From Bacteroidaceae bacterium (GTDB taxonomy: Bacteria > Bacteroidota > Bacteroidia > Bacteroidales > Bacteroidaceae), in contig JAFXVZ010000038.1 in the NCBI GenBank assembly GCA_017534535.1, forward strand, positions 34,366-98,365: DNA of 64,000 nt, in the 5' to 3' direction. The position numbers were made by a program, and so were the translations under genes. Shown piece by piece: positions 1 to 64,000 of this stretch (the first letter of the stretch is position 1; each line of letters starts with the position of its first letter). The notes under the pieces are model-generated. The model ran no database searches, had not been told where the DNA came from, and saw only the letters and a program-made list of their open reading frames with translations.

Positions 1-83
1 TAAAATCTCAGAATTGTGCCGTAGATGCCTCAATTCAGGCCTCAGACCACTATCCAATATGGTCGTATGTAGAAAAAAATTAA
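1..83 (+). CDS. C-terminal end of an endonuclease/exonuclease/phosphatase-like protein (partial)
   Basis: In the frame starting at base 3 there is an open stretch of 26 codons ending in TAA at 81-83; its N-terminal part lies outside the window. The tail contains SDHYPI followed by WSYVEKN, which resembles the SDH(Y/L)PI motif closing the catalytic site in endonuclease/exonuclease/phosphatase (EEP) family proteins, where the His is catalytic. The assignment rests on this one motif. It is read in the same direction as secDF, which has its own promoter-like motif downstream of this stop. Confidence 0.5.
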   Translation, partial: KSQNCAVDASIQASDHYPIWSYVEKN

Positions 84-97
84 ATATTTGGCTTAGT

Positions 98-131
98 TTT
101 GTGGTTAAATGGAAAAAAACTCCTAACTTTG
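98..131 (+). promoter_or_regulatory. Bacteroidetes-type promoter of secDF
   Basis: TAACTTTG at 124-131 matches the Bacteroidetes -7 consensus TAnnTTTG, and TTTG at 98-101 is a -33 candidate 22 bases upstream. The start codon of secDF follows 54 bases later, leaving an A-rich leader with no strong Shine-Dalgarno sequence, as is usual in this phylum. Confidence 0.65.
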
Positions 132-185
132 CAGCTTCGTAAAGTGGGAAACAAAAAAAACATATAAAATTAACTCAAAACTAAG

Positions 186-3161
186 ATGCAGAACAAAGGA
201 TTTATTAAGATTATTTCCGTCTTGCTGATTTTGGTTTGTCTGTTCTACCTGTCATTCTCAGCCGTTGTTCGTTACTACGACAACAAGGCTAAGCAGATTG
301 CGAATGGTGACGAAGCTGTGGAGCAGGCTTATTTGGACTCTCTGTCAAATGAGAAGGTTTACTTCGGTAACTGGACTTTGAAGGACTGCCGCGAGATGGG
401 AATTAGTTTGGGTCTGGACTTGAAGGGTGGTATGAACGTCATCCTTGAGGTGTCAGTTCCCGATGTTATCAAGGTCCTGTCTGACAACAAGCCAGATGCT
501 GTGTTCAATGAGGCATTGAGCAACGCCGCTAAAGAGGCTGTTAATAGTCAGGATGACGTTATCACATTATTTATTAGAGAGTATCATCGTCTGGCTCCTG
601 GTCAGCCTCTTGCCCAGATCTTTGCTACTCAGCAGTTGAAGGACAAGGTGACGCAGAAATCTACTGATCAAGAGGTGGAACGTGTACTGCGTGACGAGGT
701 AAAGGCTGCCGTTGACAACTCATTTAACGTGCTCCGTACTCGTATCGACCGCTTCGGTGTGGTTCAGCCTAACATACAGACACTGACTGGTAGCTTGGGT
801 CGCATTATGGTGGAACTTCCTGGTATCAAGGAACCTGCCCGTGTAAGAAAGTTGCTGCAAGGCTCTGCTAACCTGGAGTTCTGGGAGACTTACGAGGCTC
901 AGGATGTGGCTCCTTATCTGCAGAATGCTGACGTGAAGCTGCACAATCTCCTCACTACTTCTGAGGCTACTGACGACACTGCTCCCGTAGCAGCTGCCGC
1001 TCCTGTAAGTGCTTCTGACAGCTTGGCAGCTGCCATCCGTGGTGAGGCAAGCACTGCCAATAACGAACAACTGAAGCGTGAGCACCCACTGCTGTCTATC
1101 CTGCAGGTATTCAATGGTCAGGGTAGCATCGTGGCTTATGCTAATGCAAGGGATACTGCTGAGGTGAACCGTTATCTGGCTATGCCTGAGGTTCAGGCTG
1201 AGTTGCCTAAGGACCTGCGTTTGAAGTGGGGTGTGGCTCCTACCGATATGGATCCTAAGCAGCAAACATACGAGTTGTATGCAATTAAGTCAACCCAGCG
1301 CAACGGTAAGGCTCCTCTGGAGGGTGATGTCGTGGTGGATGCCAGTGATAAGTTCGACCAGTACGGTAAGCCTGCTGTGAATATGAGCATGAACTCTGAC
1401 GGTTCTCGTCGTTGGGCTCAGCTGACTAAGCAGAACATTGGCCGCAGCATTGCCATCGTTTTGGATGACTATGTATATTCTGCTCCTCGTGTGAACAGTG
1501 AGATTACTGGTGGTAACTCTGAAATAACTGGTAACTTCACTCCTGAGCAGTCTAAGGACTTGGCAAACGTGTTGAAGTCTGGTAAGATGCCGGCTCCTGC
1601 ACACATCGTTCAAGAAGACATTGTTGGTCCATCATTGGGTCAGGCATCTATCAATGCAGGTATCACCTCATTTATTGTCGCCCTGATTCTGTTGATGATC
1701 TACATGTGCAGCATGTATGGCATCGTTCCTGGTATGATTGCCAACTGTGCACTGATTATGAACCTGTTCTTCACCTTGGGTATCCTGTCATCTTTCCAGG
1801 CTGCTCTGACTATGTCAGGTATCGCTGGTATGGTGTTGACCTTAGGTATGGCTGTGGATGCTAATGTGCTGATTTATGAGCGTACCAAGGAAGAGCTTCG
1901 CGCTGGTAAGACTACCAAAGATGCTCTTGCAGCAGGTTATAAGAATGCGTTCAGTGCCATCTTCGACTCTAACGTGACTTCATTGCTGACAGGTATCATT
2001 CTGTTCAACTTTGGTACAGGTCCTATCCGTGGTTTCGCAACCACTTTGATTATCGGTATCTGTATTTCCTTCTTTACCGCTGTGTTCATGACCCGTTTGG
2101 TTTATGAGTACTTCATGGGTAAGGACAAACTGTTGAACCTCACATTCACAACTAATATATCCAAGAACTTGATGACCAACGTTCACTTCGACTTCATGGG
2201 TCCTCGTAAGCGTTGGCTCACCATCGGTGGTGTGGTATTCCTGATTTGCATTGGCTTTATGGCTATCCGTGGTCTGAGCCGTAGTATCGACTTCACTGGT
2301 GGTCGCAACTTCAATGTTCAGTTTGAGAATGCCGTTGAACCAGAAGAGGTTCGCTCTCTCGTTGCTAACAGCTTCGAAGATGCTAACGTTAGTGTAATCG
2401 CTGTGGGTACAGATGGTCGTACGGTTCGTATCAGTACCAACTACCGCATCAACGAGGATAATCAGAATGTGGATTCTGAGATTGAAAGCCGTTTGTATGA
2501 GGCAGTGAAGCCTCTGCTGACCCAGAATATCTCATTGGATACTTTCATCGACCGTGATAACTACACTGGTGGTAGTATCATCAGTTCGCAGAAAGTGGGT
2601 CCAAGTATTGCTGAAGATATCACTTACTCGGCTATCTGGTCAGTCATCCTGGCTTTGATTGCTATTGGTATCTATATCCTCATTCGCTTCTACAACGTGG
2701 CTTACTCAATTGGTGCAACAGGTGCGTTGATTCTCGATACCTCTATCATCTTGGGTGCTTACTCAATGTTTTGGGGTATCCTGCCATTCTCTCTGGAGAT
2801 AGACCAGACCTTCATCGGTGCTGTGTTGACCGCTATCGGTTACTCTATCAACGATAAGGTGGTTATTTTTGACCGTGTGCGCGAATATACCCAGTTGTAT
2901 CGTAAACGTGGCATGTTGCAGGTGTTCAACGACTCTTTGAGCTCTACATTGGCACGTACCATCAATACTTCTATCAGTACGCTGATTGTGTTGCTGTGTA
3001 TCTTCATCCTTGGTGGTGAGTCTATCCGCAGCTTTGCATTTGCTATGATCCTGGGTGTTATTTTTGGTACACTGTCATCTCTCTTCATCGCTTCTCCTAT
3101 TGCTTATCAGATTATCAAGATGACAAGCAAGAAGGGTGAGAAGGAAGAGGAAGCAAAATAA
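186..3161 (+). CDS. secDF: Protein translocase SecDF, fused subunits
   Basis: A 991-residue fusion of SecD and SecF, the proton-driven inner-membrane subunits that pull secreted proteins out of the SecYEG channel on the periplasmic side. One membrane helix near residues 7-28 is followed by the SecD signature LGLDLKGGMNVILEV, the P1 periplasmic domain, then five SecD helices with MAVDANVLIYER. The SecF half begins near residue 660 with a helix, RSIDFTGGRNF, and ends with a second helix bundle containing YSINDKVVIFDRVRE. Length and order agree with the fused SecDF of Bacteroidetes. An Ala/Ser-rich stretch near residues 260-290 looks like a flexible insertion in the periplasmic domain. The stop codon lies three bases before a heptamer repeat array. 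Confidence 0.96.
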   Translation: MQNKGFIKIISVLLILVCLFYLSFSAVVRYYDNKAKQIANGDEAVEQAYLDSLSNEKVYFGNWTLKDCREMGISLGLDLKGGMNVILEVSVPDVIKVLSDNKPDAVFNEALSNAAKEAVNSQDDVITLFIREYHRLAPGQPLAQIFATQQLKDKVTQKSTDQEVERVLRDEVKAAVDNSFNVLRTRIDRFGVVQPNIQTLTGSLGRIMVELPGIKEPARVRKLLQGSANLEFWETYEAQDVAPYLQNADVKLHNLLTTSEATDDTAPVAAAAPVSASDSLAAAIRGEASTANNEQLKREHPLLSILQVFNGQGSIVAYANARDTAEVNRYLAMPEVQAELPKDLRLKWGVAPTDMDPKQQTYELYAIKSTQRNGKAPLEGDVVVDASDKFDQYGKPAVNMSMNSDGSRRWAQLTKQNIGRSIAIVLDDYVYSAPRVNSEITGGNSEITGNFTPEQSKDLANVLKSGKMPAPAHIVQEDIVGPSLGQASINAGITSFIVALILLMIYMCSMYGIVPGMIANCALIMNLFFTLGILSSFQAALTMSGIAGMVLTLGMAVDANVLIYERTKEELRAGKTTKDALAAGYKNAFSAIFDSNVTSLLTGIILFNFGTGPIRGFATTLIIGICISFFTAVFMTRLVYEYFMGKDKLLNLTFTTNISKNLMTNVHFDFMGPRKRWLTIGGVVFLICIGFMAIRGLSRSIDFTGGRNFNVQFENAVEPEEVRSLVANSFEDANVSVIAVGTDGRTVRISTNYRINEDNQNVDSEIESRLYEAVKPLLTQNISLDTFIDRDNYTGGSIISSQKVGPSIAEDITYSAIWSVILALIAIGIYILIRFYNVAYSIGATGALILDTSIILGAYSMFWGILPFSLEIDQTFIGAVLTAIGYSINDKVVIFDRVREYTQLYRKRGMLQVFNDSLSSTLARTINTSISTLIVLLCIFILGGESIRSFAFAMILGVIFGTLSSLFIASPIAYQIIKMTSKKGEKEEEAK

Positions 3162-3164
3162 ATT

Positions 3165-3295
3165 GATTGACGATTGACAATTGACCATTGACAATTACCA
3201 TGCGGATGAAAATCCGTCCTGATATTTCCTCTTTGTTTGTGAGAAGGGGAGTTAGTTAAGATGGGGGAGTAATGGTCAATTGTCAATTGTCAATT
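3165..3295. repeat. Heptamer arrays in inverted orientation (NATTGAC ... GTCAATN)
   Basis: Four to five NATTGAC heptamers (3165-3199) directly follow the secDF stop; three GTCAATT heptamers (3275-3295) lie on the other side of a 71-bp non-repetitive stretch. The arms 3166-3189 and 3271-3294 are complementary over 23 of 24 positions, so RNA read through here could form a long hairpin just upstream of tRNA-Arg. No gene is visible in the segment between the arms. Confidence 0.85.
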
Positions 3296-3302
3296 AAAAG
3301 TA

Positions 3303-3374
3303 GGTCCTGTAGTTCAATGGATAGAATGGAGGTTTCCTAAACCTTAGATCCGAGTTCGATTCTCGGCGGGACTA
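3303..3374 (+). tRNA. tRNA-Arg (anticodon CCT)
   Basis: A 72-nt cloverleaf can be drawn by eye: a 7-bp acceptor stem with a G-U closing pair, D stem GTTC/GAAT, anticodon stem GAGGT/ACCTT enclosing loop TTCCTAA (anticodon CCT, reading AGG), variable loop AGAT, and T arm CCGAG-TTCGATT-CTCGG. The CCA end is not encoded. It sits between secDF and the 2-oxoacid oxidoreductase genes on the same strand. Confidence 0.95.
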
Positions 3375-3403
3375 CTAAGTTTTCATTATCAAATACATTT
3401 TTT

Positions 3404-5251
3404 ATGGCTAACGAGATTGAAGTCAAAGAACTCGAGCAAGTTGTTGTTCGATTCTCAGGAGACTCAGGCGACGGTATGCAGCTCGCCGGTAACATCTTCT
3501 CAACAGTATCTGCTACTGTTGGTAATGACATCAGCACCTTCCCCGATTATCCAGCCGACATCCGTGCTCCGCAAGGATCACTTACCGGTGTTTCAGGTTT
3601 TCAGGTTCATGTAGGAGCTGACAAGGTTTATACTCCAGGTGACCTGTGTGATGTGTTGGTAGCTATGAATGCAGCTGCCCTCAAGACACAGTATAAGTTT
3701 GCCAAGCCTACTGCCTGCATCATCATCGATACAGACGCATTTAAGGCAACAGACCTACAGAAGGCGGAGTTTAAGACAGATAACCCTATCGAGGAAATGG
3801 GTATCAAACAGGATGTGATTGCTGCTCCTATCTCTAAATTGGTTCAGGAATGTTTGGCAGATTCAGGCATGGACTTGAAGTCTATGATGAAATGCCGCAA
3901 TATGTTTGCTGTGGGTCTGGTATGTTGGTTGTTCAACCGCGACCTGAAACTGGCTGAGAACTACATCCGCGAGAAGTTTGCGAAGAAACCTGCCATTGCT
4001 GAGGCTAATATCAAGGTAATCCACGCTGGTTATGATTATGGTCACAATACGCATTCATCTGTGGCTCATACCTATCGCATCGAGAGCAAGGTTACTGTCC
4101 CAGGTAAATATATGGACATTACCGGTAACAAGGCTACGGCATACGGCTTGATGGCTGCTGCTGAGAAGGTAGGCAAGAAACTTTTCTTGGGCTCTTATCC
4201 TATCACCCCAGCTACTGATATCCTACATGAGTTGGCTAAACACAAGTCAATGGGTGTCATAACCATGCAGTGCGAAGATGAAATCTCTGGCTGTGCATCA
4301 GCTGTGGGTGCTGCTTTTGCTGGTGCTTTGGCAGTAACCTCTACCTCTGGTCCAGGTGTTTGTTTGAAATCAGAGGCTATGAACTTGGCTGTTATCACAG
4401 AGTTGCCATTAGTATTGGTGGATGTACAGCGTGGTGGCCCTTCTACAGGTTTGCCTACCAAGTCTGAACAAGCCGACCTGCTGTTGGCGCTATTCGGCAG
4501 AAGCGGTGAGAGCCCATTGCCAGTGATTGCAGCTACCTCTCCAACCGACTGCTTCGACAAGGCTTACATGGCTTGTAAGATTGCTTTGGAGCATATGACT
4601 CCTGTCATCCTTTTAACTGATGGCTTCATTGCCAATGGTTCTTCAGCTTGGAAGTTGCCTAAGTTGGCTGACTATCCAGCTATCAATCCTCCATACGTTA
4701 CTTCAGAGATGAAAGATAATTATGCGCCTTACTTCCGTAATCCTGAAACGGGTGTTCGCTATTGGGCAACTCCAGGTCAGGAAGGCTATGCACATATCGT
4801 GGGTGGTTTGGAGAAAGATAGTAAGACTGGTGCTATATCCACCAATCCTGAGAACCACGACTTGATGGTTCGTCTGCGCGCAGAGAAGATCGCTAAGATT
4901 GAAGTACCTGATGTACTTGTTGAAGGTTGTGCCGATGATGCCGACCTGCTGATTGTAGGTTTCGGTAGTACATACGGTCATCTGTATTCAGCTATGAAGG
5001 AACTCAATGATAAGGATAACAAGGTGGCTTTGGCTCAGTTCAGTTACCTCAATCCATTGCCAAAGAACACAGCAGAAGTGCTGAAGCGTTATAAGAAGGT
5101 AGTAGTGGCTGAGCAGAACCTTGGTCAGTTTGCCGGCTACCTGCGTATGAAGATCGATAATTTTGCACCTTATCAATATAATGAAGTGAAGGGCCAACCT
5201 TTCACTGTAAGTGCATTGGTAGATGCTTTCCAGGAAATAATCAACAAGTAA
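3404..5251 (+). CDS. 2-oxoacid:ferredoxin oxidoreductase, fused gamma-alpha subunit
   Basis: A 615-residue subunit of a thiamine-dependent 2-oxoacid:ferredoxin oxidoreductase, probably the 2-oxoglutarate (KorA-like) type, which links 2-oxoacid and acyl-CoA with electrons moved to ferredoxin in the cytoplasm. Residues about 10-190 form the gamma domain (VRFSGDSGDGMQLAGNIFS); from about residue 230 the alpha/PP domain carries GSYPITPATDILHELA and the TSTSGPGVCLKSEAMNLA segment. The gamma-alpha fusion plus a separate beta gene is the usual two-gene form in Bacteroidetes. The beta gene follows after 18 bp with an AAAAAAGTAAAGA leader, so the two form an operon. The exact 2-oxoacid cannot be fixed from sequence alone. 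Confidence 0.92.
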   Translation: MANEIEVKELEQVVVRFSGDSGDGMQLAGNIFSTVSATVGNDISTFPDYPADIRAPQGSLTGVSGFQVHVGADKVYTPGDLCDVLVAMNAAALKTQYKFAKPTACIIIDTDAFKATDLQKAEFKTDNPIEEMGIKQDVIAAPISKLVQECLADSGMDLKSMMKCRNMFAVGLVCWLFNRDLKLAENYIREKFAKKPAIAEANIKVIHAGYDYGHNTHSSVAHTYRIESKVTVPGKYMDITGNKATAYGLMAAAEKVGKKLFLGSYPITPATDILHELAKHKSMGVITMQCEDEISGCASAVGAAFAGALAVTSTSGPGVCLKSEAMNLAVITELPLVLVDVQRGGPSTGLPTKSEQADLLLALFGRSGESPLPVIAATSPTDCFDKAYMACKIALEHMTPVILLTDGFIANGSSAWKLPKLADYPAINPPYVTSEMKDNYAPYFRNPETGVRYWATPGQEGYAHIVGGLEKDSKTGAISTNPENHDLMVRLRAEKIAKIEVPDVLVEGCADDADLLIVGFGSTYGHLYSAMKELNDKDNKVALAQFSYLNPLPKNTAEVLKRYKKVVVAEQNLGQFAGYLRMKIDNFAPYQYNEVKGQPFTVSALVDAFQEIINK

Positions 5252-5269
5252 CCCTAAAAAAGTAAAGAC

Positions 5270-6274
5270 ATGAGCGAACATACAGCAAAAGACTATAAGA
5301 AAGGACAACCCCGCTGGTGTCCGGGTTGCGGTGACCACTTCTTCCTGGCTTCCTTGCACAAGGCGATGGCAGAACTGGGCGTTGACCCTTGGAATATTGC
5401 AGTAATTTCAGGCATTGGCTGCTCGAGCCGTCTGCCTTATTATATGAACACCTATGCTATGCAGACCATCCACGGACGTGCTGCTGCAATTGCCTCTGGT
5501 GCTAAGGTGACCAATCCTGATCTCACCGTATGGCAGGTATCAGGTGATGGTGATGGTTTGGCTATTGGTGGTAACCACTTCATCCACGCTATCCGTCGTA
5601 ATGTAGATTTGAATATGATTCTGCTGAACAACCGCATATATGGTTTGACGAAAGGTCAGTACTCTCCTACATCACCTCGTGGTTTTGTGAGCAAGTCATC
5701 CCCTTACGGTACCGTGGAAGATCCATTCCATCCAGCAGAGCTTTGCTTTGGCGCACGTGGCCGCTTCTTTGCTCGTGCTGCTGCTGTTGATGCTGCTGGT
5801 ACTGTAGAAATTCTGAAGGCCGCAGCTCTGCACAAGGGTGCCGCTGTTTGTGAGATTCTGCAGAATTGCATGATCTTCAACAATGGTGTGTATGATGCTT
5901 TGGCTAAGAAAGAAGACCGTGCCAAGAATGCTATCTATCTGCAGCATGGCAAGCCTATGCTCTTTGGCGAGAACAATGAGTATGGTTTGATGCAGGAAGG
6001 CTTCGGCTTGAAGGTAGTGAAGTTAGGTGAGAATGGCATTACAGAGAAGGATATCTTGGTGCATGATGCTCATTGCGAAGATAATACCGTACATCTGAAG
6101 TTGGCTTTGATGGAAGGTCCTGACTTCCCTGTTGCCCTAGGTGTTATTCGTGATGTGGATGCTCCTACTTACAACGATGCAGTGAATGCACAGGTAGAGG
6201 AAATCAAGGCGAAGAAGAACTATCACAACTTCGAGGAATTGTTGCTTACCAACGATACTTGGGAGGTGAAGTAA
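5270..6274 (+). CDS. 2-oxoacid:ferredoxin oxidoreductase, beta subunit
   Basis: A 334-residue thiamine-pyrophosphate-binding beta subunit, partner of the gene 18 bp upstream. It carries the iron-sulfur cysteines in RWCPGCGDHFFL near residue 20, a further Cys in GIGCSSRLP, and the TPP/Mg motif GDGDGLAIGGNHFIHAIRRN near residues 90-110, all typical of KorB-like subunits. No extra ferredoxin domain is fused. In an anaerobic succinate producer such an enzyme can run either oxidatively or as a reductive CO2-fixing step; direction is an inference from lifestyle, not visible here. A terminator hairpin follows the stop. Confidence 0.93.
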   Translation: MSEHTAKDYKKGQPRWCPGCGDHFFLASLHKAMAELGVDPWNIAVISGIGCSSRLPYYMNTYAMQTIHGRAAAIASGAKVTNPDLTVWQVSGDGDGLAIGGNHFIHAIRRNVDLNMILLNNRIYGLTKGQYSPTSPRGFVSKSSPYGTVEDPFHPAELCFGARGRFFARAAAVDAAGTVEILKAAALHKGAAVCEILQNCMIFNNGVYDALAKKEDRAKNAIYLQHGKPMLFGENNEYGLMQEGFGLKVVKLGENGITEKDILVHDAHCEDNTVHLKLALMEGPDFPVALGVIRDVDAPTYNDAVNAQVEEIKAKKNYHNFEELLLTNDTWEVK

Positions 6275-6295
6275 TTCTTCATCTGAATACAATAC

Positions 6296-6335
6296 TAGCG
6301 GCAGACCTTTTCCCAAAGGCCTGCCGCTATTCTTC
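6296..6335 (+). terminator. Rho-independent terminator after the oxidoreductase operon
   Basis: TAGCGGCAG pairs with CTGCCGCTA, with inner CCTTT/AAAGG pairing, followed by the T-rich ATTCTTCTT. It lies 22 bases after the beta-subunit stop. Confidence 0.85.
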
Positions 6336-6385
6336 TTGTGTTCATCATAGTAACCTTAAAAACTATTTTATTGTCATTGTTCTGG

Positions 6386-6580
6386 ATAATGAGTGCTAAA
6401 ACCTACATAGTTACACTATGCTTGTTAAACGATTGATGTTTACTGGGTTAATGGCAGTGTACCTTTTGCAGAAAGTTACACTGCCATACGCTGCCACCAA
6501 AACAACTTGTTTTGATATTGTTAACCTCAAGAGATCAGTTCATTAGAAGCAATCTGATGGCACCAAAACAACTTGTTTTG
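6386..6580 (+). repeat. Intergenic hairpin element, copy A, with two 17-bp palindromes
   Basis: This gene-free spacer holds, in order, ATAATGAGTGCTA (6386-6398), ACATAGTTACAC (6405-6416), a hairpin at 6451-6487 (stem ATGGCAGTGTA/TACACTGCCAT, a C-T mismatch, CTTT/AAAG, five-base loop) and two copies of the palindrome CAAAACAACTTGTTTTG (6498-6514 and 6564-6580). The same parts recur near 61.6-62.0 kb, where the hairpin stem has different bases but keeps its pairing. No coding potential is seen. The nature of the element (RNA, MITE-like or binding site) is unknown. Confidence 0.75.
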
Positions 6581-6658
6581 CTACGAAGGAGAGATTGCCC
6601 GTTATCGTGAGAATGTCTGTTTGGTATTAGCAATAGCCCTGCCTACCTATTACTAATC

Positions 6659-6742
6659 TCCCTGCCTTCACATTGGTAATGTCTCCGCTTTCACATTAGT
6701 AATGTCTCCACCTTCACATTGGTAATGTCTCTGCGTTCATTA
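6659..6742. repeat. Degenerate 23-bp tandem repeat
   Basis: Three full units (6659-6681, 6682-6704, 6705-6727) of the form CTCCNCNTTCACATTNGTAATG and a decayed partial fourth unit to about 6742. The spacing of the shared TAATG is exactly 23 bases. It lies just beyond the 3' end of the leftward TonB-type barrel gene and after a low-information segment (6581-6658) in which nothing else is recognised. Confidence 0.75.
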
Positions 6743-6770
6743 ATATGGTGTGGGGAATCACATTGATAAT

Positions 6771-9080
6771 TTATTGTATTCTGTTGCGTTCCTCATTTGC
6801 TGCACCTGTTCCTTTATACTTACTTCTTGTTGTATTGAAGTTATAGCGGAAAGTAAGTTCTATGGCGCGTGTATCGTTTATCTTGTGCATGAATATCTTG
6901 CGAACATCACTATAGAGCCAAGCCTTGCTGCGACTTGTGTTGAATACATCTTCGCAAGAGAGTTTCAAGCTCCATTTATCGTGAGCGAATGCCTTATAGA
7001 TACTCAAGTCAAACTTCCACATCCCTTTCATGTAAAGGTTTTCCGTATTGCCATTTGTACGATAAGCAAAGTCAGCATTTATCCATGTGTCAGCTGGCAA
7101 CTGAATAGCATTGTTGAAGCGGATTATACCTAATGGGTGGTTCATATTTTTCTTTTTGCCACAAAAAGTCAAGTTGAATTGTTGTGCCATCATGGCTGTC
7201 ATCAATGTAGGATGCCAGATTCCGAAAGACGGGGAGATAGATACCATTGCCTGCAACTGGTTCAAACTTTTGGCATTCTGCTTTTGCAAGAGAGCAATGC
7301 TAGGATTGTCGCCATATTGTGTATAAGCAGTGATGATGTAATCCGATGTGTGGCTGTACTCGAGCATCATATTCAGCCATTTGTAGCCTATTGCCAAAGA
7401 GATATTATCGCGATAGAATGGACGCAGGAATGGATTTCCACTTTGGTAAGTATAGCGATTAATGTATTCCACGTTGCTGCTTAGCTGACTATAGGCAGGG
7501 CGTTCCACTTTTCGGTTATAACTCAATCTCACTCTTGTGTTTTTGATTGGAAACATCAGCATAGCCGATGGAAACAGGTTGTCATATATACGGCTTTGTT
7601 CCTGCATCTTCACATCGTGATCATAATAACGACTATCGATGTGTTCGTAGCGTAATCCTGCACTTAGCATCACTTTGCCTATATTTTGCATTACTTCAAC
7701 AAACAAAGCTCCATTAGATTCTTCGATACGTGTTTTGCTGTCATTAATAAGATGTTCCAAGTTGCTGTAATTATCAGTCCGATGGGTATGACTGAACTCT
7801 CCGCCGAATGAGAAATTGCCCTTGCCAAGCTGCCTTGTTGCAACTGCTTTACCTGCATACATACGGCTCTTGGCATCACTCTCTGTTGTTACAATCCTAT
7901 CATCTGCCTGGGTGGATGTTTCTTTCAATAGCTGGTCGGTATTGGCTCTGTTCCACAAAGCATCTACGTTTATATCCATAGTCCATTTCCCGAAACTGCC
8001 ATTGTAATATCCACTCAACAAATGATTGGTATTGTTTATATCGGCTTGACTGTTATTTGAGGTCTCATTGTCCAGCACTCCATCAATCGTCATTGTAGCA
8101 AACGATTCATTGTCCTGTTTCGTAGGACGGTATACAGGTTGATAGATGGCACCAATGGAATGATGCTCATTAAAGACATAGTTAAATCCAATCTTGCTGG
8201 CAAATGTCTGGTTCTTATTGTAACGCTTGGCAATACCATCTTGCAGCAAGCGAGGTGAGAGGAATGTCTCTTGTGAAGTGATATTCGTCACTCGGTCTTT
8301 TATATTGCTATATTCCAACATTCCGAAGATGTCAAATCCTCCCTTTCGATAGTTGAAGTTGAATTCATCCAGCCCGTAGAAATAATGCCTGATGCCTGCT
8401 ACCGCCCTATTGTCAAAACTCCATCCTTCACCTATAGGCTTGATGGTGGTGATACGGATGACGGCATTGACGGTGGCATCATATCTTGCTCCAGGATTGG
8501 TTACTACTTCCACATTTTTCACTTGTGACGAATTCAACTGATCTAACTCAGAAGTATTACGCATTTGTCTGCCGTTGATGTAGATAAGTGGAGTGCCCTT
8601 GCCAAACACCTCAATGCCGCCATTACTGCTGATAACCCCAGGTACTCTTGCCAATACATCGTTAGCGGTTCCTGCCCTTGATAAGGCACTACCTTGTACG
8701 GTAGTCACCAAAGCGTCTCGTTTCAGTTCTGTTTTGGGAAGATTAGCCTTTACAGTCACTTCACCAAGCAAGTTCTCACTTTCTGACATTTTTATATCCC
8801 CTAATTCACCATTGGCCTGATGTACAAACACATCGTCATAACCAATACAAGATATACGAATGAAACCAGCTTTATCAGTTTCCAATCTGAATAGGCCTTC
8901 GTTATCCGTTACCACACCATTTATATAGAGAGAATCTCTTTCTTGCAGCAACACCACATTTGCATAGCTGATAGGTTTTTCTCTCGTGTCTGTCACTCTG
9001 CCACTAATGGCATTTTGGGCGTAGGTTGCCCCTGTGCTGATGCTCATGAGCACCAGCACCAATAGTTTTAATGCTTTCAT
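6771..9080 (-). CDS. TonB-dependent receptor-type outer membrane beta-barrel protein
   Basis: A 769-residue outer membrane protein. A signal peptide (MKALKLLVLVLMSISTGATYAQ) is followed by a carboxypeptidase-regulatory-like domain (about residues 25-110), a plug region (TVQGSALSRAGTANDVLARVPGV through RITTIKP) and a large beta-barrel of the family ending in SKYKGTGAANEERN, the usual end of these Bacteroidetes receptors. It is not a SusC type: it is shorter and has no SusD partner. It follows an ECF sigma gene and an anti-sigma-like gene on the same strand (21-bp gap), so it is probably the target or effector of that regulatory pair. The transported ligand cannot be told. Confidence 0.88.
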   Translation of the reverse strand: MKALKLLVLVLMSISTGATYAQNAISGRVTDTREKPISYANVVLLQERDSLYINGVVTDNEGLFRLETDKAGFIRISCIGYDDVFVHQANGELGDIKMSESENLLGEVTVKANLPKTELKRDALVTTVQGSALSRAGTANDVLARVPGVISSNGGIEVFGKGTPLIYINGRQMRNTSELDQLNSSQVKNVEVVTNPGARYDATVNAVIRITTIKPIGEGWSFDNRAVAGIRHYFYGLDEFNFNYRKGGFDIFGMLEYSNIKDRVTNITSQETFLSPRLLQDGIAKRYNKNQTFASKIGFNYVFNEHHSIGAIYQPVYRPTKQDNESFATMTIDGVLDNETSNNSQADINNTNHLLSGYYNGSFGKWTMDINVDALWNRANTDQLLKETSTQADDRIVTTESDAKSRMYAGKAVATRQLGKGNFSFGGEFSHTHRTDNYSNLEHLINDSKTRIEESNGALFVEVMQNIGKVMLSAGLRYEHIDSRYYDHDVKMQEQSRIYDNLFPSAMLMFPIKNTRVRLSYNRKVERPAYSQLSSNVEYINRYTYQSGNPFLRPFYRDNISLAIGYKWLNMMLEYSHTSDYIITAYTQYGDNPSIALLQKQNAKSLNQLQAMVSISPSFGIWHPTLMTAMMAQQFNLTFCGKKKNMNHPLGIIRFNNAIQLPADTWINADFAYRTNGNTENLYMKGMWKFDLSIYKAFAHDKWSLKLSCEDVFNTSRSKAWLYSDVRKIFMHKINDTRAIELTFRYNFNTTRSKYKGTGAANEERNRIQ

Positions 9081-9101
9081 TGATGATTATTTATTAATTA
9101 G

Positions 9102-10277
9102 TTATAGACCTCCCATAAATATCCATTCACCTTTTTCATTCTTGCCTAATGACAGGTTGTTTTGAACAGTCGTACTGTCATCACGAAGTTTCAATACATA
9201 TGGCACATACTCGCAAGGCATAGAGCCAGATTGGAAAGGCTCTCCAATACTGAGCAGTCTGCAACCTTTAAAGACTGGACCAAACATCTCTGCTATGTTG
9301 GCAGGCATCATTTCCTCTAACGTCTCAGTATCCCATGTACCTAATGATGTGAGGAACTTCTCTGCTACTTCTTTGGCTGACATTTCTGACAAGATGGATT
9401 TCCTGTTGCTGGGTGAGGAATCGGCATTACTGAACTCAATGTCGGTGGGCTTAGCTAATACCTCATTCATTCCCAATGCTACTGAATAGTTGATACGTCT
9501 AGTCCTCATCACTTCCACTTCCTGGCCATCAACGATGATACTCACAGACAGCTGCTTCAATTGCTTGGAATTTTTGTCGAATATGTAGCGCCTGAAATGT
9601 TCTGCATCTTTCAGTGATTTGTTGAGCATGAAGTCGTTGATATAGTTATAATGCAGGTATGCATGTACAGTCAGATGTATCTCATCGCCAACACGCTTTA
9701 CCAAGTACTCATCGCCATCGTTCTTTTGTGAAAGTTCTAATTCACGTTCCAATATCTTATTTGGCTCCAATAATATACTGATGTAATCCAGGAAGGTTTC
9801 TTTGCCTTTTCCTGTTTCCCAACCCACTTGGTAGGCTGGCACCCAAGTAAAAGCACTGTCATTGATACCTGTGGCTATTCTGCCTTGTTTATCTACTCGC
9901 CAAGCCAACTCGTCACCATATACCACCTCTATCTGATGGTTGACAAACGCTTCTTCTGCATCAATCATCTTGAAGTTTTCTTGGGGTAAGGTGCGTATCT
10001 CTACTTCCATCACCATCGAGCGTATGTTGTTGAGGTAGCTGATAGCATTTTGCAAAAGCGAACTGGCGGTAAGGCGAGAAGGGCTTAGCATCAAGATAAC
10101 AGGCAAGCAAGCTGCAATACCTGATACTGATAGCCAGTGCCACATCCTAATCACATTACGTGGTTTACGGCTTTCTTTTGCTTTAGCCAACACTCGCTGC
10201 TTAAAGTCTTTCGATATGTGTACCTCACATTTTGGAGTCAGCTCCGTCCTTATCATATCAATATCTCTTTGATTCAT
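9102..10277 (-). CDS. Membrane-anchored protein of an ECF sigma operon, putative anti-sigma factor
   Basis: A 391-residue protein with a charged N-terminal cytoplasmic region of about 45 residues, one membrane helix (about 46-68, SGIAACLPVILMLSP), and a long extracytoplasmic part that follows the pattern of lipoprotein-carrier-like beta domains (AWRVDKQGRIATGIND, LVKRVGDEIHLTVHAY). The start overlaps the sigma factor stop by 4 bp (ATGA), a classic sigma/anti-sigma coupling. No zinc-binding HXXXCXXC anti-sigma motif is present, so the role is inferred from position and topology. It is clearly expressed with the sigma factor upstream and probably with the barrel protein downstream. Confidence 0.6.
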   Translation of the reverse strand: MNQRDIDMIRTELTPKCEVHISKDFKQRVLAKAKESRKPRNVIRMWHWLSVSGIAACLPVILMLSPSRLTASSLLQNAISYLNNIRSMVMEVEIRTLPQENFKMIDAEEAFVNHQIEVVYGDELAWRVDKQGRIATGINDSAFTWVPAYQVGWETGKGKETFLDYISILLEPNKILERELELSQKNDGDEYLVKRVGDEIHLTVHAYLHYNYINDFMLNKSLKDAEHFRRYIFDKNSKQLKQLSVSIIVDGQEVEVMRTRRINYSVALGMNEVLAKPTDIEFSNADSSPSNRKSILSEMSAKEVAEKFLTSLGTWDTETLEEMMPANIAEMFGPVFKGCRLLSIGEPFQSGSMPCEYVPYVLKLRDDSTTVQNNLSLGKNEKGEWIFMGGL

Positions 10278-10789
10278 ATTTTATCCTCCTGTTCCCATCT
10301 TTTCCTTAATTTGTCTATTCCGCTTTTAAACCTCGACTTAATCGTGGTCTCTGGAGCTCCCGTTACTTTAGCAATCTCTACGAAGGTAAGGCCGTCTGTC
10401 AGGTGCATGGTAATAACATCAGCTTGATCCGAAGGCAATACACTCAACATTTCCCAGATACGGTTATATTCCTCTTGTAATGCCTGTTCCTCATCATTTG
10501 CCATTTGCACTTGTTCTAAGGGAATGGGCTCTTGCTGTTTATTCCGATACCAATCATTGCAGGCATTATATACCATTCTGTAGAGATACATTCGCATACT
10601 TTCGTCATTTTCTATTACGAACTCTTTTTCAAAGAGTCTCAAGAACACATCTTGTATGATGTCTTCCGCATCTTCTCTGTTGCCGATACGGAAGTAGGCG
10701 AAGCGAAACAGGTAATCCTGGTTCTGCTCTATCACCGTTTCCAACCTCTTATATCTTTTTTCATTTTTCATTTCTCTTTTGCTTTTCAT
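10274..10789 (-). CDS. ECF-type RNA polymerase sigma factor
   Basis: A 171-residue sigma-70 family protein of the extracytoplasmic function type. Region 2 shows YLFRFAYFRIGNREDAEDIIQDVFLRLF (about residues 26-53); region 4 shows LPSDQADVITMHLTDGLTFVEIAKVTGAPETTIKSRF with a helix-turn-helix near the C-terminus. It would direct RNA polymerase to a small regulon, likely including its own operon with the downstream membrane protein and barrel receptor. Its first codons coincide with a T/C-rich stretch of TTCATTT-like heptamers at 10760-10790. Confidence 0.93.
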   Translation of the reverse strand: MKSKREMKNEKRYKRLETVIEQNQDYLFRFAYFRIGNREDAEDIIQDVFLRLFEKEFVIENDESMRMYLYRMVYNACNDWYRNKQQEPIPLEQVQMANDEEQALQEEYNRIWEMLSVLPSDQADVITMHLTDGLTFVEIAKVTGAPETTIKSRFKSGIDKLRKRWEQEDKI

Positions 10790-10895
10790 TTCATAAGACG
10801 GATTTGGGAGGCAAAAAGACGAAAAGAATGGATAAAAAGTTTCTGCAATTCAAATTTAATGTGTATCTTAGCGGCAAACTTTAAAACTAATTGTT

Positions 10896-11069
10896 ATGAA
10901 AGAGAAAGTATTACAAGCTATGCGTGAAGCTGGCAAGCCAGTATCGGCAGGTGATGTGACAAAGGCATTAGGTGCCGATCGTAAGGAAGTTGACAAGGCA
11001 TTTGCTGAACTGAAGAAGGAAGGTGCTATTGTGTCTCCAGTACGTTGCAAATGGGCACCTGCTCAGTAA
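10896..11069 (+). CDS. Small 57-residue winged-helix-like protein
   Basis: ATG at 10896 opens a 57-codon frame ending in TAA at 11067-11069. The sequence (MKEKVLQAMREAGKPVSAGD, then VTKALGADRKEVDKAFAELK and KEGAIVSPVRCKWAPAQ) reads as helix-helix-helix followed by a short beta hairpin, the pattern of a minimal winged helix: 'remove one domain, add one domain' logic with KALGADRKEVDKAFAELKKEG as recognition segment. It may bind DNA or RNA; there is no partner domain. TATCTTAG at about 10865-10872 is a near match to the -7 motif and a strong terminator follows, so it is a monocistronic gene. Confidence 0.75.
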   Translation: MKEKVLQAMREAGKPVSAGDVTKALGADRKEVDKAFAELKKEGAIVSPVRCKWAPAQ

Positions 11070-11090
11070 GAGTCTTAACAAGGAAGATAA

Positions 11091-11120
11091 AAAGGAGTAT
11101 TGAACCAATACTCCTTTTTT
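11091..11120. terminator. Terminator after the small winged-helix gene
   Basis: AAAGGAGTATTG pairs with CAATACTCCTTT around a three-base loop, followed by further Ts on the + strand. The A-run on the other side means that it could also end the leftward transcript coming from 11132. Confidence 0.9.
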
Positions 11121-11131
11121 AATGATAACTT

Positions 11132-11440
11132 TTATACCCTTGGTTTCTGAATGATGCGGATAACCAGAGAAATGATATAAACGATAACGCCATACATCAA
11201 GGGAATCAATGCCATACGAAACCCTCCAAAAGCTATCGTGGATTCCACATCAACTCTGCTCATAGTCAGAAAACCCACATATACAGAGAGTAGGCACGAG
11301 AAGAAGCCAAATGCCAATGCCACTAAACCTGCCTCTTTTACCCAAGCAGGAGCTTTCCATGCAGCATACAATAACAACACCAAAATTAATGTGATGACTG
11401 ACATAAAGATCAGTCCTCCTTCATAAAACAATGTACTCAT
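11132..11440 (-). CDS. Small three-helix membrane protein, paralogue of the gene at 17145
   Basis: A 102-residue protein of unknown function with about three hydrophobic segments. The chosen start gives MSTLFYEGGLIFM, which lines up with MNVFVLFTEGGLLGM of the 105-residue paralogue at 17145; an upstream ATG in frame at 11467 is possible but less likely. Shared features include AAWKAPAWVKE, a central helix with G-rich packing, a fully matching MYGV/MYGM loop and the C-terminus IQKPRV/VQKPRI. It loosely recalls MotA/TolQ/ExbB-type membrane proteins, but this is not firm. It lies 35 bp downstream of the FtsX-type permease, and its paralogue directly precedes a LytTR regulator. Confidence 0.7.
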   Translation of the reverse strand: MSTLFYEGGLIFMSVITLILVLLLYAAWKAPAWVKEAGLVALAFGFFSCLLSVYVGFLTMSRVDVESTIAFGGFRMALIPLMYGVIVYIISLVIRIIQKPRV

Positions 11441-11475
11441 AACACAAATCTTATTTTTTATTGACAATTAATAAA

Positions 11476-13833
11476 TTATTCACTCTTCAACACATCAATT
11501 AGATTGACATGGGATACTTTTATTACTTGTTTGATGACGCTTAATAACACAAAGAACATGACCAAACAGCAGATACCAAATAACATAGTAAGTGTTATGG
11601 AAATACGATAAGCAAAACCTTGAAGCCAATAATTCATTGCAATCCATGATACTGGCAAGGCAATCAGGCTAGCCATAACTACCATGATAACATATTCTTT
11701 CATCAGAAAGGCAACGATTCCCGGCTCTGAGGCACCCATTACACGACGGACAGCTATTTCTTTGCGTCGTTTTCTGGCTGATATTATGGCAATAGCATTT
11801 ACACCCACCAATGAAATGGCGAAACTTACGAAGGTTAGGATAGAGAACAGCTTGGTACCAACTTGCTCAGATTTGTTGAGTTCGTCATAAAGATGCTGCA
11901 TTGGCATTACTCGTGCATTGATTAAACTTCCATGGATATTGGGCAATAATTCGTATATTTTACCTATCAGTTGGCTTACTTCATCAGAAGTGGTGCGAAC
12001 ATACAGAATGTTACCAAACATACCAGCAGGCAACATGATAGTGGGATTGATTTGATGTCGAAGCGATAATGTATGGAAATCCTTTACCACACCAATTATA
12101 CTATAATCTTGCCTAATGGAAGGATCCATAATGGAAGGCATGTTGATAACCTTGCCGATGGGGTCTGAGAGTTGCATAGACTTAACAGCCTCTTCGTTGA
12201 GCACGATGGAATTGGTTTGGTTTTGGTGCCACCAAGTACCATCTACCATTGACAAACCCATAGTGGTGAAAAAAGCATCGTCTGTTAAAAGCAAGTCAAA
12301 GGCAACATTCACATCTATTCCCTTGCCCTCCCACGATACGTCAGAAATCACAAATGAAGGATTTGTTTCATGTTGGGGCTCAAAGAAAGAGTCAGAAATG
12401 TCCTTGACTTGAGGCAATTGTTTGATCCCATTTATCAACTTTCTTTCTACTCCACCAGAATAATCTTGAAAACCTTTGAGCATGACAATCTCATTGGAGG
12501 GAAATCCAAGGTCCTTATGGGATACGAAGTTCATCTGCTTAAACATCACAACAGAAACTACCGCAAGCAAGATACTAACTATTAATTGCATTGTGATTGC
12601 CAATCTTTTTAACATTAGCTGGCTTGTGGCTGATTGTCCAGAAAATGGGAGAATGGCTCTGGAGCTTATGAAAAAATAAACGGCTATAGAAATCAAAAGT
12701 ATCAAAACATAGGTCATCAGTAGAACTAATAATTGTAATTTGAACATGCTCCAAACACTAATGTCAATCTCCAAGAGGTTTATTAAGAAAGGCCTGATTA
12801 TTACAACCAATAGGAATGACAACAATGCTATGATAAATAAAGCAGTGAAAAGTTCAGTCAACATCTGTATCATCAACATACTTTTAGAGGCACCATGCAC
12901 ATATCGCATGCGAAACTCCTTCATGCGCAAAAGAAGTCCTTCCGCATTGAAATTGATGAAGTTGAAAACACTAGCCAACATCAACAAAATACCCGCCATA
13001 ACAAACAGATTGATGAAATCGAGAGAAAACGACACATTCTTGCCAACAGCATGACGTATATCTTGTATGGGCACCATATCCAATTCAATTTTAACCCTAT
13101 GCATAGCAGGTAACTTGCTTATCTGACTTTTAATCAATTCAATATCTGCATGTCGAATGGTCTTGACAAATACCTCCAAGGGGAAAACAGACCATTGTTC
13201 CTCTTCTGGAATGGAAGCAAAATATCGCAACATATCATGGTTGACTATGGCATCAAACAAAAGATTGGAGTTACTAGGTGGGTCTTTAACTACTGCTGTC
13301 ACCAAATAGGGCTCAAGGTCAGGCCTGATGGTATTTTGAATGTACTGACCTAATGCTTTTTCACTATCACCAAATAGTTTTTGAGCCATACTTTCTGTCA
13401 ATACCATGTTGTTGAGCGTGGAAAGGGGGTTAAGGTAATCCCCACAGACATTGTTTTGAGGGAATAATGAAAGGAAAGTGCTATCGGCATATATGAGTTG
13501 TAGGCTTATATAGGGAATTTCTTTTGTCTTGCAGTTTTCCTGGCTTTTGATAATTGCTGTAGATGACTCGATGGATGGTACTTGATCTCGAAGTGTTACT
13601 TCTATCCCTTTTGAAGCATCATTCATGGTATCTGATTCTTTGTCAAAGGTAAATACCTTATAAATATGTTTTGACTCAGGATAGAAACTATCAAAAGTGG
13701 TTTCATATAGAATCCAGTATAGTGCAGCAACTATTGTTATAATGGCAAATGTCATACCAATATAAGAAGAGGCGTATTGAACGATGTTCTTTCTTATATG
13801 CAAAAAGAAAATATGTAAAAGTTGCTTATACAA
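11476..13833 (-). CDS. FtsX/MacB-type ABC transporter permease
   Basis: A 785-residue membrane protein with the layout of a duplicated MacB-type permease: N-terminal helix, large periplasmic MacB core domain (about 45-270), a block of three helices (about 275-400), a further helix (about 410-430), second periplasmic domain (about 440-640) and three C-terminal helices with ISARKRRKEIAVRRVMGAS, the conserved coupling segment that touches the ATPase. Such proteins work with an ATPase and couple ATP hydrolysis to periplasmic work, e.g. efflux of peptides, lipoproteins or antibiotics. No ATPase gene adjoins it, so it must use one encoded elsewhere or be an orphan. CAAAGATA at 13861-13868 is a -7 motif on its strand. 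Confidence 0.88.
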   Translation of the reverse strand: MYKQLLHIFFLHIRKNIVQYASSYIGMTFAIITIVAALYWILYETTFDSFYPESKHIYKVFTFDKESDTMNDASKGIEVTLRDQVPSIESSTAIIKSQENCKTKEIPYISLQLIYADSTFLSLFPQNNVCGDYLNPLSTLNNMVLTESMAQKLFGDSEKALGQYIQNTIRPDLEPYLVTAVVKDPPSNSNLLFDAIVNHDMLRYFASIPEEEQWSVFPLEVFVKTIRHADIELIKSQISKLPAMHRVKIELDMVPIQDIRHAVGKNVSFSLDFINLFVMAGILLMLASVFNFINFNAEGLLLRMKEFRMRYVHGASKSMLMIQMLTELFTALFIIALLSFLLVVIIRPFLINLLEIDISVWSMFKLQLLVLLMTYVLILLISIAVYFFISSRAILPFSGQSATSQLMLKRLAITMQLIVSILLAVVSVVMFKQMNFVSHKDLGFPSNEIVMLKGFQDYSGGVERKLINGIKQLPQVKDISDSFFEPQHETNPSFVISDVSWEGKGIDVNVAFDLLLTDDAFFTTMGLSMVDGTWWHQNQTNSIVLNEEAVKSMQLSDPIGKVINMPSIMDPSIRQDYSIIGVVKDFHTLSLRHQINPTIMLPAGMFGNILYVRTTSDEVSQLIGKIYELLPNIHGSLINARVMPMQHLYDELNKSEQVGTKLFSILTFVSFAISLVGVNAIAIISARKRRKEIAVRRVMGASEPGIVAFLMKEYVIMVVMASLIALPVSWIAMNYWLQGFAYRISITLTMLFGICCLVMFFVLLSVIKQVIKVSHVNLIDVLKSE

Positions 13834-13860
13834 ATCAAAAATACTTCGTTAAATTCGTTG

Positions 13861-13984
13861 CAAAGATACGAACAATTGAAGCTAATGTGTTCAGTCAAAA
13901 GCCAAAGGTGGGAAGACAAATCCCATAAGTGGACTAATTAGGGGCTAATATGTGCGATAATTTCAAAGGGAATCACTATTTTTG
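13861..13984. promoter_or_regulatory. Divergent promoters between the permease and LytTR gene 1
   Basis: On the minus strand TATCTTTG (13868-13861) lies 28 bp before the permease start; on the plus strand TATTTTTG (13977-13984) lies 26 bp before the LytTR gene start. Both match TAnnTTTG. No clear -33 TTTG at the standard spacing was found for either. The roughly 110 bp between them is where a LytTR-type regulator could control both. Confidence 0.6.
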
Positions 13985-14010
13985 CATCAGATTCATACGG
14001 ATGATAAAAG

Positions 14011-14715
14011 ATGAAGCACATTATCATTATAGGAAGTTGGATGATTGAAATCATATTAGTTGCCTTCTTGCTCACCAGTTTGGGCTATAGTTTCCCCCAA
14101 GCTTTGTGGCTTGGTAGTATGTTCATGCCTGTATTGCTAATCATGAAATACCATTTGCCTTTGCTCAGGTTTGAGAGACAATATATAATAGGTGTGGTGT
14201 GCCTTTTCTTCTCTTTTCTGGTGTTGGAGTATTTGCTCTTGATGTTTTGTCATGCACTCATCAGCGACTTTAACCCCAAAATGCCCTCCATCTTAACCAA
14301 TCCCGTTTTCATCGTATTAGTGCTTGCCGTTTTGCTGGTCTTTGATACTTGGATTGGCACCATCCTTGACAAGAGGTTTGGCAAGATGCCTGCAAGTGTG
14401 ACGTTTACCTCAGAACGCAGTAAGATTACCCTTAACACTTCTGAGATTCTTTATGTGGAGAGTCTTGACACAGAGACTCGGCTTCACACGCTTAATGGCG
14501 AGGTGTATCGCAGTCGTACTCCTATATCCCAATGGCAAGAGATTTTGGAAGACGGCTTCCTTCGTACCCATCGTTCTTTCTTGGTAAATACCAACCACAT
14601 ATTATCTGCATCTGAAGATGAAGTAATGCTTGGAGAAATTACTATTCCTATCTCAAGAAAATATAAGTCGCAAGCATCGTTCAAACTGAATAACTATCGT
14701 ATGAGGAAGAACTAA
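14011..14715 (+). CDS. Membrane-bound LytTR-family transcription regulator (copy 1)
   Basis: A 234-residue protein with four predicted membrane helices in the first about 120 residues and a C-terminal LytTR DNA-binding domain (about 135-230), seen as SKITLNTSEILYVESLDTET, LEDGFLRTHRSFLVNTNHI and GEITIPISRKYK. It resembles the regulator at 17499 along its whole length (QALWLGSMFMPVLLIMKY versus QALMLSSMFLPVLLAMKY; both share FLRTHRSFLVN). It lacks a receiver domain, so any signal probably enters through the membrane part. It is divergent from the FtsX permease, whose operon ends with a small membrane protein like the one preceding copy 2; regulation of that operon is a reasonable inference. 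Confidence 0.85.
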   Translation: MKHIIIIGSWMIEIILVAFLLTSLGYSFPQALWLGSMFMPVLLIMKYHLPLLRFERQYIIGVVCLFFSFLVLEYLLLMFCHALISDFNPKMPSILTNPVFIVLVLAVLLVFDTWIGTILDKRFGKMPASVTFTSERSKITLNTSEILYVESLDTETRLHTLNGEVYRSRTPISQWQEILEDGFLRTHRSFLVNTNHILSASEDEVMLGEITIPISRKYKSQASFKLNNYRMRKN

Positions 14716-14762
14716 AAAGAGTATCCGAATGAACCTCTGACCATCATAGCTTAAAGGTATCT

Positions 14763-14848
14763 CCAAAATTCTCGAGAGAATTTTGGCATTTGCTTGGACT
14801 AAACGAGCTGTTTGCTTGGGGCTCGTCTTCAAATTCTCTCGAGAATTT
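14763..14848. repeat. Pair of palindromes around AAATTCTC/GAGAATTT
   Basis: The 311-bp spacer 14716-15026 has no gene. It carries an 11-bp-armed palindrome (14763-14786, CCAAAATTCTC/GAGAATTTTGG, two-base centre GA) and an 8-bp-armed copy (14831-14848, AAATTCTC/GAGAATTT, centre TC), which is its reverse complement at the core. Between them TTTGCTTGG is nearly repeated. The paired layout, about 68 bp apart, parallels the CAAAACAA palindrome pairs at 6.5 and 61.7 kb. The rest of the spacer shows nothing recognisable. Confidence 0.75.
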
Positions 14849-15026
14849 TATAGGTAGTTTAAACCTATCTTTATATTAGGGCTATCAAAGAGGGTGGTTA
14901 GCTTCACCACAAAGTTCTGATTAGAAGAGGATTTATTATGATACACCCTCATTATTTTGTCCTTTTTAAGACTTCAAGTCCTTTGTTTATCTTTAGAGAT
15001 TGAGTGTGATTACTCGTCTGTATCAG

Positions 15027-16832
15027 TTATTTCCCAGGTCTCCAGAGATTAGGGTCACCTTTAAGATAGCGTGAGAAAGGTTTCACCTCATTACTGATGA
15101 AAATGGTTGCACCTGTTTCAATCATGGGGTCAAACACATCAGCAGGTTTGTCATCGTGCGTCATGTCACGGAAATTGCCTGCATAACCCTTACCACTGAT
15201 GTCCATAGCCACGCGACACACTTGCAACGTCTGCTTCAAGGCGGCAGGTAATAATGCATTGGCTTTGTTGGCAAAACGTAGTTCTACAGCTACAGGTTTC
15301 TGTTTCAACCATGTTTGCAACTGGGTCATGGCATTGAAGGAATCAAGGTTAACTACGGGCATAAACAATAATCCTTTGGTATCAACCTGTTCTGTGAGTC
15401 CACCTACAATGACCATCTTCTCAGCTCCCAAAGAATGAACTACTTCTGCTATCTTGTCGATATTTGCAGACGAATTTTTGATGAGCAATAGGATTTTGCC
15501 CTGTGCAAAGGCAATGGCATCAGATAAGGTTGGCACTACCTTGTCGGTATATGGGTCACTTCCGCTTTTGCGGTAAGCATATCTTCTGAGTTCCTTCAAC
15601 GTCAGGTCTTTCACATATACAGGTTTGCCTTCTACATACATCACGCGGTTCAGCGAATCATCTTTCATCAACACCAATTCACCATCTTTCGTCAACTGCA
15701 AGTCGATAGGAACGATGGCAGCATCTTTCTCCACTGCCTTCTCGATAGAACGAAGGGAGTTCTCTACCGTCCCATGCCAATCGCCCATATCGGCAGCCAG
15801 AAGCACATCTTTATTATCCTTATCTTTCAGCTTGTTGCTCAAACTGATGCCTTTACGCTGAGAGAACAGCCAGTCGCGTATAGCCTCTATGCTATAGGTG
15901 GTGAGCCAAGAGCACATGTGATCGGGGGTTCCACGCATATCACTCAAAGCCTTTGGCACCACATCGCTTAGTACCAAGTAGTTGATGTTAGCATGTTTAG
16001 CCAGCATTTCTTTCACCTTGAAGTCAAGTTGAGCATCGGTAGATTGAGCACTGATGTAATCTTTAGTAATGGTAGCGCCCTTGGTTTGCAGATACTCTGT
16101 AATGGCATTCATTCCGGGATAAGCGCGCATATCCCCTTCAGCCACACAGATCCAGATATTCATCTTTGCTAATGGAGCAGTCACTGTTGGTTCCCACTGG
16201 CCTGAGCATAAATATGATGCGGCAAATAGCTCGGGGTATTTGATGTTGAGGGCTATGCTTGCCATACACCCACCTGATTGTCCTGTAGTATAGATGCGAT
16301 CAGCATCGATAGAATATTGTGATTGTAGGCCATTGATTAGACTCACTGTAGCATCCAATGCAGGACTTGCCTCGCTTTTGTCGTTGGCTATAGTGGTAGC
16401 ATATTGGGGTGCCAACACGAAGCATGGGTGTTTTTGTTGCTCATAATCACTTGCCCAAACAACGGCTCCCAGCCCCTGTGTCAGAGTAGCTGTTACTTCG
16501 CGACCTGTAACACTTGCATCGTGCATGAACAATACCAATGGATACTTTATAGATGGGTCATAGTCTTTGGGAACAAACAGGTTGTAAGGCAAATCTATGC
16601 CAGTAGTCTTGTCTTGGTAGCTGAGTTGCTTGAACTTGGCAATGGTCTCCTTGAACACGATGGAGTCGGGGATTGCCTTGTCATAACGGAAATAGGGTAC
16701 CCAGCTGCGGGTAGGCCCTCCACCTCTGCCTGCTTGCTGACCACGAGGAGGTTGTGCCATAACTAAATTGGTAGAAATAAACCATACTGCCATGAATGAC
16801 ACAACGAGTGCTTGAATACATTTCTTGCACAT
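15027..16832 (-). CDS. Secreted esterase/peptidase-like hydrolase fused to a degenerate GDPD-like domain
   Basis: A 601-residue exported protein (signal peptide to about residue 26, AQPP) with two domains. Residues about 40-330 form an alpha/beta hydrolase of the polyhydroxybutyrate-depolymerase/feruloyl-esterase-like kind: LPYNLFVPKDYDPSIKYPLVLFMHD and nucleophile motif TGQSGGCMASIA, with a late His in DHMCSWL. Residues about 350-600 follow the glycerophosphodiester phosphodiesterase fold (GDWHGTVENSLRSIEKAV, LQLTKDGELVLMKDDSLNR). Where GDPDs have HRGDW, E(I/L)D and MHD, this protein has DMGDW, PID and MKD, so the catalytic His/Arg/Glu/His are absent and the second domain should be inactive, perhaps binding or structural. 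It is a single-gene unit with its own promoter. Confidence 0.8.
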   Translation of the reverse strand: MCKKCIQALVVSFMAVWFISTNLVMAQPPRGQQAGRGGGPTRSWVPYFRYDKAIPDSIVFKETIAKFKQLSYQDKTTGIDLPYNLFVPKDYDPSIKYPLVLFMHDASVTGREVTATLTQGLGAVVWASDYEQQKHPCFVLAPQYATTIANDKSEASPALDATVSLINGLQSQYSIDADRIYTTGQSGGCMASIALNIKYPELFAASYLCSGQWEPTVTAPLAKMNIWICVAEGDMRAYPGMNAITEYLQTKGATITKDYISAQSTDAQLDFKVKEMLAKHANINYLVLSDVVPKALSDMRGTPDHMCSWLTTYSIEAIRDWLFSQRKGISLSNKLKDKDNKDVLLAADMGDWHGTVENSLRSIEKAVEKDAAIVPIDLQLTKDGELVLMKDDSLNRVMYVEGKPVYVKDLTLKELRRYAYRKSGSDPYTDKVVPTLSDAIAFAQGKILLLIKNSSANIDKIAEVVHSLGAEKMVIVGGLTEQVDTKGLLFMPVVNLDSFNAMTQLQTWLKQKPVAVELRFANKANALLPAALKQTLQVCRVAMDISGKGYAGNFRDMTHDDKPADVFDPMIETGATIFISNEVKPFSRYLKGDPNLWRPGK

Positions 16833-16920
16833 AGTAATTAAAGGATGGAGTTTAATTTGAACTTGTGAAGTTCAGGTCTCTACCAAGACCCCTTGGGTTA
16901 GATGTCTTAATTTGGTACTG

Positions 16921-16951
16921 CAAATATACGAAAAAAAGTTTTTGTGGCAAA
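16921..16951 (-). promoter_or_regulatory. Promoter of the esterase-GDPD gene
   Basis: Read on the minus strand: TTTG (16951-16948), 19 bases, then TATATTTG (16928-16921). This fits the TTTG-N19-21-TAnnTTTG Bacteroidetes promoter. The leader to the start codon is about 88 bases. Confidence 0.75.
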
Positions 16952-17059
16952 ATCTCACAGAATAATTGAGATTTAAAACCATTCTGCTTGTGTACTATCC
17001 CCTTCTAAGACCCAGAAGGGGATTTGACATTTTCACAAAGGGATATGACAAGTCAATAA

Positions 17060-17092
17060 TTTGGCATTGTTCTGTATCTATGCTTATCTTTG
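17060..17092 (+). promoter_or_regulatory. Promoter of the small membrane protein/LytTR copy 2 operon
   Basis: TTTG at 17060-17063, a 21-base spacer and TATCTTTG at 17085-17092, matching the Bacteroidetes consensus. The start codon of the first gene follows 52 bases later. The divergent gene spacer 16833-17144 holds this promoter and the opposite one; nothing else is recognised in it. Confidence 0.8.
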
Positions 17093-17144
17093 CAGCATCG
17101 GTCGCGACCCGTTAAGAAATTGTCTAACTTAAAAAAGAATTGTT

Positions 17145-17462
17145 ATGAATGTATTTGTATTATTTACAGAAGGTGGTTTATTAGGCATGGCAGTGTTGAC
17201 CATCCTGTTGGTACTGATGCTTTTTGCAGCTTGGAAGGCTCCGGCTTGGGTGAAGGAGATAGGGCAAGCGGCATTGGTTTGGGGACTCTTTTGGGGCTTT
17301 GCTGGTGTATATCAGATGTTGGGTGCCTTAAAGACTTTGACGGATGTACCTACTTCTGTTATCTATGGAGGGGCAAGGGTGACGTTAGTGCCTGTGATGT
17401 ATGGCATGCTAATTTATCTTGTCTCACTTGTCATCATTTTGGTGCAGAAGCCTAGGATTTGA
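17145..17462 (+). CDS. Small three-helix membrane protein, paralogue of the gene at 11132
   Basis: A 105-residue hydrophobic protein of unknown function. It starts MNVFVLFTEGGLLGM, has AAWKAPAWVKEIG between helix 1 and helix 2, an amphipathic middle (GALKTLTDVPTSVIYGGARV) and a third helix ending in VQKPRI. It matches the 102-residue protein at 11132 along its length, with identical AAWKAPAWVKE and QKPR motifs. It is followed after 36 bp by the membrane LytTR regulator, suggesting that the two act together, e.g. as a membrane signal pair. No family name can be assigned with confidence. Confidence 0.75.
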   Translation: MNVFVLFTEGGLLGMAVLTILLVLMLFAAWKAPAWVKEIGQAALVWGLFWGFAGVYQMLGALKTLTDVPTSVIYGGARVTLVPVMYGMLIYLVSLVIILVQKPRI

Positions 17463-17486
17463 GATTTGTGTTTCTAATCTTTTTAT

Positions 17487-17494
17487 TACTTTTG
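17487..17494 (+). promoter_or_regulatory. Internal -7 motif placed for a leaderless LytTR mRNA
   Basis: TACTTTTG at 17487-17494 is separated from the ATG of the LytTR gene (17499) by only CAGT. With the usual Bacteroidetes spacing the first transcribed base would be at or next to the A of the ATG. The same TTTGCAGTATGA arrangement precedes the NtrC-type regulator gene near 26965. Confidence 0.5.
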
Positions 17495-17498
17495 CAGT

Positions 17499-18197
17499 AT
17501 GAAATACCTCATTGCCATAGGATGTTGGATGGTGGAAGTGCTATTGTTAGCTTCCCTTCTAGTAAGCATGGACTATACGTTTATGCAGGCTTTGATGCTT
17601 TCCTCGATGTTCTTGCCCGTACTATTGGCGATGAAGTATTTCTTACCGCAAGTAAAACTGGAATGGACACGCAAATCCATTGCTGGAGTTATGTGTCTGT
17701 TCCTCTCTTTTTTAGTATTGGAGTATTTATTGCTGATGTGTTGCCATACTTGGATGATGAGTTATGATAGCGGTATGCCTTCAGTGCTGCTCAACCCTGT
17801 GTTTCTGGCACTTGTTTTGGCTATACTCTTTGCTTTGGATACATCAATTGGGAAGAAGCTCGATCAGCATTTTGGCAAGACGCCCAAAAGCATCACTTTC
17901 ATCTCAGATCGTAAGAATGTGACATTACTAACTGAGCAAATCCTTTATGTGGAGTCGAATGATGCCGAGACTTGGGTGCATACCCTTGATGGCAAGCGTT
18001 ATCGCAACAAGACGAATATCTCACAATGGGAGCAAATCCTGGAAGAAGGCTTTCTTCGTACTCATCGTTCTTTCTTGGTCAATATCAATCAAGTCACCAA
18101 AATGGAAACGGATAGTATTCAGCTTGGTGAAACTTCTATCCCTGTGTCGAGGAAATATAAAGAAGTGGTAGTTGCAAAAGTCGCAACTACCACTTGA
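17499..18197 (+). CDS. Membrane-bound LytTR-family transcription regulator (copy 2)
   Basis: A 232-residue paralogue of the regulator at 14011: four membrane helices in the N-terminal half (MKYLIAIGCWMVEVLLLASLL first) and a C-terminal LytTR domain (KNVTLLTEQILYVESNDAET, LEEGFLRTHRSFLVNINQV, ETSIPVSRKYK). It is co-directional with, and 36 bp after, the small membrane protein gene, and also has a -7 motif directly before its start codon. LytTR domains bind direct repeats as dimers; target sites were not identified. The last ten codons form one arm of a long hairpin (18163-18195). Confidence 0.87.
   Translation: MKYLIAIGCWMVEVLLLASLLVSMDYTFMQALMLSSMFLPVLLAMKYFLPQVKLEWTRKSIAGVMCLFLSFLVLEYLLLMCCHTWMMSYDSGMPSVLLNPVFLALVLAILFALDTSIGKKLDQHFGKTPKSITFISDRKNVTLLTEQILYVESNDAETWVHTLDGKRYRNKTNISQWEQILEEGFLRTHRSFLVNINQVTKMETDSIQLGETSIPVSRKYKEVVVAKVATTT
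18163..18195. terminator. Long hairpin overlapping the end of LytTR copy 2
   Basis: AAGTGGTAGTTGC (18163-18175) and GCAACTACCACTT (18183-18195) pair perfectly around a seven-base loop. The 3' arm includes the end of the coding sequence, and the stop codon begins at its last base. There is no U-tract, so it may act as a 3' stabiliser or a bidirectional barrier between the convergent genes rather than a classic terminator. Confidence 0.6.
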
Positions 18198-18215
18198 AAG
18201 TAAGTAAGAGTTTTT

Positions 18216-19001
18216 TCAGAAGTTATTCAGTTTTGATACATCAATCTTGGTAACGCCTGTGTTTTGGATGGAAGTAGAGTCAGCTGTTCCAGAAACGACT
18301 ATCTTACCTACTCCAGAGTTGGTGGCTTCAAGGTGTTGGCAATCCACTTCAAGGCTAATGGTTCCAGTACCGCTTTTCTTGATCTTCACCTCTTGACCCT
18401 TGAAATCAAACTCTATGTTGTCAACACCACTTGAACTGATATCCAGATTGTCGGCTTTAACTTTCATCTCGCCATTTGTTACGCCCTTGCTCTTGAAATT
18501 TAACGATTTGGCATCGAACTGAAAGTTTAGGTTGGTTACACCAGTCAAGTCACAACTAGCATTAGAGCAAGAAACTAGCTTAGGATTCATGCGCAAAACG
18601 CCATTGCTCTGGAGGGAGAAATCATTCGTCTTTAGGCACTCAGTCTCAAATGTCATCATTCCCTTGTTATCTATGCGATTCATGTCTGGTGAAGTGATGT
18701 AGAAAGTCATTGACTTGTTATTGTTGCTACTTTCCTTTTGTTTCTTGTGCGAAATAACCAACATTCCATCTGACACCTCCAATATCAGTTGCTTAAACTG
18801 TTCTTCAGTACCTTCAGCCTTGATGCTATAACTATCCCCCTGTGTGTAATAAATCGTTACAGCATGATTGTTTTTCAGGCCATAGAAGCCACTCAGATTG
18901 AATTCTTTAGTAATCACAGATTCATTGTTATTAAGGTTTGATGCCCCTGCGCTTGTCATTGTCATCAGGGCCAATGTTGCCCATAAAATCATCTTTTTCA
19001 T
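18216..19001 (-). CDS. Exported DUF2807-type (head GIN domain) protein
   Basis: A 261-residue protein with an N-terminal signal peptide (MKKMILWATLALMTMTSAGA) and then a repetitive beta-helix-like domain of the DUF2807/'putative auto-transporter adhesin, head GIN' type. Typical features are the start FNLSGFYGLKNNHAVTIYYTQGDSYSIKAEG and repeated short strands rich in Asn, Gly and Val (SKGVTNGEMKVKADNLDISSSGVDNIEFDF). Its function is not established; such proteins are often last in Bacteroidetes ECF sigma operons. It lies 19 bp after the DUF5024-like gene and is read with the sigma factor at 20080-20562. Confidence 0.8.
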   Translation of the reverse strand: MKKMILWATLALMTMTSAGASNLNNNESVITKEFNLSGFYGLKNNHAVTIYYTQGDSYSIKAEGTEEQFKQLILEVSDGMLVISHKKQKESSNNNKSMTFYITSPDMNRIDNKGMMTFETECLKTNDFSLQSNGVLRMNPKLVSCSNASCDLTGVTNLNFQFDAKSLNFKSKGVTNGEMKVKADNLDISSSGVDNIEFDFKGQEVKIKKSGTGTISLEVDCQHLEATNSGVGKIVVSGTADSTSIQNTGVTKIDVSKLNNF

Positions 19002-19020
19002 CTTTCTATAGGTTTTTAAA

Positions 19021-19413
19021 TTATTTGTATTTAATAATGATTGTCACTTTTCCGTTGGTGAATGATGCTCCATGATTCTCGTATTGCATCATATATACAC
19101 GGTTTTCTTGGTTGTTCTCAACAGTCAGAGTCATTGTCTCCTCATTGTCGTTGGTGACGATACTGAATTGCCCGCTTTCTTGTTCGTTGAGAAAAGCCCT
19201 ACGCAACTTATTGATAGTAATGTTAGTAGGTTGCAGAACCTTTACCACTTTCAGCACCTTGCGAGTTTGAGGATCTCGCTCTACGGCAGATGTAAACTTA
19301 CTATTGCCGATAGACGAATACTCATCCACTGCTTTATCTATGGCATTTTGGGCAAAGAGTCCCAAGGATGTGAAGAGCAGTGCCAATGTGCATAAAAACA
19401 TTTTTAGTTTCAT
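19021..19413 (-). CDS. Small exported protein, DUF5024-like
   Basis: A 130-residue protein with a signal peptide ending in LGLFAQ, followed by a compact mixed alpha/beta domain (IDKAVDEYSSIGNSKFTSAVERDPQTRKVLKVVKVL and NKLRRAFLNEQESGQFSIVTND). This pattern resembles the DUF5024/DUF4252 group of small periplasmic proteins found in ECF sigma operons of Bacteroidales; the exact family is uncertain. It sits 15 bp after the anti-sigma-like gene and 19 bp before the DUF2807 gene, so it belongs to the four-gene operon. Confidence 0.65.
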   Translation of the reverse strand: MKLKMFLCTLALLFTSLGLFAQNAIDKAVDEYSSIGNSKFTSAVERDPQTRKVLKVVKVLQPTNITINKLRRAFLNEQESGQFSIVTNDNEETMTLTVENNQENRVYMMQYENHGASFTNGKVTIIIKYK

Positions 19414-19428
19414 ATAACTGATTTATTA

Positions 19429-20001
19429 TTATTGGTTCAACAATGCTTGGATGCGTTCCCTTTCCTTTGCATCCTGAATATGATTCAGCAGGTCTTGTTC
19501 TGCTTGGTTGATCAAGTCGGTAGGCGAGGGTGCCTCATAGGCATCAGCCAGGCTTAGGGCGCTTTTGATTTGAGGCAAAATCTCTTGCAGATTATCTATG
19601 CGTTTACCATCCACTATCATGTAGCTTCCACCATATATATTTTGTAGTTGGATGTTCTGGTAAGTCTGATAACTCCAGATAGAACCAACAATAATGGCTA
19701 TCATAGCGGCTATGCCTACCACCTGCTTCCACGATGTGCGGTATTTAGGAGGGGTAAGTGAGATGGCTTGCTCAACTTCGGGTAAAGAGTTTGCTGGCTC
19801 TGCCCCAGTCATTTCTGCTGATGAAGCATCGTCCAGAGTAATGGCATCGAAGCCCAAGAACATTTCTCTATACGCTTCCAGTTCCTGAGGTAAAACTTTC
19901 GTTTGCTTGAAATAGTTGTATAGCCATCGTTCTTCCTCCAAGGAGGTATCCCCCTCGAAGAATCGCTCTATCAATGTCAATATTTCATCTATAGTTTTCA
20001 T
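19429..20001 (-). CDS. Putative anti-sigma factor, single membrane helix
   Basis: A 190-residue protein. The N-terminus (MKTIDEILTLIERFFEGDTSLEEERWLYNYFKQT) has the form of the cytoplasmic sigma-binding helix bundle of Bacteroidetes anti-sigma proteins. A single membrane helix (about 90-110, WKQVVGIAAMIAIIVGSIWS) leads to a short periplasmic tail of about 75 residues, containing GGSYMIVDGKRI. It follows the ECF sigma gene by 78 bp. The function is inferred from topology and position. Confidence 0.7.
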   Translation of the reverse strand: MKTIDEILTLIERFFEGDTSLEEERWLYNYFKQTKVLPQELEAYREMFLGFDAITLDDASSAEMTGAEPANSLPEVEQAISLTPPKYRTSWKQVVGIAAMIAIIVGSIWSYQTYQNIQLQNIYGGSYMIVDGKRIDNLQEILPQIKSALSLADAYEAPSPTDLINQAEQDLLNHIQDAKERERIQALLNQ

Positions 20002-20051
20002 TATACTTTATATCAATTCTGTTACGACTCGGCATAGTTCAAGCAAGCTTG

Positions 20052-20076
20052 ACTCTGCCCTCGCTGCTCCAGAAAG
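20052..20076. repeat. 25-bp sequence also present inside the NtrC-type regulator gene
   Basis: The 25 bases at 20052-20076 (beginning ACTCTGCCCTCG and ending CTCCAGAAAG) are identical to 26555-26579. Here they lie in the short gap between the sigma and anti-sigma genes; at 26.5 kb they are in a coding region next to heptamer repeats. This is far longer than expected by chance in 64 kb. Confidence 0.85.
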
Positions 20077-20079
20077 TGT

Positions 20080-20562
20080 TCATCTTCTATGTTCAATCAT
20101 TTTATCCCTTACCGCTTGTCTGGCTCGGCTAAGAGCCTTCCTTACAGTTGCCTCCTCCATCTGCAACAAGTGGGCAATATCTTTCATCTCCATCCCATCC
20201 ATGTGCCTGAGCCTGAGGATTGTTTGTGGGATTTCTGGCAAGTTCTCCACCACTTTCATCATACTTTCTATGCGTTGATGCTCCTCTGCTTCATCATTCC
20301 CTCTAAAAGCCACAGGAGGCAAAGATTCAATGCCTTCTCGTGGCTTTCTTCTACGAATGGCATCCAAGCAAAGATTCCGTACCAATACACGAGCCAACCC
20401 ATCTACCGGACTCTTCAATTGTGCACACATCTGCCAAAGTCTCATCATGGCATCCTGCACCATATCTTCGGCATCAGCAGTATCACCCAAATATCTGTTG
20501 GCATCAGCCATCAGGGTGGGCCGGAGTCGTAGCATCGCTATTTCATACTCGTCTTTTGTCAT
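20080..20562 (-). CDS. ECF-type RNA polymerase sigma factor
   Basis: A 160-residue sigma factor. Region 2: LRPTLMADANRYLGDTADAEDMVQDAMMRLWQMC; region 4: LPEIPQTILRLRHMDGMEMKDIAHLLQMEEATVRKALSRARQAVRDKM, with a clear helix-turn-helix. It heads a leftward operon with an anti-sigma-like protein, a small DUF5024-like exported protein and a DUF2807 protein. This is a different subgroup from the sigma factor at 10274, whose operon ends in a TonB-type receptor. The target promoters are not known. Confidence 0.92.
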   Translation of the reverse strand: MTKDEYEIAMLRLRPTLMADANRYLGDTADAEDMVQDAMMRLWQMCAQLKSPVDGLARVLVRNLCLDAIRRRKPREGIESLPPVAFRGNDEAEEHQRIESMMKVVENLPEIPQTILRLRHMDGMEMKDIAHLLQMEEATVRKALSRARQAVRDKMIEHRR

Positions 20563-20668
20563 CCGTTTTTGCTTGTTCGTACATAATTAATACGCAAAAT
20601 AAGATGTTTTGTGACACAATTCAAAAAAAATTTGTACATTTGCCATATTAATTAATAATGTAGAAGCT

Positions 20669-21730
20669 ATGAAAAAGTTTTTATTATCGGCTATGTTGAT
20701 AGCTGCAAGTGTGGGGCTTAATGCCCAAACTGCCCGTAAGCAGGTGGTAGAGAATGGTGGTACAGGACCGTACAAAGCTGAAGTGGTGGAGGATGTCTCT
20801 TGTCCCAAGTTTACGACCTATCGTCCTCAGAACTTGAAAGATGTGGTGGCGAAAACAGGTAAAGTGCCTGTAATTGTATATGCCAATGGTGGATGTGCAA
20901 ACAACAATGTGGAGATGCGCTTCTTGCTAACTGAGGTATGTTCTTACGGCTATGTAGCCATTGCTATTGGCCCGTACGATGAAAATGATGTTAATGCCAA
21001 ATGGAAGGATGTTTTGGAATATTCATATCCAGAAGGTAAGGAAGTTGTGATGCTGGCCAATGGTGAACGCATCTTGCAGAAATCGCCTGAAGAAATAAAG
21101 GCTCATCAGGAACAAATGCGTAAGCAGATTGAGAAGATGATGAAGGAACAGGCAGAGGCTCGTGCCAAAGCAGGTAATAAGCAGCAGGCAACCCCTGTGC
21201 AGGAAACTTATCCTAGGATGCTGTTAGAGGCTTTGGATTGGTTAACTGACCAGAATGCAGATCCGAAATCTGACTATTACCATTGTTTAGACCTTGACCA
21301 TGTAGCAGCTATGGGACAGTCATGTGGTGGCGCACAAGTATTAGGTGTTGCTCACGACCCACGCATCAAGACCTGTGTGATGTTGAACACAGGTATTGCT
21401 GATATGGAAATGCAGGGTGTTACTTTAGAAGCTCTGAATAGCTTGCATCAACCTATGTTCTATCTGATAGGTGGCCCTGCTGATGTGGCTTTCCCGAATG
21501 CACAGAAAGATTTCGACCGCATCAAGGATTTGCCTGTTGTGATGATGAACACCAAAGACGGACATAGTGGCACCTATTATGAAAAGAATGGTGGAAGCTA
21601 TGCTGTGGCAGTATTGAAATGGCTTGATTGGCAGTTTAAGGGAGAGGTTGGCAAGGCTGCTTTCTTCCTCGATGATGACTACTTGAAATACCAATACCCA
21701 GATTGGAAGGTAGTTCGTAAGAATTTCTAA
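20669..21730 (+). CDS. Exported alpha/beta hydrolase with charged helical insertion
   Basis: A 353-residue protein with a signal peptide (MKKFLLSAMLIAASVGLNAQ) and an alpha/beta hydrolase fold related to dienelactone hydrolase/PET-hydrolase-like families. The oxyanion segment is VPVIVYANGGCANNN, the nucleophile Ser is in AAMGQSCGGAQVLG, and a His in KDGHSGTYYEKNGG may complete the triad with an Asp in IGGPADVAFP. A Lys/Glu-rich, probably helical insertion (about 131-170) separates the first strands from the nucleophile elbow. Promoter motif TACATTTG lies at 20635-20642. The substrate is unknown, though extracellular esters are likely. Confidence 0.78.
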   Translation: MKKFLLSAMLIAASVGLNAQTARKQVVENGGTGPYKAEVVEDVSCPKFTTYRPQNLKDVVAKTGKVPVIVYANGGCANNNVEMRFLLTEVCSYGYVAIAIGPYDENDVNAKWKDVLEYSYPEGKEVVMLANGERILQKSPEEIKAHQEQMRKQIEKMMKEQAEARAKAGNKQQATPVQETYPRMLLEALDWLTDQNADPKSDYYHCLDLDHVAAMGQSCGGAQVLGVAHDPRIKTCVMLNTGIADMEMQGVTLEALNSLHQPMFYLIGGPADVAFPNAQKDFDRIKDLPVVMMNTKDGHSGTYYEKNGGSYAVAVLKWLDWQFKGEVGKAAFFLDDDYLKYQYPDWKVVRKNF

Positions 21731-21735
21731 AAAGG

Positions 21736-21757
21736 ATGAGGCTCAACTGAGCCTCAT
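21736..21757. terminator. Bidirectional terminator between the hydrolase and upp
   Basis: ATGAGGCTC and GAGCCTCAT pair around AACT, flanked by A-rich and T-rich sequence, lying between two convergent genes. Confidence 0.85.
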
Positions 21758-21762
21758 TTCCT

Positions 21763-22452
21763 TTATTTCTTGTCAGCAATCTTGCGGAATGATTGCAACT
21801 TCTCACCATAACACAGGTCACCACAATCGCCAAAGCCAGGCACGATGTACTTTTGTTCATTCATGCCCTCATCGATAGAGGCACACCAGATAGTCGAGTT
21901 GTCAGGTAAGGCCTCTTTTACTACCTCGATACCCTCAGGAGCGGCAATTAAGCAACAAACGTGGATGGTCTTAGGCTTACCAGCTTGAAGCAATGCTTCA
22001 ATAGCAGCAGCCATACTACCACCAGTAGCAAGCATTGGGTCGGCAATAATTAGCGTCCTGCCCTTCACGCTTGGGGTGGCAATATATTCAGCATGTACAC
22101 CTACTTCTGTGTGTTCACGGTTCAGGTACATACGGAAAGCGGATACAAAGGCATTGTCGGCACCATCGAAGATATTTAAGAAACCCTGATGGAAAGGCAA
22201 TCCCGCACGAAGCACAGTGGCAATCACAATGTCCTCCTGCTTCGTCAGGGGGATTTCGATGCTACCCAGTGGGGTCTTGATGATTTTGGGCTTATACTCC
22301 AAAGTTTTTGACACCTCATACGCCATCAGCTCACCTACACGCTCCACATTATGACGGAATGTCAGACGATTCTTCTGATAACTCTTGTCACGCATTTCAG
22401 CCATATAATGGTTGATAATCGAATTTGATTCTGCAAAATTGTGTATCTTCAT
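21763..22452 (-). CDS. upp: Uracil phosphoribosyltransferase
   Basis: A 229-residue cytoplasmic salvage enzyme converting uracil and PRPP to UMP. The PRPP-binding motif TLIIADPMLATGGSMAAAI is near residue 133; the uracil-binding C-terminus is seen as YIVPGFGDCGDLCYG; IATVLRAGLPFHQGF is the other conserved segment. The start is placed at MKIHNFAESNSIINHY because homologues begin about here; an upstream in-frame start at 22515 would add 21 unlikely residues. It is monocistronic, ending at a terminator shared with the hydrolase gene. Confidence 0.93.
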   Translation of the reverse strand: MKIHNFAESNSIINHYMAEMRDKSYQKNRLTFRHNVERVGELMAYEVSKTLEYKPKIIKTPLGSIEIPLTKQEDIVIATVLRAGLPFHQGFLNIFDGADNAFVSAFRMYLNREHTEVGVHAEYIATPSVKGRTLIIADPMLATGGSMAAAIEALLQAGKPKTIHVCCLIAAPEGIEVVKEALPDNSTIWCASIDEGMNEQKYIVPGFGDCGDLCYGEKLQSFRKIADKK

Positions 22453-22525
22453 TTGTTTAGATATTAATTTTTGCAAAGAAACAAAATATTTAGTAAATAT
22501 CCGCCAATGTTTCAAAGAAAAATGC

Positions 22526-22533
22526 TATTTTTG
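22526..22533 (+). promoter_or_regulatory. -7 motif of pckA
   Basis: TATTTTTG matches TAnnTTTG and lies 64 bases before the pckA start. No standard -33 element is evident at 19-21 bases upstream. Confidence 0.55.
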
Positions 22534-22596
22534 CAGTCGATTTGAAAAGGTGAACAAGATTTACATTAATAATTACATAATTTAACCAATAACAAA

Positions 22597-24210
22597 ATGG
22601 CAAATTTAGATTTAACTAAGTATGGTATCACTGGTTCAACCGTGATTGGTCACAATCCTTCTTACGAAGCATTGTTCGAGGCAGAAATGAAGCCAGGTTT
22701 GGAAGGCTATGACAAAGGTCAGCTGACTGAGCTGGGTGCTGTTAACGTGATGACTGGTATCTTCACTGGTCGTTCTCCTAAGGACAAATACATCGTAATG
22801 GATGACGTATCTAAGGACACTGTATGGTGGACAACTGAAGGTTACAAGAACGATAACCACCCAATGTCAGAGGCTACTTGGGCAGCTGTTAAGGAAATGG
22901 CTATCAAGGAGCTCTGCAACAAGGATCTTTATGTTGTTGACGCTTTCTGCGGTACCAATGAGGATACTCGCATGGCTGTTCGCTTCATCGTTGAGGTAGC
23001 TTGGCAGGCACACTTCGTAAAGAACATGTTCATCCAGCCAACCGCTGAGGAACTGGAGAACTTCGAGCCAAACTTCGTTATCTACAATGCTTCTAAGGCT
23101 AAGGTAGAGAACTTCGAGGCTCTGGGTATGCGTTCTGAGACTTGCGCTGCTTTCAATGTAAAGAGCCGCGAGCAGGTGATTCTGAATACTTGGTATGGTG
23201 GTGAGATGAAGAAGGGTATGTTCTCAATGATGAACTACTACCTGCCTCTGAAGGGTATCGCTTCAATGCACTGCTCTGCAAACACTGATATGGAAGGTAA
23301 GAATACCGCTATCTTCTTCGGTCTTTCTGGTACAGGTAAGACCACTCTGTCAACCGATCCTAAGCGTCTGCTGATTGGTGACGATGAGCACGGATGGGAT
23401 GACAATGGCGTGTTCAACTTCGAAGGTGGTTGCTATGCTAAGGTTATCAAGCTTGACAAGGAGTCAGAGCCAGATATCTACAACGCTATCAAGCGCGACG
23501 CACTGTTGGAGAACGTAACTGTTGACGCTGAGGGCAAGATTGACTTCAACGACAAGAGCGTTACCGAGAATACTCGCGTATCTTATCCTATCGAGCACAT
23601 CACCAACATCGTTAAGAAGGTGAATGGTAAGAGTGCAGGTCCAGCTGCTAAGCAGGTTATCTTCCTGTCAGCTGACGCATTCGGTGTACTGCCTCCAGTA
23701 TCTATCCTGACTCCTGAGCAGACAAAGTACTACTTCCTGTCAGGTTTCACTGCTAAGTTGGCAGGTACAGAGCGTGGTATTACTGAGCCTACTCCTACTT
23801 TCTCAGCTTGCTTCGGCCAGGCATTCCTGGAACTGCACCCAACCAAGTACGGTGAGGAGCTGGTTAAGCGTATGGAGAAGAGTGGTGCTAAGGCATACTT
23901 GGTGAACACAGGTTGGAACGGTACTGGCAAGCGTATCTCTATCAAGGATACTCGTGGCATCATCGACGCTATCCTGAACGGTTCTATCAACAACGCTCCT
24001 ACCAAGAAGATTCCTTACTTCGGTTTGGAAGTTCCAACACAGCTCGACGGTGTAGCTTGGGGTATTCTTGATCCACGTGATACTTATCAGAATCGCGCTG
24101 AGTGGGAAGAGAAAGCTAAGGATTTGGCTGCTCGCTTCATCAAGAACTTCGACAAGTACACTACCAACGAAGCTGGTAAGGCGCTGGTAGCTGCTGGTCC
24201 TCAGCTCTGA
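22597..24210 (+). CDS. pckA: Phosphoenolpyruvate carboxykinase (ATP type)
   Basis: A 537-residue enzyme interconverting PEP + CO2 + ADP and oxaloacetate + ATP. Motifs include the P-loop [14 protein letters not shown] (about residue 245), [11 protein letters not shown] (kinase-2/metal site), the RSPKDKYIV segment at 51-59 and the C-terminal [13 protein letters not shown]. Length matches the ATP-dependent family. In anaerobic Bacteroidales it usually works in the PEP-carboxylating direction, feeding succinate formation (established for relatives, inferred here). The start is preceded by an A/T-rich leader; it is a single gene ending in a strong terminator. Its codon use is markedly regular (GCT, GGT, AAG), as in highly expressed genes. 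Confidence 0.97.
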
Positions 24211-24239
24211 TCTTGAGTTGTTTGATTAGTAATCATAAG

Positions 24240-24270
24240 GAAAGGTGAGCCGCAAGGTTCACCTTTCTTA
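24240..24270 (+). terminator. Terminator of pckA
   Basis: GAAAGGTGAGCC and GGTTCACCTTTC form a 12-bp stem with loop GCAA, followed by TTATTTT. Confidence 0.9.
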
Positions 24271-24290
24271 TTTTATGAATATGTGTATCA

Positions 24291-25580
24291 TTAGAATCTT
24301 ATCTTGAAACGTGTGAGCCCATCAGGATAAGTGCGCAGGGAGAAGGTACAGTTATGCTTCATCAATACCTCACGAATAAAGATGAGGCCGATGCCTTGTC
24401 CGTTGGGCTTCGTTGAGAAGAAAGGGGTAAAGAGTTTCTTTTCCGTTTCAGGACTGATGCCTTTACCATTATCCGCAATCTCTATGGCGTTTGCTTGTGT
24501 TGTTATAATAATTTCTCCATGAGTACCAATGCTTTCAGCTGCATTCTTAACAATGTTTATTAATACCTGCTCAAAGAGGATGGGGTCGATATGCACCTTG
24601 TTCTCACCTTCACAGAGATTCATGGTCATGTGGATATCCTTGTCGGCACAGATACTTTCCATAAACAATTTACACCCCAATACCAACTGATTCAGCTCTA
24701 TATCCTGCAATTGAGGTTCAGGAATCTTTACCACATCCGCAAAACGAGTGATAAACTGACTCATCCCCAAGCATCGTTCACTACCTGAGGCCATTACCTC
24801 ACGCAAGTCATCGGTGTTAGGGATGTTCACTAAAGCATCACTTACCGAATCGAGGGCAGAGGTGACACCAGCAACGGTGTTGTTCACCTCATGGGCTATC
24901 ATGCGGATAACCTTCTCATAGGCTTTCTTCTCTGCTTTCATCACCTCGTGCGTCAAGCTCTCAATCAAGATAAAAGGGTGGGCAAAGCCTCTATCCATAA
25001 AGCTCAGGTGACTGCATCGGTAAATCATCGAGTCACTGAGCCTGATGGTTTCGGCATTGTCTAAGGGAATACGGGCAACCTCTTGTGCCAAAGGAGAATC
25101 CACCTCCTGCAAAGGCTGATGCAAAACTCGCTCCACATCATTGATTTCAAGGAATCGCTTGGCGGCATCGTTCATTAGGGTAATGTGTTCATCAAAGTCT
25201 AACATCACTACTCCCATTGGCGAGGCACTGATAAGCAAGTCCAAGAAGCGGTTTTGTTCTTGAATGCGCAATTTCTCATCCTTCAACTGATCCATCATCT
25301 TATTGAAAACCTGCACAATGCGGTCGCTCTCCTGTTGTCCCACTGGCCTTAGCTTACTACTGAAATCCTGCTCGTTCAGCAAATCCATACCATTGCCTAT
25401 CGTATCGAGTGGCTTCAATACCTTATAATAAAAATAGACGAGGAATATCAGCACCACTACCACTACGCCTTCCCCTATATACAATAAGGTGTTCTGACTT
25501 TGGGCAGCAAAGTAGAACAGCAGTACCAAAAGCACTATCTGCAGGAATGCTAATATGTAGAACAAATGCCTGAGTTTCAC
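24291..25580 (-). CDS. Sensor histidine kinase paired with an NtrC-type regulator
   Basis: A 429-residue membrane kinase: two helices (about 4-25 and 33-55) with almost no periplasmic loop, a HAMP-like region (VLKPLDTIGNGMDLLNEQDF), a PAS-like domain (LDLLISASPMGVVMLDFDEHITLMNDAAKRFLEI), the phosphoacceptor motif RMIAHEVNNTVAGV, and the ATPase domain with N box INIVKNAAESIG, G1 IADNGKGIS and G2 GQGIGLIF. The short sensor loop suggests that it senses the membrane or interior rather than a periplasmic ligand. Its start overlaps the regulator stop by 4 bp (translational coupling). It likely controls the neighbouring efflux operon through the regulator. Confidence 0.92.
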   Translation of the reverse strand: MKLRHLFYILAFLQIVLLVLLFYFAAQSQNTLLYIGEGVVVVVLIFLVYFYYKVLKPLDTIGNGMDLLNEQDFSSKLRPVGQQESDRIVQVFNKMMDQLKDEKLRIQEQNRFLDLLISASPMGVVMLDFDEHITLMNDAAKRFLEINDVERVLHQPLQEVDSPLAQEVARIPLDNAETIRLSDSMIYRCSHLSFMDRGFAHPFILIESLTHEVMKAEKKAYEKVIRMIAHEVNNTVAGVTSALDSVSDALVNIPNTDDLREVMASGSERCLGMSQFITRFADVVKIPEPQLQDIELNQLVLGCKLFMESICADKDIHMTMNLCEGENKVHIDPILFEQVLINIVKNAAESIGTHGEIIITTQANAIEIADNGKGISPETEKKLFTPFFSTKPNGQGIGLIFIREVLMKHNCTFSLRTYPDGLTRFKIRF

Positions 25581-26965
25581 ACCATCTTAAACTTTTCCAA
25601 TCTTCTATATAAAGCCTGACGACTCAACCCCAAGGCTGATGCCATCTGCGACACATTGCCGTGATACTTTTCAAATGCTTTCTTAATGGCGATATACTCC
25701 ACCTCATCCAGTGTCAACCCATCGGAATTAGCATTGGGAATGTTAGCTCCTTGATATTGTTGCTGGAAATCTGAAGCCAGCAAAGGATTGTTGGCACTCA
25801 CCAAAATAGTTCGCTCCACCAAATTCTTCAATTCTCGGATATTCCCAGGGAAGGGCAACGAAGCCAAATAGTCATTGGCTTCCTGGGAAATCTCCACCAA
25901 AGGCAATCCATTCGCCTCACATTGCTTTTTGGCGAAATAGTTTGCCAAGAGAGGAATATCTTCTTTACGCTCTCGCAAAGCAGGAAGATGGATGGTAATG
26001 AGGTTGATGCGATAGAACAAATCCTCACGGAAAGTTTTGTCTTGTACCATCTGGGGCAAGTTGGCATTGGTGGCACTCACCACACGGATATCTACCTTCT
26101 TAGGTTTGCTGTCACCCAGAGGCTCAAAGGTTTGTTCCTGCAACACACGCAAGAGCTTCACCTGACAACTCAAATCCAGTTCGCCAATCTCATCCAGGAA
26201 GATAGTGCCTTTATCTGCCAACTCAAAGCGTCCCTTCCTGTCAGCTACGGCATCGGTAAAAGCTCCTTTCTTATGTCCAAACATCTCGCTTTCAAACAAA
26301 CTTTGTGAGATACCGCCTAAGTTAACCTTTACGAATGGCTTGTCGGCTCGTTGGCTATTCTTATGGATGGCTTCTGCAATCAGTTCCTTGCCTGTTCCAC
26401 TCTCGCCTGTGATTAACACTGAGGCATTGGTGTTGGCAATGCGTTCCACCACCTTCAACACATCATTCAAGGCACGGCTTTCTCCTATGATGAAACTTCG
26501 GTCAATACCATTGACCATTGACGATTGACGATTAGCGATTGACGATTGAGCATCACTCTGCCCTCGCTGCTCCAGAAAGAGACCATTATCTCTTGATTCT
26601 GTCAGTTGCAGAGCTGTTTCTATGCGTTGCATCAGAGCAATATTGTTCCAAGGTTTCGTCACGAAGTCGAATGCTCCAGCCTTCATTCCCTCAACGGCGA
26701 GGTTGATGCTACCCCAAGCCGTCATTAGGATTACGGGTACTTCAGGACGAAACAGCTTCACTTGTTTGAGCAGGGTAAGTCCTTCTTCGCCAGAGGTGGC
26801 AAGGCTGAAGTTCATGTCCATCAGTATCAGGCGTGGTGCTTCCTCTCGCACTATCGCCATCGCATCCTTAGGACCTGCAACAGCCTGTACCTCATAACCT
26901 GCTCGCTTCAGCATAAAGCCCAATGAGGTTCTTATCGCACTATCGTCATCAATTATCAGTATCAT
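25577..26965 (-). CDS. Sigma-54-dependent response regulator, NtrC type
   Basis: A 462-residue enhancer-binding protein: receiver domain (1-120; IDDDSAIR, phosphoacceptor LILMDMNFS, TKPW), AAA+ domain (about 155-390; GESGTGKELIAEAI Walker A, sigma-54 loop GAFTDA instead of the commoner GAFTGA, IFLDEIGEL Walker B, FREDLFYRIN, FPGNIRELKN) and a Fis-type HTH (NVSQMASALGLSRQALYRRLEK). The linker (about residues 129-153) is encoded by repeat DNA: a 25-bp sequence shared with 20052-20076 and six heptamers, which give residues such as QSSIANRQSSMVNG. TAACTTTG lies four bases before the ATG, suggesting a leaderless mRNA. It probably activates the efflux operon promoter at 33.4 kb. Confidence 0.94.
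   Translation of the reverse strand: MILIIDDDSAIRTSLGFMLKRAGYEVQAVAGPKDAMAIVREEAPRLILMDMNFSLATSGEEGLTLLKQVKLFRPEVPVILMTAWGSINLAVEGMKAGAFDFVTKPWNNIALMQRIETALQLTESRDNGLFLEQRGQSDAQSSIANRQSSMVNGIDRSFIIGESRALNDVLKVVERIANTNASVLITGESGTGKELIAEAIHKNSQRADKPFVKVNLGGISQSLFESEMFGHKKGAFTDAVADRKGRFELADKGTIFLDEIGELDLSCQVKLLRVLQEQTFEPLGDSKPKKVDIRVVSATNANLPQMVQDKTFREDLFYRINLITIHLPALRERKEDIPLLANYFAKKQCEANGLPLVEISQEANDYLASLPFPGNIRELKNLVERTILVSANNPLLASDFQQQYQGANIPNANSDGLTLDEVEYIAIKKAFEKYHGNVSQMASALGLSRQALYRRLEKFKMV
26509..26579. repeat. Heptamer array and 25-bp repeat inside a coding sequence
   Basis: Six tandem heptamers of NATTGAC type (26509-26550; CATTGAC, CATTGAC, GATTGAC, GATTAGC, GATTGAC, GATTGAG) and, four bases further, the 25-bp sequence found also at 20052. 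Together they encode the linker between the receiver and AAA+ domains of the response regulator. The heptamers total 42 bp, so they keep the reading frame. Confidence 0.85.
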
Positions 26966-26969
26966 ACTG

Positions 26970-26977
26970 CAAAGTTA
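26970..26977 (-). promoter_or_regulatory. -7 motif of the regulator/kinase operon
   Basis: On the minus strand TAACTTTG is followed by CAGT and then the ATG of the response regulator, so transcription would begin at or next to the start codon. Confidence 0.5.
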
Positions 26978-26986
26978 CATTATTTT

Positions 26987-27068
26987 AATGAAGAATGAAT
27001 AATGAATAATGAAGAATTTACCTTTTTCAATTATTCACTATTCACTATTCATTATTCATTTTTCATTA
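26987..27068. repeat. Inverted heptamer arrays (NAATGAA ... TTCATTN)
   Basis: AATGAAG/AATGAAT units at 26987-27014 face TTCACTA/TTCATTA/TTCATTT units at 27034-27068. A 14-bp stretch is complementary between arms, giving a possible hairpin between the regulator gene start and the TolC-like gene end. The stop codon of the TolC-like gene (27066-27068 on the minus strand) is the end of the last heptamer. Confidence 0.8.
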
Positions 27069-28550
27069 GCTCTTTATAATCGCTTCAAAGTCGGCATCGA
27101 TATTCGTGCCCTTCTCAAAGTCCCAAAGTGTGAGGCTACGCAGGCGATAGTAATAATACCAATAGTAGAACAATTCATTGACGTGCTTCTGTCTTGCCTC
27201 GTCCTTACGCACTTGTGCATCGTTTAAGTCGAGTGTAGATATTTTACCAATCATAAAAGTTTCCACATTCGTGGCATAACGCTTTTGTGCTATCTGGTCA
27301 CTCTCATCAGCAATGGTCAGTTGTGCCAACTGATTATTGTATTGCTGTACCAATACAAACAGGTTCTGGTTAAACTCCTGTGTTTCTTGTCTCAATTTGC
27401 TTTCCGTTACTTCGCGATTACTCTTAGCAACACGCACCTGCCCCTTGCGTCTGCCCCAATCCAGTATTGGAATCTTCACGCCCACCTCTACAATCTGGTT
27501 CGACTTCAACCCATCGTAGGCAGAGCGGAAAGTATGATCCGTACCTGTCAAACCCACCTGGGCATATAACTGTATTTCTCTCAGGTTGCCTCTGGCTTTT
27601 GCCACCTCATAATCCGCTTCCAATTGCCTACGCTGGATATTCTGAGCGAACGAGTTGTTTTGAAGGGCTTTCTGCAACACATCATCATAATAAAGCTCAA
27701 CAGACGGCGCTGTCTCAGGTACCACAGGTTCCAAGTCCACGTCCTCTCCAATAGCAAGGAAAGAACGCAGCTTAAACATACAGCTCTTAAGAGTTGTCTC
27801 GTTCTCAGTGAGCGACGACTGAGCATCCAGCACATTCAAGCGGAGTTGCAGCAGGTCGTTCTCGCTTATCTGTCCCATTTCCCGTTTCACCTTCGCCACC
27901 TCATAGAGTTTCTCTGCATTGTCAAGGTTCTGCTGAGCAATTGCCACCCTCTCTTTTGCCAAAAGCAGATTGAAAAAATGATTGATAGTAGCTATGGTCA
28001 CATCTTCAGTAGCACTGAGGAAAGCTGCCTTTGCCTCACGATAGCGCACAGGCTCAATACGTCTGTCCCACTTGATGCGGTTCACTCCAAAGATGGGCTG
28101 GTTCAGTGTCAAGGCTATTGGCACCGTCATGAAACTATGGTCCTTGCTACCTGTAAACTGCTTCAGGTAATCCAATGAGGTGTTCAGTGAGAGCGTATCA
28201 CCCGTCAACCAGATATTCTGGTCAATGCTCAGTTCCCCACTCATCCGCATATAGTCGCCTCGCAAGTAGCTGTATTCGCCCGCATCATTCTGATAGGCAG
28301 TATAGCTCTTGTTATAGGATGGCAAGGTAGCTCTAAAGTTCACCTCAGGCAATAATTCTGCCTTGTAGGTGCGATACTCCCAGTAAGCCGTCTTCAACTC
28401 ATTGAGAGCTACCGCAGCATCCACACTCTGCACCCTAGCCAGGCGGATGGCCTCGTCGAGTGATATCTCTCTTACTGAGGTCTCCACCTGAGCATGCAAC
28501 GAAAGGGTGCTCATCACCAAGGCTAATAAGGAATAGATTATTCTTTTCAT
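27066..28550 (-). CDS. TolC-family outer membrane efflux protein
   Basis: A 494-residue outer membrane channel subunit of the outer membrane efflux protein family. A signal peptide (MKRIIYSLLALVMSTLSLHAQ) precedes two repeats of long helices and paired strands, e.g. SLDEAIRLARVQSVDAAVALNELKTAYWEYR and YDDVLQKALQNNSFAQNIQRRQLEADYEVAKARG, with the VGVKIPILDWGRRKGQV strand motif. It is the last gene of the leftward operon (adaptor, two permeases, ATPase, TolC) and would form the outer membrane exit of a MacAB-type pump. Confidence 0.92.
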   Translation of the reverse strand: MKRIIYSLLALVMSTLSLHAQVETSVREISLDEAIRLARVQSVDAAVALNELKTAYWEYRTYKAELLPEVNFRATLPSYNKSYTAYQNDAGEYSYLRGDYMRMSGELSIDQNIWLTGDTLSLNTSLDYLKQFTGSKDHSFMTVPIALTLNQPIFGVNRIKWDRRIEPVRYREAKAAFLSATEDVTIATINHFFNLLLAKERVAIAQQNLDNAEKLYEVAKVKREMGQISENDLLQLRLNVLDAQSSLTENETTLKSCMFKLRSFLAIGEDVDLEPVVPETAPSVELYYDDVLQKALQNNSFAQNIQRRQLEADYEVAKARGNLREIQLYAQVGLTGTDHTFRSAYDGLKSNQIVEVGVKIPILDWGRRKGQVRVAKSNREVTESKLRQETQEFNQNLFVLVQQYNNQLAQLTIADESDQIAQKRYATNVETFMIGKISTLDLNDAQVRKDEARQKHVNELFYYWYYYYRLRSLTLWDFEKGTNIDADFEAIIKS

Positions 28551-28559
28551 ATACTAATG

Positions 28560-28615
28560 GTCAATGGTCAATAGTCAATAGTCAATGGTCAATCGTCAAT
28601 GCTCAATCGTCAGTG
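28560..28615. repeat. Array of eight GTCAATN heptamers
   Basis: Eight tandem units (GTCAATG, GTCAATA, GTCAATA, GTCAATG, GTCAATC, GTCAATG, CTCAATC, GTCAGTG) fill the whole gap between the ATPase stop (28617) and the TolC-like gene start. The first six bases are nearly fixed and the seventh varies. Confidence 0.92.
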
Positions 28616-28616
28616 G

Positions 28617-29291
28617 TTACTCCACCTGCCTACCATCGAAGAAGCGGATGGTACGGTCGGTCAGTTTGGCTTGCGCCTCATTGTGTGTTACCATTACGAT
28701 GGTACGCCCGTCTTGCTTGTTTAGTTCATGCAAAAGTTCCATGATCTCAGCACCCATCTTGCTGTCCAAGTTACCTGTTGGCTCATCGGCAAGGATAATC
28801 TCAGGATTTCCCACGATGGCACGTGCAATGGCTACTCGCTGACACTGACCACCACTCAACTGGGTTGGCATGTGGCGCATACGATGGCTCAAGCCAACAC
28901 GCTCCAACACCTGCTTCGCCAGTTCCTCACGCTTTGTGCCCGACATCTTGCGATAGAGCAGAGGAATCTTCACGTTGTCAATCACGTTGAGGGAGTTAAT
29001 CAGGTGGAAGCTTTGGAACACAAAGCCTAACTTCTCATTACGAAAAGCTGCCAACGCTTTATCACTCAGTTTCTCTGTTGCAGTACCGTCAATCAGCACA
29101 CTGCCAGAGGTAGGCGCATCGAGCAAGCCCATGATATTTAATAAGGTGGATTTGCCACAACCTGAAGGTCCCATGATGCTAAGGAACTCGCCCTTATTCA
29201 CTTGCAGGTTTACATTCTCCAATGCCTGCGTTTCCACTTCGTCTGTACGGTATATCTTGTTAATACCCTTTAATTCAATAATTGTCTCCAT
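28617..29291 (-). CDS. ABC transporter ATP-binding protein, MacB/LolD type
   Basis: A 224-residue ATPase: Walker A GPSGCGKSTLLN (about 39-50), Q-loop FVFQSFHLINSLN, signature LSGGQCQRVAIARAI, Walker B IILADEPTGNLDS, H-loop MVTHNEAQA. The LNVIDNVKIPLLYR segment is typical of ATPases serving FtsX-type permeases. The start METIIELKGINKIY is chosen because homologues begin here; an in-frame start eight codons upstream is unlikely. It should energise the two permeases encoded upstream in the operon. Confidence 0.95.
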   Translation of the reverse strand: METIIELKGINKIYRTDEVETQALENVNLQVNKGEFLSIMGPSGCGKSTLLNIMGLLDAPTSGSVLIDGTATEKLSDKALAAFRNEKLGFVFQSFHLINSLNVIDNVKIPLLYRKMSGTKREELAKQVLERVGLSHRMRHMPTQLSGGQCQRVAIARAIVGNPEIILADEPTGNLDSKMGAEIMELLHELNKQDGRTIVMVTHNEAQAKLTDRTIRFFDGRQVE

Positions 29292-29310
29292 ATTTATAAT
29301 CTTTTTTATT

Positions 29311-29394
29311 ATCAATCGTCAATAGTCAATGGTCAATAGTCAATGGTTAATAGTCAATCGTCAATTGTCAATCGTCAATCGTCAATAGTCAATC
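29311..29394. repeat. Array of twelve GTCAATN heptamers
   Basis: Twelve in-phase heptamers (84 bp) occupy the gap between the ATPase gene and the permease stop at 29398. Only three units deviate in the first six bases. It is the longest pure GTCAATN array in the window. Confidence 0.93.
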
Positions 29395-29397
29395 GAC

Positions 29398-30723
29398 TTA
29401 TTCATCTCTCAGCGCTTCCGTTGGCTGGACATGACTAATCTTGTGTGCAGGGATAAAGATACCAATCAGTACCACAATAGTCATAATGAGCCAAATAATG
29501 CCGCTCACGATGAGGAAATGCTGTGGGAAACTGTCTATCCAAGAGTCAGCTACCATAGGAGAGTCGGCACGTGCTCCTCCCCACATATAGTCGTTCACCA
29601 AGCCTTCACTGATGCCATACTGCATATAGATGAGGCATCCAATGACTACAGCGATGGTAGTAAGCAGCACGCCCTCACCCATCAGCATACCCATAATCGT
29701 CTTAGGTGTACCACCGAAGGACAGCATCACGCCTATGTCTTCCTTCCTCACTTTTGTCTGCAACCAGAACGTGCCAATCACACCCAAACAAAGACTGATC
29801 ATAAAGAATGCAGCTAATACATATCGCATACGCATCGCATTGAGGTAAAAGCTATCTCTGTCTTCCATCACGCTGCTAAACTTCATAATGCTACGGGCAT
29901 AGAGATTGCCGCTATGTAGTTGCTTGATACCATTTTGGTTGAAGTCGTCAATAAACTTATCCAAATTCACTCCCTCTTTTACCCTAACCAAGATATAAGT
30001 TTGCGCAGGAACATCTGTTCCGCCGTTATCATCTTGACTGAATTTGTAGAAAGCTACAGGGATGGCACGATTGCCATTGTTCATCTTGAAAGACTTGAAC
30101 ACACCTGTTACCGTTCTGTCTTTCCAGTCGGGCACCATTGACAGATATTGGGGAGGTATAGAAAGGCGCATATCACTGCGGTTATCACCGTACAGATATC
30201 GTGCTCCGTCCTCGGAGAGTAACGTGCTGTTGGCTGATAAAACGGCTTCCTCCAGTTGCTCTACTGTATAGCCATCGGCAGGTTGGATGCCGAAAGTTTT
30301 GAAGAAATCCGTACGAGGCTTGTAATACATATTCGTCACCCGCAAAAGTTTGGTCGTATCATTGGGATTCACATACGTTGAGTTTGAATTGCCCATTGAA
30401 CCTGGATACGCGAAGCCTAACAACTGTGTGGAGCTCTCCACATTGTTCAGGTTACGAGCCTGATACATGATGCGGTCGATATCCTCAAAAAGAGTAGAGT
30501 CAGCTTCGGCACTAAACTCAGACGCCCCTTCATAATACCTGCCTAAAGAGATGCGACACAAACGATCTACATCATAGCCAGTAGGCAAGTTGCGCACATA
30601 GAGTCCTACAACCACTGGGTCGAAAATCACCCACGATACGATGGCAACTGCAATGAGTTCTGCAAAGAGCCATCCATTACGCTTGCGGCGTGCCCAAATA
30701 TTTTTGAATATCAAATTAAACAT
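29398..30723 (-). CDS. FtsX/MacB-type permease of the efflux operon (permease 2)
   Basis: A 441-residue membrane protein with an N-terminal helix (about 15-40), a periplasmic MacB-like domain (about 45-280), and three C-terminal helices (about 285-440) containing TKVRKEDIGVMLSFGGTPKTIMGMLMGEG, the cytoplasmic coupling segment, and the final GIFIPAHKISHVQPTEALRDE, typical of FtsX-domain proteins. It lies next to a second permease, so the pump is likely a heterodimer rather than the MacB homodimer. Confidence 0.9.
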   Translation of the reverse strand: MFNLIFKNIWARRKRNGWLFAELIAVAIVSWVIFDPVVVGLYVRNLPTGYDVDRLCRISLGRYYEGASEFSAEADSTLFEDIDRIMYQARNLNNVESSTQLLGFAYPGSMGNSNSTYVNPNDTTKLLRVTNMYYKPRTDFFKTFGIQPADGYTVEQLEEAVLSANSTLLSEDGARYLYGDNRSDMRLSIPPQYLSMVPDWKDRTVTGVFKSFKMNNGNRAIPVAFYKFSQDDNGGTDVPAQTYILVRVKEGVNLDKFIDDFNQNGIKQLHSGNLYARSIMKFSSVMEDRDSFYLNAMRMRYVLAAFFMISLCLGVIGTFWLQTKVRKEDIGVMLSFGGTPKTIMGMLMGEGVLLTTIAVVIGCLIYMQYGISEGLVNDYMWGGARADSPMVADSWIDSFPQHFLIVSGIIWLIMTIVVLIGIFIPAHKISHVQPTEALRDE

Positions 30724-30732
30724 AGTCTTATT

Positions 30733-30760
30733 AATGAATAATGAAAAATGAATAATGAAT
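30733..30760. repeat. Array of four NAATGAA-type heptamers
   Basis: AATGAAT, AATGAAA, AATGAAT, AATGAAT in tandem fill most of the gap between the two permease genes; the stop of the upstream permease is at 30763-30765. Confidence 0.85.
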
Positions 30761-30762
30761 AA

Positions 30763-32067
30763 TTACTTCTTCTCGTTTAATGAGCTTACAATGGGTTTAC
30801 GCAGTGAGTTCCAAGCAGGAATCAGAGCAGAGAGCAAGTTGATGATGACACATACCAACAAAGCTGTAATAAATACAACAGGGGTGAACAGCATTTCGCC
30901 AGTAATAGTAATGCTATTGTCATAGAGGAAATCGGGGTAGTCATCAAAGAGGGTAAACACCCAGCTCTTGCCCAAGTACAAAATACTCCATGCAATGATA
31001 AGGCCCACCAATCCACCTACCAATGTCAGTATCAGGTTCTCCCACATCACTTGCGAGAGCAACACGTTCTTGCTGGCGCCAAACGACTTGCGGACACCCA
31101 TCTCAGCCAATCTGTCTTCCATCCTGCTGCTGATCATACCACTCAGGTTGAAGGCAGGAATCAGAAGCAACACCAGGATAATCGGCAAAAACTTCTTGAA
31201 TAGAATCCAGGGTGTCAACTTATAATCATTGTCAAGGTACAAATAGTAGAACACCGTAGTGATATGTGGACGCAAGGTCAGTGGCTTCAGTTGCCACTCA
31301 TCTTTATGCTGTTGGTTCACATTGGCAATTACTGCATCCAGTTCCGCCTGCAAAGCCTCTTTCTGCTTATTGTCCTTTACCAAGAAGAGAGCTTCAAAGA
31401 AGCCAATGTAGTCATAATAGAATGTTGCCTGATAGTTAGGATTGGCTTTGTAGGGTATATATGCATCAGCATAGCTATAGCTACCCAACTTATTACCGGC
31501 TCTTATGACACCACACACTCGGTAATCATTCATGTCCAAGCTCAGCATCTTGCCCACTACGCCTTCTGTTTGATGGAATGTCTTTTGTGCCAGCTTGTCG
31601 CTGATGACTACTGTGCGCACTCCACTTTCAAAATCAGCCTCGCTGAATGGAGAGCCCTCGATATAGTCAAACTCATAGATTTTGAAGAAGCCGGGGTCAG
31701 TAGAGATCAACTTCACAGAGAAGTCATTTCCTGTCAAAGGACGCACCCAATGCTCATTTCCTTCCTGGAAGATGCCAGAAACAGCCTCTGCATTCTTCAG
31801 TGGGTACACGAAGTCACGTAGAGCATTGTAGCTGAAAGCTGAATTAATATTGTTCTTGTTGTCAACAGTTTCTAATTTCAACTGAGTAATATAATAGGTG
31901 TTATTCCTATTGTACTCTGGGTACAGGGGTGCTATCTTTACATAGTAAGCCACCGTCATCACTGTGGTGAAACAGATTGCCAAGGCGGTACCTACCACAT
32001 AGAGGGAACTGAACAATGGGTTCTGTTTCATCAGCTCCCAAGCTTGTTTTACATAGTCTTTAATCAT
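30763..32067 (-). CDS. FtsX/MacB-type permease of the efflux operon (permease 1)
   Basis: A 434-residue membrane protein with the same plan as its neighbour: N-terminal helix (LFSSLYVVGTALAICFTTVM), a periplasmic domain with SAFSYNALRDFVYPL and GNDFSVKLISTDPGFFKIYEF, and three C-terminal helices with SSRMEDRLAEMGVRKSFGASKNVL. It follows the adaptor gene by 16 bp. With the second permease and the ATPase it would form a type VII ABC transporter driving export through the TolC-like channel. Confidence 0.9.
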   Translation of the reverse strand: MIKDYVKQAWELMKQNPLFSSLYVVGTALAICFTTVMTVAYYVKIAPLYPEYNRNNTYYITQLKLETVDNKNNINSAFSYNALRDFVYPLKNAEAVSGIFQEGNEHWVRPLTGNDFSVKLISTDPGFFKIYEFDYIEGSPFSEADFESGVRTVVISDKLAQKTFHQTEGVVGKMLSLDMNDYRVCGVIRAGNKLGSYSYADAYIPYKANPNYQATFYYDYIGFFEALFLVKDNKQKEALQAELDAVIANVNQQHKDEWQLKPLTLRPHITTVFYYLYLDNDYKLTPWILFKKFLPIILVLLLIPAFNLSGMISSRMEDRLAEMGVRKSFGASKNVLLSQVMWENLILTLVGGLVGLIIAWSILYLGKSWVFTLFDDYPDFLYDNSITITGEMLFTPVVFITALLVCVIINLLSALIPAWNSLRKPIVSSLNEKK

Positions 32068-32083
32068 ATCTAAAAGTTTTTAA

Positions 32084-33331
32084 TTAGTTCACTTTAAGAG
32101 AATTTTTGCCACGATAGGCATTCATGCTGCTGGTTACCACACGGTCGCCTTCTTTCAAACCAGAAAGCACCTCTACGTATTCAAAGCTGCTATCACCCAA
32201 TCTGACTTCACGCTTTACCAATTCATCGTCGCCATTGAAAACAAACAACTCATAGTCATTAGGGCCTTGGTAATAGCTGCCCGATGCGATGCGCAACACA
32301 TCGTCTTTAATACTATTCATCACATACACATCCGTCTTCAAGCCAGAGCGTAAGGCTTCGTTATTATCCTCATTTAGTTGAACGCTGAAGTTGATGACGC
32401 CATTTCTACTTAATGGAGTAACACTGCTCACCACACCTTCCAATCGCTTGCTACCAACTTTAACAATAGCTTTGCCACCAGGCACTACTCTGTCGCCGTA
32501 GCTATCGGCTATCTCTGCATCCACCTTAAAGTGGCTCAAATCACTCACAATCGCCACCTGACTGCCTTGTCCTACCTGGGCACCCACCTGTGTATTGATA
32601 AAGGTGAGGATACCTTTGCGAGGAGAGCGTATCTGCGCATCTTCCAACGTGCGACGCATCTCGTTCATGCTCTTGGTACTGATGTTCAGCTCCAGTTCCT
32701 TCACTTTCAGGTCGGCTTCCTTCACTCGTCTTTCGTTGGCCAATTGCTGACGGAGTTGCTGCAATGCCAGGCGCTCTGTATTATAATCTAACTCGGCTTG
32801 GCGTACACGATCGGTGGTGCCACTGCCCAAACTATCCAAGCGGCGTTCGTTTCTGAGGTTCACCTCCATGCTGCTCAGTTTCATCTCCTCTACCTCCACT
32901 TTCATGGCAAGGTCGCTCAGGTAAGTCTCGTTGTTCACCTTGAGCTGCTCCAGCTGCAAGGCTTTCATTCGCTGCTCATCGCTCAACTTACCATAATCTG
33001 TTTCCGCACTCAGCAGATCCAATTTCAGGATGGGTGTACCCACATCCACACTATCGCCACCTCTTTTATAGATCTCCATAATGCGTGTAGTGATGGGGGA
33101 ATTGATGATTTCCTCAATAGCGGGCGACACCTTGCCTGTGGCTGTCACGCTCACCTCAATAGTACCTCGGCTCACCTCGCTCACCGTCAGGTCCTCTTTG
33201 CTGACACTGGTACGCATCAGGCTCATAAATATGATGCCAGCCACCAATACGCATCCTCCGATGATGCCTAACTTAATCAGCTTTTTCCTGCGAGCCAGGT
33301 CTTTCTCTTCTTTTGTAATCTGTCTATCCAT
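32084..33331 (-). CDS. Periplasmic adaptor (HlyD/MacA-type) of the efflux operon
   Basis: A 415-residue membrane fusion protein: a membrane helix (about 18-40, LIKLGIIGGCVLVAGIIFMSLM), a barrel-sandwich half motif (GTIEVSVTATGKVSPAIEEIINSPITTRI), a long coiled-coil hairpin (about 105-215), the returning lipoyl half (QIRSPRKGILTFINTQVGAQVGQGS), and a beta-barrel plus membrane-proximal domain. The start MDRQITKEEKDLARRK is preferred over the in-frame ATG at 33388, because the latter adds 19 atypical residues and would put the start within a few bases of the predicted sigma-54 transcription start. First gene of the efflux operon. Confidence 0.92.
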   Translation of the reverse strand: MDRQITKEEKDLARRKKLIKLGIIGGCVLVAGIIFMSLMRTSVSKEDLTVSEVSRGTIEVSVTATGKVSPAIEEIINSPITTRIMEIYKRGGDSVDVGTPILKLDLLSAETDYGKLSDEQRMKALQLEQLKVNNETYLSDLAMKVEVEEMKLSSMEVNLRNERRLDSLGSGTTDRVRQAELDYNTERLALQQLRQQLANERRVKEADLKVKELELNISTKSMNEMRRTLEDAQIRSPRKGILTFINTQVGAQVGQGSQVAIVSDLSHFKVDAEIADSYGDRVVPGGKAIVKVGSKRLEGVVSSVTPLSRNGVINFSVQLNEDNNEALRSGLKTDVYVMNSIKDDVLRIASGSYYQGPNDYELFVFNGDDELVKREVRLGDSSFEYVEVLSGLKEGDRVVTSSMNAYRGKNSLKVN

Positions 33332-33404
33332 AGTTTTAGTTAAATTTTCGTTTTGTGAGTTATGCGAACAGCCAAACTTTTCGTCCATAGCTCACCATTA
33401 TTAC

Positions 33405-33420
33405 CTCAAACCCCGTGCCA
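33405..33420 (-). promoter_or_regulatory. Sigma-54-like -24/-12 promoter of the efflux operon
   Basis: On the minus strand TGGCACG, four bases, then TTGA (33420-33405) matches the sigma-54 consensus TGGCACG-N4-TTGC except for the last base. It lies about 75 bp upstream of the adaptor start. The operon ends next to genes for a two-component pair whose regulator is a sigma-54 activator. A TAnnTTTG-type motif (TACTTTTG, 33452-33445) offers an alternative sigma-70-type promoter. Confidence 0.55.
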
Positions 33421-33457
33421 AACTCATAACTCGCTGATAATGAGCAAAAGTATATAA

Positions 33458-33487
33458 AACCAAGTGTCCGAAAACGGACACCTGGTT
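33458..33487. promoter_or_regulatory. Inverted-repeat operator upstream of the efflux operon
   Basis: AACCAAGTGTCCG and CGGACACCTGGTT form two 13-base arms with one mismatch around AAAA; the core is GTGTCCG-AAAA-CGGACAC. It lies about 40 bp upstream of the sigma-54-like element, the position expected for the upstream activating site of an enhancer-binding protein dimer. The binding protein is inferred, not shown. Confidence 0.6.
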
Positions 33488-33569
33488 ATTAATTTCGTAC
33501 AATGGATTGTCAATTCAAGATGCTATTGAAGCAGGAAGAGTGTTTGGATTTTCGATATCAAAACAATTT

Positions 33570-33958
33570 TGACCAAAATGACCTTGACCACTATGACCAC
33601 TCACTTTCAATAACGTCCATCAGCGGATGATACAATAAGTCCCTGTTTGCGCCAATTCTTCTGCTCATTTAGCATCATTCTTACCGCATTTCAGGCGGTA
33701 GCTACTCAGAAAGTCTGCAGTATCACGACTGCAGAAAGTGTTCAAAGTAGTTACTTGCACAAGTTCGGACATTGTTTCAACTATGCTTCTGCTCATTTAC
33801 AAGGTGAATAGTGAATGGACAAGTTGGACTTAGAAGTAGTCTTTCCCTTTTACTTATTTATTCTTATAATCAAACATTTAGCCTATATAGACAAGTTGGG
33901 TACATATTCGTTTCCCCTCAATTAATAGTGGTCAAAGTGGTCAAGGTCAAAATGGTCA
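33570..33958. repeat. Long inverted repeat of TGACC/GGTCA motifs
   Basis: Arms 33570-33601 and 33927-33958 are complementary at about 28 of 32 positions and consist of TGACC-type motifs (TGACCAAAATGACCTTGACC and its complement). A third cluster of AAATGACC units lies at 34050-34080. Inside the loop, TTCTGCTCATTTA occurs twice (about 33657 and 33787). No gene is seen from 33488 to 34160. Confidence 0.75.
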
Positions 33959-33986
33959 TTTTCATTTTTGGATTCGGTCATTTGCT

Positions 33987-34022
33987 CACTATAATTATAA
34001 ATAATTATTTATAATTATAGTG
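33987..34022. repeat. 36-bp perfect AT-rich palindrome
   Basis: The 18 bases CACTATAATTATAAATAA are followed immediately by their exact reverse complement. In DNA this can extrude as a cruciform; in RNA it would be a hairpin. It is flanked by GGTCA motifs on the left and TGACC motifs on the right. Confidence 0.9.
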
Positions 34023-34161
34023 GCGGATTTTGACAACCAGGAAACGATTTTGACCAAATGACCAAATGACCAAAATGACCGCATGTTTTGTCCCCTGCGT
34101 AAAAAATCATTTTTTTGAAAAATAATTGTCCAAACATTCGAAACCCGCAATGGCGGTGTTG

Positions 34162-34299
34162 TATCTTTGCATCGTCTTTCAAATGAAGAAGTTTTTTGGC
34201 TCCGACCTGGCAGGCGGTTTTTTGGGGGAAAAAGGAGCTTCTTCTGAGGGAGGCGATAATGAGCTCTTTGACAATTGGCTATTGACGATTGATGATTGA
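34162..34299 (+). other. rRNA-leader-like segment with -7 motif, boxA-like site and 38-codon frame
   Basis: TATCTTTG (34162-34169) is a perfect -7 motif downstream of a very A/T-rich stretch. CTCTTTGACA at 34264-34273 resembles the boxA antitermination sequence found in rRNA operon leaders of this phylum (TTCTTTGACA). No rRNA gene follows; instead a heptamer array (34272-34306) begins there. Alternatively, ATG at 34183 opens a 38-codon frame (MKKFFGSDLAGGFLGEKGAS...) ending in a TGA inside the heptamers. Paired segments GCTCC/GGAGC and GAAGAA/TTCTTC would allow RNA structure. Which of these is real is undecided. Confidence 0.35.
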
Positions 34300-34353
34300 C
34301 TATTGACCATAATCCGGATGTGGTTCGGTAGTTGAATCTCAACCAGTAAAACA

Positions 34354-34384
34354 AATGCCCTCGCTAATTTTCAGCGAGGGCATT
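34354..34384 (-). terminator. Terminator of typA
   Basis: AATGCCCTCGCT pairs with AGCGAGGGCATT; on the minus strand it is followed by TTGTTTTAC. It lies 29 bp beyond the typA stop. Confidence 0.9.
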
Positions 34385-34412
34385 AACTATCAGGTTACAA
34401 GATTGTAGGATA

Positions 34413-36215
34413 TTACTCTTTATTGGCACGTTTACGTTCAATCTCGTCGAGGATGATCTTGCGCATACGCATCGACTTAGGTGTTACCTCCACGTATTCG
34501 TCTTCCTTGATGTATTCCAAGGCTTCCTCTAAAGAGAACTGAACGGGTGGGGTGAGGCGAACCTTGTCGTCGGAACCGGAGGCACGCATGTTGGTGAGCT
34601 TCTTAGACTTGGTGACGTTGATGACCAAATCACGCTCATGCACATGCTCACCCACCACCTGTCCGGCATACACCTCATCTTGTGGGAAGATGAAGAAACG
34701 GCCACGATCCTGCAGCTTGTCGAGGGCATAGGCAAAAGCGGTGCCTGACTCCATAGCCACCATAGAGCCGTTGATGCGACGCACGATGTCGCCCTTAAAA
34801 GGCTGGTATTCCTTGAAGCGGTGTGCCATGATGGCTTCACCGGCAGAGGCGGTCAACACATTGGTACGCAGGCCGATGATGCCACGTGACGGGATGCTGA
34901 ACTCCAGGTTCACACGGTCGGCACCACCATCCTCCATCTTCAGCAAGTCGCCTTTACGACGCGTCACCATATCAATGATCTTGCTGCTATAGTCGGTGGG
35001 CACGTTGATGGTGAGCTCTTCCACTGGCTCGCATTTCACACCGTCAATCTGCTTGTAGATTACCTGAGGCTGACCCACTTGCAGTTCATAGCCTTCACGA
35101 CGCATGGTCTCAATCAGCACGGAGAGGTGCAGCACACCACGCCCTGACACAATCCACTTGCCTTCCACCTCTGCCTTATCTACACGCAACGCCAGGTTCT
35201 TGTCGAGCTCACGCTCCAAGCGCTCCTGAATGTGTCGGGAAGTGACATATTTGCCCTCCTGTCCGTAGAAAGGAGAGTCGTTGATGGTGAACAGCATACT
35301 CATAGTTGGCTCGTCAATCGTGATAGGAGGCAATGCCTCTGGGTTCTCGAAATCACAGATGGTATCGCCAATCTCGAAGTTGTCGAGGCCCACAATGGCG
35401 CAGATGTCGCCAGAACCTACCTCAGCCACGCGACGGCGTCCCATACCCTCGAAGGTGTGGAGCTCCTTGATCTTCGTCTTGGTGAGTTCGCCATTGCGAT
35501 GTGCCAGGGTGACGTTCATTCCCTCTTGGATGACACCACGATGCACACGCCCCACGGCGATACGGCCTGTATAGGATGAATAATCCAGTGAGGTAATCAG
35601 CATCTGAGTGGTACCCTCCAACTGCTCAGGAGCAGGGATGTTGTCGATGATGCAATCCAGCAAAGGAGTGATATCTTCTGTGGGTTGTTTCCAGTCGGCG
35701 CTCATCCAACCGTTCTTGGCTGAGCCATAGATCACGGGATAATCCAACTGCTCCTCCGTGGCATCGAGGTTGAACATCAGGTCGAACACCATCTCGTTCA
35801 CCTCCTCAGGGCGACAGTTGGGTTTATCCACCTTGTTCACCACCACAATGGGCTTCAAGCCAATCTGCAGGGCTTTCTGCAATACAAAGCGCGTCTGAGG
35901 CATGGGACCCTCGAAGGCATCCACCAACAAGAGGCAACCGTCTGCCATATTCAACACACGCTCCACCTCGCCACCGAAATCGCTATGTCCCGGAGTGTCG
36001 ATGATGTTAATCTTTGTACCTTTATAATTAATAGACACGTTCTTGGAAAGAATCGTGATGCCACGCTCACGTTCCAGTTCGTTGTTATCAAGCATCAACT
36101 GACCTGTCTGTTGGTTGTCGCGGAAGAGGTTGCCTGCCAGCAACATCTTATCCACCAATGTGGTCTTACCATGGTCAACATGGGCAATAATGGCTATATT
36201 TCTTATGTTCTGCAT
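34413..36215 (-). CDS. typA: Ribosome-associated GTPase TypA/BipA
   Basis: A 600-residue translational GTPase. G1 [16 protein letters not shown]2 region [12 protein letters not shown]3 [13 protein letters not shown]4 [14 protein letters not shown]5 YGSAKNGW; then EF-G-like domains II, III and V and the BipA-specific C-terminal domain ([15 protein letters not shown]). It binds 70S ribosomes and affects ribosome assembly and stress growth. The start [12 protein letters not shown] is chosen; the longer in-frame start adds 20 atypical residues. CAAAATTA at 36239-36246 is a -7 motif on its strand (TAATTTTG). Divergent from rpsO. Confidence 0.97.
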
Positions 36216-36238
36216 ACCTGTATTCTTAAAAGTGGGTG

Positions 36239-36298
36239 CAAAATTAGTAAAAATTTCCCAATTATCGCTTGTCAATTCAAATATATTGCGTACCTTTG
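36239..36298. promoter_or_regulatory. Divergent promoters of typA and rpsO
   Basis: Minus strand TAATTTTG (36246-36239) serves typA; plus strand TACCTTTG (36291-36298) serves rpsO. Both match TAnnTTTG. Confidence 0.65.
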
Positions 36299-36340
36299 CC
36301 CCGCATTTAACGATTTACTATCATTTTTTAATTAAACATT

Positions 36341-36610
36341 ATGTATTTAGACGCTGCTAAAAAGAAGGAAATCTTCGAGAAGTACGGAAAGTCCAACACT
36401 GATACTGGCTCACCTGAGGCCCAGATAGCATTGTTCTCATACCGTATCTCTCACTTGACCGAGCACTTGAAGGTCAACAAGAAGGATTATACTACTGAAA
36501 GGTCTTTGACGATGTTGGTAGGTAAGCGTCGCCGCCTGCTGAAGTATCTGCAGGAGCGTGATATCGACCGCTATCGTGCCATTGTCAAGGCTTTGGGTTT
36601 GCGCAAGTAA
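36341..36610 (+). CDS. rpsO: 30S ribosomal protein S15
   Basis: An 89-residue protein of the small ribosomal subunit binding 16S rRNA. The family motifs [30 protein letters not shown] and [36 protein letters not shown] are intact. Usual length. A terminator follows 21 bp after the stop. The pnp gene, often adjacent to rpsO in other phyla, is 5 kb away here and on the other strand. Confidence 0.98.
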
Positions 36611-36631
36611 TTGCTTGCAGCACGGTTTTGA

Positions 36632-36664
36632 AAGGGAAGTCTTCTTCAAGGCTTCCCTTTTTTA
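36632..36664 (+). terminator. Terminator of rpsO
   Basis: AAGGGAAG pairs with CTTCCCTT with further inner pairs, followed by TTTTTA. Confidence 0.9.
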
Positions 36665-36722
36665 TATACTCCCCATTAACATATTTTACCTTTTTTATTG
36701 TAGTAGATAAGAGAGTTTGTTG

Positions 36723-36730
36723 TATATTTG
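36723..36730 (+). promoter_or_regulatory. -7 motif of the acyl-CoA ligase gene
   Basis: TATATTTG matches TAnnTTTG; the chosen start codon is 93 bases downstream. Confidence 0.55.
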
Positions 36731-36823
36731 CAGCATTGAGTTCCGATTGTGAACCAATTGTTGCACAATTAATTGCGTTTTGTGCAATGGGCAAAAAGAC
36801 ATCATGTAAAAAGAATTGACATT

Positions 36824-38473
36824 ATGTGGCAACTATCAGAGAAAACCATCGGCCAATGGCTGGAATACTGGGCAGAGAAAACCCCAAATAAGGAATACAT
36901 CGTTTACTCCGACCGCGATATGCGTTGGACCTTCAAGCAATTCAACGACCGTGTTGACCGACTGGCAATGGGCTTGCTCGCCATCGGCGTGAAGAAAGGC
37001 ACTCATGTGGGTATCTGGGCAAGCAATATACCCGACTGGAACACGATGTTCTTTGCCTGCTCCAAGATTGGCGCCATCTCTATCATGGTGAACACCAACT
37101 TTAAGCAATTCGAAATAGAGGATATGGTGCGCAAGAGCGACATGGAGGTGCTTTGCATCATTGAGCATGAGAAGGACAATAACTTCATGGACATGACCTA
37201 TGAGATGCTGCCTGAACTGAAGACGCAGGAGAAGGGACAACTCCAAAGTGAGCGTTTCCCCACTATGAAGACGGTGATATACATGGGTACCGAACAGCAT
37301 CGAGGTATGTTTACCATCAACGAGCTGATGACGATGGGGCTGACTGTGGGTAGGGGTACCTATCAAAAGGCGAAGAATGCCTGCAGTTGCTATGATGCCA
37401 TTAACATACAATATACCAGTGGAACGACAGGTTTCCCCAAAGGGGCTACGCTTTCTCATTATGGCATCTGCAACAATGGGCATCTGACAGGTGTACATCT
37501 GGACTTTACGCCTGATACCCGCCTTTGCATCTGTGTGCCTTTGTTCCACTGCTTCGGCTTGGTGCTGGGTGTGCTGAACTGTTTGACGCACGGTTGTACG
37601 ATGGTGATAGTTAAAAGGTTTGACCCACTGATGGTATTGGCAAGCATTCACAAGGAACGTTGCACCTCACTCTATGGTGTGCCTACCATGTATATTAATA
37701 TCCTGAACCACCCTATGTTCGATTTGTTCGATTTGAGCAGTTTGCATGCAGGCATTATGGCTGGCTCACTCTGTCCTGTGCCACTGATGAGGGAGGTGGA
37801 GAAGAAGATGCACATGATTGTGACGAGTGAATATGGATTGACAGAGGCTTCGCCAGGCATGACGCAGACGCGTTGGGACGATCCGTTTGAGGTGCGTTGC
37901 ACCACTGTGGGACGCGAGTTCGAACATACTGAAGTGAAGGTGCTTGATGAGGATGGCAACGAATGTCCTGTAGGTGTTGAGGGCGAGTTGTGCAACCGAG
38001 GCTATAGTAATATGCTGGGTTATTACAAAGACCCAGAGGCTACTGCCCAGCTGATTGACAAGAACAATTGGCTCCATAGCGGCGACATTGGTTTCAAGGA
38101 CGAACAAGGTAACTTCCATGTGACAGGTCGCATCAAGGATATGATTATCCGAGGTGGTGAGAATATCTACCCGAGCGAGATTGAGGCTTATCTGCAGCGA
38201 ATGCCTGAAATCAAGATGGTGCAGGTGGTGGGTGTGCCTTCCAAGAAATATGGAGAAAGCGTGGGGGCTTTCATCATCCTGAATCCCGACTGCCAGTTGA
38301 CGGAGTTGGATATCAGGGAGTTCTGCACTGGCAAGATTGCCCGATACAAGATACCTAAGTATATCTTCTTTGTGGATGAATACCCACTTACCGGCAGCGG
38401 AAAGGTACAAAAATATAAGCTCCGTGAACTGAGTTTGGAGTTGTGCAAGAAGCAGGGAATAGAGGTGATATAA
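36824..38473 (+). CDS. AMP-dependent acyl-CoA synthetase
   Basis: A 549-residue adenylate-forming ligase that activates a carboxylic acid with ATP to an acyl-AMP and then acyl-CoA. Core motifs: IQYTSGTTGFPKGATLSH (P-loop), SEYGLTEASPGMT, WLHSGDIGFKDEQGNFHVTGRIKDMIIRGGENIYPSEIE (hinge) and GKIARYKIPKYIFFVDEYPLTGSGKVQKYKLRE with the catalytic Lys near the end. Closest in layout to medium/long-chain fatty acid ligases of the FadD/FadK type; substrate is not certain. The start MWQLSEKTIGQWLEYW is chosen as the family N-terminus; an in-frame ATG at 36773 would add 17 residues. Confidence 0.93.
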   Translation: MWQLSEKTIGQWLEYWAEKTPNKEYIVYSDRDMRWTFKQFNDRVDRLAMGLLAIGVKKGTHVGIWASNIPDWNTMFFACSKIGAISIMVNTNFKQFEIEDMVRKSDMEVLCIIEHEKDNNFMDMTYEMLPELKTQEKGQLQSERFPTMKTVIYMGTEQHRGMFTINELMTMGLTVGRGTYQKAKNACSCYDAINIQYTSGTTGFPKGATLSHYGICNNGHLTGVHLDFTPDTRLCICVPLFHCFGLVLGVLNCLTHGCTMVIVKRFDPLMVLASIHKERCTSLYGVPTMYINILNHPMFDLFDLSSLHAGIMAGSLCPVPLMREVEKKMHMIVTSEYGLTEASPGMTQTRWDDPFEVRCTTVGREFEHTEVKVLDEDGNECPVGVEGELCNRGYSNMLGYYKDPEATAQLIDKNNWLHSGDIGFKDEQGNFHVTGRIKDMIIRGGENIYPSEIEAYLQRMPEIKMVQVVGVPSKKYGESVGAFIILNPDCQLTELDIREFCTGKIARYKIPKYIFFVDEYPLTGSGKVQKYKLRELSLELCKKQGIEVI

Positions 38474-38479
38474 TAAAGA

Positions 38480-38499
38480 AGGGAGCCGTAAAGCTCCCT
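38480..38499. terminator. Bidirectional terminator between acyl-CoA ligase and sufE-like gene
   Basis: AGGGAGC and GCTCCCT pair around a six-base loop between two convergent genes, with TCTCTTTT on the plus side. Confidence 0.8.
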
Positions 38500-38504
38500 C
38501 TCTT

Positions 38505-38945
38505 TTATCCTTGCTTCGCCTTGAATGCCAAGGCATACATGCGCATTTGCTTCATCATCGCCAAAAGGCCGTTGCTGCGGGTGGGTGAGAGATGCTCACG
38601 CAAGCCAATCTGCTCAATAAAGTAGAGGTCGGCATTCAGGATATCATCAGGCGTCTGGTTATCCAATACACGAATCAGCAGGGTAATGATGCCTTTCACA
38701 ATCAAGGCATCGCTCTCTGCTTGGAAATGTATCTTGCCCTCATCGGTGAGGTCGGCTTGTAGCCACACCCGACTTTGGCAACCCTCAATCAAGTTGCTCT
38801 CGTTCTTGTATTGCTCATCCAATGGCTCCTGCTCGTTGCCCAGGTCAATCAGCAGTTGGTACTTGTCCATCCAGTCGTCATAGTCGCTGAACTCAGCGAT
38901 AATCTCGTCTTGTATCTCGTTGATAGTCATAGCTTCATTCTCCAT
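38505..38945 (-). CDS. SufE-family cysteine desulfurase activator
   Basis: A 146-residue protein of the SufE/CsdE family, which accepts persulfide sulfur from a SufS-type desulfurase for Fe-S cluster assembly. The acceptor Cys is in NLIEGCQSRVWLQADL (about residue 55), and the IVKGIITLLIRVLDNQTPDDIL and LSPTRSNGLLAMMKQM segments are typical. The first five residues (MENEA) are encoded within the TTCATTN heptamer array; a second in-frame ATG (MTINEIQDEII) just inside may be the true start. No suf genes adjoin it. Confidence 0.92.
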   Translation of the reverse strand: MENEAMTINEIQDEIIAEFSDYDDWMDKYQLLIDLGNEQEPLDEQYKNESNLIEGCQSRVWLQADLTDEGKIHFQAESDALIVKGIITLLIRVLDNQTPDDILNADLYFIEQIGLREHLSPTRSNGLLAMMKQMRMYALAFKAKQG

Positions 38946-38982
38946 TCTTCATTGTTCATTGTTCATTGTTCATTTTTCATTA
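38934..38982. repeat. Array of seven TTCATTN heptamers spanning a gene junction
   Basis: TTCATTC, TCCATTC, TTCATTG x3, TTCATTT, TTCATTA. The array covers the start codon of the sufE-like gene (38943-38945) and the TGA stop of the glutaminyl cyclase-like gene (38970-38972), so both gene ends are built of repeat units. Confidence 0.9.
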
Positions 38983-39968
38983 TAAATGACCTGTAGTAAA
39001 GTTTGTCCCACCGCTTTGAGCGTAGGCACCGTAATCACATCCATATTGTCCTTCACAGTATGCCAATGCTCGAAGAAAGTGTAATTCTCGCTGGTAGGGA
39101 TGATGTCGATGGTAGGGATACGCGCTATCTGGTTGATGAACAGATGGTCGTCGGTTGCCCCACCTCCAACTTTCGCTACAAAATAATTATCGTAGCCAAG
39201 AGACTTGGCAGCCTTCCACACCTTGCGGTTCACATCGCGCGCAAACCTCTCAGAATAAAACTCATAGAGGAACCGCGCATTGGTACCACCCACCATATCG
39301 AGCAGGATGCCATAACGGGCATTATAACCAGCTACATGAGGTGTGCGAGCCCAGTATTGCGAACCCAGGCACCAAGAGTTCTCGTCGCTCAAGCCTGAAT
39401 CGCGATGGTTGCCCACATCCTCAGCATCCAAGAAAATGATGTCAATGCCGATGGTGGGTTGCTGCTGTTGCAGTTGGCGAGCCACCTCCAAAAGTACACC
39501 TACACCACTGGCGCCATCATTGGCACCCAAGATGGGGGTGTAGTGCTTCGAGGCATCAGGGTCGTTATCTGCCCAAGGGCGACTATCCCAATGTGAGAAC
39601 AATGCCACGCGTTTCTTCGCCTCTGGGTTGTAGGCACCTATGATGTTGCGGGCCTTGAACATCTTGCCATCATACGAGGGCAGGTCGGCATGCTGGTTGT
39701 AAACCTTGGCACCAAATTGTTCTAACTTCTGGGCGAGGTAGTCACCACAGGCATCGTGGGCAGAGGTGTTCATCACACGAGGACCGATATCCACCTGTGC
39801 CTTTACAAAGTAGAACGCACTGTCGGCATTGAACTCAGGCACGTTGACGATGGTTTTCGTCTCGGCATCCTCACCTTCGCTTCCCTTGCTTTGTCCTCCG
39901 CAAGCCACAAAGCTCACCAAAGCCAAAATCATGATCAAATTAACCATTTTCCTATTTCTTATTTCCAT
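38970..39968 (-). CDS. M28-type lipoprotein, probable glutaminyl-peptide cyclotransferase
   Basis: A 332-residue lipoprotein: signal MEIRNRKMVNLIMILALVSFVAC with lipobox Cys, then an M28 zinc hydrolase fold. The metal/active-site segments SHWDSRPWADND, GANDGASGVGVLLE, IFLDAEDVGN and YTFFEHWHTVKDN agree with the bacterial type II glutaminyl cyclases described in Porphyromonas, Tannerella and Prevotella, which form pyroglutamate at the N-termini of periplasmic proteins; an aminopeptidase role is the alternative. The start at 39968 is preferred; a TTG start at 40010 would add residues coded only by repeats. With the start at 39968, MEIRNRK is encoded within the heptamer-periodic array. Confidence 0.82.
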   Translation of the reverse strand: MEIRNRKMVNLIMILALVSFVACGGQSKGSEGEDAETKTIVNVPEFNADSAFYFVKAQVDIGPRVMNTSAHDACGDYLAQKLEQFGAKVYNQHADLPSYDGKMFKARNIIGAYNPEAKKRVALFSHWDSRPWADNDPDASKHYTPILGANDGASGVGVLLEVARQLQQQQPTIGIDIIFLDAEDVGNHRDSGLSDENSWCLGSQYWARTPHVAGYNARYGILLDMVGGTNARFLYEFYSERFARDVNRKVWKAAKSLGYDNYFVAKVGGGATDDHLFINQIARIPTIDIIPTSENYTFFEHWHTVKDNMDVITVPTLKAVGQTLLQVIYNEK

Positions 39969-40052
39969 ATTCCAAACTCCAAGTTCCAAATTCCAATCGT
40001 CAATCGTCAATTGTCAATTGTCAATCGTCAATTGTCAATCGTCAAATTTCAA
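39948..40052. repeat. Fifteen-unit period-7 array joining two genes
   Basis: Fifteen consecutive 7-mers in one phase, shifting from TTTCCTA-like through ATTCCAA/ACTCCAA/GTTCCAA to TCGTCAA/TTGTCAA and ATTTCAA. It covers the 5' end of the glutaminyl cyclase-like gene (start CAT at 39966-39968) and the stop codon of the LD-carboxypeptidase gene (40035-40037). The gradual change of unit sequence with kept phase suggests growth by tandem duplication with drift. Confidence 0.88.
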
Positions 40053-40955
40053 ACTCACTTCTTTCTTACTTACTTTCAGTTCCACCTTAGCTCCCTCGAT
40101 GATGGGCAGGTTCATGGGCACGTGGCCAACAGGGAAACCGAAACAAATGGGGTAGTGGTATTCTTTCAGCATATCTGCTAAAGCCGGGTATAACTCCTTG
40201 CCCAACTGCTTATGTTCCTCAAATTCCGTGAACTGACAGATAATCAAGCCCGACAACTTATCGAGAAAACCGCTCAGCTTCAGGTTGTAGAACATACGTT
40301 CGATGGCATGAGGTTTCTCCCCTACATCTTCTACAAAGAGGATGGTGCCCGCTGGATTGATGTCGTAAGGTGTACCCAAAAGTCCGTGCCACACCGCCAT
40401 ATTGCCACCTCGGATAATACCCTCGGCCTTGCCTGTATGGTTCAAGGGGTTACCCTTGCATTGATAATGCTGTTGAGCGTTGATGCCAAACAGGATGTCG
40501 TGGATGGCTTGGTTGCAATAATCATCGGCTCCCTCTTCTATGAGATGTTTCAGCATAGGGGCATGCAGGGAGGCGAAGCCTTCACTTTGGATGCGACAAT
40601 GCAGAGCCGTGATGTCGCTAAAGCCAATCAGCCATTTGGGACTTTGGCGAAACTTGGTAAAGTCCAGCTGAGCCAACAGGTTGTTGGCGCCATAGCCGCC
40701 ACGGCTACAGAAGATAGCTTTGCAATCGGGGTCGTCCATTGCTCGTTGCAGGTCGCCTAAGCGTTGCTTAACGGTACCGGCAAAGTTGCCGTACTTGCCA
40801 CGAACGAAGCGTCCTTTGCTCACGTTGAGTCCCCAACTCTTCAGGCATTTAATGCCTCCAGCGAGGATGTCGGGCTCGATGATGCTGGAGGGCGATATCA
40901 CCGTCACCTTGTCGCCTTTTTGCAGGAAAGCCGGATATTGGAACGTTGTCTTCAT
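40035..40955 (-). CDS. LD-carboxypeptidase, S66 family
   Basis: A 306-residue peptidase that trims the terminal D-Ala from tetrapeptide stems in murein recycling (or, in relatives, acts on microcin-type compounds). The catalytic Ser is in LIGFSDITALHC, the Glu in TILFVEDVGEKPHAIERML and the His in CFGFPVGHVPMNLP; RGGYGANNLLAQLD is also conserved. No signal peptide is seen, so it acts in the cytoplasm. Promoter motif TAACTTTG on the minus strand at 40987-40980. The last codons and the TGA stop are formed by heptamer repeat units. Confidence 0.93.
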   Translation of the reverse strand: MKTTFQYPAFLQKGDKVTVISPSSIIEPDILAGGIKCLKSWGLNVSKGRFVRGKYGNFAGTVKQRLGDLQRAMDDPDCKAIFCSRGGYGANNLLAQLDFTKFRQSPKWLIGFSDITALHCRIQSEGFASLHAPMLKHLIEEGADDYCNQAIHDILFGINAQQHYQCKGNPLNHTGKAEGIIRGGNMAVWHGLLGTPYDINPAGTILFVEDVGEKPHAIERMFYNLKLSGFLDKLSGLIICQFTEFEEHKQLGKELYPALADMLKEYHYPICFGFPVGHVPMNLPIIEGAKVELKVSKKEVSLKFDD

Positions 40956-41080
40956 ACCTTATTTATATATTTATGGCTGCAAAGTTACAATTCTTACCGC
41001 AATTATCACGTTTTTTGGGGATAAAAAATGCTCCCGACCGAAGCCAGGAGCAAATTCAGTATATCGAGAGAGGGCTTGTG

Positions 41081-43342
41081 TTACTCTTCTCTACGTGGAT
41101 TGAACGCAGGACGTGGGCGACGCTCACCACGCTCACCATTATTACGATGCTCACCACGCTCTGGGCGGTCACTACGCTCAGGACGTTCAGGGCGAGGGCG
41201 ACGCTCAGGACGCTCCTGATAACCCTCTGGCTTAGGCAGCAATACCTTGTGAGACAGTTTGAACTTGCCTGTCTTTGGGTCAATCTCCAGCAACTTCACC
41301 TGGATGTCGTCACCTTCCTTAATGCCAGCTTCCTCAACGGTCTCTAAGCGTTTCCAGTCAATCTCTGAGATGTGTAGCAAGCCATCCTTACCAGGCAGGA
41401 ACTCTACGAATGCACCATAAGGCATGATAGAGCGAACCTTACCGGTGTAAACCTCGCCTACCTCAGGTACAGCCACGATTGCCTTGATCATTGAAACGGC
41501 AGCATCAATCTTCTCCTTGTTGTTGGCAGCAATCTCAACGCGACCACCTTCCTCAACCTCATCGATAGAGATGGTAGCACCCGTTTCTTCCTGCATACCC
41601 TGGATAATCTTTCCGCCCGGGCCAATCACAGCGCCAATGAACTCCTTAGGAATCATCATGGTCACGATGCGAGGAGCATGAGGCTTCAGGTCTTCACGAG
41701 GCTCAGCGATGCATTCGGTAATCTTGCCGAGGATGAACTCACGACCCTGCTTTGCCTGCAGCAAAGCCTTCTCCAGAATCTCGTAGCTCAGGCCATCCAC
41801 CTTGATATCCATCTGGGTGGCGGTGATACCGTCACGGGTACCAGTTACCTTGAAGTCCATATCACCCAAGTGATCCTCATCACCCAAGATATCTGACAGT
41901 ACTACGTACTTGTCGCTCTCAGAATCCTTAATCAGACCCATTGCGATGCCAGATACAGGCTTCTTGATTTTCACACCTGCATCCATCAGTGCCAATGTAC
42001 CAGCACATACGGTAGCCATTGAAGAAGAACCATTAGATTCTAAGATATCAGAAACCACGCGCACCACGTAAGGATAATCAGCAGGAATCTGACCCTTCAA
42101 AGCACGCCAAGCCAGATGACCGTGACCAATCTCACGACGACCTACGCCACGCTGTGCCTTAGCCTCACCTGTTGAGAATGGAGGGAAGTTATAGTGCAGC
42201 AGGAAACGCATCTTACTCTGGTCGAGCACATCGTCAACAATCTTCTCATCCTGCTTGGTACCCAAAGTACAAGTACTCAGTGACTGAGTTTCGCCACGAG
42301 TGAAGATAGCTGATCCGTGAGGACCTGGCAGTGGGCTTACCTCGCACCAGATAGGACGAATCTCGGTAGGAACGCGACCGTCCAGGCGAGTACCCTCGTC
42401 GAGTACGCAACGACGCATAGCGTCACGAGTCACATCGGCGAAGTAACGGTCAATCATGGCAGCCTTCTCTTCCAGCTCTTCCTCAGTGAACTGAGCCTTG
42501 AACTCGTCGCAGATAGTGGTAGCGTTATCTTCACGCTTGTGCTTGTCGGCGCAACCTTCCTTAGCCAGGTCATATAGACGCTGGTAGCTGAAGTCGCGGA
42601 CAGCCTTGCGCAGGTCTTCGTCGTTCTCCTCGTGGTTATACTCACGCTTCACGGTAGAACCTACTTCCTCTGCCAGCTCCATCTGAGCCTTGCACATCAC
42701 CTTGATAGCATCGTGACCAGCTTTCAGGGCACCCAGCAGATCCTGCTCTGATACCTCGTTCATCTCACCTTCCACCATCATGATGTTGTCGTAGGTAGCA
42801 CCTACCATGATATCCATGTCAGCTTTTGCAAGCTGTTCGAAAGTCGGGTCAATTACATACTGGCCATCTACACGAGCCACACGAACCTCGCTGATAGGGC
42901 CGTTGAAAGGAATGTCTGATACAGCCAGAGCAGCAGAAGCAGCCAAACCTGCCAATGCGTCAGGCATATCAACGCCGTCTGCAGAGAAAAGGATGATGTT
43001 CACATAAACCTCAGCATGGAAGTTGTCTGGGAACAATGGACGCAGAGCGCGATCCACCAAGCGGCAAGTCAGAATCTCATAATCTGAAGCCTTGCCCTCA
43101 CGCTTGGTGAAGCCACCAGGGAAGCGGCCGAACGAAGCGTATTTTTCTCTGTACTCTACCTGTAAAGGCATGAAATCTGTTCCGGGAACTGCATCTTTTG
43201 CCGCACAAACAGTAGCCAAGAGCATGGTATTGCCCATACGCAGCATAACAGATCCGTCTGCCTGTTTTGCGAGCTTTCCCGTTTCGAGTGTGATGGTTCT
43301 TCCATCAGGTAACTCGATCGTCTTAACAATTGGATTAATCAT
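41081..43342 (-). CDS. pnp: Polyribonucleotide nucleotidyltransferase (PNPase) with Arg/Glu-rich tail
   Basis: A 753-residue phosphorolytic 3'-5' exoribonuclease. Two RNase PH domains ([31 protein letters not shown]; then [23 protein letters not shown]), KH domain ([23 protein letters not shown]) and S1 domain ([34 protein letters not shown]) are complete. After the S1 domain comes a low-complexity tail of about 45 residues rich in Arg, Glu, Pro and Gly ([20 protein letters not shown]). The start [14 protein letters not shown] is chosen over the in-frame ATG at 43408. TAACTTTG on the minus strand (43391-43384) is the -7 motif. Confidence 0.97.
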
Positions 43343-43383
43343 AAAAATTTCAAAAAACTGTGTATATCTTAATAAAAATCGCG

Positions 43384-43421
43384 CAAAGTTACACATTATA
43401 TTTATCAAAACCTTATCTTTG
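43384..43421. promoter_or_regulatory. Divergent promoters of pnp and the thioredoxin-fold lipoprotein
   Basis: Minus strand TAACTTTG (43391-43384) for pnp and plus strand TATCTTTG (43414-43421) for the lipoprotein gene, only 22 bp apart. Confidence 0.7.
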
Positions 43422-43452
43422 CACCGATTTTTGTAAAAATGAACAGAAAATT

Positions 43453-44604
43453 ATGAATAAAACAATGATTTGGGCCCTTGCTGCAGTGGTTTTCACCGCT
43501 TGTGGTGGGCATAAACAGCAGTTCACCGTAGAAGGTGAGGTGGATGGTGCAGATGGTAAGACTATTTATTTCGAACAGTCGGCTCTCAATGGGATTTTGC
43601 TGGCCGATTCAGCCAAATTAGGAGCAAGTGGCTCGTTCAAATTCCACCATGCTGCTCCTGAGGCACCCGATTTCTATCGCCTGCGCATTGAGGATAAGGT
43701 CATCAACTTCTGTGTTGACTCTACCGAAACCGTCAAGGTGAAGACCGACTATGCCAAATTTGCTACCGCATATACCATTGGGGATTCCGATAATAACCAG
43801 AAAATTAAAGAGTTGAGCTTGTTGTTAGCTGGCCTTCAAGACAAGGTGGATGAGCTTTCCAAGAGCTATGACGATAATAAGATTTCCAATGTGCTTTTCT
43901 CTGATAGCCTTGACCGCATGGTCAATGCCTATAAGGAAGAGGTGAAGTCGAAGTACATCTATGCCGCTCCGAATACCCCTTATGCTTACTTTGCCTTGTT
44001 CCAGCAGTTGGGACAGGTCAATCTGTTCGACCCCCTGGGCAATAAGGATGATGTGAAAGCCTTTGGTGCCGTTGCCACCAGTTTCAATACCTTGTATCCT
44101 CATTCTGAGCGTGCCAAGAATATCTATAATATTGCCATCAAGGGCATGCGCAACGTGCGTCAGGCAGATGCTGCTGTGACGGTTGACGAGAGTCAGGTGG
44201 GTGAGACGGGCATCATTGACATCGAACTTCGTGACATAGATGGTAACATCCGCAAGTTGAGCGAACTGAAGGGCAAGGTAGTGGTGCTGGACTTCACCGC
44301 TTATCAGACCGATTTCTCTGCTGACCATAACCTCATCCTGCGTGAGCTTTATGGGAAGTACGCTGATAAGGGCATGGAAATCTATCAGATTTCACTTGAC
44401 AGCAATGAGCACTACTGGAAGACTGCAGCTGACAGGCTTCCTTGGGTTTGTGTTCGAGAGCCTCGTGGCGTATATTCTGACCTGCTCAACCTCTACAACT
44501 TCCAGTCGTTGCCAGCTGTGTATGTCATCAACCGCGACAACGAGCTGAGTGCACGCGTAGATAACGTGGAAAATCTGGAAGCAACACTCAAGAAATTGCT
44601 CTAA
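43453..44604 (+). CDS. Lipoprotein with DUF4369 and thioredoxin-like domain lacking CXXC
   Basis: A 383-residue lipoprotein (MNKTMIWALAAVVFTACGG, lipobox Cys). Residues about 25-120 form the DUF4369-type beta domain (FTVEGEVDGADGKTIYFEQSA), a helical middle follows, and residues about 240-380 form an AhpC/TSA-thioredoxin-like domain (LSELKGKVVVLDFTAYQTDFSADHNLILRELY ... LPAVYVINRD). In redox-active relatives the segment after VVLDF is WA(S/T)WCGPC; here it is TAYQTDFSADH, with no cysteine. So the fold is kept but disulfide chemistry seems lost. Start at 43453 is chosen from the lipoprotein signal. Confidence 0.85.
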   Translation: MNKTMIWALAAVVFTACGGHKQQFTVEGEVDGADGKTIYFEQSALNGILLADSAKLGASGSFKFHHAAPEAPDFYRLRIEDKVINFCVDSTETVKVKTDYAKFATAYTIGDSDNNQKIKELSLLLAGLQDKVDELSKSYDDNKISNVLFSDSLDRMVNAYKEEVKSKYIYAAPNTPYAYFALFQQLGQVNLFDPLGNKDDVKAFGAVATSFNTLYPHSERAKNIYNIAIKGMRNVRQADAAVTVDESQVGETGIIDIELRDIDGNIRKLSELKGKVVVLDFTAYQTDFSADHNLILRELYGKYADKGMEIYQISLDSNEHYWKTAADRLPWVCVREPRGVYSDLLNLYNFQSLPAVYVINRDNELSARVDNVENLEATLKKLL

Positions 44605-44647
44605 AGACTAAAAAATCATCAAAAACATGCAAAAAACCTTGTAAGTT

Positions 44648-44679
44648 TTTGGTTGTTACAACACAATCGCTTATATTTG
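44648..44679 (+). promoter_or_regulatory. Promoter of greA
   Basis: TTTG (44648-44651), 20-base spacer, TATATTTG (44672-44679): a full match to the Bacteroidetes consensus. The greA start follows 91 bases later. Confidence 0.75.
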
Positions 44680-44770
44680 CAAAGCGATTTGAGGTAAAAA
44701 GGGGTTCCAACGCACCGTTGTGTTGGAATTCTTTTTTGTTATTGTAGAAAAAATTAAAACTAATATAAAC

Positions 44771-45235
44771 ATGGGATACATTTCTGAAGAAGGCTACAAC
44801 AAGCTCGTAGCACAACTGAAACATTTGGAGGCGGTGGAGCGTCCAAAAGTTATAGAAGCCATTAGGGAGGCTCGCGACAAGGGTGACTTGTCGGAAAATG
44901 CTGAATACGATGCTGCCAAGGAGCAGCAGGGTATGCTAGAGGCTAAGATTAATCAGCTGAAGCAAATCATTGCCGATTCTAAGATTCTGGACACGAAAAT
45001 GCTAAAGGCTGATACCGTGCAGATCTTGACAAAGGTGAAACTGAAGAATGTCAAGGCCAATCAGCAGATGACCTACACGATTGTGTCTGACACCGAGGCC
45101 AACCTTCGTGAGGGTAAGATTTCTGTGAATACACCTATTGCTCAGGGATTGTTGGGCAAGAAGGTGGGCGATGTGGTAGATATCAAGGTGCCACGTGGCG
45201 TGATGACGTTCGAGATTATGGAGATTAGCTTATAA
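44771..45235 (+). CDS. greA: Transcription elongation factor GreA
   Basis: A 154-residue factor that rescues backtracked RNA polymerase by stimulating transcript cleavage. The N-terminal coiled coil ends in REARDKGDLSENAEYDAAKEQQGMLE with the acidic tip residues Asp/Glu; the C-terminal domain holds YTIVSDTEANLREGKISVNTPIAQGLLGKKVGDVVDI. Start at MGYISEEGYNKL, the standard N-terminus; an in-frame ATG at 44720 is rejected. The HIT gene follows after 19 bp. Confidence 0.97.
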   Translation: MGYISEEGYNKLVAQLKHLEAVERPKVIEAIREARDKGDLSENAEYDAAKEQQGMLEAKINQLKQIIADSKILDTKMLKADTVQILTKVKLKNVKANQQMTYTIVSDTEANLREGKISVNTPIAQGLLGKKVGDVVDIKVPRGVMTFEIMEISL

Positions 45236-45254
45236 TAAAATAGGAGGAAAACTT

Positions 45255-45647
45255 ATGGCAAGCATTTTCAGTAGAATCGTGGCAGGCGAGATTCCTTCTC
45301 ACAAGATTGCCGAAAACGATAAGTTCTATGCTTTTCTGGATATTAACCCGCTGGTGAAGGGTCATGTGTTGGTGATTCCCAAGCAGGAGATTGACTATAT
45401 CTTCGATGTGCCTGATGAAGACCTGGCAGAGATGATAGTATTTGCTAAGCACATTGCTATCGCCATCAAGAAGGCTTTCCCTTGTGTGAAGGTCGGCATG
45501 GGTGTCCTGGGTTTGGAGGTTCGTCACGCACATATCCACCTGGTGCCGATGCAGAGTGAGAAAGACCTGATCTTCTCTAACCCCAAGCTTCATCTTTCCA
45601 ACGAAGAGTTGGCGGAGATCGCAGAGAAGATTCGCAAAGAGCTTTGA
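45255..45647 (+). CDS. HIT-family nucleotide hydrolase/transferase
   Basis: A 130-residue histidine triad protein (HINT-like). IFSRIVAGEIPSHKIAENDKFYAFLDINPLVKGHVLVIPKQE is the usual N-terminus, and the catalytic triad motif is VRHAHIHLVPM. Such proteins hydrolyse nucleoside phosphoramidates or similar substrates. It is probably co-transcribed with greA. Its TGA stop falls in a degenerate NATTGAC heptamer (CTTTGAC) that begins a four-unit array (45642-45669). Confidence 0.93.
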   Translation: MASIFSRIVAGEIPSHKIAENDKFYAFLDINPLVKGHVLVIPKQEIDYIFDVPDEDLAEMIVFAKHIAIAIKKAFPCVKVGMGVLGLEVRHAHIHLVPMQSEKDLIFSNPKLHLSNEELAEIAEKIRKEL

Positions 45648-45759
45648 CCATTGACAATTGAGAATTGACAAACATTATTAAGCCCCTCTAAGCACGCTTA
45701 GGGGGGCTTATTATACTACAGGGAGAGTGCGAATGGTTATATTTTACAATTCTCAATTA
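45642..45759. repeat. Inverted heptamer remnants flanking a terminator
   Basis: CTTTGAC, CATTGAC, AATTGAG, AATTGAC (45642-45669) after the HIT gene are matched by CAATTCTCAATT near 45748-45759, the reverse complement of AATTGAGAATTG. Both stop codons, HIT (45645-45647) and mannose-1-phosphate guanylyltransferase (45757-45759), fall inside the repeat arms. Confidence 0.7.
45679..45710. terminator. Bidirectional terminator between HIT and guanylyltransferase genes
   Basis: TAAGCCCCTCTAAGC pairs with GCTTAGGGGGGCTTA (one G-U pair) between two convergent genes. Confidence 0.9.
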
Positions 45760-46836
45760 AATATACTTATCTTCATATTTCATTTGGGCATCCATCACAT
45801 AATTGCGAATGGCACCCTCCTCGTCCTTTGGACAAATCAGCAGCACATTGTCGGATTCGGCAATCAGATACCCCTTCATGCCAGCCACCACCGCCAGTTT
45901 CCCGCTTGGTAGCACAATGATATTGTCCTGACTGTCATATAGCTGTGTTTGACACTTCAGCGTCACATTACCGTTCTCATCCTTAGATGACAGGTCATAG
46001 AGAGAACCCCAAGTGCCCAGGTCGCTCCACCCGAAGTCGCCCAACGAAACGAACACATTATCAGCCTTCTCCATCACTCCAAAGTCAATCGACACATTCG
46101 TGCAGGCAGGGAAATGATCATTGATGAACTCCATCTCCGCAGGGGTTCCATAGACATTGCTCCGCAAGTTCAGCACCACGTCAGGCAAATGCTCCTCAAT
46201 GGCCTTAATGATGCTGTTCACGTTCCACATGAACAAGCCAGAGTTCCAGTAGAACTCCCCACTTGCCACAAACACCTTTGCCAACTCCAACTCAGGTTTT
46301 TCAGTGAAAGTCTTCACCTTATAGAGATTATCGCCTTCCTTTTCAGCAATCTGAATATATCCATAGCCTGTTTCGGGTCGGTTGGGCTTGATGCCCAGGG
46401 TCAGCAGCTTGTCAGCCTTCGCCACAAACTCCAGTCCCTTTTCAATGGCGCTCAGAAACTCGTCCTCTTTCAGGATGAGGTGGTCAGATGGCGCCACAAC
46501 GATATTTGCGTTAGGGTTCAGAGCCCTGATGTGATACGATGCCCAGGCGATGCAGGGAGCTGTGTTCCTTCTGCTGGGTTCCAGCAGAATCTGTTGGGGG
46601 TGAACCTGGGGCAACTGCTGTTGCACCAGGTTGGCATATAGTTCATTGGTCACAATCAAGATATTCTCTGCTGGTACCAGATTGTTGAAGCGGTCGAAAG
46701 TTTGTTGGAGCAGAGATCGTCCTGTGCCAAAGAAATCCAGGAACTGCTTAGGCAGGTTTTTGCGGCTATAAGGCCAAAAACGGCTACCTACTCCTCCGCT
46801 CATTATCACGCAGTAATTGTTTTTGTTGTCAATCAT
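45757..46836 (-). CDS. Mannose-1-phosphate guanylyltransferase
   Basis: A 359-residue nucleotidyltransferase making GDP-mannose from GTP and mannose-1-phosphate for glycans and GDP-fucose. The activator motif is MSGGVGSRFWPYSRKNLPKQFLDF, the active-site motif VKTFTEKPELELA, and the SFGxLEK-like segment appears as SIDFGVMEKADNVFVSLGDFGWSDLGTW. It lacks the phosphomannose isomerase domain of bifunctional ManC, which is common in Bacteroidetes. Monocistronic. Confidence 0.94.
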   Translation of the reverse strand: MIDNKNNYCVIMSGGVGSRFWPYSRKNLPKQFLDFFGTGRSLLQQTFDRFNNLVPAENILIVTNELYANLVQQQLPQVHPQQILLEPSRRNTAPCIAWASYHIRALNPNANIVVAPSDHLILKEDEFLSAIEKGLEFVAKADKLLTLGIKPNRPETGYGYIQIAEKEGDNLYKVKTFTEKPELELAKVFVASGEFYWNSGLFMWNVNSIIKAIEEHLPDVVLNLRSNVYGTPAEMEFINDHFPACTNVSIDFGVMEKADNVFVSLGDFGWSDLGTWGSLYDLSSKDENGNVTLKCQTQLYDSQDNIIVLPSGKLAVVAGMKGYLIAESDNVLLICPKDEEGAIRNYVMDAQMKYEDKYI

Positions 46837-46966
46837 GGTAAAGTTGTGTTAGTTCATTAGTTCTGCTAAGATACAGCTTTTTTTTGAACATCAACAACTT
46901 TTTAGAAGAATTTATGTTATTTGCTAAATTTTTAGCTTTCTTGCTTGTTATTTCAGAAATTGTTTG

Positions 46967-46974
46967 TATCTTTG
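46967..46974 (+). promoter_or_regulatory. -7 motif of tRNA-Leu
   Basis: TATCTTTG, perfect TAnnTTTG match, 26 bases before the mature tRNA 5' end. Confidence 0.6.
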
Positions 46975-47000
46975 CACCGCAATTTTGCGATAAGCAGAAT

Positions 47001-47082
47001 GCCCAGATGGCGGAATCGGTAGACGCGCTGGTCTCAAACACCAGTGGGGCAACCCATCCCGGTTCGACCCCGGGTCTGGGTA
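47001..47082 (+). tRNA. tRNA-Leu (anticodon CAA)
   Basis: An 82-nt class II tRNA: acceptor GCCCAGA/TCTGGGT, D arm with GGCGGAATCGGTAGACGC, anticodon stem CTGGT/ACCAG with loop CTCAAAC (anticodon CAA, reading TTG), a long variable arm (TGGGGCAACCCA), and T arm CCCGG-TTCGACC-CCGGG. CCA is not encoded. It stands alone, followed by its own terminator. Confidence 0.96.
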
Positions 47083-47090
47083 CACCAGAA

Positions 47091-47135
47091 AAAGAAATCC
47101 CTTGCAAGTTTATTTTTGCAGGGGATTTTTTCTTT
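47091..47135 (+). terminator. Terminator of tRNA-Leu
   Basis: AAATCCCTTGCAA pairs with TTGCAGGGGATTT (one mismatch-like G-T), followed by TTTCTTTTG. Confidence 0.85.
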
Positions 47136-47187
47136 TGTCTATGCTCGATTACTACAGTTAATTGTTGCAACTTATAATTTTTATTTC

Positions 47188-47195
47188 TATCTTTG
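47188..47195 (+). promoter_or_regulatory. -7 motif of the double-glycine peptide gene
   Basis: TATCTTTG, perfect TAnnTTTG match, 28 bases before the ATG at 47224. Confidence 0.65.
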
Positions 47196-47223
47196 CACAA
47201 TAAGTTTCAAAAAAATGGGTGTT

Positions 47224-47415
47224 ATGGAAACGGATAAGAACAAAAGAGTAGTGCAGATTAAAATCGACGACGAAGTAAGGAAACTCACCATCGAGGGCGT
47301 TGACAAGAATCAACAGGTGGTGATGCGAGAAGAACTCAGCGATGATGACCTCGATAATGTAACAGGTGGTGTGTTTATGTTTGGAGGTCAAGACACAAAT
47401 TTGGCTGGTTGCTGA
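47224..47415 (+). CDS. Double-glycine leader peptide with short Cys-ending core
   Basis: A 63-residue peptide: a 49-residue charged leader (METDKNKRVVQIKIDDEVRK ... MREELSDDDLDNVTGG) and a 14-residue core VFMFGGQDTNLAGC. The leader ends in the (E)LSxDDLxxVTGG pattern recognised by C39 peptidase-containing ABC exporters, so the core would be released after GG. An in-frame ATG at 47215 could add MGV. It is paralogous to the peptide encoded convergently at 47489-47746 in the leader only (26 of 49 identical, same length, no gaps); the cores are unrelated. Function unknown: bacteriocin-like, signal, or modified peptide are options. No C39 exporter or maturation enzyme is in the window. Confidence 0.75.
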   Translation: METDKNKRVVQIKIDDEVRKLTIEGVDKNQQVVMREELSDDDLDNVTGGVFMFGGQDTNLAGC

Positions 47416-47434
47416 GATTGTGGCAAGAATTATC

Positions 47435-47468
47435 TCCGTCCAGTAGGATATCAATCCGACTGGACGGA
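47435..47468. terminator. Hairpin between the two leader-peptide genes
   Basis: TCCGTCCAGT pairs with ACTGGACGGA with inner GGAT/ATCC pairing. No strong T-tract on either side. It separates the two convergent genes. Confidence 0.7.
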
Positions 47469-47488
47469 ACTATCGGGTTCAAAAATTA

Positions 47489-47746
47489 CTAATCATTGGT
47501 GGAGTCGGGCCAGAGACTAGTCAATTTCTCTTCATAATCAGTGGAATTATTATTATATTCCGAAGTTAATCTTTCCATAGTATCTTCATGGAACACCAGT
47601 CCTCCCGTCACCAGCTCCAAGTCATCCTCGCTGAGTTCCTGGCGCATCACCACCTTTTCATCACTGTCCATGCCAGTAATGGAAACCTTCTTCACGTTGT
47701 TGTTGAGTTCAATCCTCAACACACGCTTGTTATTTTTTTCTTCCAT
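47489..47746 (-). CDS. Double-glycine leader peptide with 36-residue acidic core
   Basis: An 85-residue peptide: a 49-residue leader (MEEKNNKRVLRIELNNNVKK ... MRQELSEDDLELVTGG) matching the one encoded at 47224, followed by a 36-residue core (LVFHEDTMERLTSEYNNNST..., ending LWPDSTND) without Cys. The core is acidic and rich in Asn/Ser/Thr, unlike membrane-active bacteriocins. It lies 20 bp downstream of the esterase gene on the same strand and is probably read with it. Processing at VTGG is expected if a C39-type exporter exists elsewhere in the genome. Confidence 0.75.
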   Translation of the reverse strand: MEEKNNKRVLRIELNNNVKKVSITGMDSDEKVVMRQELSEDDLELVTGGLVFHEDTMERLTSEYNNNSTDYEEKLTSLWPDSTND

Positions 47747-47766
47747 AACAATGTCTTAAAAACACT

Positions 47767-48948
47767 TTACTTGAAAATCAGTTGCACAAATGAGCTGAGG
47801 TTGCGACGCCACACCTTCCACTCGTGGGCACCCGGGTATTGCTCCCAAACCACACCCTTATAGCCCTTGTCAAGTAGCTTCTGCTTGAAGTCCTGCATGC
47901 CGTCGATTCGGTTGTCCTGCTCGCCACAAGCCAGATAGATCACATCGAACTTATTATACTTGGCAGGGTTGGTGTACATGCCTGGGAAGTGCTGCTCGGC
48001 GTCGAAAGGTGCTCCTCCGATGGCTGTAGAGCCAATCAAACCAGATGAGAAGATACCCACGTTGGCAAACACATCCACGTTACGGAAGGCGATGAAGAAA
48101 GACTGTCCACCACCCATTGACAGACCTGCCACCGCACGTCCGTTGCGGTTCTTGATCACGGGATAGTTCTTCTCGATATAAGGCAGGATATCTGCCACAA
48201 GGGATGAATAGTTGTCAAAGTTAGAGCTGTACTTCGTGGTAATCTCCTTGGTAGGGATGCCCAAGGTCTGAGCGGCGTATTGGTTGGGGTTGCCGTTCGG
48301 CATCACCACAATCATAGGCTTAGCCTTGCCCTGTGCGATGAGGTTGTCGAGAATCTGGCAAGTGCGTCCCAGGGTTGACCAAGCGTCCTCATCGCCACCT
48401 CCACCATGCAACAGATAGAGCACAGGATACTTCACACTCTTGTTATTGCGGTCGTAACCGGCTGGCGTATAGACATACATGCGGCGTGTCATGTTGTTCT
48501 CAGCAGAGTAATACCACACATGCTCCACATTGCCAGGCTTGCTGCATTCGGCATATTGGTCGGCATAGCCACCCGGAATCAGCAGGGCGTTCATATAACG
48601 TGAACCGTCACGCTGCACCTGAACATTAGAGGGGTCGAGCATCGTCACGCCATCCACTACGATATTGTAGGTGTACAACTCGGGCGATGGCTGGGGCACA
48701 GACACGCTCCAAATGCCATTGGCATCCTGCTTCATCTGAAGTTGGTTAGCATTATAACCCAGCCAAGAAGCAGATACACTGACTTGGCGTGCCTTGGGTG
48801 CTACGAAGCGGAAGGTCACACTGTCGTTTTTCAACTCAGGTGACTTAACACCTGCACGGAACATTAAAGAGTTCATTTCCTGACCGAAGGCGGAAATGCT
48901 TGTCACAAGGGCTAACGCCAATGTAAAGATTCTGATTGTCTTTTTCAT
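47767..48948 (-). CDS. Exported CE1-type esterase with N-terminal immunoglobulin-like (CBM48/E-set) domain
   Basis: A 393-residue protein: signal peptide to about residue 22 (SAFGQ), an E-set/CBM48-like beta domain (about 30-120; VTFRFVAPKARQVSVSASWLGYNANQLQMKQDANGIWSVSVP), and an esterase-D/feruloyl esterase-like alpha/beta hydrolase (about 130-393). The nucleophile Ser is in VAGLSMGGGQSFFIA, the acid probably in YLACGEQDNRID and the His in YPGAHEWKVWRRNL. This domain pair is typical of Bacteroidetes acetyl/feruloyl xylan esterases. The small leader peptide gene follows after 20 bp. Confidence 0.88.
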   Translation of the reverse strand: MKKTIRIFTLALALVTSISAFGQEMNSLMFRAGVKSPELKNDSVTFRFVAPKARQVSVSASWLGYNANQLQMKQDANGIWSVSVPQPSPELYTYNIVVDGVTMLDPSNVQVQRDGSRYMNALLIPGGYADQYAECSKPGNVEHVWYYSAENNMTRRMYVYTPAGYDRNNKSVKYPVLYLLHGGGGDEDAWSTLGRTCQILDNLIAQGKAKPMIVVMPNGNPNQYAAQTLGIPTKEITTKYSSNFDNYSSLVADILPYIEKNYPVIKNRNGRAVAGLSMGGGQSFFIAFRNVDVFANVGIFSSGLIGSTAIGGAPFDAEQHFPGMYTNPAKYNKFDVIYLACGEQDNRIDGMQDFKQKLLDKGYKGVVWEQYPGAHEWKVWRRNLSSFVQLIFK

Positions 48949-48984
48949 GTTATTTATTTTTATAGTTATTTTCGGTTCTTCTTT

Positions 48985-49806
48985 TCAACGTTCAACGTTC
49001 AATTTTGTAAGTTCCGCCTTAATCAGGCAATGATCACTCAACATCGCGTTGTTAATCACCTGAACATGACTGATGGCAAAGCCCTTCGTAATGATATTGT
49101 CGATATAGCTGCGGGGACTACTTCCTGCCGGATAAGTGGCCAAATCGCCCAGATATCCGTGATTTGCCATATCATAACCGGCACGGGTAAAAGCATCGAA
49201 CTCGTCGGTCTTGCCCGTGTTCCAGTCACCACACATGATGACATACTTATCATTCTTGAACGCTTCAATTAACTCCTCGATTTGTGTGGTGCGATAAGGT
49301 GCTCCGTTCTCACCCTGGTTCCAGTCGAGGTGAGTGGACACCACCTTCACGATATCGCCATCCATACGCATGGTCGTCACGAGGTAATAACGCTTCTGCA
49401 CCATCTTCTTAAACTCAACCACATCGGTGGACAGCACCTCGAATCCGTTGCTGAAGATCGCATTACAATTATAATCGTATTTCGGTCCGATCTGCGCGTC
49501 GTGATAATTCGACAGGATAGCCTCGCGAGCCTCTACGGCAGGCTGGTTGTCGGTAGCATTCACCATCAGCGGATTATATTCCACTAAAGCCAAGATATCG
49601 GCGTTCAGGTCATTAAAATAAGCCTTGTAGGTTTGCTTATAGAAATCCATCACGGCATGTGTCATCGTGGTGTCGCCCGACTTACCCAAGGCAAAATGAC
49701 CAATATTCCAGCTGGCAACTGTGAACTTGGTGAACTGTTTGTTCTGTGCATTCAACCCAATGCAAACGTATGCTGCAAGCAACAAAAGAGTAAAAACTTT
49801 TTTCAT
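48985..49806 (-). CDS. Exported endonuclease/exonuclease/phosphatase family protein
   Basis: A 273-residue protein with a signal peptide (MKKVFTLLLLAAYVCIGLNAQ) and the EEP fold: VASWNIGHFALGKSGD, ILALVEYNP (catalytic Glu), VVSTHLDWNQGE, IMCGDWNTG (Asp/Asn) and MLSDHCLIKAEL (His). Substrates in the family include nucleic acids, phospholipids and inositol phosphates; which applies is not visible. The start at 49806 is set by the signal peptide; a longer frame to 49959 is rejected. The final residues LNVER and TGA stop are encoded by TTCAACG heptamers (48984-49004). Confidence 0.87.
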   Translation of the reverse strand: MKKVFTLLLLAAYVCIGLNAQNKQFTKFTVASWNIGHFALGKSGDTTMTHAVMDFYKQTYKAYFNDLNADILALVEYNPLMVNATDNQPAVEAREAILSNYHDAQIGPKYDYNCNAIFSNGFEVLSTDVVEFKKMVQKRYYLVTTMRMDGDIVKVVSTHLDWNQGENGAPYRTTQIEELIEAFKNDKYVIMCGDWNTGKTDEFDAFTRAGYDMANHGYLGDLATYPAGSSPRSYIDNIITKGFAISHVQVINNAMLSDHCLIKAELTKLNVER

Positions 49807-49833
49807 TAAGTACCTCCAATATGTTTTATAGGG

Positions 49834-49914
49834 CAAAAATAGTAATAAAATGGACAAGAAAATAACAACTTTCGCTTTTTTTCTTTGATAAATAGTGAAA
49901 AGATTGTATTTTTG
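49834..49914. promoter_or_regulatory. Divergent promoters of the EEP and TIM-barrel genes
   Basis: Minus strand TATTTTTG (49841-49834), 28 bp before the EEP gene start, and plus strand TATTTTTG (49907-49914), 46 bp before the TIM-barrel gene start. Confidence 0.65.
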
Positions 49915-49959
49915 CCAAGTTTTAGGTGGAATATTGTAAACTTTAAAATAAATAAGCAA

Positions 49960-51024
49960 ATGAACAGAAGAAATTTCTTGGGTATGGGTGCAGCTGCTTT
50001 GGCAGGTATGGCACTTGTTCCTTCACTGACCTCTTGTGCAGGTGGTGAGAATACTAAGGTGGCTAAGCGTGATGGCGATAAGCCTAATTCAAACTTCGGT
50101 GGTGTTCACATGGGTACCATTACTTATAGCTGGCGTGACCAGAAGGGTGGTTTGGACAACCTGATCAGCTATTGCAAGCAGGCTAACGTGAGCAACCTCG
50201 AGCTGATGGGTAATGACTTGGAAACTTGCCTGGGTGCTCCTGCAAATCCGATGATGCAGATTATGCAGGGTGTTATGGGGCGTTTGACTCCTGAGCAGCG
50301 TCAAGGTATGCGTGGCTTCGGTGGTTTGCAGGAAATGATGAACGACGATGAGAAGAAGCAGATGAACGATTACAACGAAGCATTTGCAAATTTCCGCAAG
50401 AACATGGATTGGGACAAGGTGGAAGAGGTACGCAAGCGTTTCGCAAGCGAGAACATCGACATTCACATCGTGAAGACCCAGCCAGGCGAGAACTCTAGCG
50501 ATGAGGATTGCGACTATGCATTCAAGTTGGCTAAGGCTATGGGTGCCAAGGGTGTAACCGCTGAATTGTCAATCGATGCAGCTAAGCGTTGTGCTCCATT
50601 CGCTGAGAAGTATGATATGTTCTATTGCATGCACAACCACATGCAGTATTCTACTCCGGAGTGGGCAGCAGGTCCAGAACCGGTTTTGTCAATCTCTCCG
50701 AACATCATGCTGAATTTCGACTTCGGTCACTATTTCGGCTCAACTGGCAAGAATCCATGCGACTTCATTGAGAAGTATCATGACCGTATCTTCTCTATGC
50801 ACACCAAGGATAAGACCGGTCCTAATGCAGCTAAGCCTAACGAGAACCAGGTATGGGGTCAGGGTGAGACTCCGCTGGACAATGTACTGAAGCTGGTACA
50901 GGCTAAGTATAATAATCTTTACTGCGACTGCGAGCTTGAATATCAGGTAGCTCCTTGGAGCAACTCTGTTAAAGAGGTTGGTACTTGTATGAATTACGCA
51001 AGACGCGTATTGGAATTGGGTTAA
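49960..51024 (+). CDS. Exported sugar phosphate isomerase/epimerase-like TIM barrel protein
   Basis: A 354-residue protein. The N-terminus MNRRNFLGMGAAALAGMALVPSLTSCAG combines a Tat-like RR motif with a lipobox Cys. The rest is an AP endonuclease 2/xylose isomerase-like TIM barrel: HMGTITYSWRDQKGGLDNLISYCKQANVSNLELMG, IHIVKTQPGENSSDEDCDYAFKLAKAMGAKGVTAEL, YCMHNHMQY, NIMLNFDFGHYFGSTGKNPCDFIEKYHDRIFSMHTKD. The His/Glu/Asp pattern suggests metal binding. Its place before a glycoside hydrolase operon suggests a role in sugar processing, e.g. on keto-sugars, but this is inference. A 40-residue Met/Gln-rich insertion (about 90-140) is unusual. Confidence 0.85.
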   Translation: MNRRNFLGMGAAALAGMALVPSLTSCAGGENTKVAKRDGDKPNSNFGGVHMGTITYSWRDQKGGLDNLISYCKQANVSNLELMGNDLETCLGAPANPMMQIMQGVMGRLTPEQRQGMRGFGGLQEMMNDDEKKQMNDYNEAFANFRKNMDWDKVEEVRKRFASENIDIHIVKTQPGENSSDEDCDYAFKLAKAMGAKGVTAELSIDAAKRCAPFAEKYDMFYCMHNHMQYSTPEWAAGPEPVLSISPNIMLNFDFGHYFGSTGKNPCDFIEKYHDRIFSMHTKDKTGPNAAKPNENQVWGQGETPLDNVLKLVQAKYNNLYCDCELEYQVAPWSNSVKEVGTCMNYARRVLELG

Positions 51025-51047
51025 TTCTTTTTTAATAATAAAATGAG

Positions 51048-51083
51048 GAAAGGCTCTTGCAGATTTGCAGGAGCCTTTCTTTG
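51048..51083 (+). terminator. Terminator of the TIM-barrel gene, overlapping the -33 of the next promoter
   Basis: GAAAGGCTC pairs with GAGCCTTTC. The following TTTG (51080-51083), 19 bases and TACCTTTG (51103-51110) form a consensus promoter for the glycoside hydrolase operon. Confidence 0.8.
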
Positions 51084-51102
51084 TTATTTCATATAAACTA
51101 CT

Positions 51103-51110
51103 TACCTTTG
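51103..51110 (+). promoter_or_regulatory. -7 element of the glycoside hydrolase operon
   Basis: TACCTTTG with TTTG 19 bases upstream; 31 bases before the GH13 start codon. Confidence 0.75.
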
Positions 51111-51141
51111 TGGGAGTAATCCGCAATAATTATTAGTTGAT

Positions 51142-52986
51142 ATGAAAAGAAGTGTTTTGGTGTGTTTGGCTGCGTTGTTCGCCTGTGTTTGTCAGGCCAT
51201 TGACGTGCAACGCGTGGAGCCTGCAAACTGGTGGGTGGGCATGGAGAACCCCGAGGTGCAGGTATTGCTATATGGCAAGGACATAGCGAATTGCCAAGTG
51301 AGTGTCAATTATCCAGGCGTGACCTTGAAAGAGGTGGCGAAAGTGGAAAATCCCAATTATCTGTTCCTGTATTTCAATATTGCGAAGGATACTCAGGCTG
51401 GGGCATTCGACATTGTGTTGAAAGAGGGCAAGAAACAACAGAAGCAGCGTTTTGAACTGCGTGAACGTAATAAAAAGGTGGGGGCACAGGGCTTCTCTCC
51501 AAAAGATGTGATTTACTTGATTACTCCCGACCGCTTTGCCAATGGCAATCCGCAGAACGATAATCTTGATGAGGTACAGGTGAATCGTCAGCGTGCAGGG
51601 GCTCGTCACGGAGGTGATATCAAGGGTATTATAGACCACTTGGACTATATCCAGGAGTTGGGTTTCACCACCATCTGGCTAAACCCCATCTTGGAGAACC
51701 GCCAGCCAGGTGGCTCTTATCACGGCTATGCCATTACCGATTATTATCATGTAGATCCCCGCTTTGGTACAAATGAGGAATATGTGGAACTGATAGACAA
51801 GGCCCACACCAAGGGCATGAAGGTGGTAATGGATATGATATTTAACCATAGCGGTAGCAATCACTGGTGGTTGAAGGATATGCCTTCGCATGATTGGCTC
51901 AATAATCCAGACGAATATGTACAAACCACCCACTTCAAATGGACGCTGATGGATATGCACGCACCTGAGTCGGAGAAAGATATTCTGGTTAATGGTTGGT
52001 TTACCCGTGGAATGCCTGACTTGAACCAACGCAATAGACACCTGGGTCGATATCTCATTCAGAATAGTATCTGGTGGATTGAATATGCAAGGATTGATGG
52101 CATTCGCCAAGATACTCACCCTTATGCTGACTATGGTTTTATGACTGAGTGGTGCGAGGAGGTGGAGCAGCAATATCCTAATTTCAATATCGTTGGCGAG
52201 GCTTGGTACCCCAGAGGAACGGCATCGGCATGGTGGCAACGCAATAACAAAATCAATGACCATAATACAAAGTTGAAGACGGTGATGGACTTCGATTTGG
52301 CATTTACCTCTGCTAAAGCTTTCATTGACGAGTGCAACAGCAGTGAGGGCTCGGAGGCTGGTCTCTTCAAACTCTATGAGGTGATTGCCCAGGATTTCCT
52401 TTTCCCCGATCCTGAAAATATCCTGGTCTTTCTCGATAATCACGACTTGGGCAGGTTCTCGCTTAAAGAAGATAAAGATCTGAACAAATACAAGCAGGCG
52501 ATAGCTTTCTTGGCTACTACCCGAGGCATTCCCGAGATATATTATGGTACCGAAATCCTGATGACAGGCACTAAGAAGGAAGGTGATGGAGTGATTCGTA
52601 CCGATTTCCCAGGCGGATGGGAGGGTGATGCCCGCAATGCTTTCACTGCTGCAGGGCGTACCGACAAAGAGAATGAGGCGTGGAATTATATGAAGAAGTT
52701 GCTGAACTGGCGCAAGAACAGTAAACCTGTTACTGAGGGAAAGCTGATTCACTACACTCCCGACCGTAGCGGATGTTACGTATATGCCCGCATTGGTGGC
52801 GGGAATACGGTGCTGGTGCTGATGAATGGCACTGATGAGGACAAGACGCTCGACATGAAGCGATTCCATGAGGTGATTCAGAACTACACCGATGGTGTGG
52901 ATGTGGTGACTGGCAAGGATATTAACGTGACAGAGCCTGTGAATATTCCAGCCCGTGGGGTTTACGTGCTTGACCTCCATTTGTAA
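51142..52986 (+). CDS. GH13 alpha-amylase family enzyme (neopullulanase/SusA-like)
   Basis: A 614-residue exported enzyme (signal MKRSVLVCLAALFACVCQA). An N-terminal cyclomaltodextrinase-type beta domain (about 20-110; VEPANWWVGMENPEVQVLLYG) precedes the (beta/alpha)8 barrel: VVMDMIFNHSG (region I), RIDGIRQDTHPYAD (nucleophile Asp), FNIVGEAWYP (acid Glu), LVFLDNHD (stabiliser Asp), and a C-terminal beta domain. It should cleave alpha-1,4 (and possibly alpha-1,6) glucans. First of four closely spaced glycoside hydrolase genes; the next starts 44 bp later. Confidence 0.94.
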   Translation: MKRSVLVCLAALFACVCQAIDVQRVEPANWWVGMENPEVQVLLYGKDIANCQVSVNYPGVTLKEVAKVENPNYLFLYFNIAKDTQAGAFDIVLKEGKKQQKQRFELRERNKKVGAQGFSPKDVIYLITPDRFANGNPQNDNLDEVQVNRQRAGARHGGDIKGIIDHLDYIQELGFTTIWLNPILENRQPGGSYHGYAITDYYHVDPRFGTNEEYVELIDKAHTKGMKVVMDMIFNHSGSNHWWLKDMPSHDWLNNPDEYVQTTHFKWTLMDMHAPESEKDILVNGWFTRGMPDLNQRNRHLGRYLIQNSIWWIEYARIDGIRQDTHPYADYGFMTEWCEEVEQQYPNFNIVGEAWYPRGTASAWWQRNNKINDHNTKLKTVMDFDLAFTSAKAFIDECNSSEGSEAGLFKLYEVIAQDFLFPDPENILVFLDNHDLGRFSLKEDKDLNKYKQAIAFLATTRGIPEIYYGTEILMTGTKKEGDGVIRTDFPGGWEGDARNAFTAAGRTDKENEAWNYMKKLLNWRKNSKPVTEGKLIHYTPDRSGCYVYARIGGGNTVLVLMNGTDEDKTLDMKRFHEVIQNYTDGVDVVTGKDINVTEPVNIPARGVYVLDLHL

Positions 52987-53030
52987 CTCACGTAAATTCA
53001 AATATAGGTAATTCAAAAATAAGATAGAGT

Positions 53031-54869
53031 ATGAGAACAATAAGACTGTTATTAACGAGTTTGTCGCTCTTGATGGCCTGCCAGTTGTTTGCGGCAGAGG
53101 AAGCCAACAAAGACTATGGCGTGTCTTTGGTAACTAACATTTTTGCCCGCCCGTCGCTGAACCTGTGCGGACAATGGAACTACATCGTTGACCCTTTGGA
53201 AAACGGTTATTACGACTATCGTCGCAGACCATGGGAAACTACAGGCTTTTTCGAGAATAAGAAACCATCTAACCCTTCGGAGTTGGTGGAATATGATTTT
53301 GACACTTCACCTCAGATGAACATCCCAACAGACTGGAACACAGCCGATGATAAGTTCTTCTTCTATGAAGGTACTATCTGGTTCAAGAAGAGTTTCAACT
53401 ATCAGCATAAGGCTGGCAAGAGGGCTATTCTCTATTTCGGAGCCGTAAACTACGATGCCAAAGTTTATGTGAATGGGAAGAAGATGGGCGAGCACCAGGG
53501 TGGTTTTACACCTTTCAATTTCGATGTGACGGAGGTGCTAAAAGATGGCGAAAATTTTGTGATTGTGAAGGTGGATAATAAGCGTGAACAGGACAATGTG
53601 CCGACCGTGAACTTCGATTGGTGGAACTATGGTGGCATTACTCGTGAGGTGTTGTTGGCTGAGGTGCCTGATACCTATATTGAGGATTACTATATTCAAC
53701 TCGCAAAGGGTAACGCTGGTCTGATAGAGGGTTGGGTGAAACTCAACGAGGACAAGGCTGGCGTAGAGGTGACTGTGGATATACCTGAACTGAGAATTAA
53801 ACAGAACCTCAAGACAGGTGCCGATGGCAAGGCGAGTTTTGCCGTGAAGGCCAAGCCCGAACTGTGGTCCCCTGAGAATCCCAAATTATATAAGGTGATG
53901 GTGAGTAAGGCAGATGAACAGTTGGCTGATGAGATAGGTTTCCGTACTATCGAGACTCGTGGCAGACAGATTCTGTTGAATGGTAAACCAGTTTTCCTAC
54001 GTGGCGTAAGCATTCACGAGGAGGCTCCTTTCCGTCAAGGTAGGGCCTGGAGCGAGGCCGATGCTCATACGTTGTTGAGTTGGGCGAAGGAGCTGGGTTG
54101 CAACTATGTGAGATTTGCACATTATCCGCATAACGAACACATGGTGCGTGAGGCTGAGAAGATGGGTATTATGGTGTGGAGTGAGATTCCTGTCTATTGG
54201 ACTATCTCTTGGGAGAATCCAGATACATATAAGAATGCTGAGGCACAGTTAAGAGACGAGATTACGAGAGACCGTAATCGTTGTGCTATCATCATCTGGT
54301 CAGTGGCGAATGAGACCCCTCATGGCGAGGCACGTGATAAGTTCCTGAGTAGTTTGGCGAAGTATTGTCACGACAACGATCCCGTACGCTTGGTAAGCAT
54401 GGCGATGGAAGTCACTTCTACCACATCGGGCAACCTCAATCGTCTGCAGGACAATATGCACCAGTATGTGGATGTGGTAAGTTTCAACGAATATGTGGGT
54501 TGGTATCGTGACACCAAGGCTGCTCGCAATATGGTGTGGGAAATCCCTTATGAGAAGCCTGCTATTATCAGTGAGTTTGGCGGAGGTGCCCTGCAGGGTT
54601 GGCATGGCTCTGCTGACCAACGTTTTACTGAGGAATTCCAGGAAGACCTTTACAAAGCTAATGTGGATATGTTTGAACGAATCGAAGGTTTGGCTGGTAC
54701 CTCACCTTGGATATTGATGGACTTCCGTTCGCCTCGCCGACAACTATATGGTGTACAGGATTTCTTCAACCGCAAGGGTTTGGTATCTGAAAAGGGTGTT
54801 AAGAAATTGGCATTCTACGTGATGCAGGAGTGGTATGAGAAAAAGCGCAAAGAATATGAGAATAAGTAG
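53031..54869 (+). CDS. GH2 beta-galactosidase/beta-glucuronidase-like enzyme
   Basis: A 612-residue exported hydrolase (signal to about residue 22, FAAEE). Sugar-binding jelly-roll domain (LNLCGQWNYIVDPLENGYYDY; FYEGTIWFKKSF; YVNGKKMGEHQGGFTPF), an Ig-like middle and the TIM barrel with RGVSIHEEAPFRQGRAWSE, acid/base Glu in IIWSVANETP, and nucleophile Glu in PAIISEFGGGA. The length is short, nearer beta-glucuronidase than LacZ. The exact sugar is not fixed. It overlaps the next gene by about 14 bp, so translation is coupled. Confidence 0.93.
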   Translation: MRTIRLLLTSLSLLMACQLFAAEEANKDYGVSLVTNIFARPSLNLCGQWNYIVDPLENGYYDYRRRPWETTGFFENKKPSNPSELVEYDFDTSPQMNIPTDWNTADDKFFFYEGTIWFKKSFNYQHKAGKRAILYFGAVNYDAKVYVNGKKMGEHQGGFTPFNFDVTEVLKDGENFVIVKVDNKREQDNVPTVNFDWWNYGGITREVLLAEVPDTYIEDYYIQLAKGNAGLIEGWVKLNEDKAGVEVTVDIPELRIKQNLKTGADGKASFAVKAKPELWSPENPKLYKVMVSKADEQLADEIGFRTIETRGRQILLNGKPVFLRGVSIHEEAPFRQGRAWSEADAHTLLSWAKELGCNYVRFAHYPHNEHMVREAEKMGIMVWSEIPVYWTISWENPDTYKNAEAQLRDEITRDRNRCAIIIWSVANETPHGEARDKFLSSLAKYCHDNDPVRLVSMAMEVTSTTSGNLNRLQDNMHQYVDVVSFNEYVGWYRDTKAARNMVWEIPYEKPAIISEFGGGALQGWHGSADQRFTEEFQEDLYKANVDMFERIEGLAGTSPWILMDFRSPRRQLYGVQDFFNRKGLVSEKGVKKLAFYVMQEWYEKKRKEYENK

Positions 54870-56772
54870 TTCGTTTTTTGCTGTTTTACTTTTGCTGGTA
54901 GGGTGTACCACTCAGGAGAAGCAAGAGACATTGAGTCATGGATACCCCATCGACCCAGTGCCTTTCACCAGTGTGAAGGTGAGCGAAGGCTTTTGGGGAC
55001 AACGTCTACAGGCCAGTCGGGAGGTGACAGTGCCATTGGCTTTCAGTAAATGTGAGGAAACAGGCCGCTATCGGAACTTTGAGAATGCTGCCCATCCAAG
55101 TGACACTATTCATGTAGGTGGTTTCTCGTTCGACGATACCGATGTATATAAGACCATTGAGGGTGCCAGCTACTTGCTGCAGACATATCCCGATGCCAAG
55201 TTGAAGAATTATATCGACAGTGTATTGGTTATTGTGGCTGGAGGGCAGGAACCAGATGGCTATCTCTACACAGCTCGTACCATGAACCCTAAACATCCTC
55301 ATGAGTGGGCCGGTTCGAAGCGTTGGGAGAAGGTGGAGGAGCTGAGCCATGAGTTTTATAACTTAGGTCATATGCTGGAGGCAGCTGTGGCACACTATCA
55401 GGCTACAGGCCAACGTAACTTTCTTGACATTGCCATCCGATATGCCAACTGTGTAATTAGAGAAGTAGGTCCCAACGAAGGGCAGGTGGTGAGGGTACCT
55501 GGTCATCAGATTGCAGAGATGGGTTTGGCAAAGCTTTACTTGGCAACTGGTGAGAAGAAATATTTGGATCAGGCTAAGTTTTTCTTGGATATGCGTGGCA
55601 AGACAGAACATCGCGACCCTTATAATCAGACGCACCTGCCTGTGCTGGAACAAAAAGAGGCGGTTGGCCATGCCGTTCGTGCTACTTATATGTATGCCGG
55701 TATGGCCGATGTGGCAGCACTAACAGGCGACCAGGGTTATATTAATGCGATAGATGACATCTGGGACAATATCGTGTCGAAGAAAATGTATATAACAGGT
55801 GGCATTGGCTCCACTAATGATGGTGAGGCTTTCGGCGCTAATTACGAATTGCCGAATGCTACTGCTTACAACGAGACTTGTGCCGCTATCGGAATGGTGT
55901 ATGTGAACCATCGCCTGTTTTTGTTGCATGGTGACTCGAAATACTATGATGTGTTGGAACGCACTTTATATAACGGTTTGATATCTGGTGTGTCATTAGA
56001 GGGCGATGCCTTCTTCTATCCTAATCCGTTGGAGGTAAGCAAGGAGCGCAAATACCAGCGTCAAGCTTGGTTTGGATGTGCTTGTTGTCCATCGAATATT
56101 TCTCGTTTTATTCCTTCATTGCCAGGCTATGTATATGCCGTGAAAGATAACGCTGTTTATGTTAATCTCTTTATGGGCAATCGCTCACAGTTGGAGGTTA
56201 ATGGACAACCAGTGGTCTTGAAACAGGAAACTGCTTATCCCTATGGTGGCGACGTAAAGCTCACTATTGAGCAGGTTGCTCAGCCCTTTACCCTGAAGGT
56301 TAGAATTCCGGGATGGGCGAGAAATGAGGCGATGCCTTCAGACCTTTATTCCTTCGTAGATAATAAGCAGAGCACTTTTAGTGTAAAGGTGAATGGAGAG
56401 GTAGTAAAGGCAGATTTGCAACAGGGCTATTGCACTATCAACCGCGAGTGGAAGGCTGGCGATGTGGTGGAACTGAACTTCGATTTGCAACCCCGCTTGG
56501 TAAAGGCTAATGAGCAAGTTGAAGCTGATAGGGGCTTAGTGGCTGTTCAGTGTGGCCCGATTGTATATTGTGCCGAGTCACCCGATAATGCTAAAGCTAT
56601 CAACAGCATTACCATATCTCCCAAGACGCAGTTAAAGGTGGATTGGCAACCAGAGAAGTTACATGGAATCAATCAGATTGTAACTGATAATGGCGTGGCA
56701 CTGATTCCGTATTATGCCTGGGCACATCGTGGGGTGAGCGATATGAGGGTTTGGATTCCTTTCAAAAATTGA
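54856..56772 (+). CDS. GH127 (DUF1680) beta-L-arabinofuranosidase-like lipoprotein
   Basis: A 638-residue lipoprotein (MRISSSFFAVLLLLVGCTTQ). The DUF1680/GH127 (alpha/alpha)6 barrel shows NETCAAIGM (Glu and Cys zinc ligands of the family) and WFGCACCPSNISRFIPSLPGYVY (nucleophile and zinc Cys cluster), followed by beta-sandwich domains. Characterised GH127 enzymes remove beta-L-arabinofuranose using a Cys nucleophile held by zinc. The start at 54856 is chosen; the ATG at 54835 would add seven residues before the signal. Overlaps GH2 upstream; GH31 starts 14 bp downstream. Confidence 0.9.
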   Translation: MRISSSFFAVLLLLVGCTTQEKQETLSHGYPIDPVPFTSVKVSEGFWGQRLQASREVTVPLAFSKCEETGRYRNFENAAHPSDTIHVGGFSFDDTDVYKTIEGASYLLQTYPDAKLKNYIDSVLVIVAGGQEPDGYLYTARTMNPKHPHEWAGSKRWEKVEELSHEFYNLGHMLEAAVAHYQATGQRNFLDIAIRYANCVIREVGPNEGQVVRVPGHQIAEMGLAKLYLATGEKKYLDQAKFFLDMRGKTEHRDPYNQTHLPVLEQKEAVGHAVRATYMYAGMADVAALTGDQGYINAIDDIWDNIVSKKMYITGGIGSTNDGEAFGANYELPNATAYNETCAAIGMVYVNHRLFLLHGDSKYYDVLERTLYNGLISGVSLEGDAFFYPNPLEVSKERKYQRQAWFGCACCPSNISRFIPSLPGYVYAVKDNAVYVNLFMGNRSQLEVNGQPVVLKQETAYPYGGDVKLTIEQVAQPFTLKVRIPGWARNEAMPSDLYSFVDNKQSTFSVKVNGEVVKADLQQGYCTINREWKAGDVVELNFDLQPRLVKANEQVEADRGLVAVQCGPIVYCAESPDNAKAINSITISPKTQLKVDWQPEKLHGINQIVTDNGVALIPYYAWAHRGVSDMRVWIPFKN

Positions 56773-56786
56773 AAATTGGAGATTAT

Positions 56787-59708
56787 ATGAAGAAAATTTT
56801 ATGGACATTGACTATAGCGGTCTTATGTCTAACGGCTTGCGACAAGGGTTATCAACGCATTGACAGGGGCGTGATAGTGGAGATGGACCTGAACGGTAAT
56901 TTTGAGCGTGTGGATCAGACTAGCAGAGTGATGCTGGAGGTGATGGGCGAGAAGCTGATTCACGTGAGGGCTGTGCAAGACCTGGATTTAACGACAGATG
57001 ACAAGCGGCCAACGGGCAAGCATTTGTTGGATTTTCCACAGGATAGTAGTCTGATTATCGTTCCTAATATACCCAAGGTGCCTTTCCGTGTGGAGAGCAC
57101 TGAGGATTCCGTTTTTGTCATTACAAACTCATTGATGGCAGGCGTGGATAGGAAGACTGGTATAGTGCGTTTTCAAGATGTGGTGACTGGTGAGGTTATC
57201 TCGGAGGAATTGGGACGTGATTATCAACCGATAGAGAAGGGTGGCAAGCAAGCCTTCTCTGTATGCCAGGCATTTATTACCAAAGATGATGAAGGATTGT
57301 ATGGATTGGGTCAGCACCAATCTGATGAGTTCAACTATAAGGATAAGAATGAAGAGTTGTTTCAATATAACACCAAGGTGTCGGTGCCTTTTATCGTTTC
57401 TACCCACAACTATGGCATCTTGTGGGACAACTATTCCCTCACTCGATTTGGTAACCCTGGTGACTATATGCAGTTGGATGAGGTGTTCACTTTATATAAT
57501 AAAGTAGGCGAACAAGGCAGTCTAACAGGGACTTATAAGTCTGCAAAGGGAAAGACATTGGTACGTAACGAAGAAAGACTGTACTTCGAACATCTGGATA
57601 GAGAAGATGGGTTGAGAACTGTGGTAAACTTGCCCAAGGATTTCGATTTCAGTGGGGCAACCGTGACTTACGAAGGGGAGATAGAACCTTCTGGGACAGG
57701 CTTGTATCGTTTCATTCTCTATTATGCCGGATATATGAAGGTCTATATCGATAATGAGCTGGTAGTTCCGGAGCGTTGGCGTACAGCTTGGAATCCCAAT
57801 AGCTATAAGTTTGCCGTTGACTTGGAGGCGGATCGCCGTGTACCTATCCGCATTGAATGGAAGCCCGATGGTGGTGTGTCTTACTGCGGATTACGTGTGA
57901 TAGACCCGTCTTATTGGGATACTAAGAACCAGATTACTTGGTGGAGCGAAATGGCCAATGCTATCGACTATTACTTCGTGTATGGTGACTCAATGGACGA
58001 GGTAATCAGTGGCTATCGTACCCTAACAGGTAAGTCGCAGATTATGCCCAAATGGGCTATGGGTTATTGGCAGAGTCGTGAGAAATATAATAATCAGGAA
58101 GAACTGGTATCTACTTTGCGGGAGTTCCGCAAGCGTCAGGTGCCTATTGATAATATAGTGCAAGACTGGTTCTACTGGCGTGAAGACCAGTGGGGAAGTC
58201 ATGACTTTGACCCTGCTCGTTTCCCTAATCCCAAGCAAATGGTGAACGATGTGCACAATATGGGTGGGCATATTATGATATCTGTGTGGCCTAAGTTCTA
58301 TGTTAATACGGAGCATTATAAGGAGTTCGATGCGAAAGGCTGGATGTATCAGCAAGCGGTAAAGGACGATATCCACGATTGGGTAGGTAAAGGCTATGTA
58401 GGTTCGTTCTACGATGCATATTCGGCGCCTGCACGCCAATTGTTTTGGAACCAAATGAAGGACCACCTATATCCCTTGGGCTTTGACGCTTGGTGGATGG
58501 ATGCCTCTGAACCAAACATCCGCGACTGTACAGACGTTGAGTATCGTAAGTTGTTGTGTGGTCCAACGGCTTTAGGACCGTCTGATGAGTATTTCAATGC
58601 TTATGCCTTGATGAATGCGGAAGCTATCTATGACGGACAGCGTAGTACTGATAACGACAAGCGTGTGTTCTTGCTCACTCGTTCTGGCTTTGCAGGTTTG
58701 CAACGATATTCTACCGCTACCTGGAGTGGTGACATCGCCACCCGTTGGGAGGATTTGAAGGCACAAATCTCAGCTGGTTTGAATTTTGCCGTATCGGGTA
58801 TTCCTTATTGGACAATGGATATCGGCGGCTTCTGCGTGGAGAATCGCTATGTGGCAGCTCAGCAGTTGTTTGATAGAACTGGCATAGAAAATGCTGACCT
58901 CAAGGAGTGGCGTGAGCTCAATACCCGTTGGTATCAGTTCGGTGCTTTCTGTCCGCTTTATCGAGCTCATGGCCAGTTCCCCTTGCGTGAGGTGTGGAAC
59001 ATCGCCCCTGATGGGCATCCTGCTTATCAAAGTATTGTAGATTACACCAAGTTGCGTTATAATCTAATGCCTTATATCTATTCTTTAGCAGGAATGACCT
59101 ATTTTAAGGATTACACCATCATGCGTCCGTTGGTTATGGACTTCACCTCTGATAGGTTGGTGTATAACATTGGTGACCAGTATATGTTTGGTTCTGCGTT
59201 CATGGTGGCTCCTATATATAAATATGGTGCAAGAACCAGGGATATGTATTTCCCAGCTGGTAAGGGTTGGTTTGATTTCTATTCGGGCAAGTTTGTACAA
59301 GGTGGTCAGCAGCTCACGGTGGATGCTCCTTACGAAAGGATACCTCTTTATGTCAAGGCTGGTAGCATTGTGCCTTTCGGACCTGATATACAATATGCGA
59401 TGGAGAAGCAGCCCGATGAGATAACCCTGTATGTCTATGCCGGAGCCGATGCCGACTTTACTCTGTATGAGGATGAAGGAGTGAACTACGGTTATGAGCA
59501 AGGGAGGTTTGCAATGATTCCTATCCATTATAGCGAAGCTGACAGAAAGCTCACTATAGGTGATCGTCAAGGAAGCTTCCCTGGTATGTTGCAGAAACGA
59601 GTGTTCAAGGTGGTGAAAGTAACAAAAGATAAGCCTGTGCCATTCGACCTGAATGCAGCATCAACCAGAGTGGATTATGACGGTAATGCTGTATCTATGG
59701 GAATTTGA
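56787..59708 (+). CDS. GH31 alpha-xylosidase/alpha-glucosidase with PA14 insertion
   Basis: A 973-residue lipoprotein (MKKILWTLTIAVLCLTACDKG). An N-terminal beta-sandwich is interrupted by a PA14-type domain (about 255-370; VTYEGEIEPSGTGLYRFILYYAGYMKVYIDNELVVPERW), then the barrel with nucleophile Asp in DAWWMDASEPNI and acid Asp in TATWSGDIATRWEDL, and C-terminal beta domains. GH31 enzymes with PA14 in Cellvibrio and Bacteroides ovatus are alpha-xylosidases active on xyloglucan oligosaccharides, which makes that the first guess here; alpha-glucosidase is the alternative. Last gene of the operon. Confidence 0.93.
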   Translation: MKKILWTLTIAVLCLTACDKGYQRIDRGVIVEMDLNGNFERVDQTSRVMLEVMGEKLIHVRAVQDLDLTTDDKRPTGKHLLDFPQDSSLIIVPNIPKVPFRVESTEDSVFVITNSLMAGVDRKTGIVRFQDVVTGEVISEELGRDYQPIEKGGKQAFSVCQAFITKDDEGLYGLGQHQSDEFNYKDKNEELFQYNTKVSVPFIVSTHNYGILWDNYSLTRFGNPGDYMQLDEVFTLYNKVGEQGSLTGTYKSAKGKTLVRNEERLYFEHLDREDGLRTVVNLPKDFDFSGATVTYEGEIEPSGTGLYRFILYYAGYMKVYIDNELVVPERWRTAWNPNSYKFAVDLEADRRVPIRIEWKPDGGVSYCGLRVIDPSYWDTKNQITWWSEMANAIDYYFVYGDSMDEVISGYRTLTGKSQIMPKWAMGYWQSREKYNNQEELVSTLREFRKRQVPIDNIVQDWFYWREDQWGSHDFDPARFPNPKQMVNDVHNMGGHIMISVWPKFYVNTEHYKEFDAKGWMYQQAVKDDIHDWVGKGYVGSFYDAYSAPARQLFWNQMKDHLYPLGFDAWWMDASEPNIRDCTDVEYRKLLCGPTALGPSDEYFNAYALMNAEAIYDGQRSTDNDKRVFLLTRSGFAGLQRYSTATWSGDIATRWEDLKAQISAGLNFAVSGIPYWTMDIGGFCVENRYVAAQQLFDRTGIENADLKEWRELNTRWYQFGAFCPLYRAHGQFPLREVWNIAPDGHPAYQSIVDYTKLRYNLMPYIYSLAGMTYFKDYTIMRPLVMDFTSDRLVYNIGDQYMFGSAFMVAPIYKYGARTRDMYFPAGKGWFDFYSGKFVQGGQQLTVDAPYERIPLYVKAGSIVPFGPDIQYAMEKQPDEITLYVYAGADADFTLYEDEGVNYGYEQGRFAMIPIHYSEADRKLTIGDRQGSFPGMLQKRVFKVVKVTKDKPVPFDLNAASTRVDYDGNAVSMGI

Positions 59709-59719
59709 GTTGTCGTTTG

Positions 59720-59751
59720 CTTGCAAATAAAGCGAAAACCATTTATCTTTG
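59720..59751 (+). promoter_or_regulatory. Promoter of the Na/Pi cotransporter gene
   Basis: CTTG (59720-59723), 20 bases, TATCTTTG (59744-59751); 28 bases before the start codon. No terminator is evident between the GH31 stop and this promoter. Confidence 0.65.
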
Positions 59752-59779
59752 CAAAAAATAAATTTTAACGTTCCATATT

Positions 59780-61501
59780 ATGTCTATTTGGATTCTATTC
59801 AAACTCCTCGGCTCGCTTGCCTTGTTGATGTTCGGTATGAAGTCAATGAGTGAAGCGTTGCAGAAGATGGCTGGTCCTCAGTTGCGTCACGTCTTAGCCG
59901 CTATGACCACCAATCGTTTTACAGGAATGCTGACTGGTATGCTCGTAACTGCATCTGTTCAGTCATCTACAGCAACCACCGTGATGACGGTTTCATTCGT
60001 CAATGCTGGTTTGCTGACCTTGGCACAGGCTATTTCAGTTATCATGGGTGCCAATATCGGTACCACGTTGACGGCATGGATTATGTCGGCTGGCTTTTCT
60101 TTTAACATCACAGACTTTGTTTATCCTGCCTTCTTTTTAGGAATCATACTGATATATATGAAGAAACGCCGTTTTATCGGTGATTTCCTCTTTGGTATTG
60201 CCTTTATGTTTTTGGGGCTGGGTACCTTGCGACAGACAGGCATCGACATGCATCTGGGTGAACAGCAGGCTGTACTTGATTTCTTTGCTTCATTCAACCC
60301 TAATTCATTTGGTACCACCATTTTGTTCTTGTTCTTAGGTGGCATTCTTACCTTTTGCGTACAATCATCTGCTGCTGTAATGGCTATCACCATGATTCTC
60401 TGCTCCAGTGGCGTGTTGCCTATCTATCAGGGTATTGCTTTGGTAATGGGTGAGAACATTGGTACCACCGTTACTTCAAATCTAGCGGCATTGTCTGCCA
60501 ATACCCAAGCCCGAAGGGCGGCTTTGGCACACATGTTCTTCAATGTATTCGGTGTGGTTTGGATTCTCTTTGTTTTCCGTCCGTTTGTTGATATGGTATG
60601 CGGAATGGTTGGCTATGATACAGATATGAGCATTGATACGGTGAGTCATGAAGTCTATCTTGCCAACGCTGCCAAGCTGTCGTTCGTGCTGGCTGCTTTC
60701 CATACTTGCTTTAATGTGGTGAACACATTTATATTGATTTGGTTCATCCCTCAAATCGAGAGATTTGTTTGCTGGGTTATCAAGCCAAAGAAGGTGGATG
60801 AAGAAGAAGACTTCCGTCTGCATTTCATTACTGCTGGTTTCATGAAGACTCCAGAATTGTCAGTGCTCGAGGCTCAGAAAGAGATTCAGGCTTTTGCCGA
60901 ACGTATGCAGCGTATGTTCGGAATGGTCAAGGAGCTGTTGACTGAGAAGAATGAGGAACAATTCGCGAAGCTTTATACTCGTATTGAGAAATATGAAGGC
61001 ATATCTGACAGTATGGAAATTGAGATTGCCAAATACCTGGAGTCGGTCAGTGATGCCCATCTGTCTGATGACACTAAGGCTAAGATTCGTGCAATGTTGC
61101 GTGAGATATCAGAGTTAGAGAGTATTGGCGATGCATGTTACAATATGGCACGAACCATCAGTCGTAAGTATCACGGGAAGCAGGATCACTTCAACGAGAA
61201 GCATTATGAGCATATTCATCACATGATGGATCTTACTGATAAGGCTTTGAGTCAGATGAATCAGCTGATGTCCGGACGTAAGAGTGAGTTTGATGCGAAT
61301 CGCACATTTAACACCGAGAATGAGATTAACAACTATCGTGACTTGTTGAAGTCGCAGAATATCATCGATATTAACAATCACGAATATACCTACGGCGTTG
61401 GAACTGTTTATATGGATCTCATCAATGAATGTGAAAAACTCGGTGATTATGTGGTGAATGTGGTTGAGGCTCGTACCAATACAAGGGAGCGAAAGGACTA
61501 A
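59780..61501 (+). CDS. Na+/phosphate cotransporter family protein with PhoU-like domain
   Basis: A 573-residue inner membrane protein of the NptA/YjbB type. Two inverted Na/Pi-cotransporter repeats, each with the QSSTATT/QSSAAVM signature (LVTASVQSSTATTVMTVSFVNAG; FCVQSSAAVMAITMILCSSG) and GANIGTT/GENIGTT, form the membrane part (to about residue 330). The C-terminal about 200 residues are helical PhoU-like (VLEAQKEIQAFAERMQRMFGMVKELL). It imports or exports phosphate; direction is not known for relatives. It may be read partly from the upstream operon. Confidence 0.93.
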   Translation: MSIWILFKLLGSLALLMFGMKSMSEALQKMAGPQLRHVLAAMTTNRFTGMLTGMLVTASVQSSTATTVMTVSFVNAGLLTLAQAISVIMGANIGTTLTAWIMSAGFSFNITDFVYPAFFLGIILIYMKKRRFIGDFLFGIAFMFLGLGTLRQTGIDMHLGEQQAVLDFFASFNPNSFGTTILFLFLGGILTFCVQSSAAVMAITMILCSSGVLPIYQGIALVMGENIGTTVTSNLAALSANTQARRAALAHMFFNVFGVVWILFVFRPFVDMVCGMVGYDTDMSIDTVSHEVYLANAAKLSFVLAAFHTCFNVVNTFILIWFIPQIERFVCWVIKPKKVDEEEDFRLHFITAGFMKTPELSVLEAQKEIQAFAERMQRMFGMVKELLTEKNEEQFAKLYTRIEKYEGISDSMEIEIAKYLESVSDAHLSDDTKAKIRAMLREISELESIGDACYNMARTISRKYHGKQDHFNEKHYEHIHHMMDLTDKALSQMNQLMSGRKSEFDANRTFNTENEINNYRDLLKSQNIIDINNHEYTYGVGTVYMDLINECEKLGDYVVNVVEARTNTRERKD

Positions 61502-61578
61502 ATATCATCCATTTATATAATAATGACATGAAATTTGGTTCTGCATCAACTTGAGTAATCTTTTTTACTGTTTTAGTT

Positions 61579-61980
61579 ACATAGTTACATTATACTTGTT
61601 AATCGCTTGATACTTATTGCCTTTAGCTTAGTGTACCTTCTCTCGGAAGTTACACTAAGTTACACTGGTGCCAAAACAACTTGTTTTGATGTGAGAGAAT
61701 ACTATACTAATACCTGTCAGAAAGCAATATAACGACACCAAAACAAGTTGTTTTGGTGTGAGCGCATTGCTTTTCCCTGATGATGAAAACATGTTCTCGA
61801 CTCTGACACTTGCCTATGTTTCCCCTTTGCGAAAGTATTATTTGCCAAATTAGTGTAACTTTATTAAAAAGGTACACCGCCGTAAATTGTTAATAAACAA
61901 TACACTAACTCAAAAAGTGTAACTATGTATCTTTTTAATGATATTTTTGAGTTGAGGAGCTTTTAGATAGCACTCATTAT
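61579..61980. repeat. Intergenic hairpin element, copies B and C in inverted orientation
   Basis: Copy B (plus strand): ACATAGTTACAT (61579-61590), hairpin CTTAGTGTA/TACACTAAG (61627-61659) with C-T mismatch and CTTC/GAAG inner stem, then palindromes at 61672-61688 and 61735-61759. Copy C (minus strand): ATAATGAGTGCTA (61980-61968), ACATAGTTACAC (about 61928-61917), and hairpin GTGTA/TACAC with CTTT/AAAG and five-base loop (61853-61877). Gene-free spacer 61502-62043 otherwise shows nothing. The plan is the same as at 6386-6580. Confidence 0.75.
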
Positions 61981-62043
61981 TTTCAGATTTCCAAGCGTTA
62001 GAATAAATAATGTGCCATTTCCTATATCATTACATAAAAAAGT

Positions 62044-62069
62044 AGAGGGAGGCGAACTCGCCTCCCTCT
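62044..62069 (-). terminator. Terminator of the susC-susD operon
   Basis: AGAGGGAGGCGA pairs with TCGCCTCCCTCT; on the minus strand it is followed by ACTTTTTTATG. Confidence 0.9.
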
Positions 62070-62097
62070 GAGATTATGAATCCATTAAACCTTGGAT

Positions 62098-63765
62098 TTA
62101 GTTGAATGCTGGATAACCAGGATTCTGTGTCAGTTTAGGATTGGTCTGCCAAGCTGTCAATGGAATAGGGAACAACTTCAGATACTCATCTGATTTACGA
62201 TTCCAAGCACTTGGGTTGATGGTGTAGGTCTTTGGAATACCCCACTCGTCAACCTCCTGGCTAACTGTTGCACGTAACATGCTCCACATATCCTTGTCGT
62301 AGCAACCGAAGCGGATGTCATCCTCACGAGACACGCCTTCCCAAGCCAACTCCAGACGACGTTCCAACTGCACATCAGCCAGAGTAACTGTAGCGTAATT
62401 GTGAGAAGCATTGCCCCAAGCACGCTGACGGACAGCGTTCACCAGCTGAGTTGCCTCAGCAACCGAGCCACCTGAACGGAGCAGAGCCTCTGCACGTACC
62501 AGGTAGAAGTCAGCCAAACGGAAGATAGCGAAGTCGTTGTTCATGGCACTTGTCAGAGAAGCATCATACTCCCACTTGCCTACACGGCCACCATCCTGCT
62601 GCTGTACGTCTGCCCAGATGGTACCGTCACGCTGTGCACCATAGAGAGGGAATACCTCAGCATAGTGGTTCATTGGGAGAGAGTGGCCTGTCATCAGGAT
62701 CTCAGAAGTACCCTTCTTGTACTGCTGACCCAGACGGAATGATGCGATACGAGGATCGTTCTCAGGATCGTCGTAGTAAGTGTAAGTAGGATCGCTTGCC
62801 TTACTAGGATCGTGCATGAACAGCTTCACATAGTCAGGCTGAGCGCAGAAACCGTTCCAAGCACCGAAGCTTGCACCGATAGCCTGGTTCTCAACATAGC
62901 CTAAGGTACGGAAGTGCAGTGAGTTGGTATTGGAAGTATCACTTGAAGTGTACTGTGCGCAGAGGATAGACTCCTTGTTGCCGGAGTTGTTCCAAGAGAA
63001 GTTGTCGCTCCAGTTACTCAGCAGTTCCAGACCCGGGTCGGTGATGACCAGGTTAGCCTCGCTGGCAGCCTCGGCATACTTGTTGCCAAGACCCCAAGAT
63101 TCAGCGTTCAGGTACAGCTTAGCCAGCAGTGCGTGAGCTGAAGCCTTGGTGAACTTACCATAGTTGCCATTAGCCTCTGGCAGGGCAGGAATCAAGGAGT
63201 TAACCTCACCTACCAGCCAGTTGTAAACCTCAGAACGGCTTGAGTTGGTAGGCAGTTCCTTGTCGTTATAGTCGATAACCATAGGAACATTGCCCCATCC
63301 ATTTACCAAGAAATAGTACCAATATGCGCGGATACCGCGGATTTCAGCAGCCATCTGATCCTTGTTGGCCATATCTGAACCCAACACGGTGTTCAGGTTA
63401 GCGTTGCAGGTACCAATTGACTCCATGGCAGCGTTCCATGCGCCACGGTTACAAGAGGTCATGCTGGTGTAGGTGTGCATGAACATCTGCATGTACTGAC
63501 CACCGTCCCACCAGTCACCACCCTTACGGGTAGGATAAATCTGAACGGATCCAGCAGATTCGCTCATGGTCAGACCGTCAGACGGGAACACACGCTTCAA
63601 TGTGTTGTAGCAAGTACCTACCAGAGCGTTGATCTCTGTAGTTGTGCTACCGAAAGTCTCTGCCGGCAGCTGGTCATAGATACGCTCGTCCAGGTTCGTG
63701 CAAGAAGGCACTGTAATCACCAGGGCAGCGACAGCCAGCAGACTGAATATCTTATTCTTTTTCAT
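62098..63765 (-). CDS. RagB/SusD-family nutrient-binding outer membrane lipoprotein
   Basis: A 555-residue lipoprotein (MKKNKIFSLLAVAALVITVPSCTNLDE, lipobox Cys). SusD-type TPR scaffold: INALVGTCYNTLKRVF, AEIRGIRAYWYYFLVNGWGNVPMVIDY, KASAHALLAKLYLNAESWG and the C-terminal IFRLADFYLVRAEALLRSGG, VQLERRLELAWEGVSREDDIRF, LFPIPLTAWQTNPKLTQNPGY. It covers the SusC channel as a surface glycan-binding lid. It follows susC by 24 bp. The bound glycan is not visible from sequence; the GH cluster 2 kb away is on the opposite strand. Confidence 0.96.
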   Translation of the reverse strand: MKKNKIFSLLAVAALVITVPSCTNLDERIYDQLPAETFGSTTTEINALVGTCYNTLKRVFPSDGLTMSESAGSVQIYPTRKGGDWWDGGQYMQMFMHTYTSMTSCNRGAWNAAMESIGTCNANLNTVLGSDMANKDQMAAEIRGIRAYWYYFLVNGWGNVPMVIDYNDKELPTNSSRSEVYNWLVGEVNSLIPALPEANGNYGKFTKASAHALLAKLYLNAESWGLGNKYAEAASEANLVITDPGLELLSNWSDNFSWNNSGNKESILCAQYTSSDTSNTNSLHFRTLGYVENQAIGASFGAWNGFCAQPDYVKLFMHDPSKASDPTYTYYDDPENDPRIASFRLGQQYKKGTSEILMTGHSLPMNHYAEVFPLYGAQRDGTIWADVQQQDGGRVGKWEYDASLTSAMNNDFAIFRLADFYLVRAEALLRSGGSVAEATQLVNAVRQRAWGNASHNYATVTLADVQLERRLELAWEGVSREDDIRFGCYDKDMWSMLRATVSQEVDEWGIPKTYTINPSAWNRKSDEYLKLFPIPLTAWQTNPKLTQNPGYPAFN

Positions 63766-63789
63766 AATGTATGTCCTGTTTTTTAAAGG

Positions 63790-64000
63790 TTAGAATGTTA
63801 AGTTAACACCGAAGATGAATGAGCGAGACTTCGGGAAGTACTCGCGTGCCTCGATACCTGGAGACAGACCTGAGGTTGAAGAGTAGTTCACTTCAGGATC
63901 CAGACCCTTATAGCCGGTGATCACGAACAGGTTCTGTGCAGTCACGTACAGACGTGCCTTGCTCAGCCAGTCGAGCTTCTTGGTGTCGAAGGTATAACCC
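63790..64000 (-). CDS. SusC/RagA TonB-linked outer membrane protein, C-terminus only
   Basis: The last 69 codons of a gene that continues beyond the window. The translation reads WLSKARLYVTAQNLFVITGY, KGLDPEVNYS and GIEAREYFPKSRSFIFGVNL, ending TF. This is the standard end of SusC-type TonB-dependent transporters: the AQNLFV(I)T strand, the GLDPEV motif and a final Phe. It forms the canonical pair with the SusD gene 24 bp downstream. Confidence 0.95.
   Translation of the reverse strand, partial: GYTFDTKKLDWLSKARLYVTAQNLFVITGYKGLDPEVNYSSTSGLSPGIEAREYFPKSRSFIFGVNLTF

Follow-up and report, generated by a model that had tools for sequence, protein, structure and literature searches.

Why should two small genes that face each other carry closely similar leaders and unrelated cores, and which machinery would handle their products? 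The question is raised by genes A and B of the window, the whole stretch of 64,000 nucleotides analysed here, which lies on contig C6 of the genome of an uncultured gut bacterium (G000; 2.7 Mb, 49 contigs, 89% complete). Comparison of sequences points with considerable confidence to an answer that reaches beyond the window: A and B would belong to a scattered, recombining repertoire of leader-tagged peptides that are exported and cut by one NHLM-type exporter. The features of the pair and its surroundings are the following.

47001..47083, plus strand: tRNA-Leu(CAA), neighbour upstream of A
47162..47195, plus strand: promoter-like sequence of Bacteroidota type, 5' of A, spotted by eye
47224..47415, plus strand: precursor peptide A, 63 aa (open reading frame; ATG at 47224, stop 47413-47415)
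47224-47370, plus strand: leader of A, 49 aa, with VTGG end
47371-47412, plus strand: core of A, 14 aa, VFMFGGQDTNLAGC
47435..47468, no strand assigned: hairpin between convergent A and B, outer stem 10 bp (folding versus shuffles)
47489..47746, minus strand: precursor peptide B, 85 aa (open reading frame; stop 47491-47489)
47746-47600, minus strand: leader of B, 49 aa, with VTGG end
47599-47492, minus strand: core of B, 36 residues, without Cys
47767..48948, minus strand: CE1-type esterase (PF00756, CBM_48 at the N-terminus), neighbour upstream of B across a 20 bp gap

The first-pass annotation had described a convergent pair with gapless 49-residue leaders sharing 26 residues, and both the open reading frames and BLASTP agreed with this description: the ungapped alignment of A and B spans 50 columns, 26 of them identical (E 9e-18), and since column 50 is V/L, leader identity is 26/49. 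The mature parts are unrelated, as had been stated, with a 14-residue core ending in Cys in A and a 36-residue core in B. An extra in-frame ATG at 47215 would add MGV to A. The bacteriocin_sig model TIGR01847 matched A at 16.1 bits, above its cut-off of 15.7, and B at 12.4 bits, under it. The hairpin proposed between the genes was recovered with its 10-bp stem, the 73-nt spacer folding at -25.1 kcal/mol against -13.8 in shuffles (z -4.0); it has no U-run, is missing from the terminator scan list, and is possibly a transcript end common to A and B. Upstream of A, TTGTTG (47162-47167) is followed after 20 nt by TATCTTTG (47188-47195), an arrangement found by eye with no tool that looks like the Bacteroidota promoter consensus, and TAnnTTTG-like sequences were likewise seen by eye before many further family genes.

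Co-transcription of B with the esterase had also been suggested and is plausible from the shared strand and the 20 bp gap, but the linkage is not conserved in the relative G147. At the window site in G147 the orthologous esterase is kept (89% DNA identity over 801 bp) and is followed by an acetyltransferase-like gene, named by reading, and then by a different family peptide. CE1-like esterases elsewhere include one beside a repeat-bearing precursor on contig C49 of G000 (30% identical) and a pair of copies, 42% identical, close to the G065 exporter. As order and orientation vary and G147 breaks the pattern, the esterase was left out as a part of the system.

A search of G000 with B gave 19 strong leader matches including A and B, distributed over ten places on nine contigs, together with one weak match, and a 17-row leader profile gave an equal count of 19. 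The further family members predicted by the first-pass annotation therefore exist, as 17 copies besides A and B, and because of these copies the likeness of the two leaders is not a matter of chance. The genes form arrays of two to four on contigs C1, C6, C9, C13, C14, and C20, and occur alone on C16 and C36 and as two separate genes on C49. Seventeen of the 19 look whole, the remainder being a C36 copy with a stop codon in the leader and a C9 copy cut by the contig end. Leaders are 47-50 residues long with the consensus end ELSDDELDxVxGG and lie outside the known NHLP and Nif11 families, TIGR03793 being matched by 2/37 family members (best E 0.069) and TIGR03798 by 7/37 (best E 0.014) at E <= 0.1; at the same threshold TIGR01847 matched 15/37. 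When solved structures were searched with the family profile, no match was significant; the PCAT1 exporter substrate aligned at E 0.75 with the GG end and the first part of the core.

Two further observations concern precursors in G000. The repeat-bearing gene on C49 (L027:5985-6665) encodes repeated cores with MGMCSGYEQQ units, for which the repeat finder reported a 111-bp unit in 2.3 copies, and a CE1-like esterase follows it. Four copies in G000 (L020, L128, L131, and L135) carry basic cores behind a second leader type, EEISDKELNDVSGG, which is shorter; two of the four have a smalltalk protein close by.

The first-pass annotation had placed the exporter outside the window and had tied its reading to the presence of more leaders and a C39-type exporter in the genome; besides the 19 leader genes, G000 holds one such exporter. 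The single C39 peptidase match lies on contig C35 in an operon of five genes coding for an HlyD-like protein, ABC1 with the C39 domain, ABC2, a second adaptor, and a TolC-like protein. ABC1 scored 886.6 bits against TIGR03796, above the cut-off of 853.3, and contains the motifs ECGAA, EHFVVF, and NDPASG, presumably the surroundings of the C39 active site. The adjacent ABC2 has no peptidase and its best NCBIfam match was TIGR03797 (680.4 bits, below the cut-off of 709.4), the first HlyD, also adjacent, best matched TIGR03794 (104.5 bits, below 156.2), and the TolC-like protein and the second adaptor were below the cut-offs of their respective best matches. By a pattern scan, no GG peptide gene was seen near the exporter in G000 or in seven further loci of exporter type from the genus.

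The system is split in G000 as had been claimed, with the window on C6 and the exporter on C35, and its parts are joined in three other MAGs. These came from a named-genome collection that yielded 44 loci in 14 MAGs, whose source, where titled, was goat reticulum or yak omasum, and the exporter scan covered the fetched stretches of all 44 loci. Leader genes followed by same-strand exporter genes were identified in three of them. In L103, a leader gene at 640-852 precedes HlyD1, ABC1, ABC2, HlyD2, and TolC, which are 47-72% identical to their G000 counterparts (ABC1 72%); in L089, leader genes at 7425-8189 are followed by HlyD1, ABC1, and ABC2 from 9142; and in L078, leader genes at 3843-4884 are followed by two radical SAM genes, one other gene, HlyD1, and the start of ABC1, where the stretch ends. 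The remaining 41 loci had no exporter gene of >35% identity within the fetched stretch.

Exporter and leaders also occur in the same genomes. The leader profile matched six of 158 genus genomes, with 19, 20, 7, 8, 21, and 15 copies, the TIGR03796 cut-off was exceeded in eight, and all six leader genomes fell among the eight exporter genomes (hypergeometric 1.4e-9 over 158 related genomes, most of them incomplete). The other two of the eight are G067, in which the exporter is only 45% identical and no leader matched, and G006, in which it is 85% identical and accompanied by a weak partial match to the first leader type (type I) and by the third leader type described below. G112 has an ABC1 piece of about 64% identity, truncated where the contig ends, and likewise gave no leader match. 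Since common descent gives related species shared genes, the comparison was also made inside the clade, using the ten closest relatives (G000 included) defined by at least 96% identity of LeuB (TIGR00169, encoded near the exporter), the next genome being at 90% and 11/158 genomes without a LeuB match not being placed. Exporter and leaders are both present in seven of these genomes (in G006 through the third type alone) and both missing from three, G143, G134, and G026, an agreement with a chance of 1 in 120 under random dealing; with type I leaders alone, six have both, one has the exporter alone, and three have neither (1 in 30). In the three genomes without the system an AraC-like gene and the gene that in G000 borders the operon on its other side lie close together and the operon is absent, so that the exporter site is empty in 3/3. 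These genomes are 73-90% complete, and the absence is firm for the exporter at that site and weak for the leaders. Linkage and co-occurrence together strongly support export of the peptides by this transporter, with the pairing less exclusive in G006 and G028 because other C39-type ABC transporters are present there.

Other export-like loci were seen in these genomes. A second NHLM-like exporter operon whose ABC1 has no C39 peptidase is present in G028 (L124:7170-13091) and G147 (L165:2387-9653). A C39-type ABC transporter with radical SAM-like genes, resembling a peptide exporter, was found in G006 (L191:8172-13966) and G028 (L192:3004-13566), the latter locus also having a short LanC-like gene.

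The conserved leader of the first-pass annotation was upheld and its fully free cores were not, because most cores bear a Cys close to the C-terminus. Two counts describe them: the first used 94 distinct leader-core pairs from 177 ORF hits, with 17 dropped, and the second 94 cores out of 95 genes, a set that overlaps the first without being identical to it; related cores were kept separate. In the first count, core length quartiles were 14, 20, and 28, Cys was present in 80/94 cores, exactly once in 49 of those, and Cys-Pro occurred 28 times against 10.0 in shuffles (maximum 19 over 2000). In the second, 81/94 cores had Cys, and 57 of these 81 had 3-6 residues after the last Cys against 20.6 when shuffled (at most 33 in 2000), while only 2/95 leaders had Cys. 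Both window cores depart from this rule, the Cys of A being the last residue (as in 3/81) and B having no Cys, like 12 other cores of the 94. The position of Cys near the core end led to the idea of an autoinducer-like thiolactone, and heme binding via the CP motifs was a further idea.

Comparison of similar genes bears on how cores may be exchanged. Eleven gene pairs have at least half of their core residues in common; silent change per site exceeded replacement change in the leader in nine of them, and the core replacement ratios, from few sites, were near 1 and above. When seven pairs were aligned with their flanks, ancestry switched inside the gene in three (L036/L048, L023/L092, and L103/L081). 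In the first two of these, the upstream DNA is unrelated and the first third of the leader divergent, and the remaining leader, core, and downstream DNA are far more similar, with the L023/L092 core adjoining different neighbour genes in the two genomes; in L103/L081 the leader is 82-84% and the core 97% identical. The other four aligned pairs were plain orthologues, duplicates, or unclear. Leader DNA was at least 85% identical in 53 pairs, many of them from the same arrays and with L078:4548-4652 excluded for its truncated leader; in 41 of the 53, the likeness of the cores did not exceed that of the best of 20 shuffles.

In some operons, of which L073 is the clearest case, the first leader type alternates with a third, MATLTNEQIEQKK, which ends like LSDDELDxVxGG. 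This third type had Cys in 0/15 distinct cores. It occurs in four of the 158 genomes, one of them by a 14-residue partial match, and each of the four has the exporter; this Cys-free type probably uses the same channel as the first. At L073:3434-6213, ten precursor genes stand in a row with the two leader types interleaved.

If the cores were modified before export, the peptides would be RiPPs throughout: a radical SAM/SPASM maturase, often unlinked, would act on the core, probably at Cys, the leader would serve mainly as the dock of this enzyme, and in G000 the enzyme would lie in the missing part of the genome or be a different one. We hold this reading to be a serious candidate that falls somewhat short of probable. 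Such genes do adjoin leader genes in two MAGs. In G028 the radical SAM/SPASM protein, of 474 aa (L068:10096-11520), starts 87 bp past a leader gene on the same strand, and in L078 of MAG RUG195 two relatives, 71-73% identical, lie between leader and exporter genes, the first beginning within the end of the last of six leader-family ORFs in a row. Unlinked homologues of 64-68% identity are present in G008, G065, and G147, so that with G028 the family is represented in 4/6 leader genomes. The best NCBIfam matches of the enzyme, all below cut-off, are maturases of Cys-containing peptides (TIGR04463, 125.1 against 525; PapB, 107.3 against 340), and Cys is the favoured core residue. Against a general role, the SPASM search of G000 gave the ACGX-system enzyme alone and no member of the leader-linked family, with about 11% of this genome missing, and none was seen in G139 (59% complete). 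Enzymes of other kinds fit no better, as there were no matches to LanC-like PF05147 in G000 at its 89% completeness and none to YcaO cyclodehydratase in any of seven genomes; short LanC-like matches occurred in 2/7 genomes and in G028 lie by a different transporter. The maturase search proposed by the first-pass annotation was therefore productive in relatives and empty in the host. Modification is likely in some strains, judged from the radical SAM enzyme adjoining leader genes there.

Two related loci are recorded separately. The ACGX-system radical SAM/SPASM enzyme of G000 is on contig C17 (L159:1480-2517; TIGR04340, 560.8 bits against 400). A short LanC-like match lies on contig C56 of G065 (L125:1024-8967), where an ABC transporter gene at a distance of about 6 kb contains two TGA codons in frame.

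The neighbourhoods of the leader genes bear on what the peptides do outside the cell. Clustering of 309 neighbours from 112 loci, many of them the same place fetched twice, gave 75 clusters of at least two members, mostly named by reading and only in part searched against families. Nine of the 75 have members <75% identical (esterases, the radical SAM enzyme, HlyD1, a SpoIIE-domain protein, and five others), and the remaining clusters look like orthologous synteny. Within 1 kb of leader genes there were 108 distinct ORFs of 35-99 aa, of which the recurrent ones were the third leader type and smalltalk, a 38-aa protein (NF033879) that by hand count is near leader genes at six places and was not seen at the window. 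In RUG195 (L078:3843-12200), leader genes, two radical SAM genes, a SpoIIE-domain protein, and exporter genes stand in a row, and L084 has a SpoIIE-domain homologue near a leader gene.

One reading compatible with the export mechanism is that the peptides are signals or extracellular-matrix peptides resembling EbfG, neither toxins nor defence, which we consider quite possible and still not the better bet. In G000 the genes are single or grouped by two to four amid housekeeping-like neighbours with no clear dedicated immunity gene by the precursors, and EbfG1-4 depend on a C39 transporter according to the available part of the source (PMC4997328), all of which suits it. Hypervariable cores, on the other hand, are unusual in matrix proteins, and no sensor was recognised among the recurrent neighbours, bar the SpoIIE-domain protein in L078 and L084. 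The extracellular role is the least certain part of the explanation: short-range antagonism, in the manner of a microcin or class II bacteriocin, is put forward tentatively, signalling or kin recognition taken separately appears rather unlikely, and a matrix or surface role by analogy with cyanobacterial EbfG improbable.

That the leader is a spreading repeat followed mostly by decayed and functionless frames is scarcely credible, since the stop codon in the C36 leader and the several shortened copies in relatives that would suit it are set against the excess of silent change in nine of eleven leader pairs, a Cys at a set distance from the core end far beyond chance, leader genes that adjoin exporter genes in three MAGs, and the joint absence of exporter and leaders.

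The sequences themselves establish that leader family and exporter exist, that they occur together and in three MAGs are linked, that the cores follow rules, and that some genes are mosaics; from this we infer recognition, cleavage, export, and modification for the scattered repertoire served by one exporter. The C39-peptidase ABC transporter of C35 would recognise the 47-50-residue leader and cleave past Gly-Gly, and the core would leave via a five-part type I channel (ABC1, ABC2, two HlyD-like adaptors, and TolC). The channel is predicted to release short peptides, half of which measure 14-28 residues and most of which have a Cys shortly before the C-terminus. Before export, the cores of some relatives are probably modified by a radical SAM/SPASM enzyme, and in the host genome, because no such maturase was found, the cores may leave as encoded. 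New cores would come from duplication and recombination within the conserved leader DNA. A wider conjecture, doubtful as a whole, extends this to a rumen-type Bacteroidota clade in which the leader may be both an export tag and the DNA homology that swaps cores between loci and species, Cys and Cys-free types alternate in operons and may pair, the cores are modified in some strains by a radical SAM enzyme that belongs to a new family and is often unlinked, and strain-specific peptide sets act as kin marks, signals, or combinatorial toxins.

In practical terms, most of these precursors would escape mining led by enzyme genes, since most loci show no maturation enzyme adjoining them, and where no enzyme acts the peptides are open to direct synthetic testing. 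No description of such a system was recognised in searches of open-licence literature, and the available portions of a Bacteroidales RiPP survey (PMC10352776) and of the Hungate1000 bacteriocin survey (PMC13289728) make no mention of one.

Several known systems share traits with the repertoire, compared here from the available parts of their sources. The bacteroidetocins (PMC6671954) are also Bacteroidota peptide toxins, in a text that has the term double-glycine; by description they are one toxin family related to class IIa, whereas the cores here are mostly unrelated. The bacteriocin-signal genes of Treponema denticola (PMC11879956) are likewise several, accompany ABC exporters, and belong to a host-associated Gram-negative; as described, they are clustered upstream of the exporter, in contrast to the mostly dispersed genes found here. 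In EbfG/PteB of Synechococcus elongatus (PMC4997328), one C39 transporter is needed for small GG-motif proteins to be secreted efficiently, but there the proteins are four and have a known biofilm-promoting role, against about twenty with hypervariable cores in this case. The TIGR04463/PapB ranthipeptide maturases have a related enzyme adjoining precursors in two MAGs, with scores far under the cut-offs and absent from the matches in the host genome.

There are also likenesses to NHLM and to the prochlorosins. Through phylogenetic profiling, Haft and others (2010, PMC2887384) tied NHLP leaders to the TIGR03794/03796/03797 exporter, and, to the extent of the available text, the two systems share an ABC1 with C39 above the TIGR03796 cut-off and adjacent ABC2 and HlyD homologues, GG leaders with hypervariable Cys-containing cores, large paralogous families, and a link of the co-occurrence type. 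The present system differs in a leader that is neither TIGR03793 nor TIGR03798, in ABC2 and HlyD scores below the cut-offs, in having no LanM or YcaO found, in precursors mostly away from the exporter, and in a host within Bacteroidota. Prochlorosin genes of marine picocyanobacteria can be scattered in the presence of a lanthionine synthetase (PMC10783134), and from what is available of this source many scattered precursors with a hypervariable part again share one machine; here no lanthionine synthetase was found, the leader is not Nif11, and there is mostly one Cys near the C-terminus. The prochlorosins have one machine for dozens of hypervariable peptides, and the same layout now appears in gut Bacteroidota with a different leader, to which the present analysis adds an exporter and leaders present or absent together and core swapping that is visible. 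The verdict is of known kinds of part in an unusual arrangement, a new leader family on an NHLM-type exporter.
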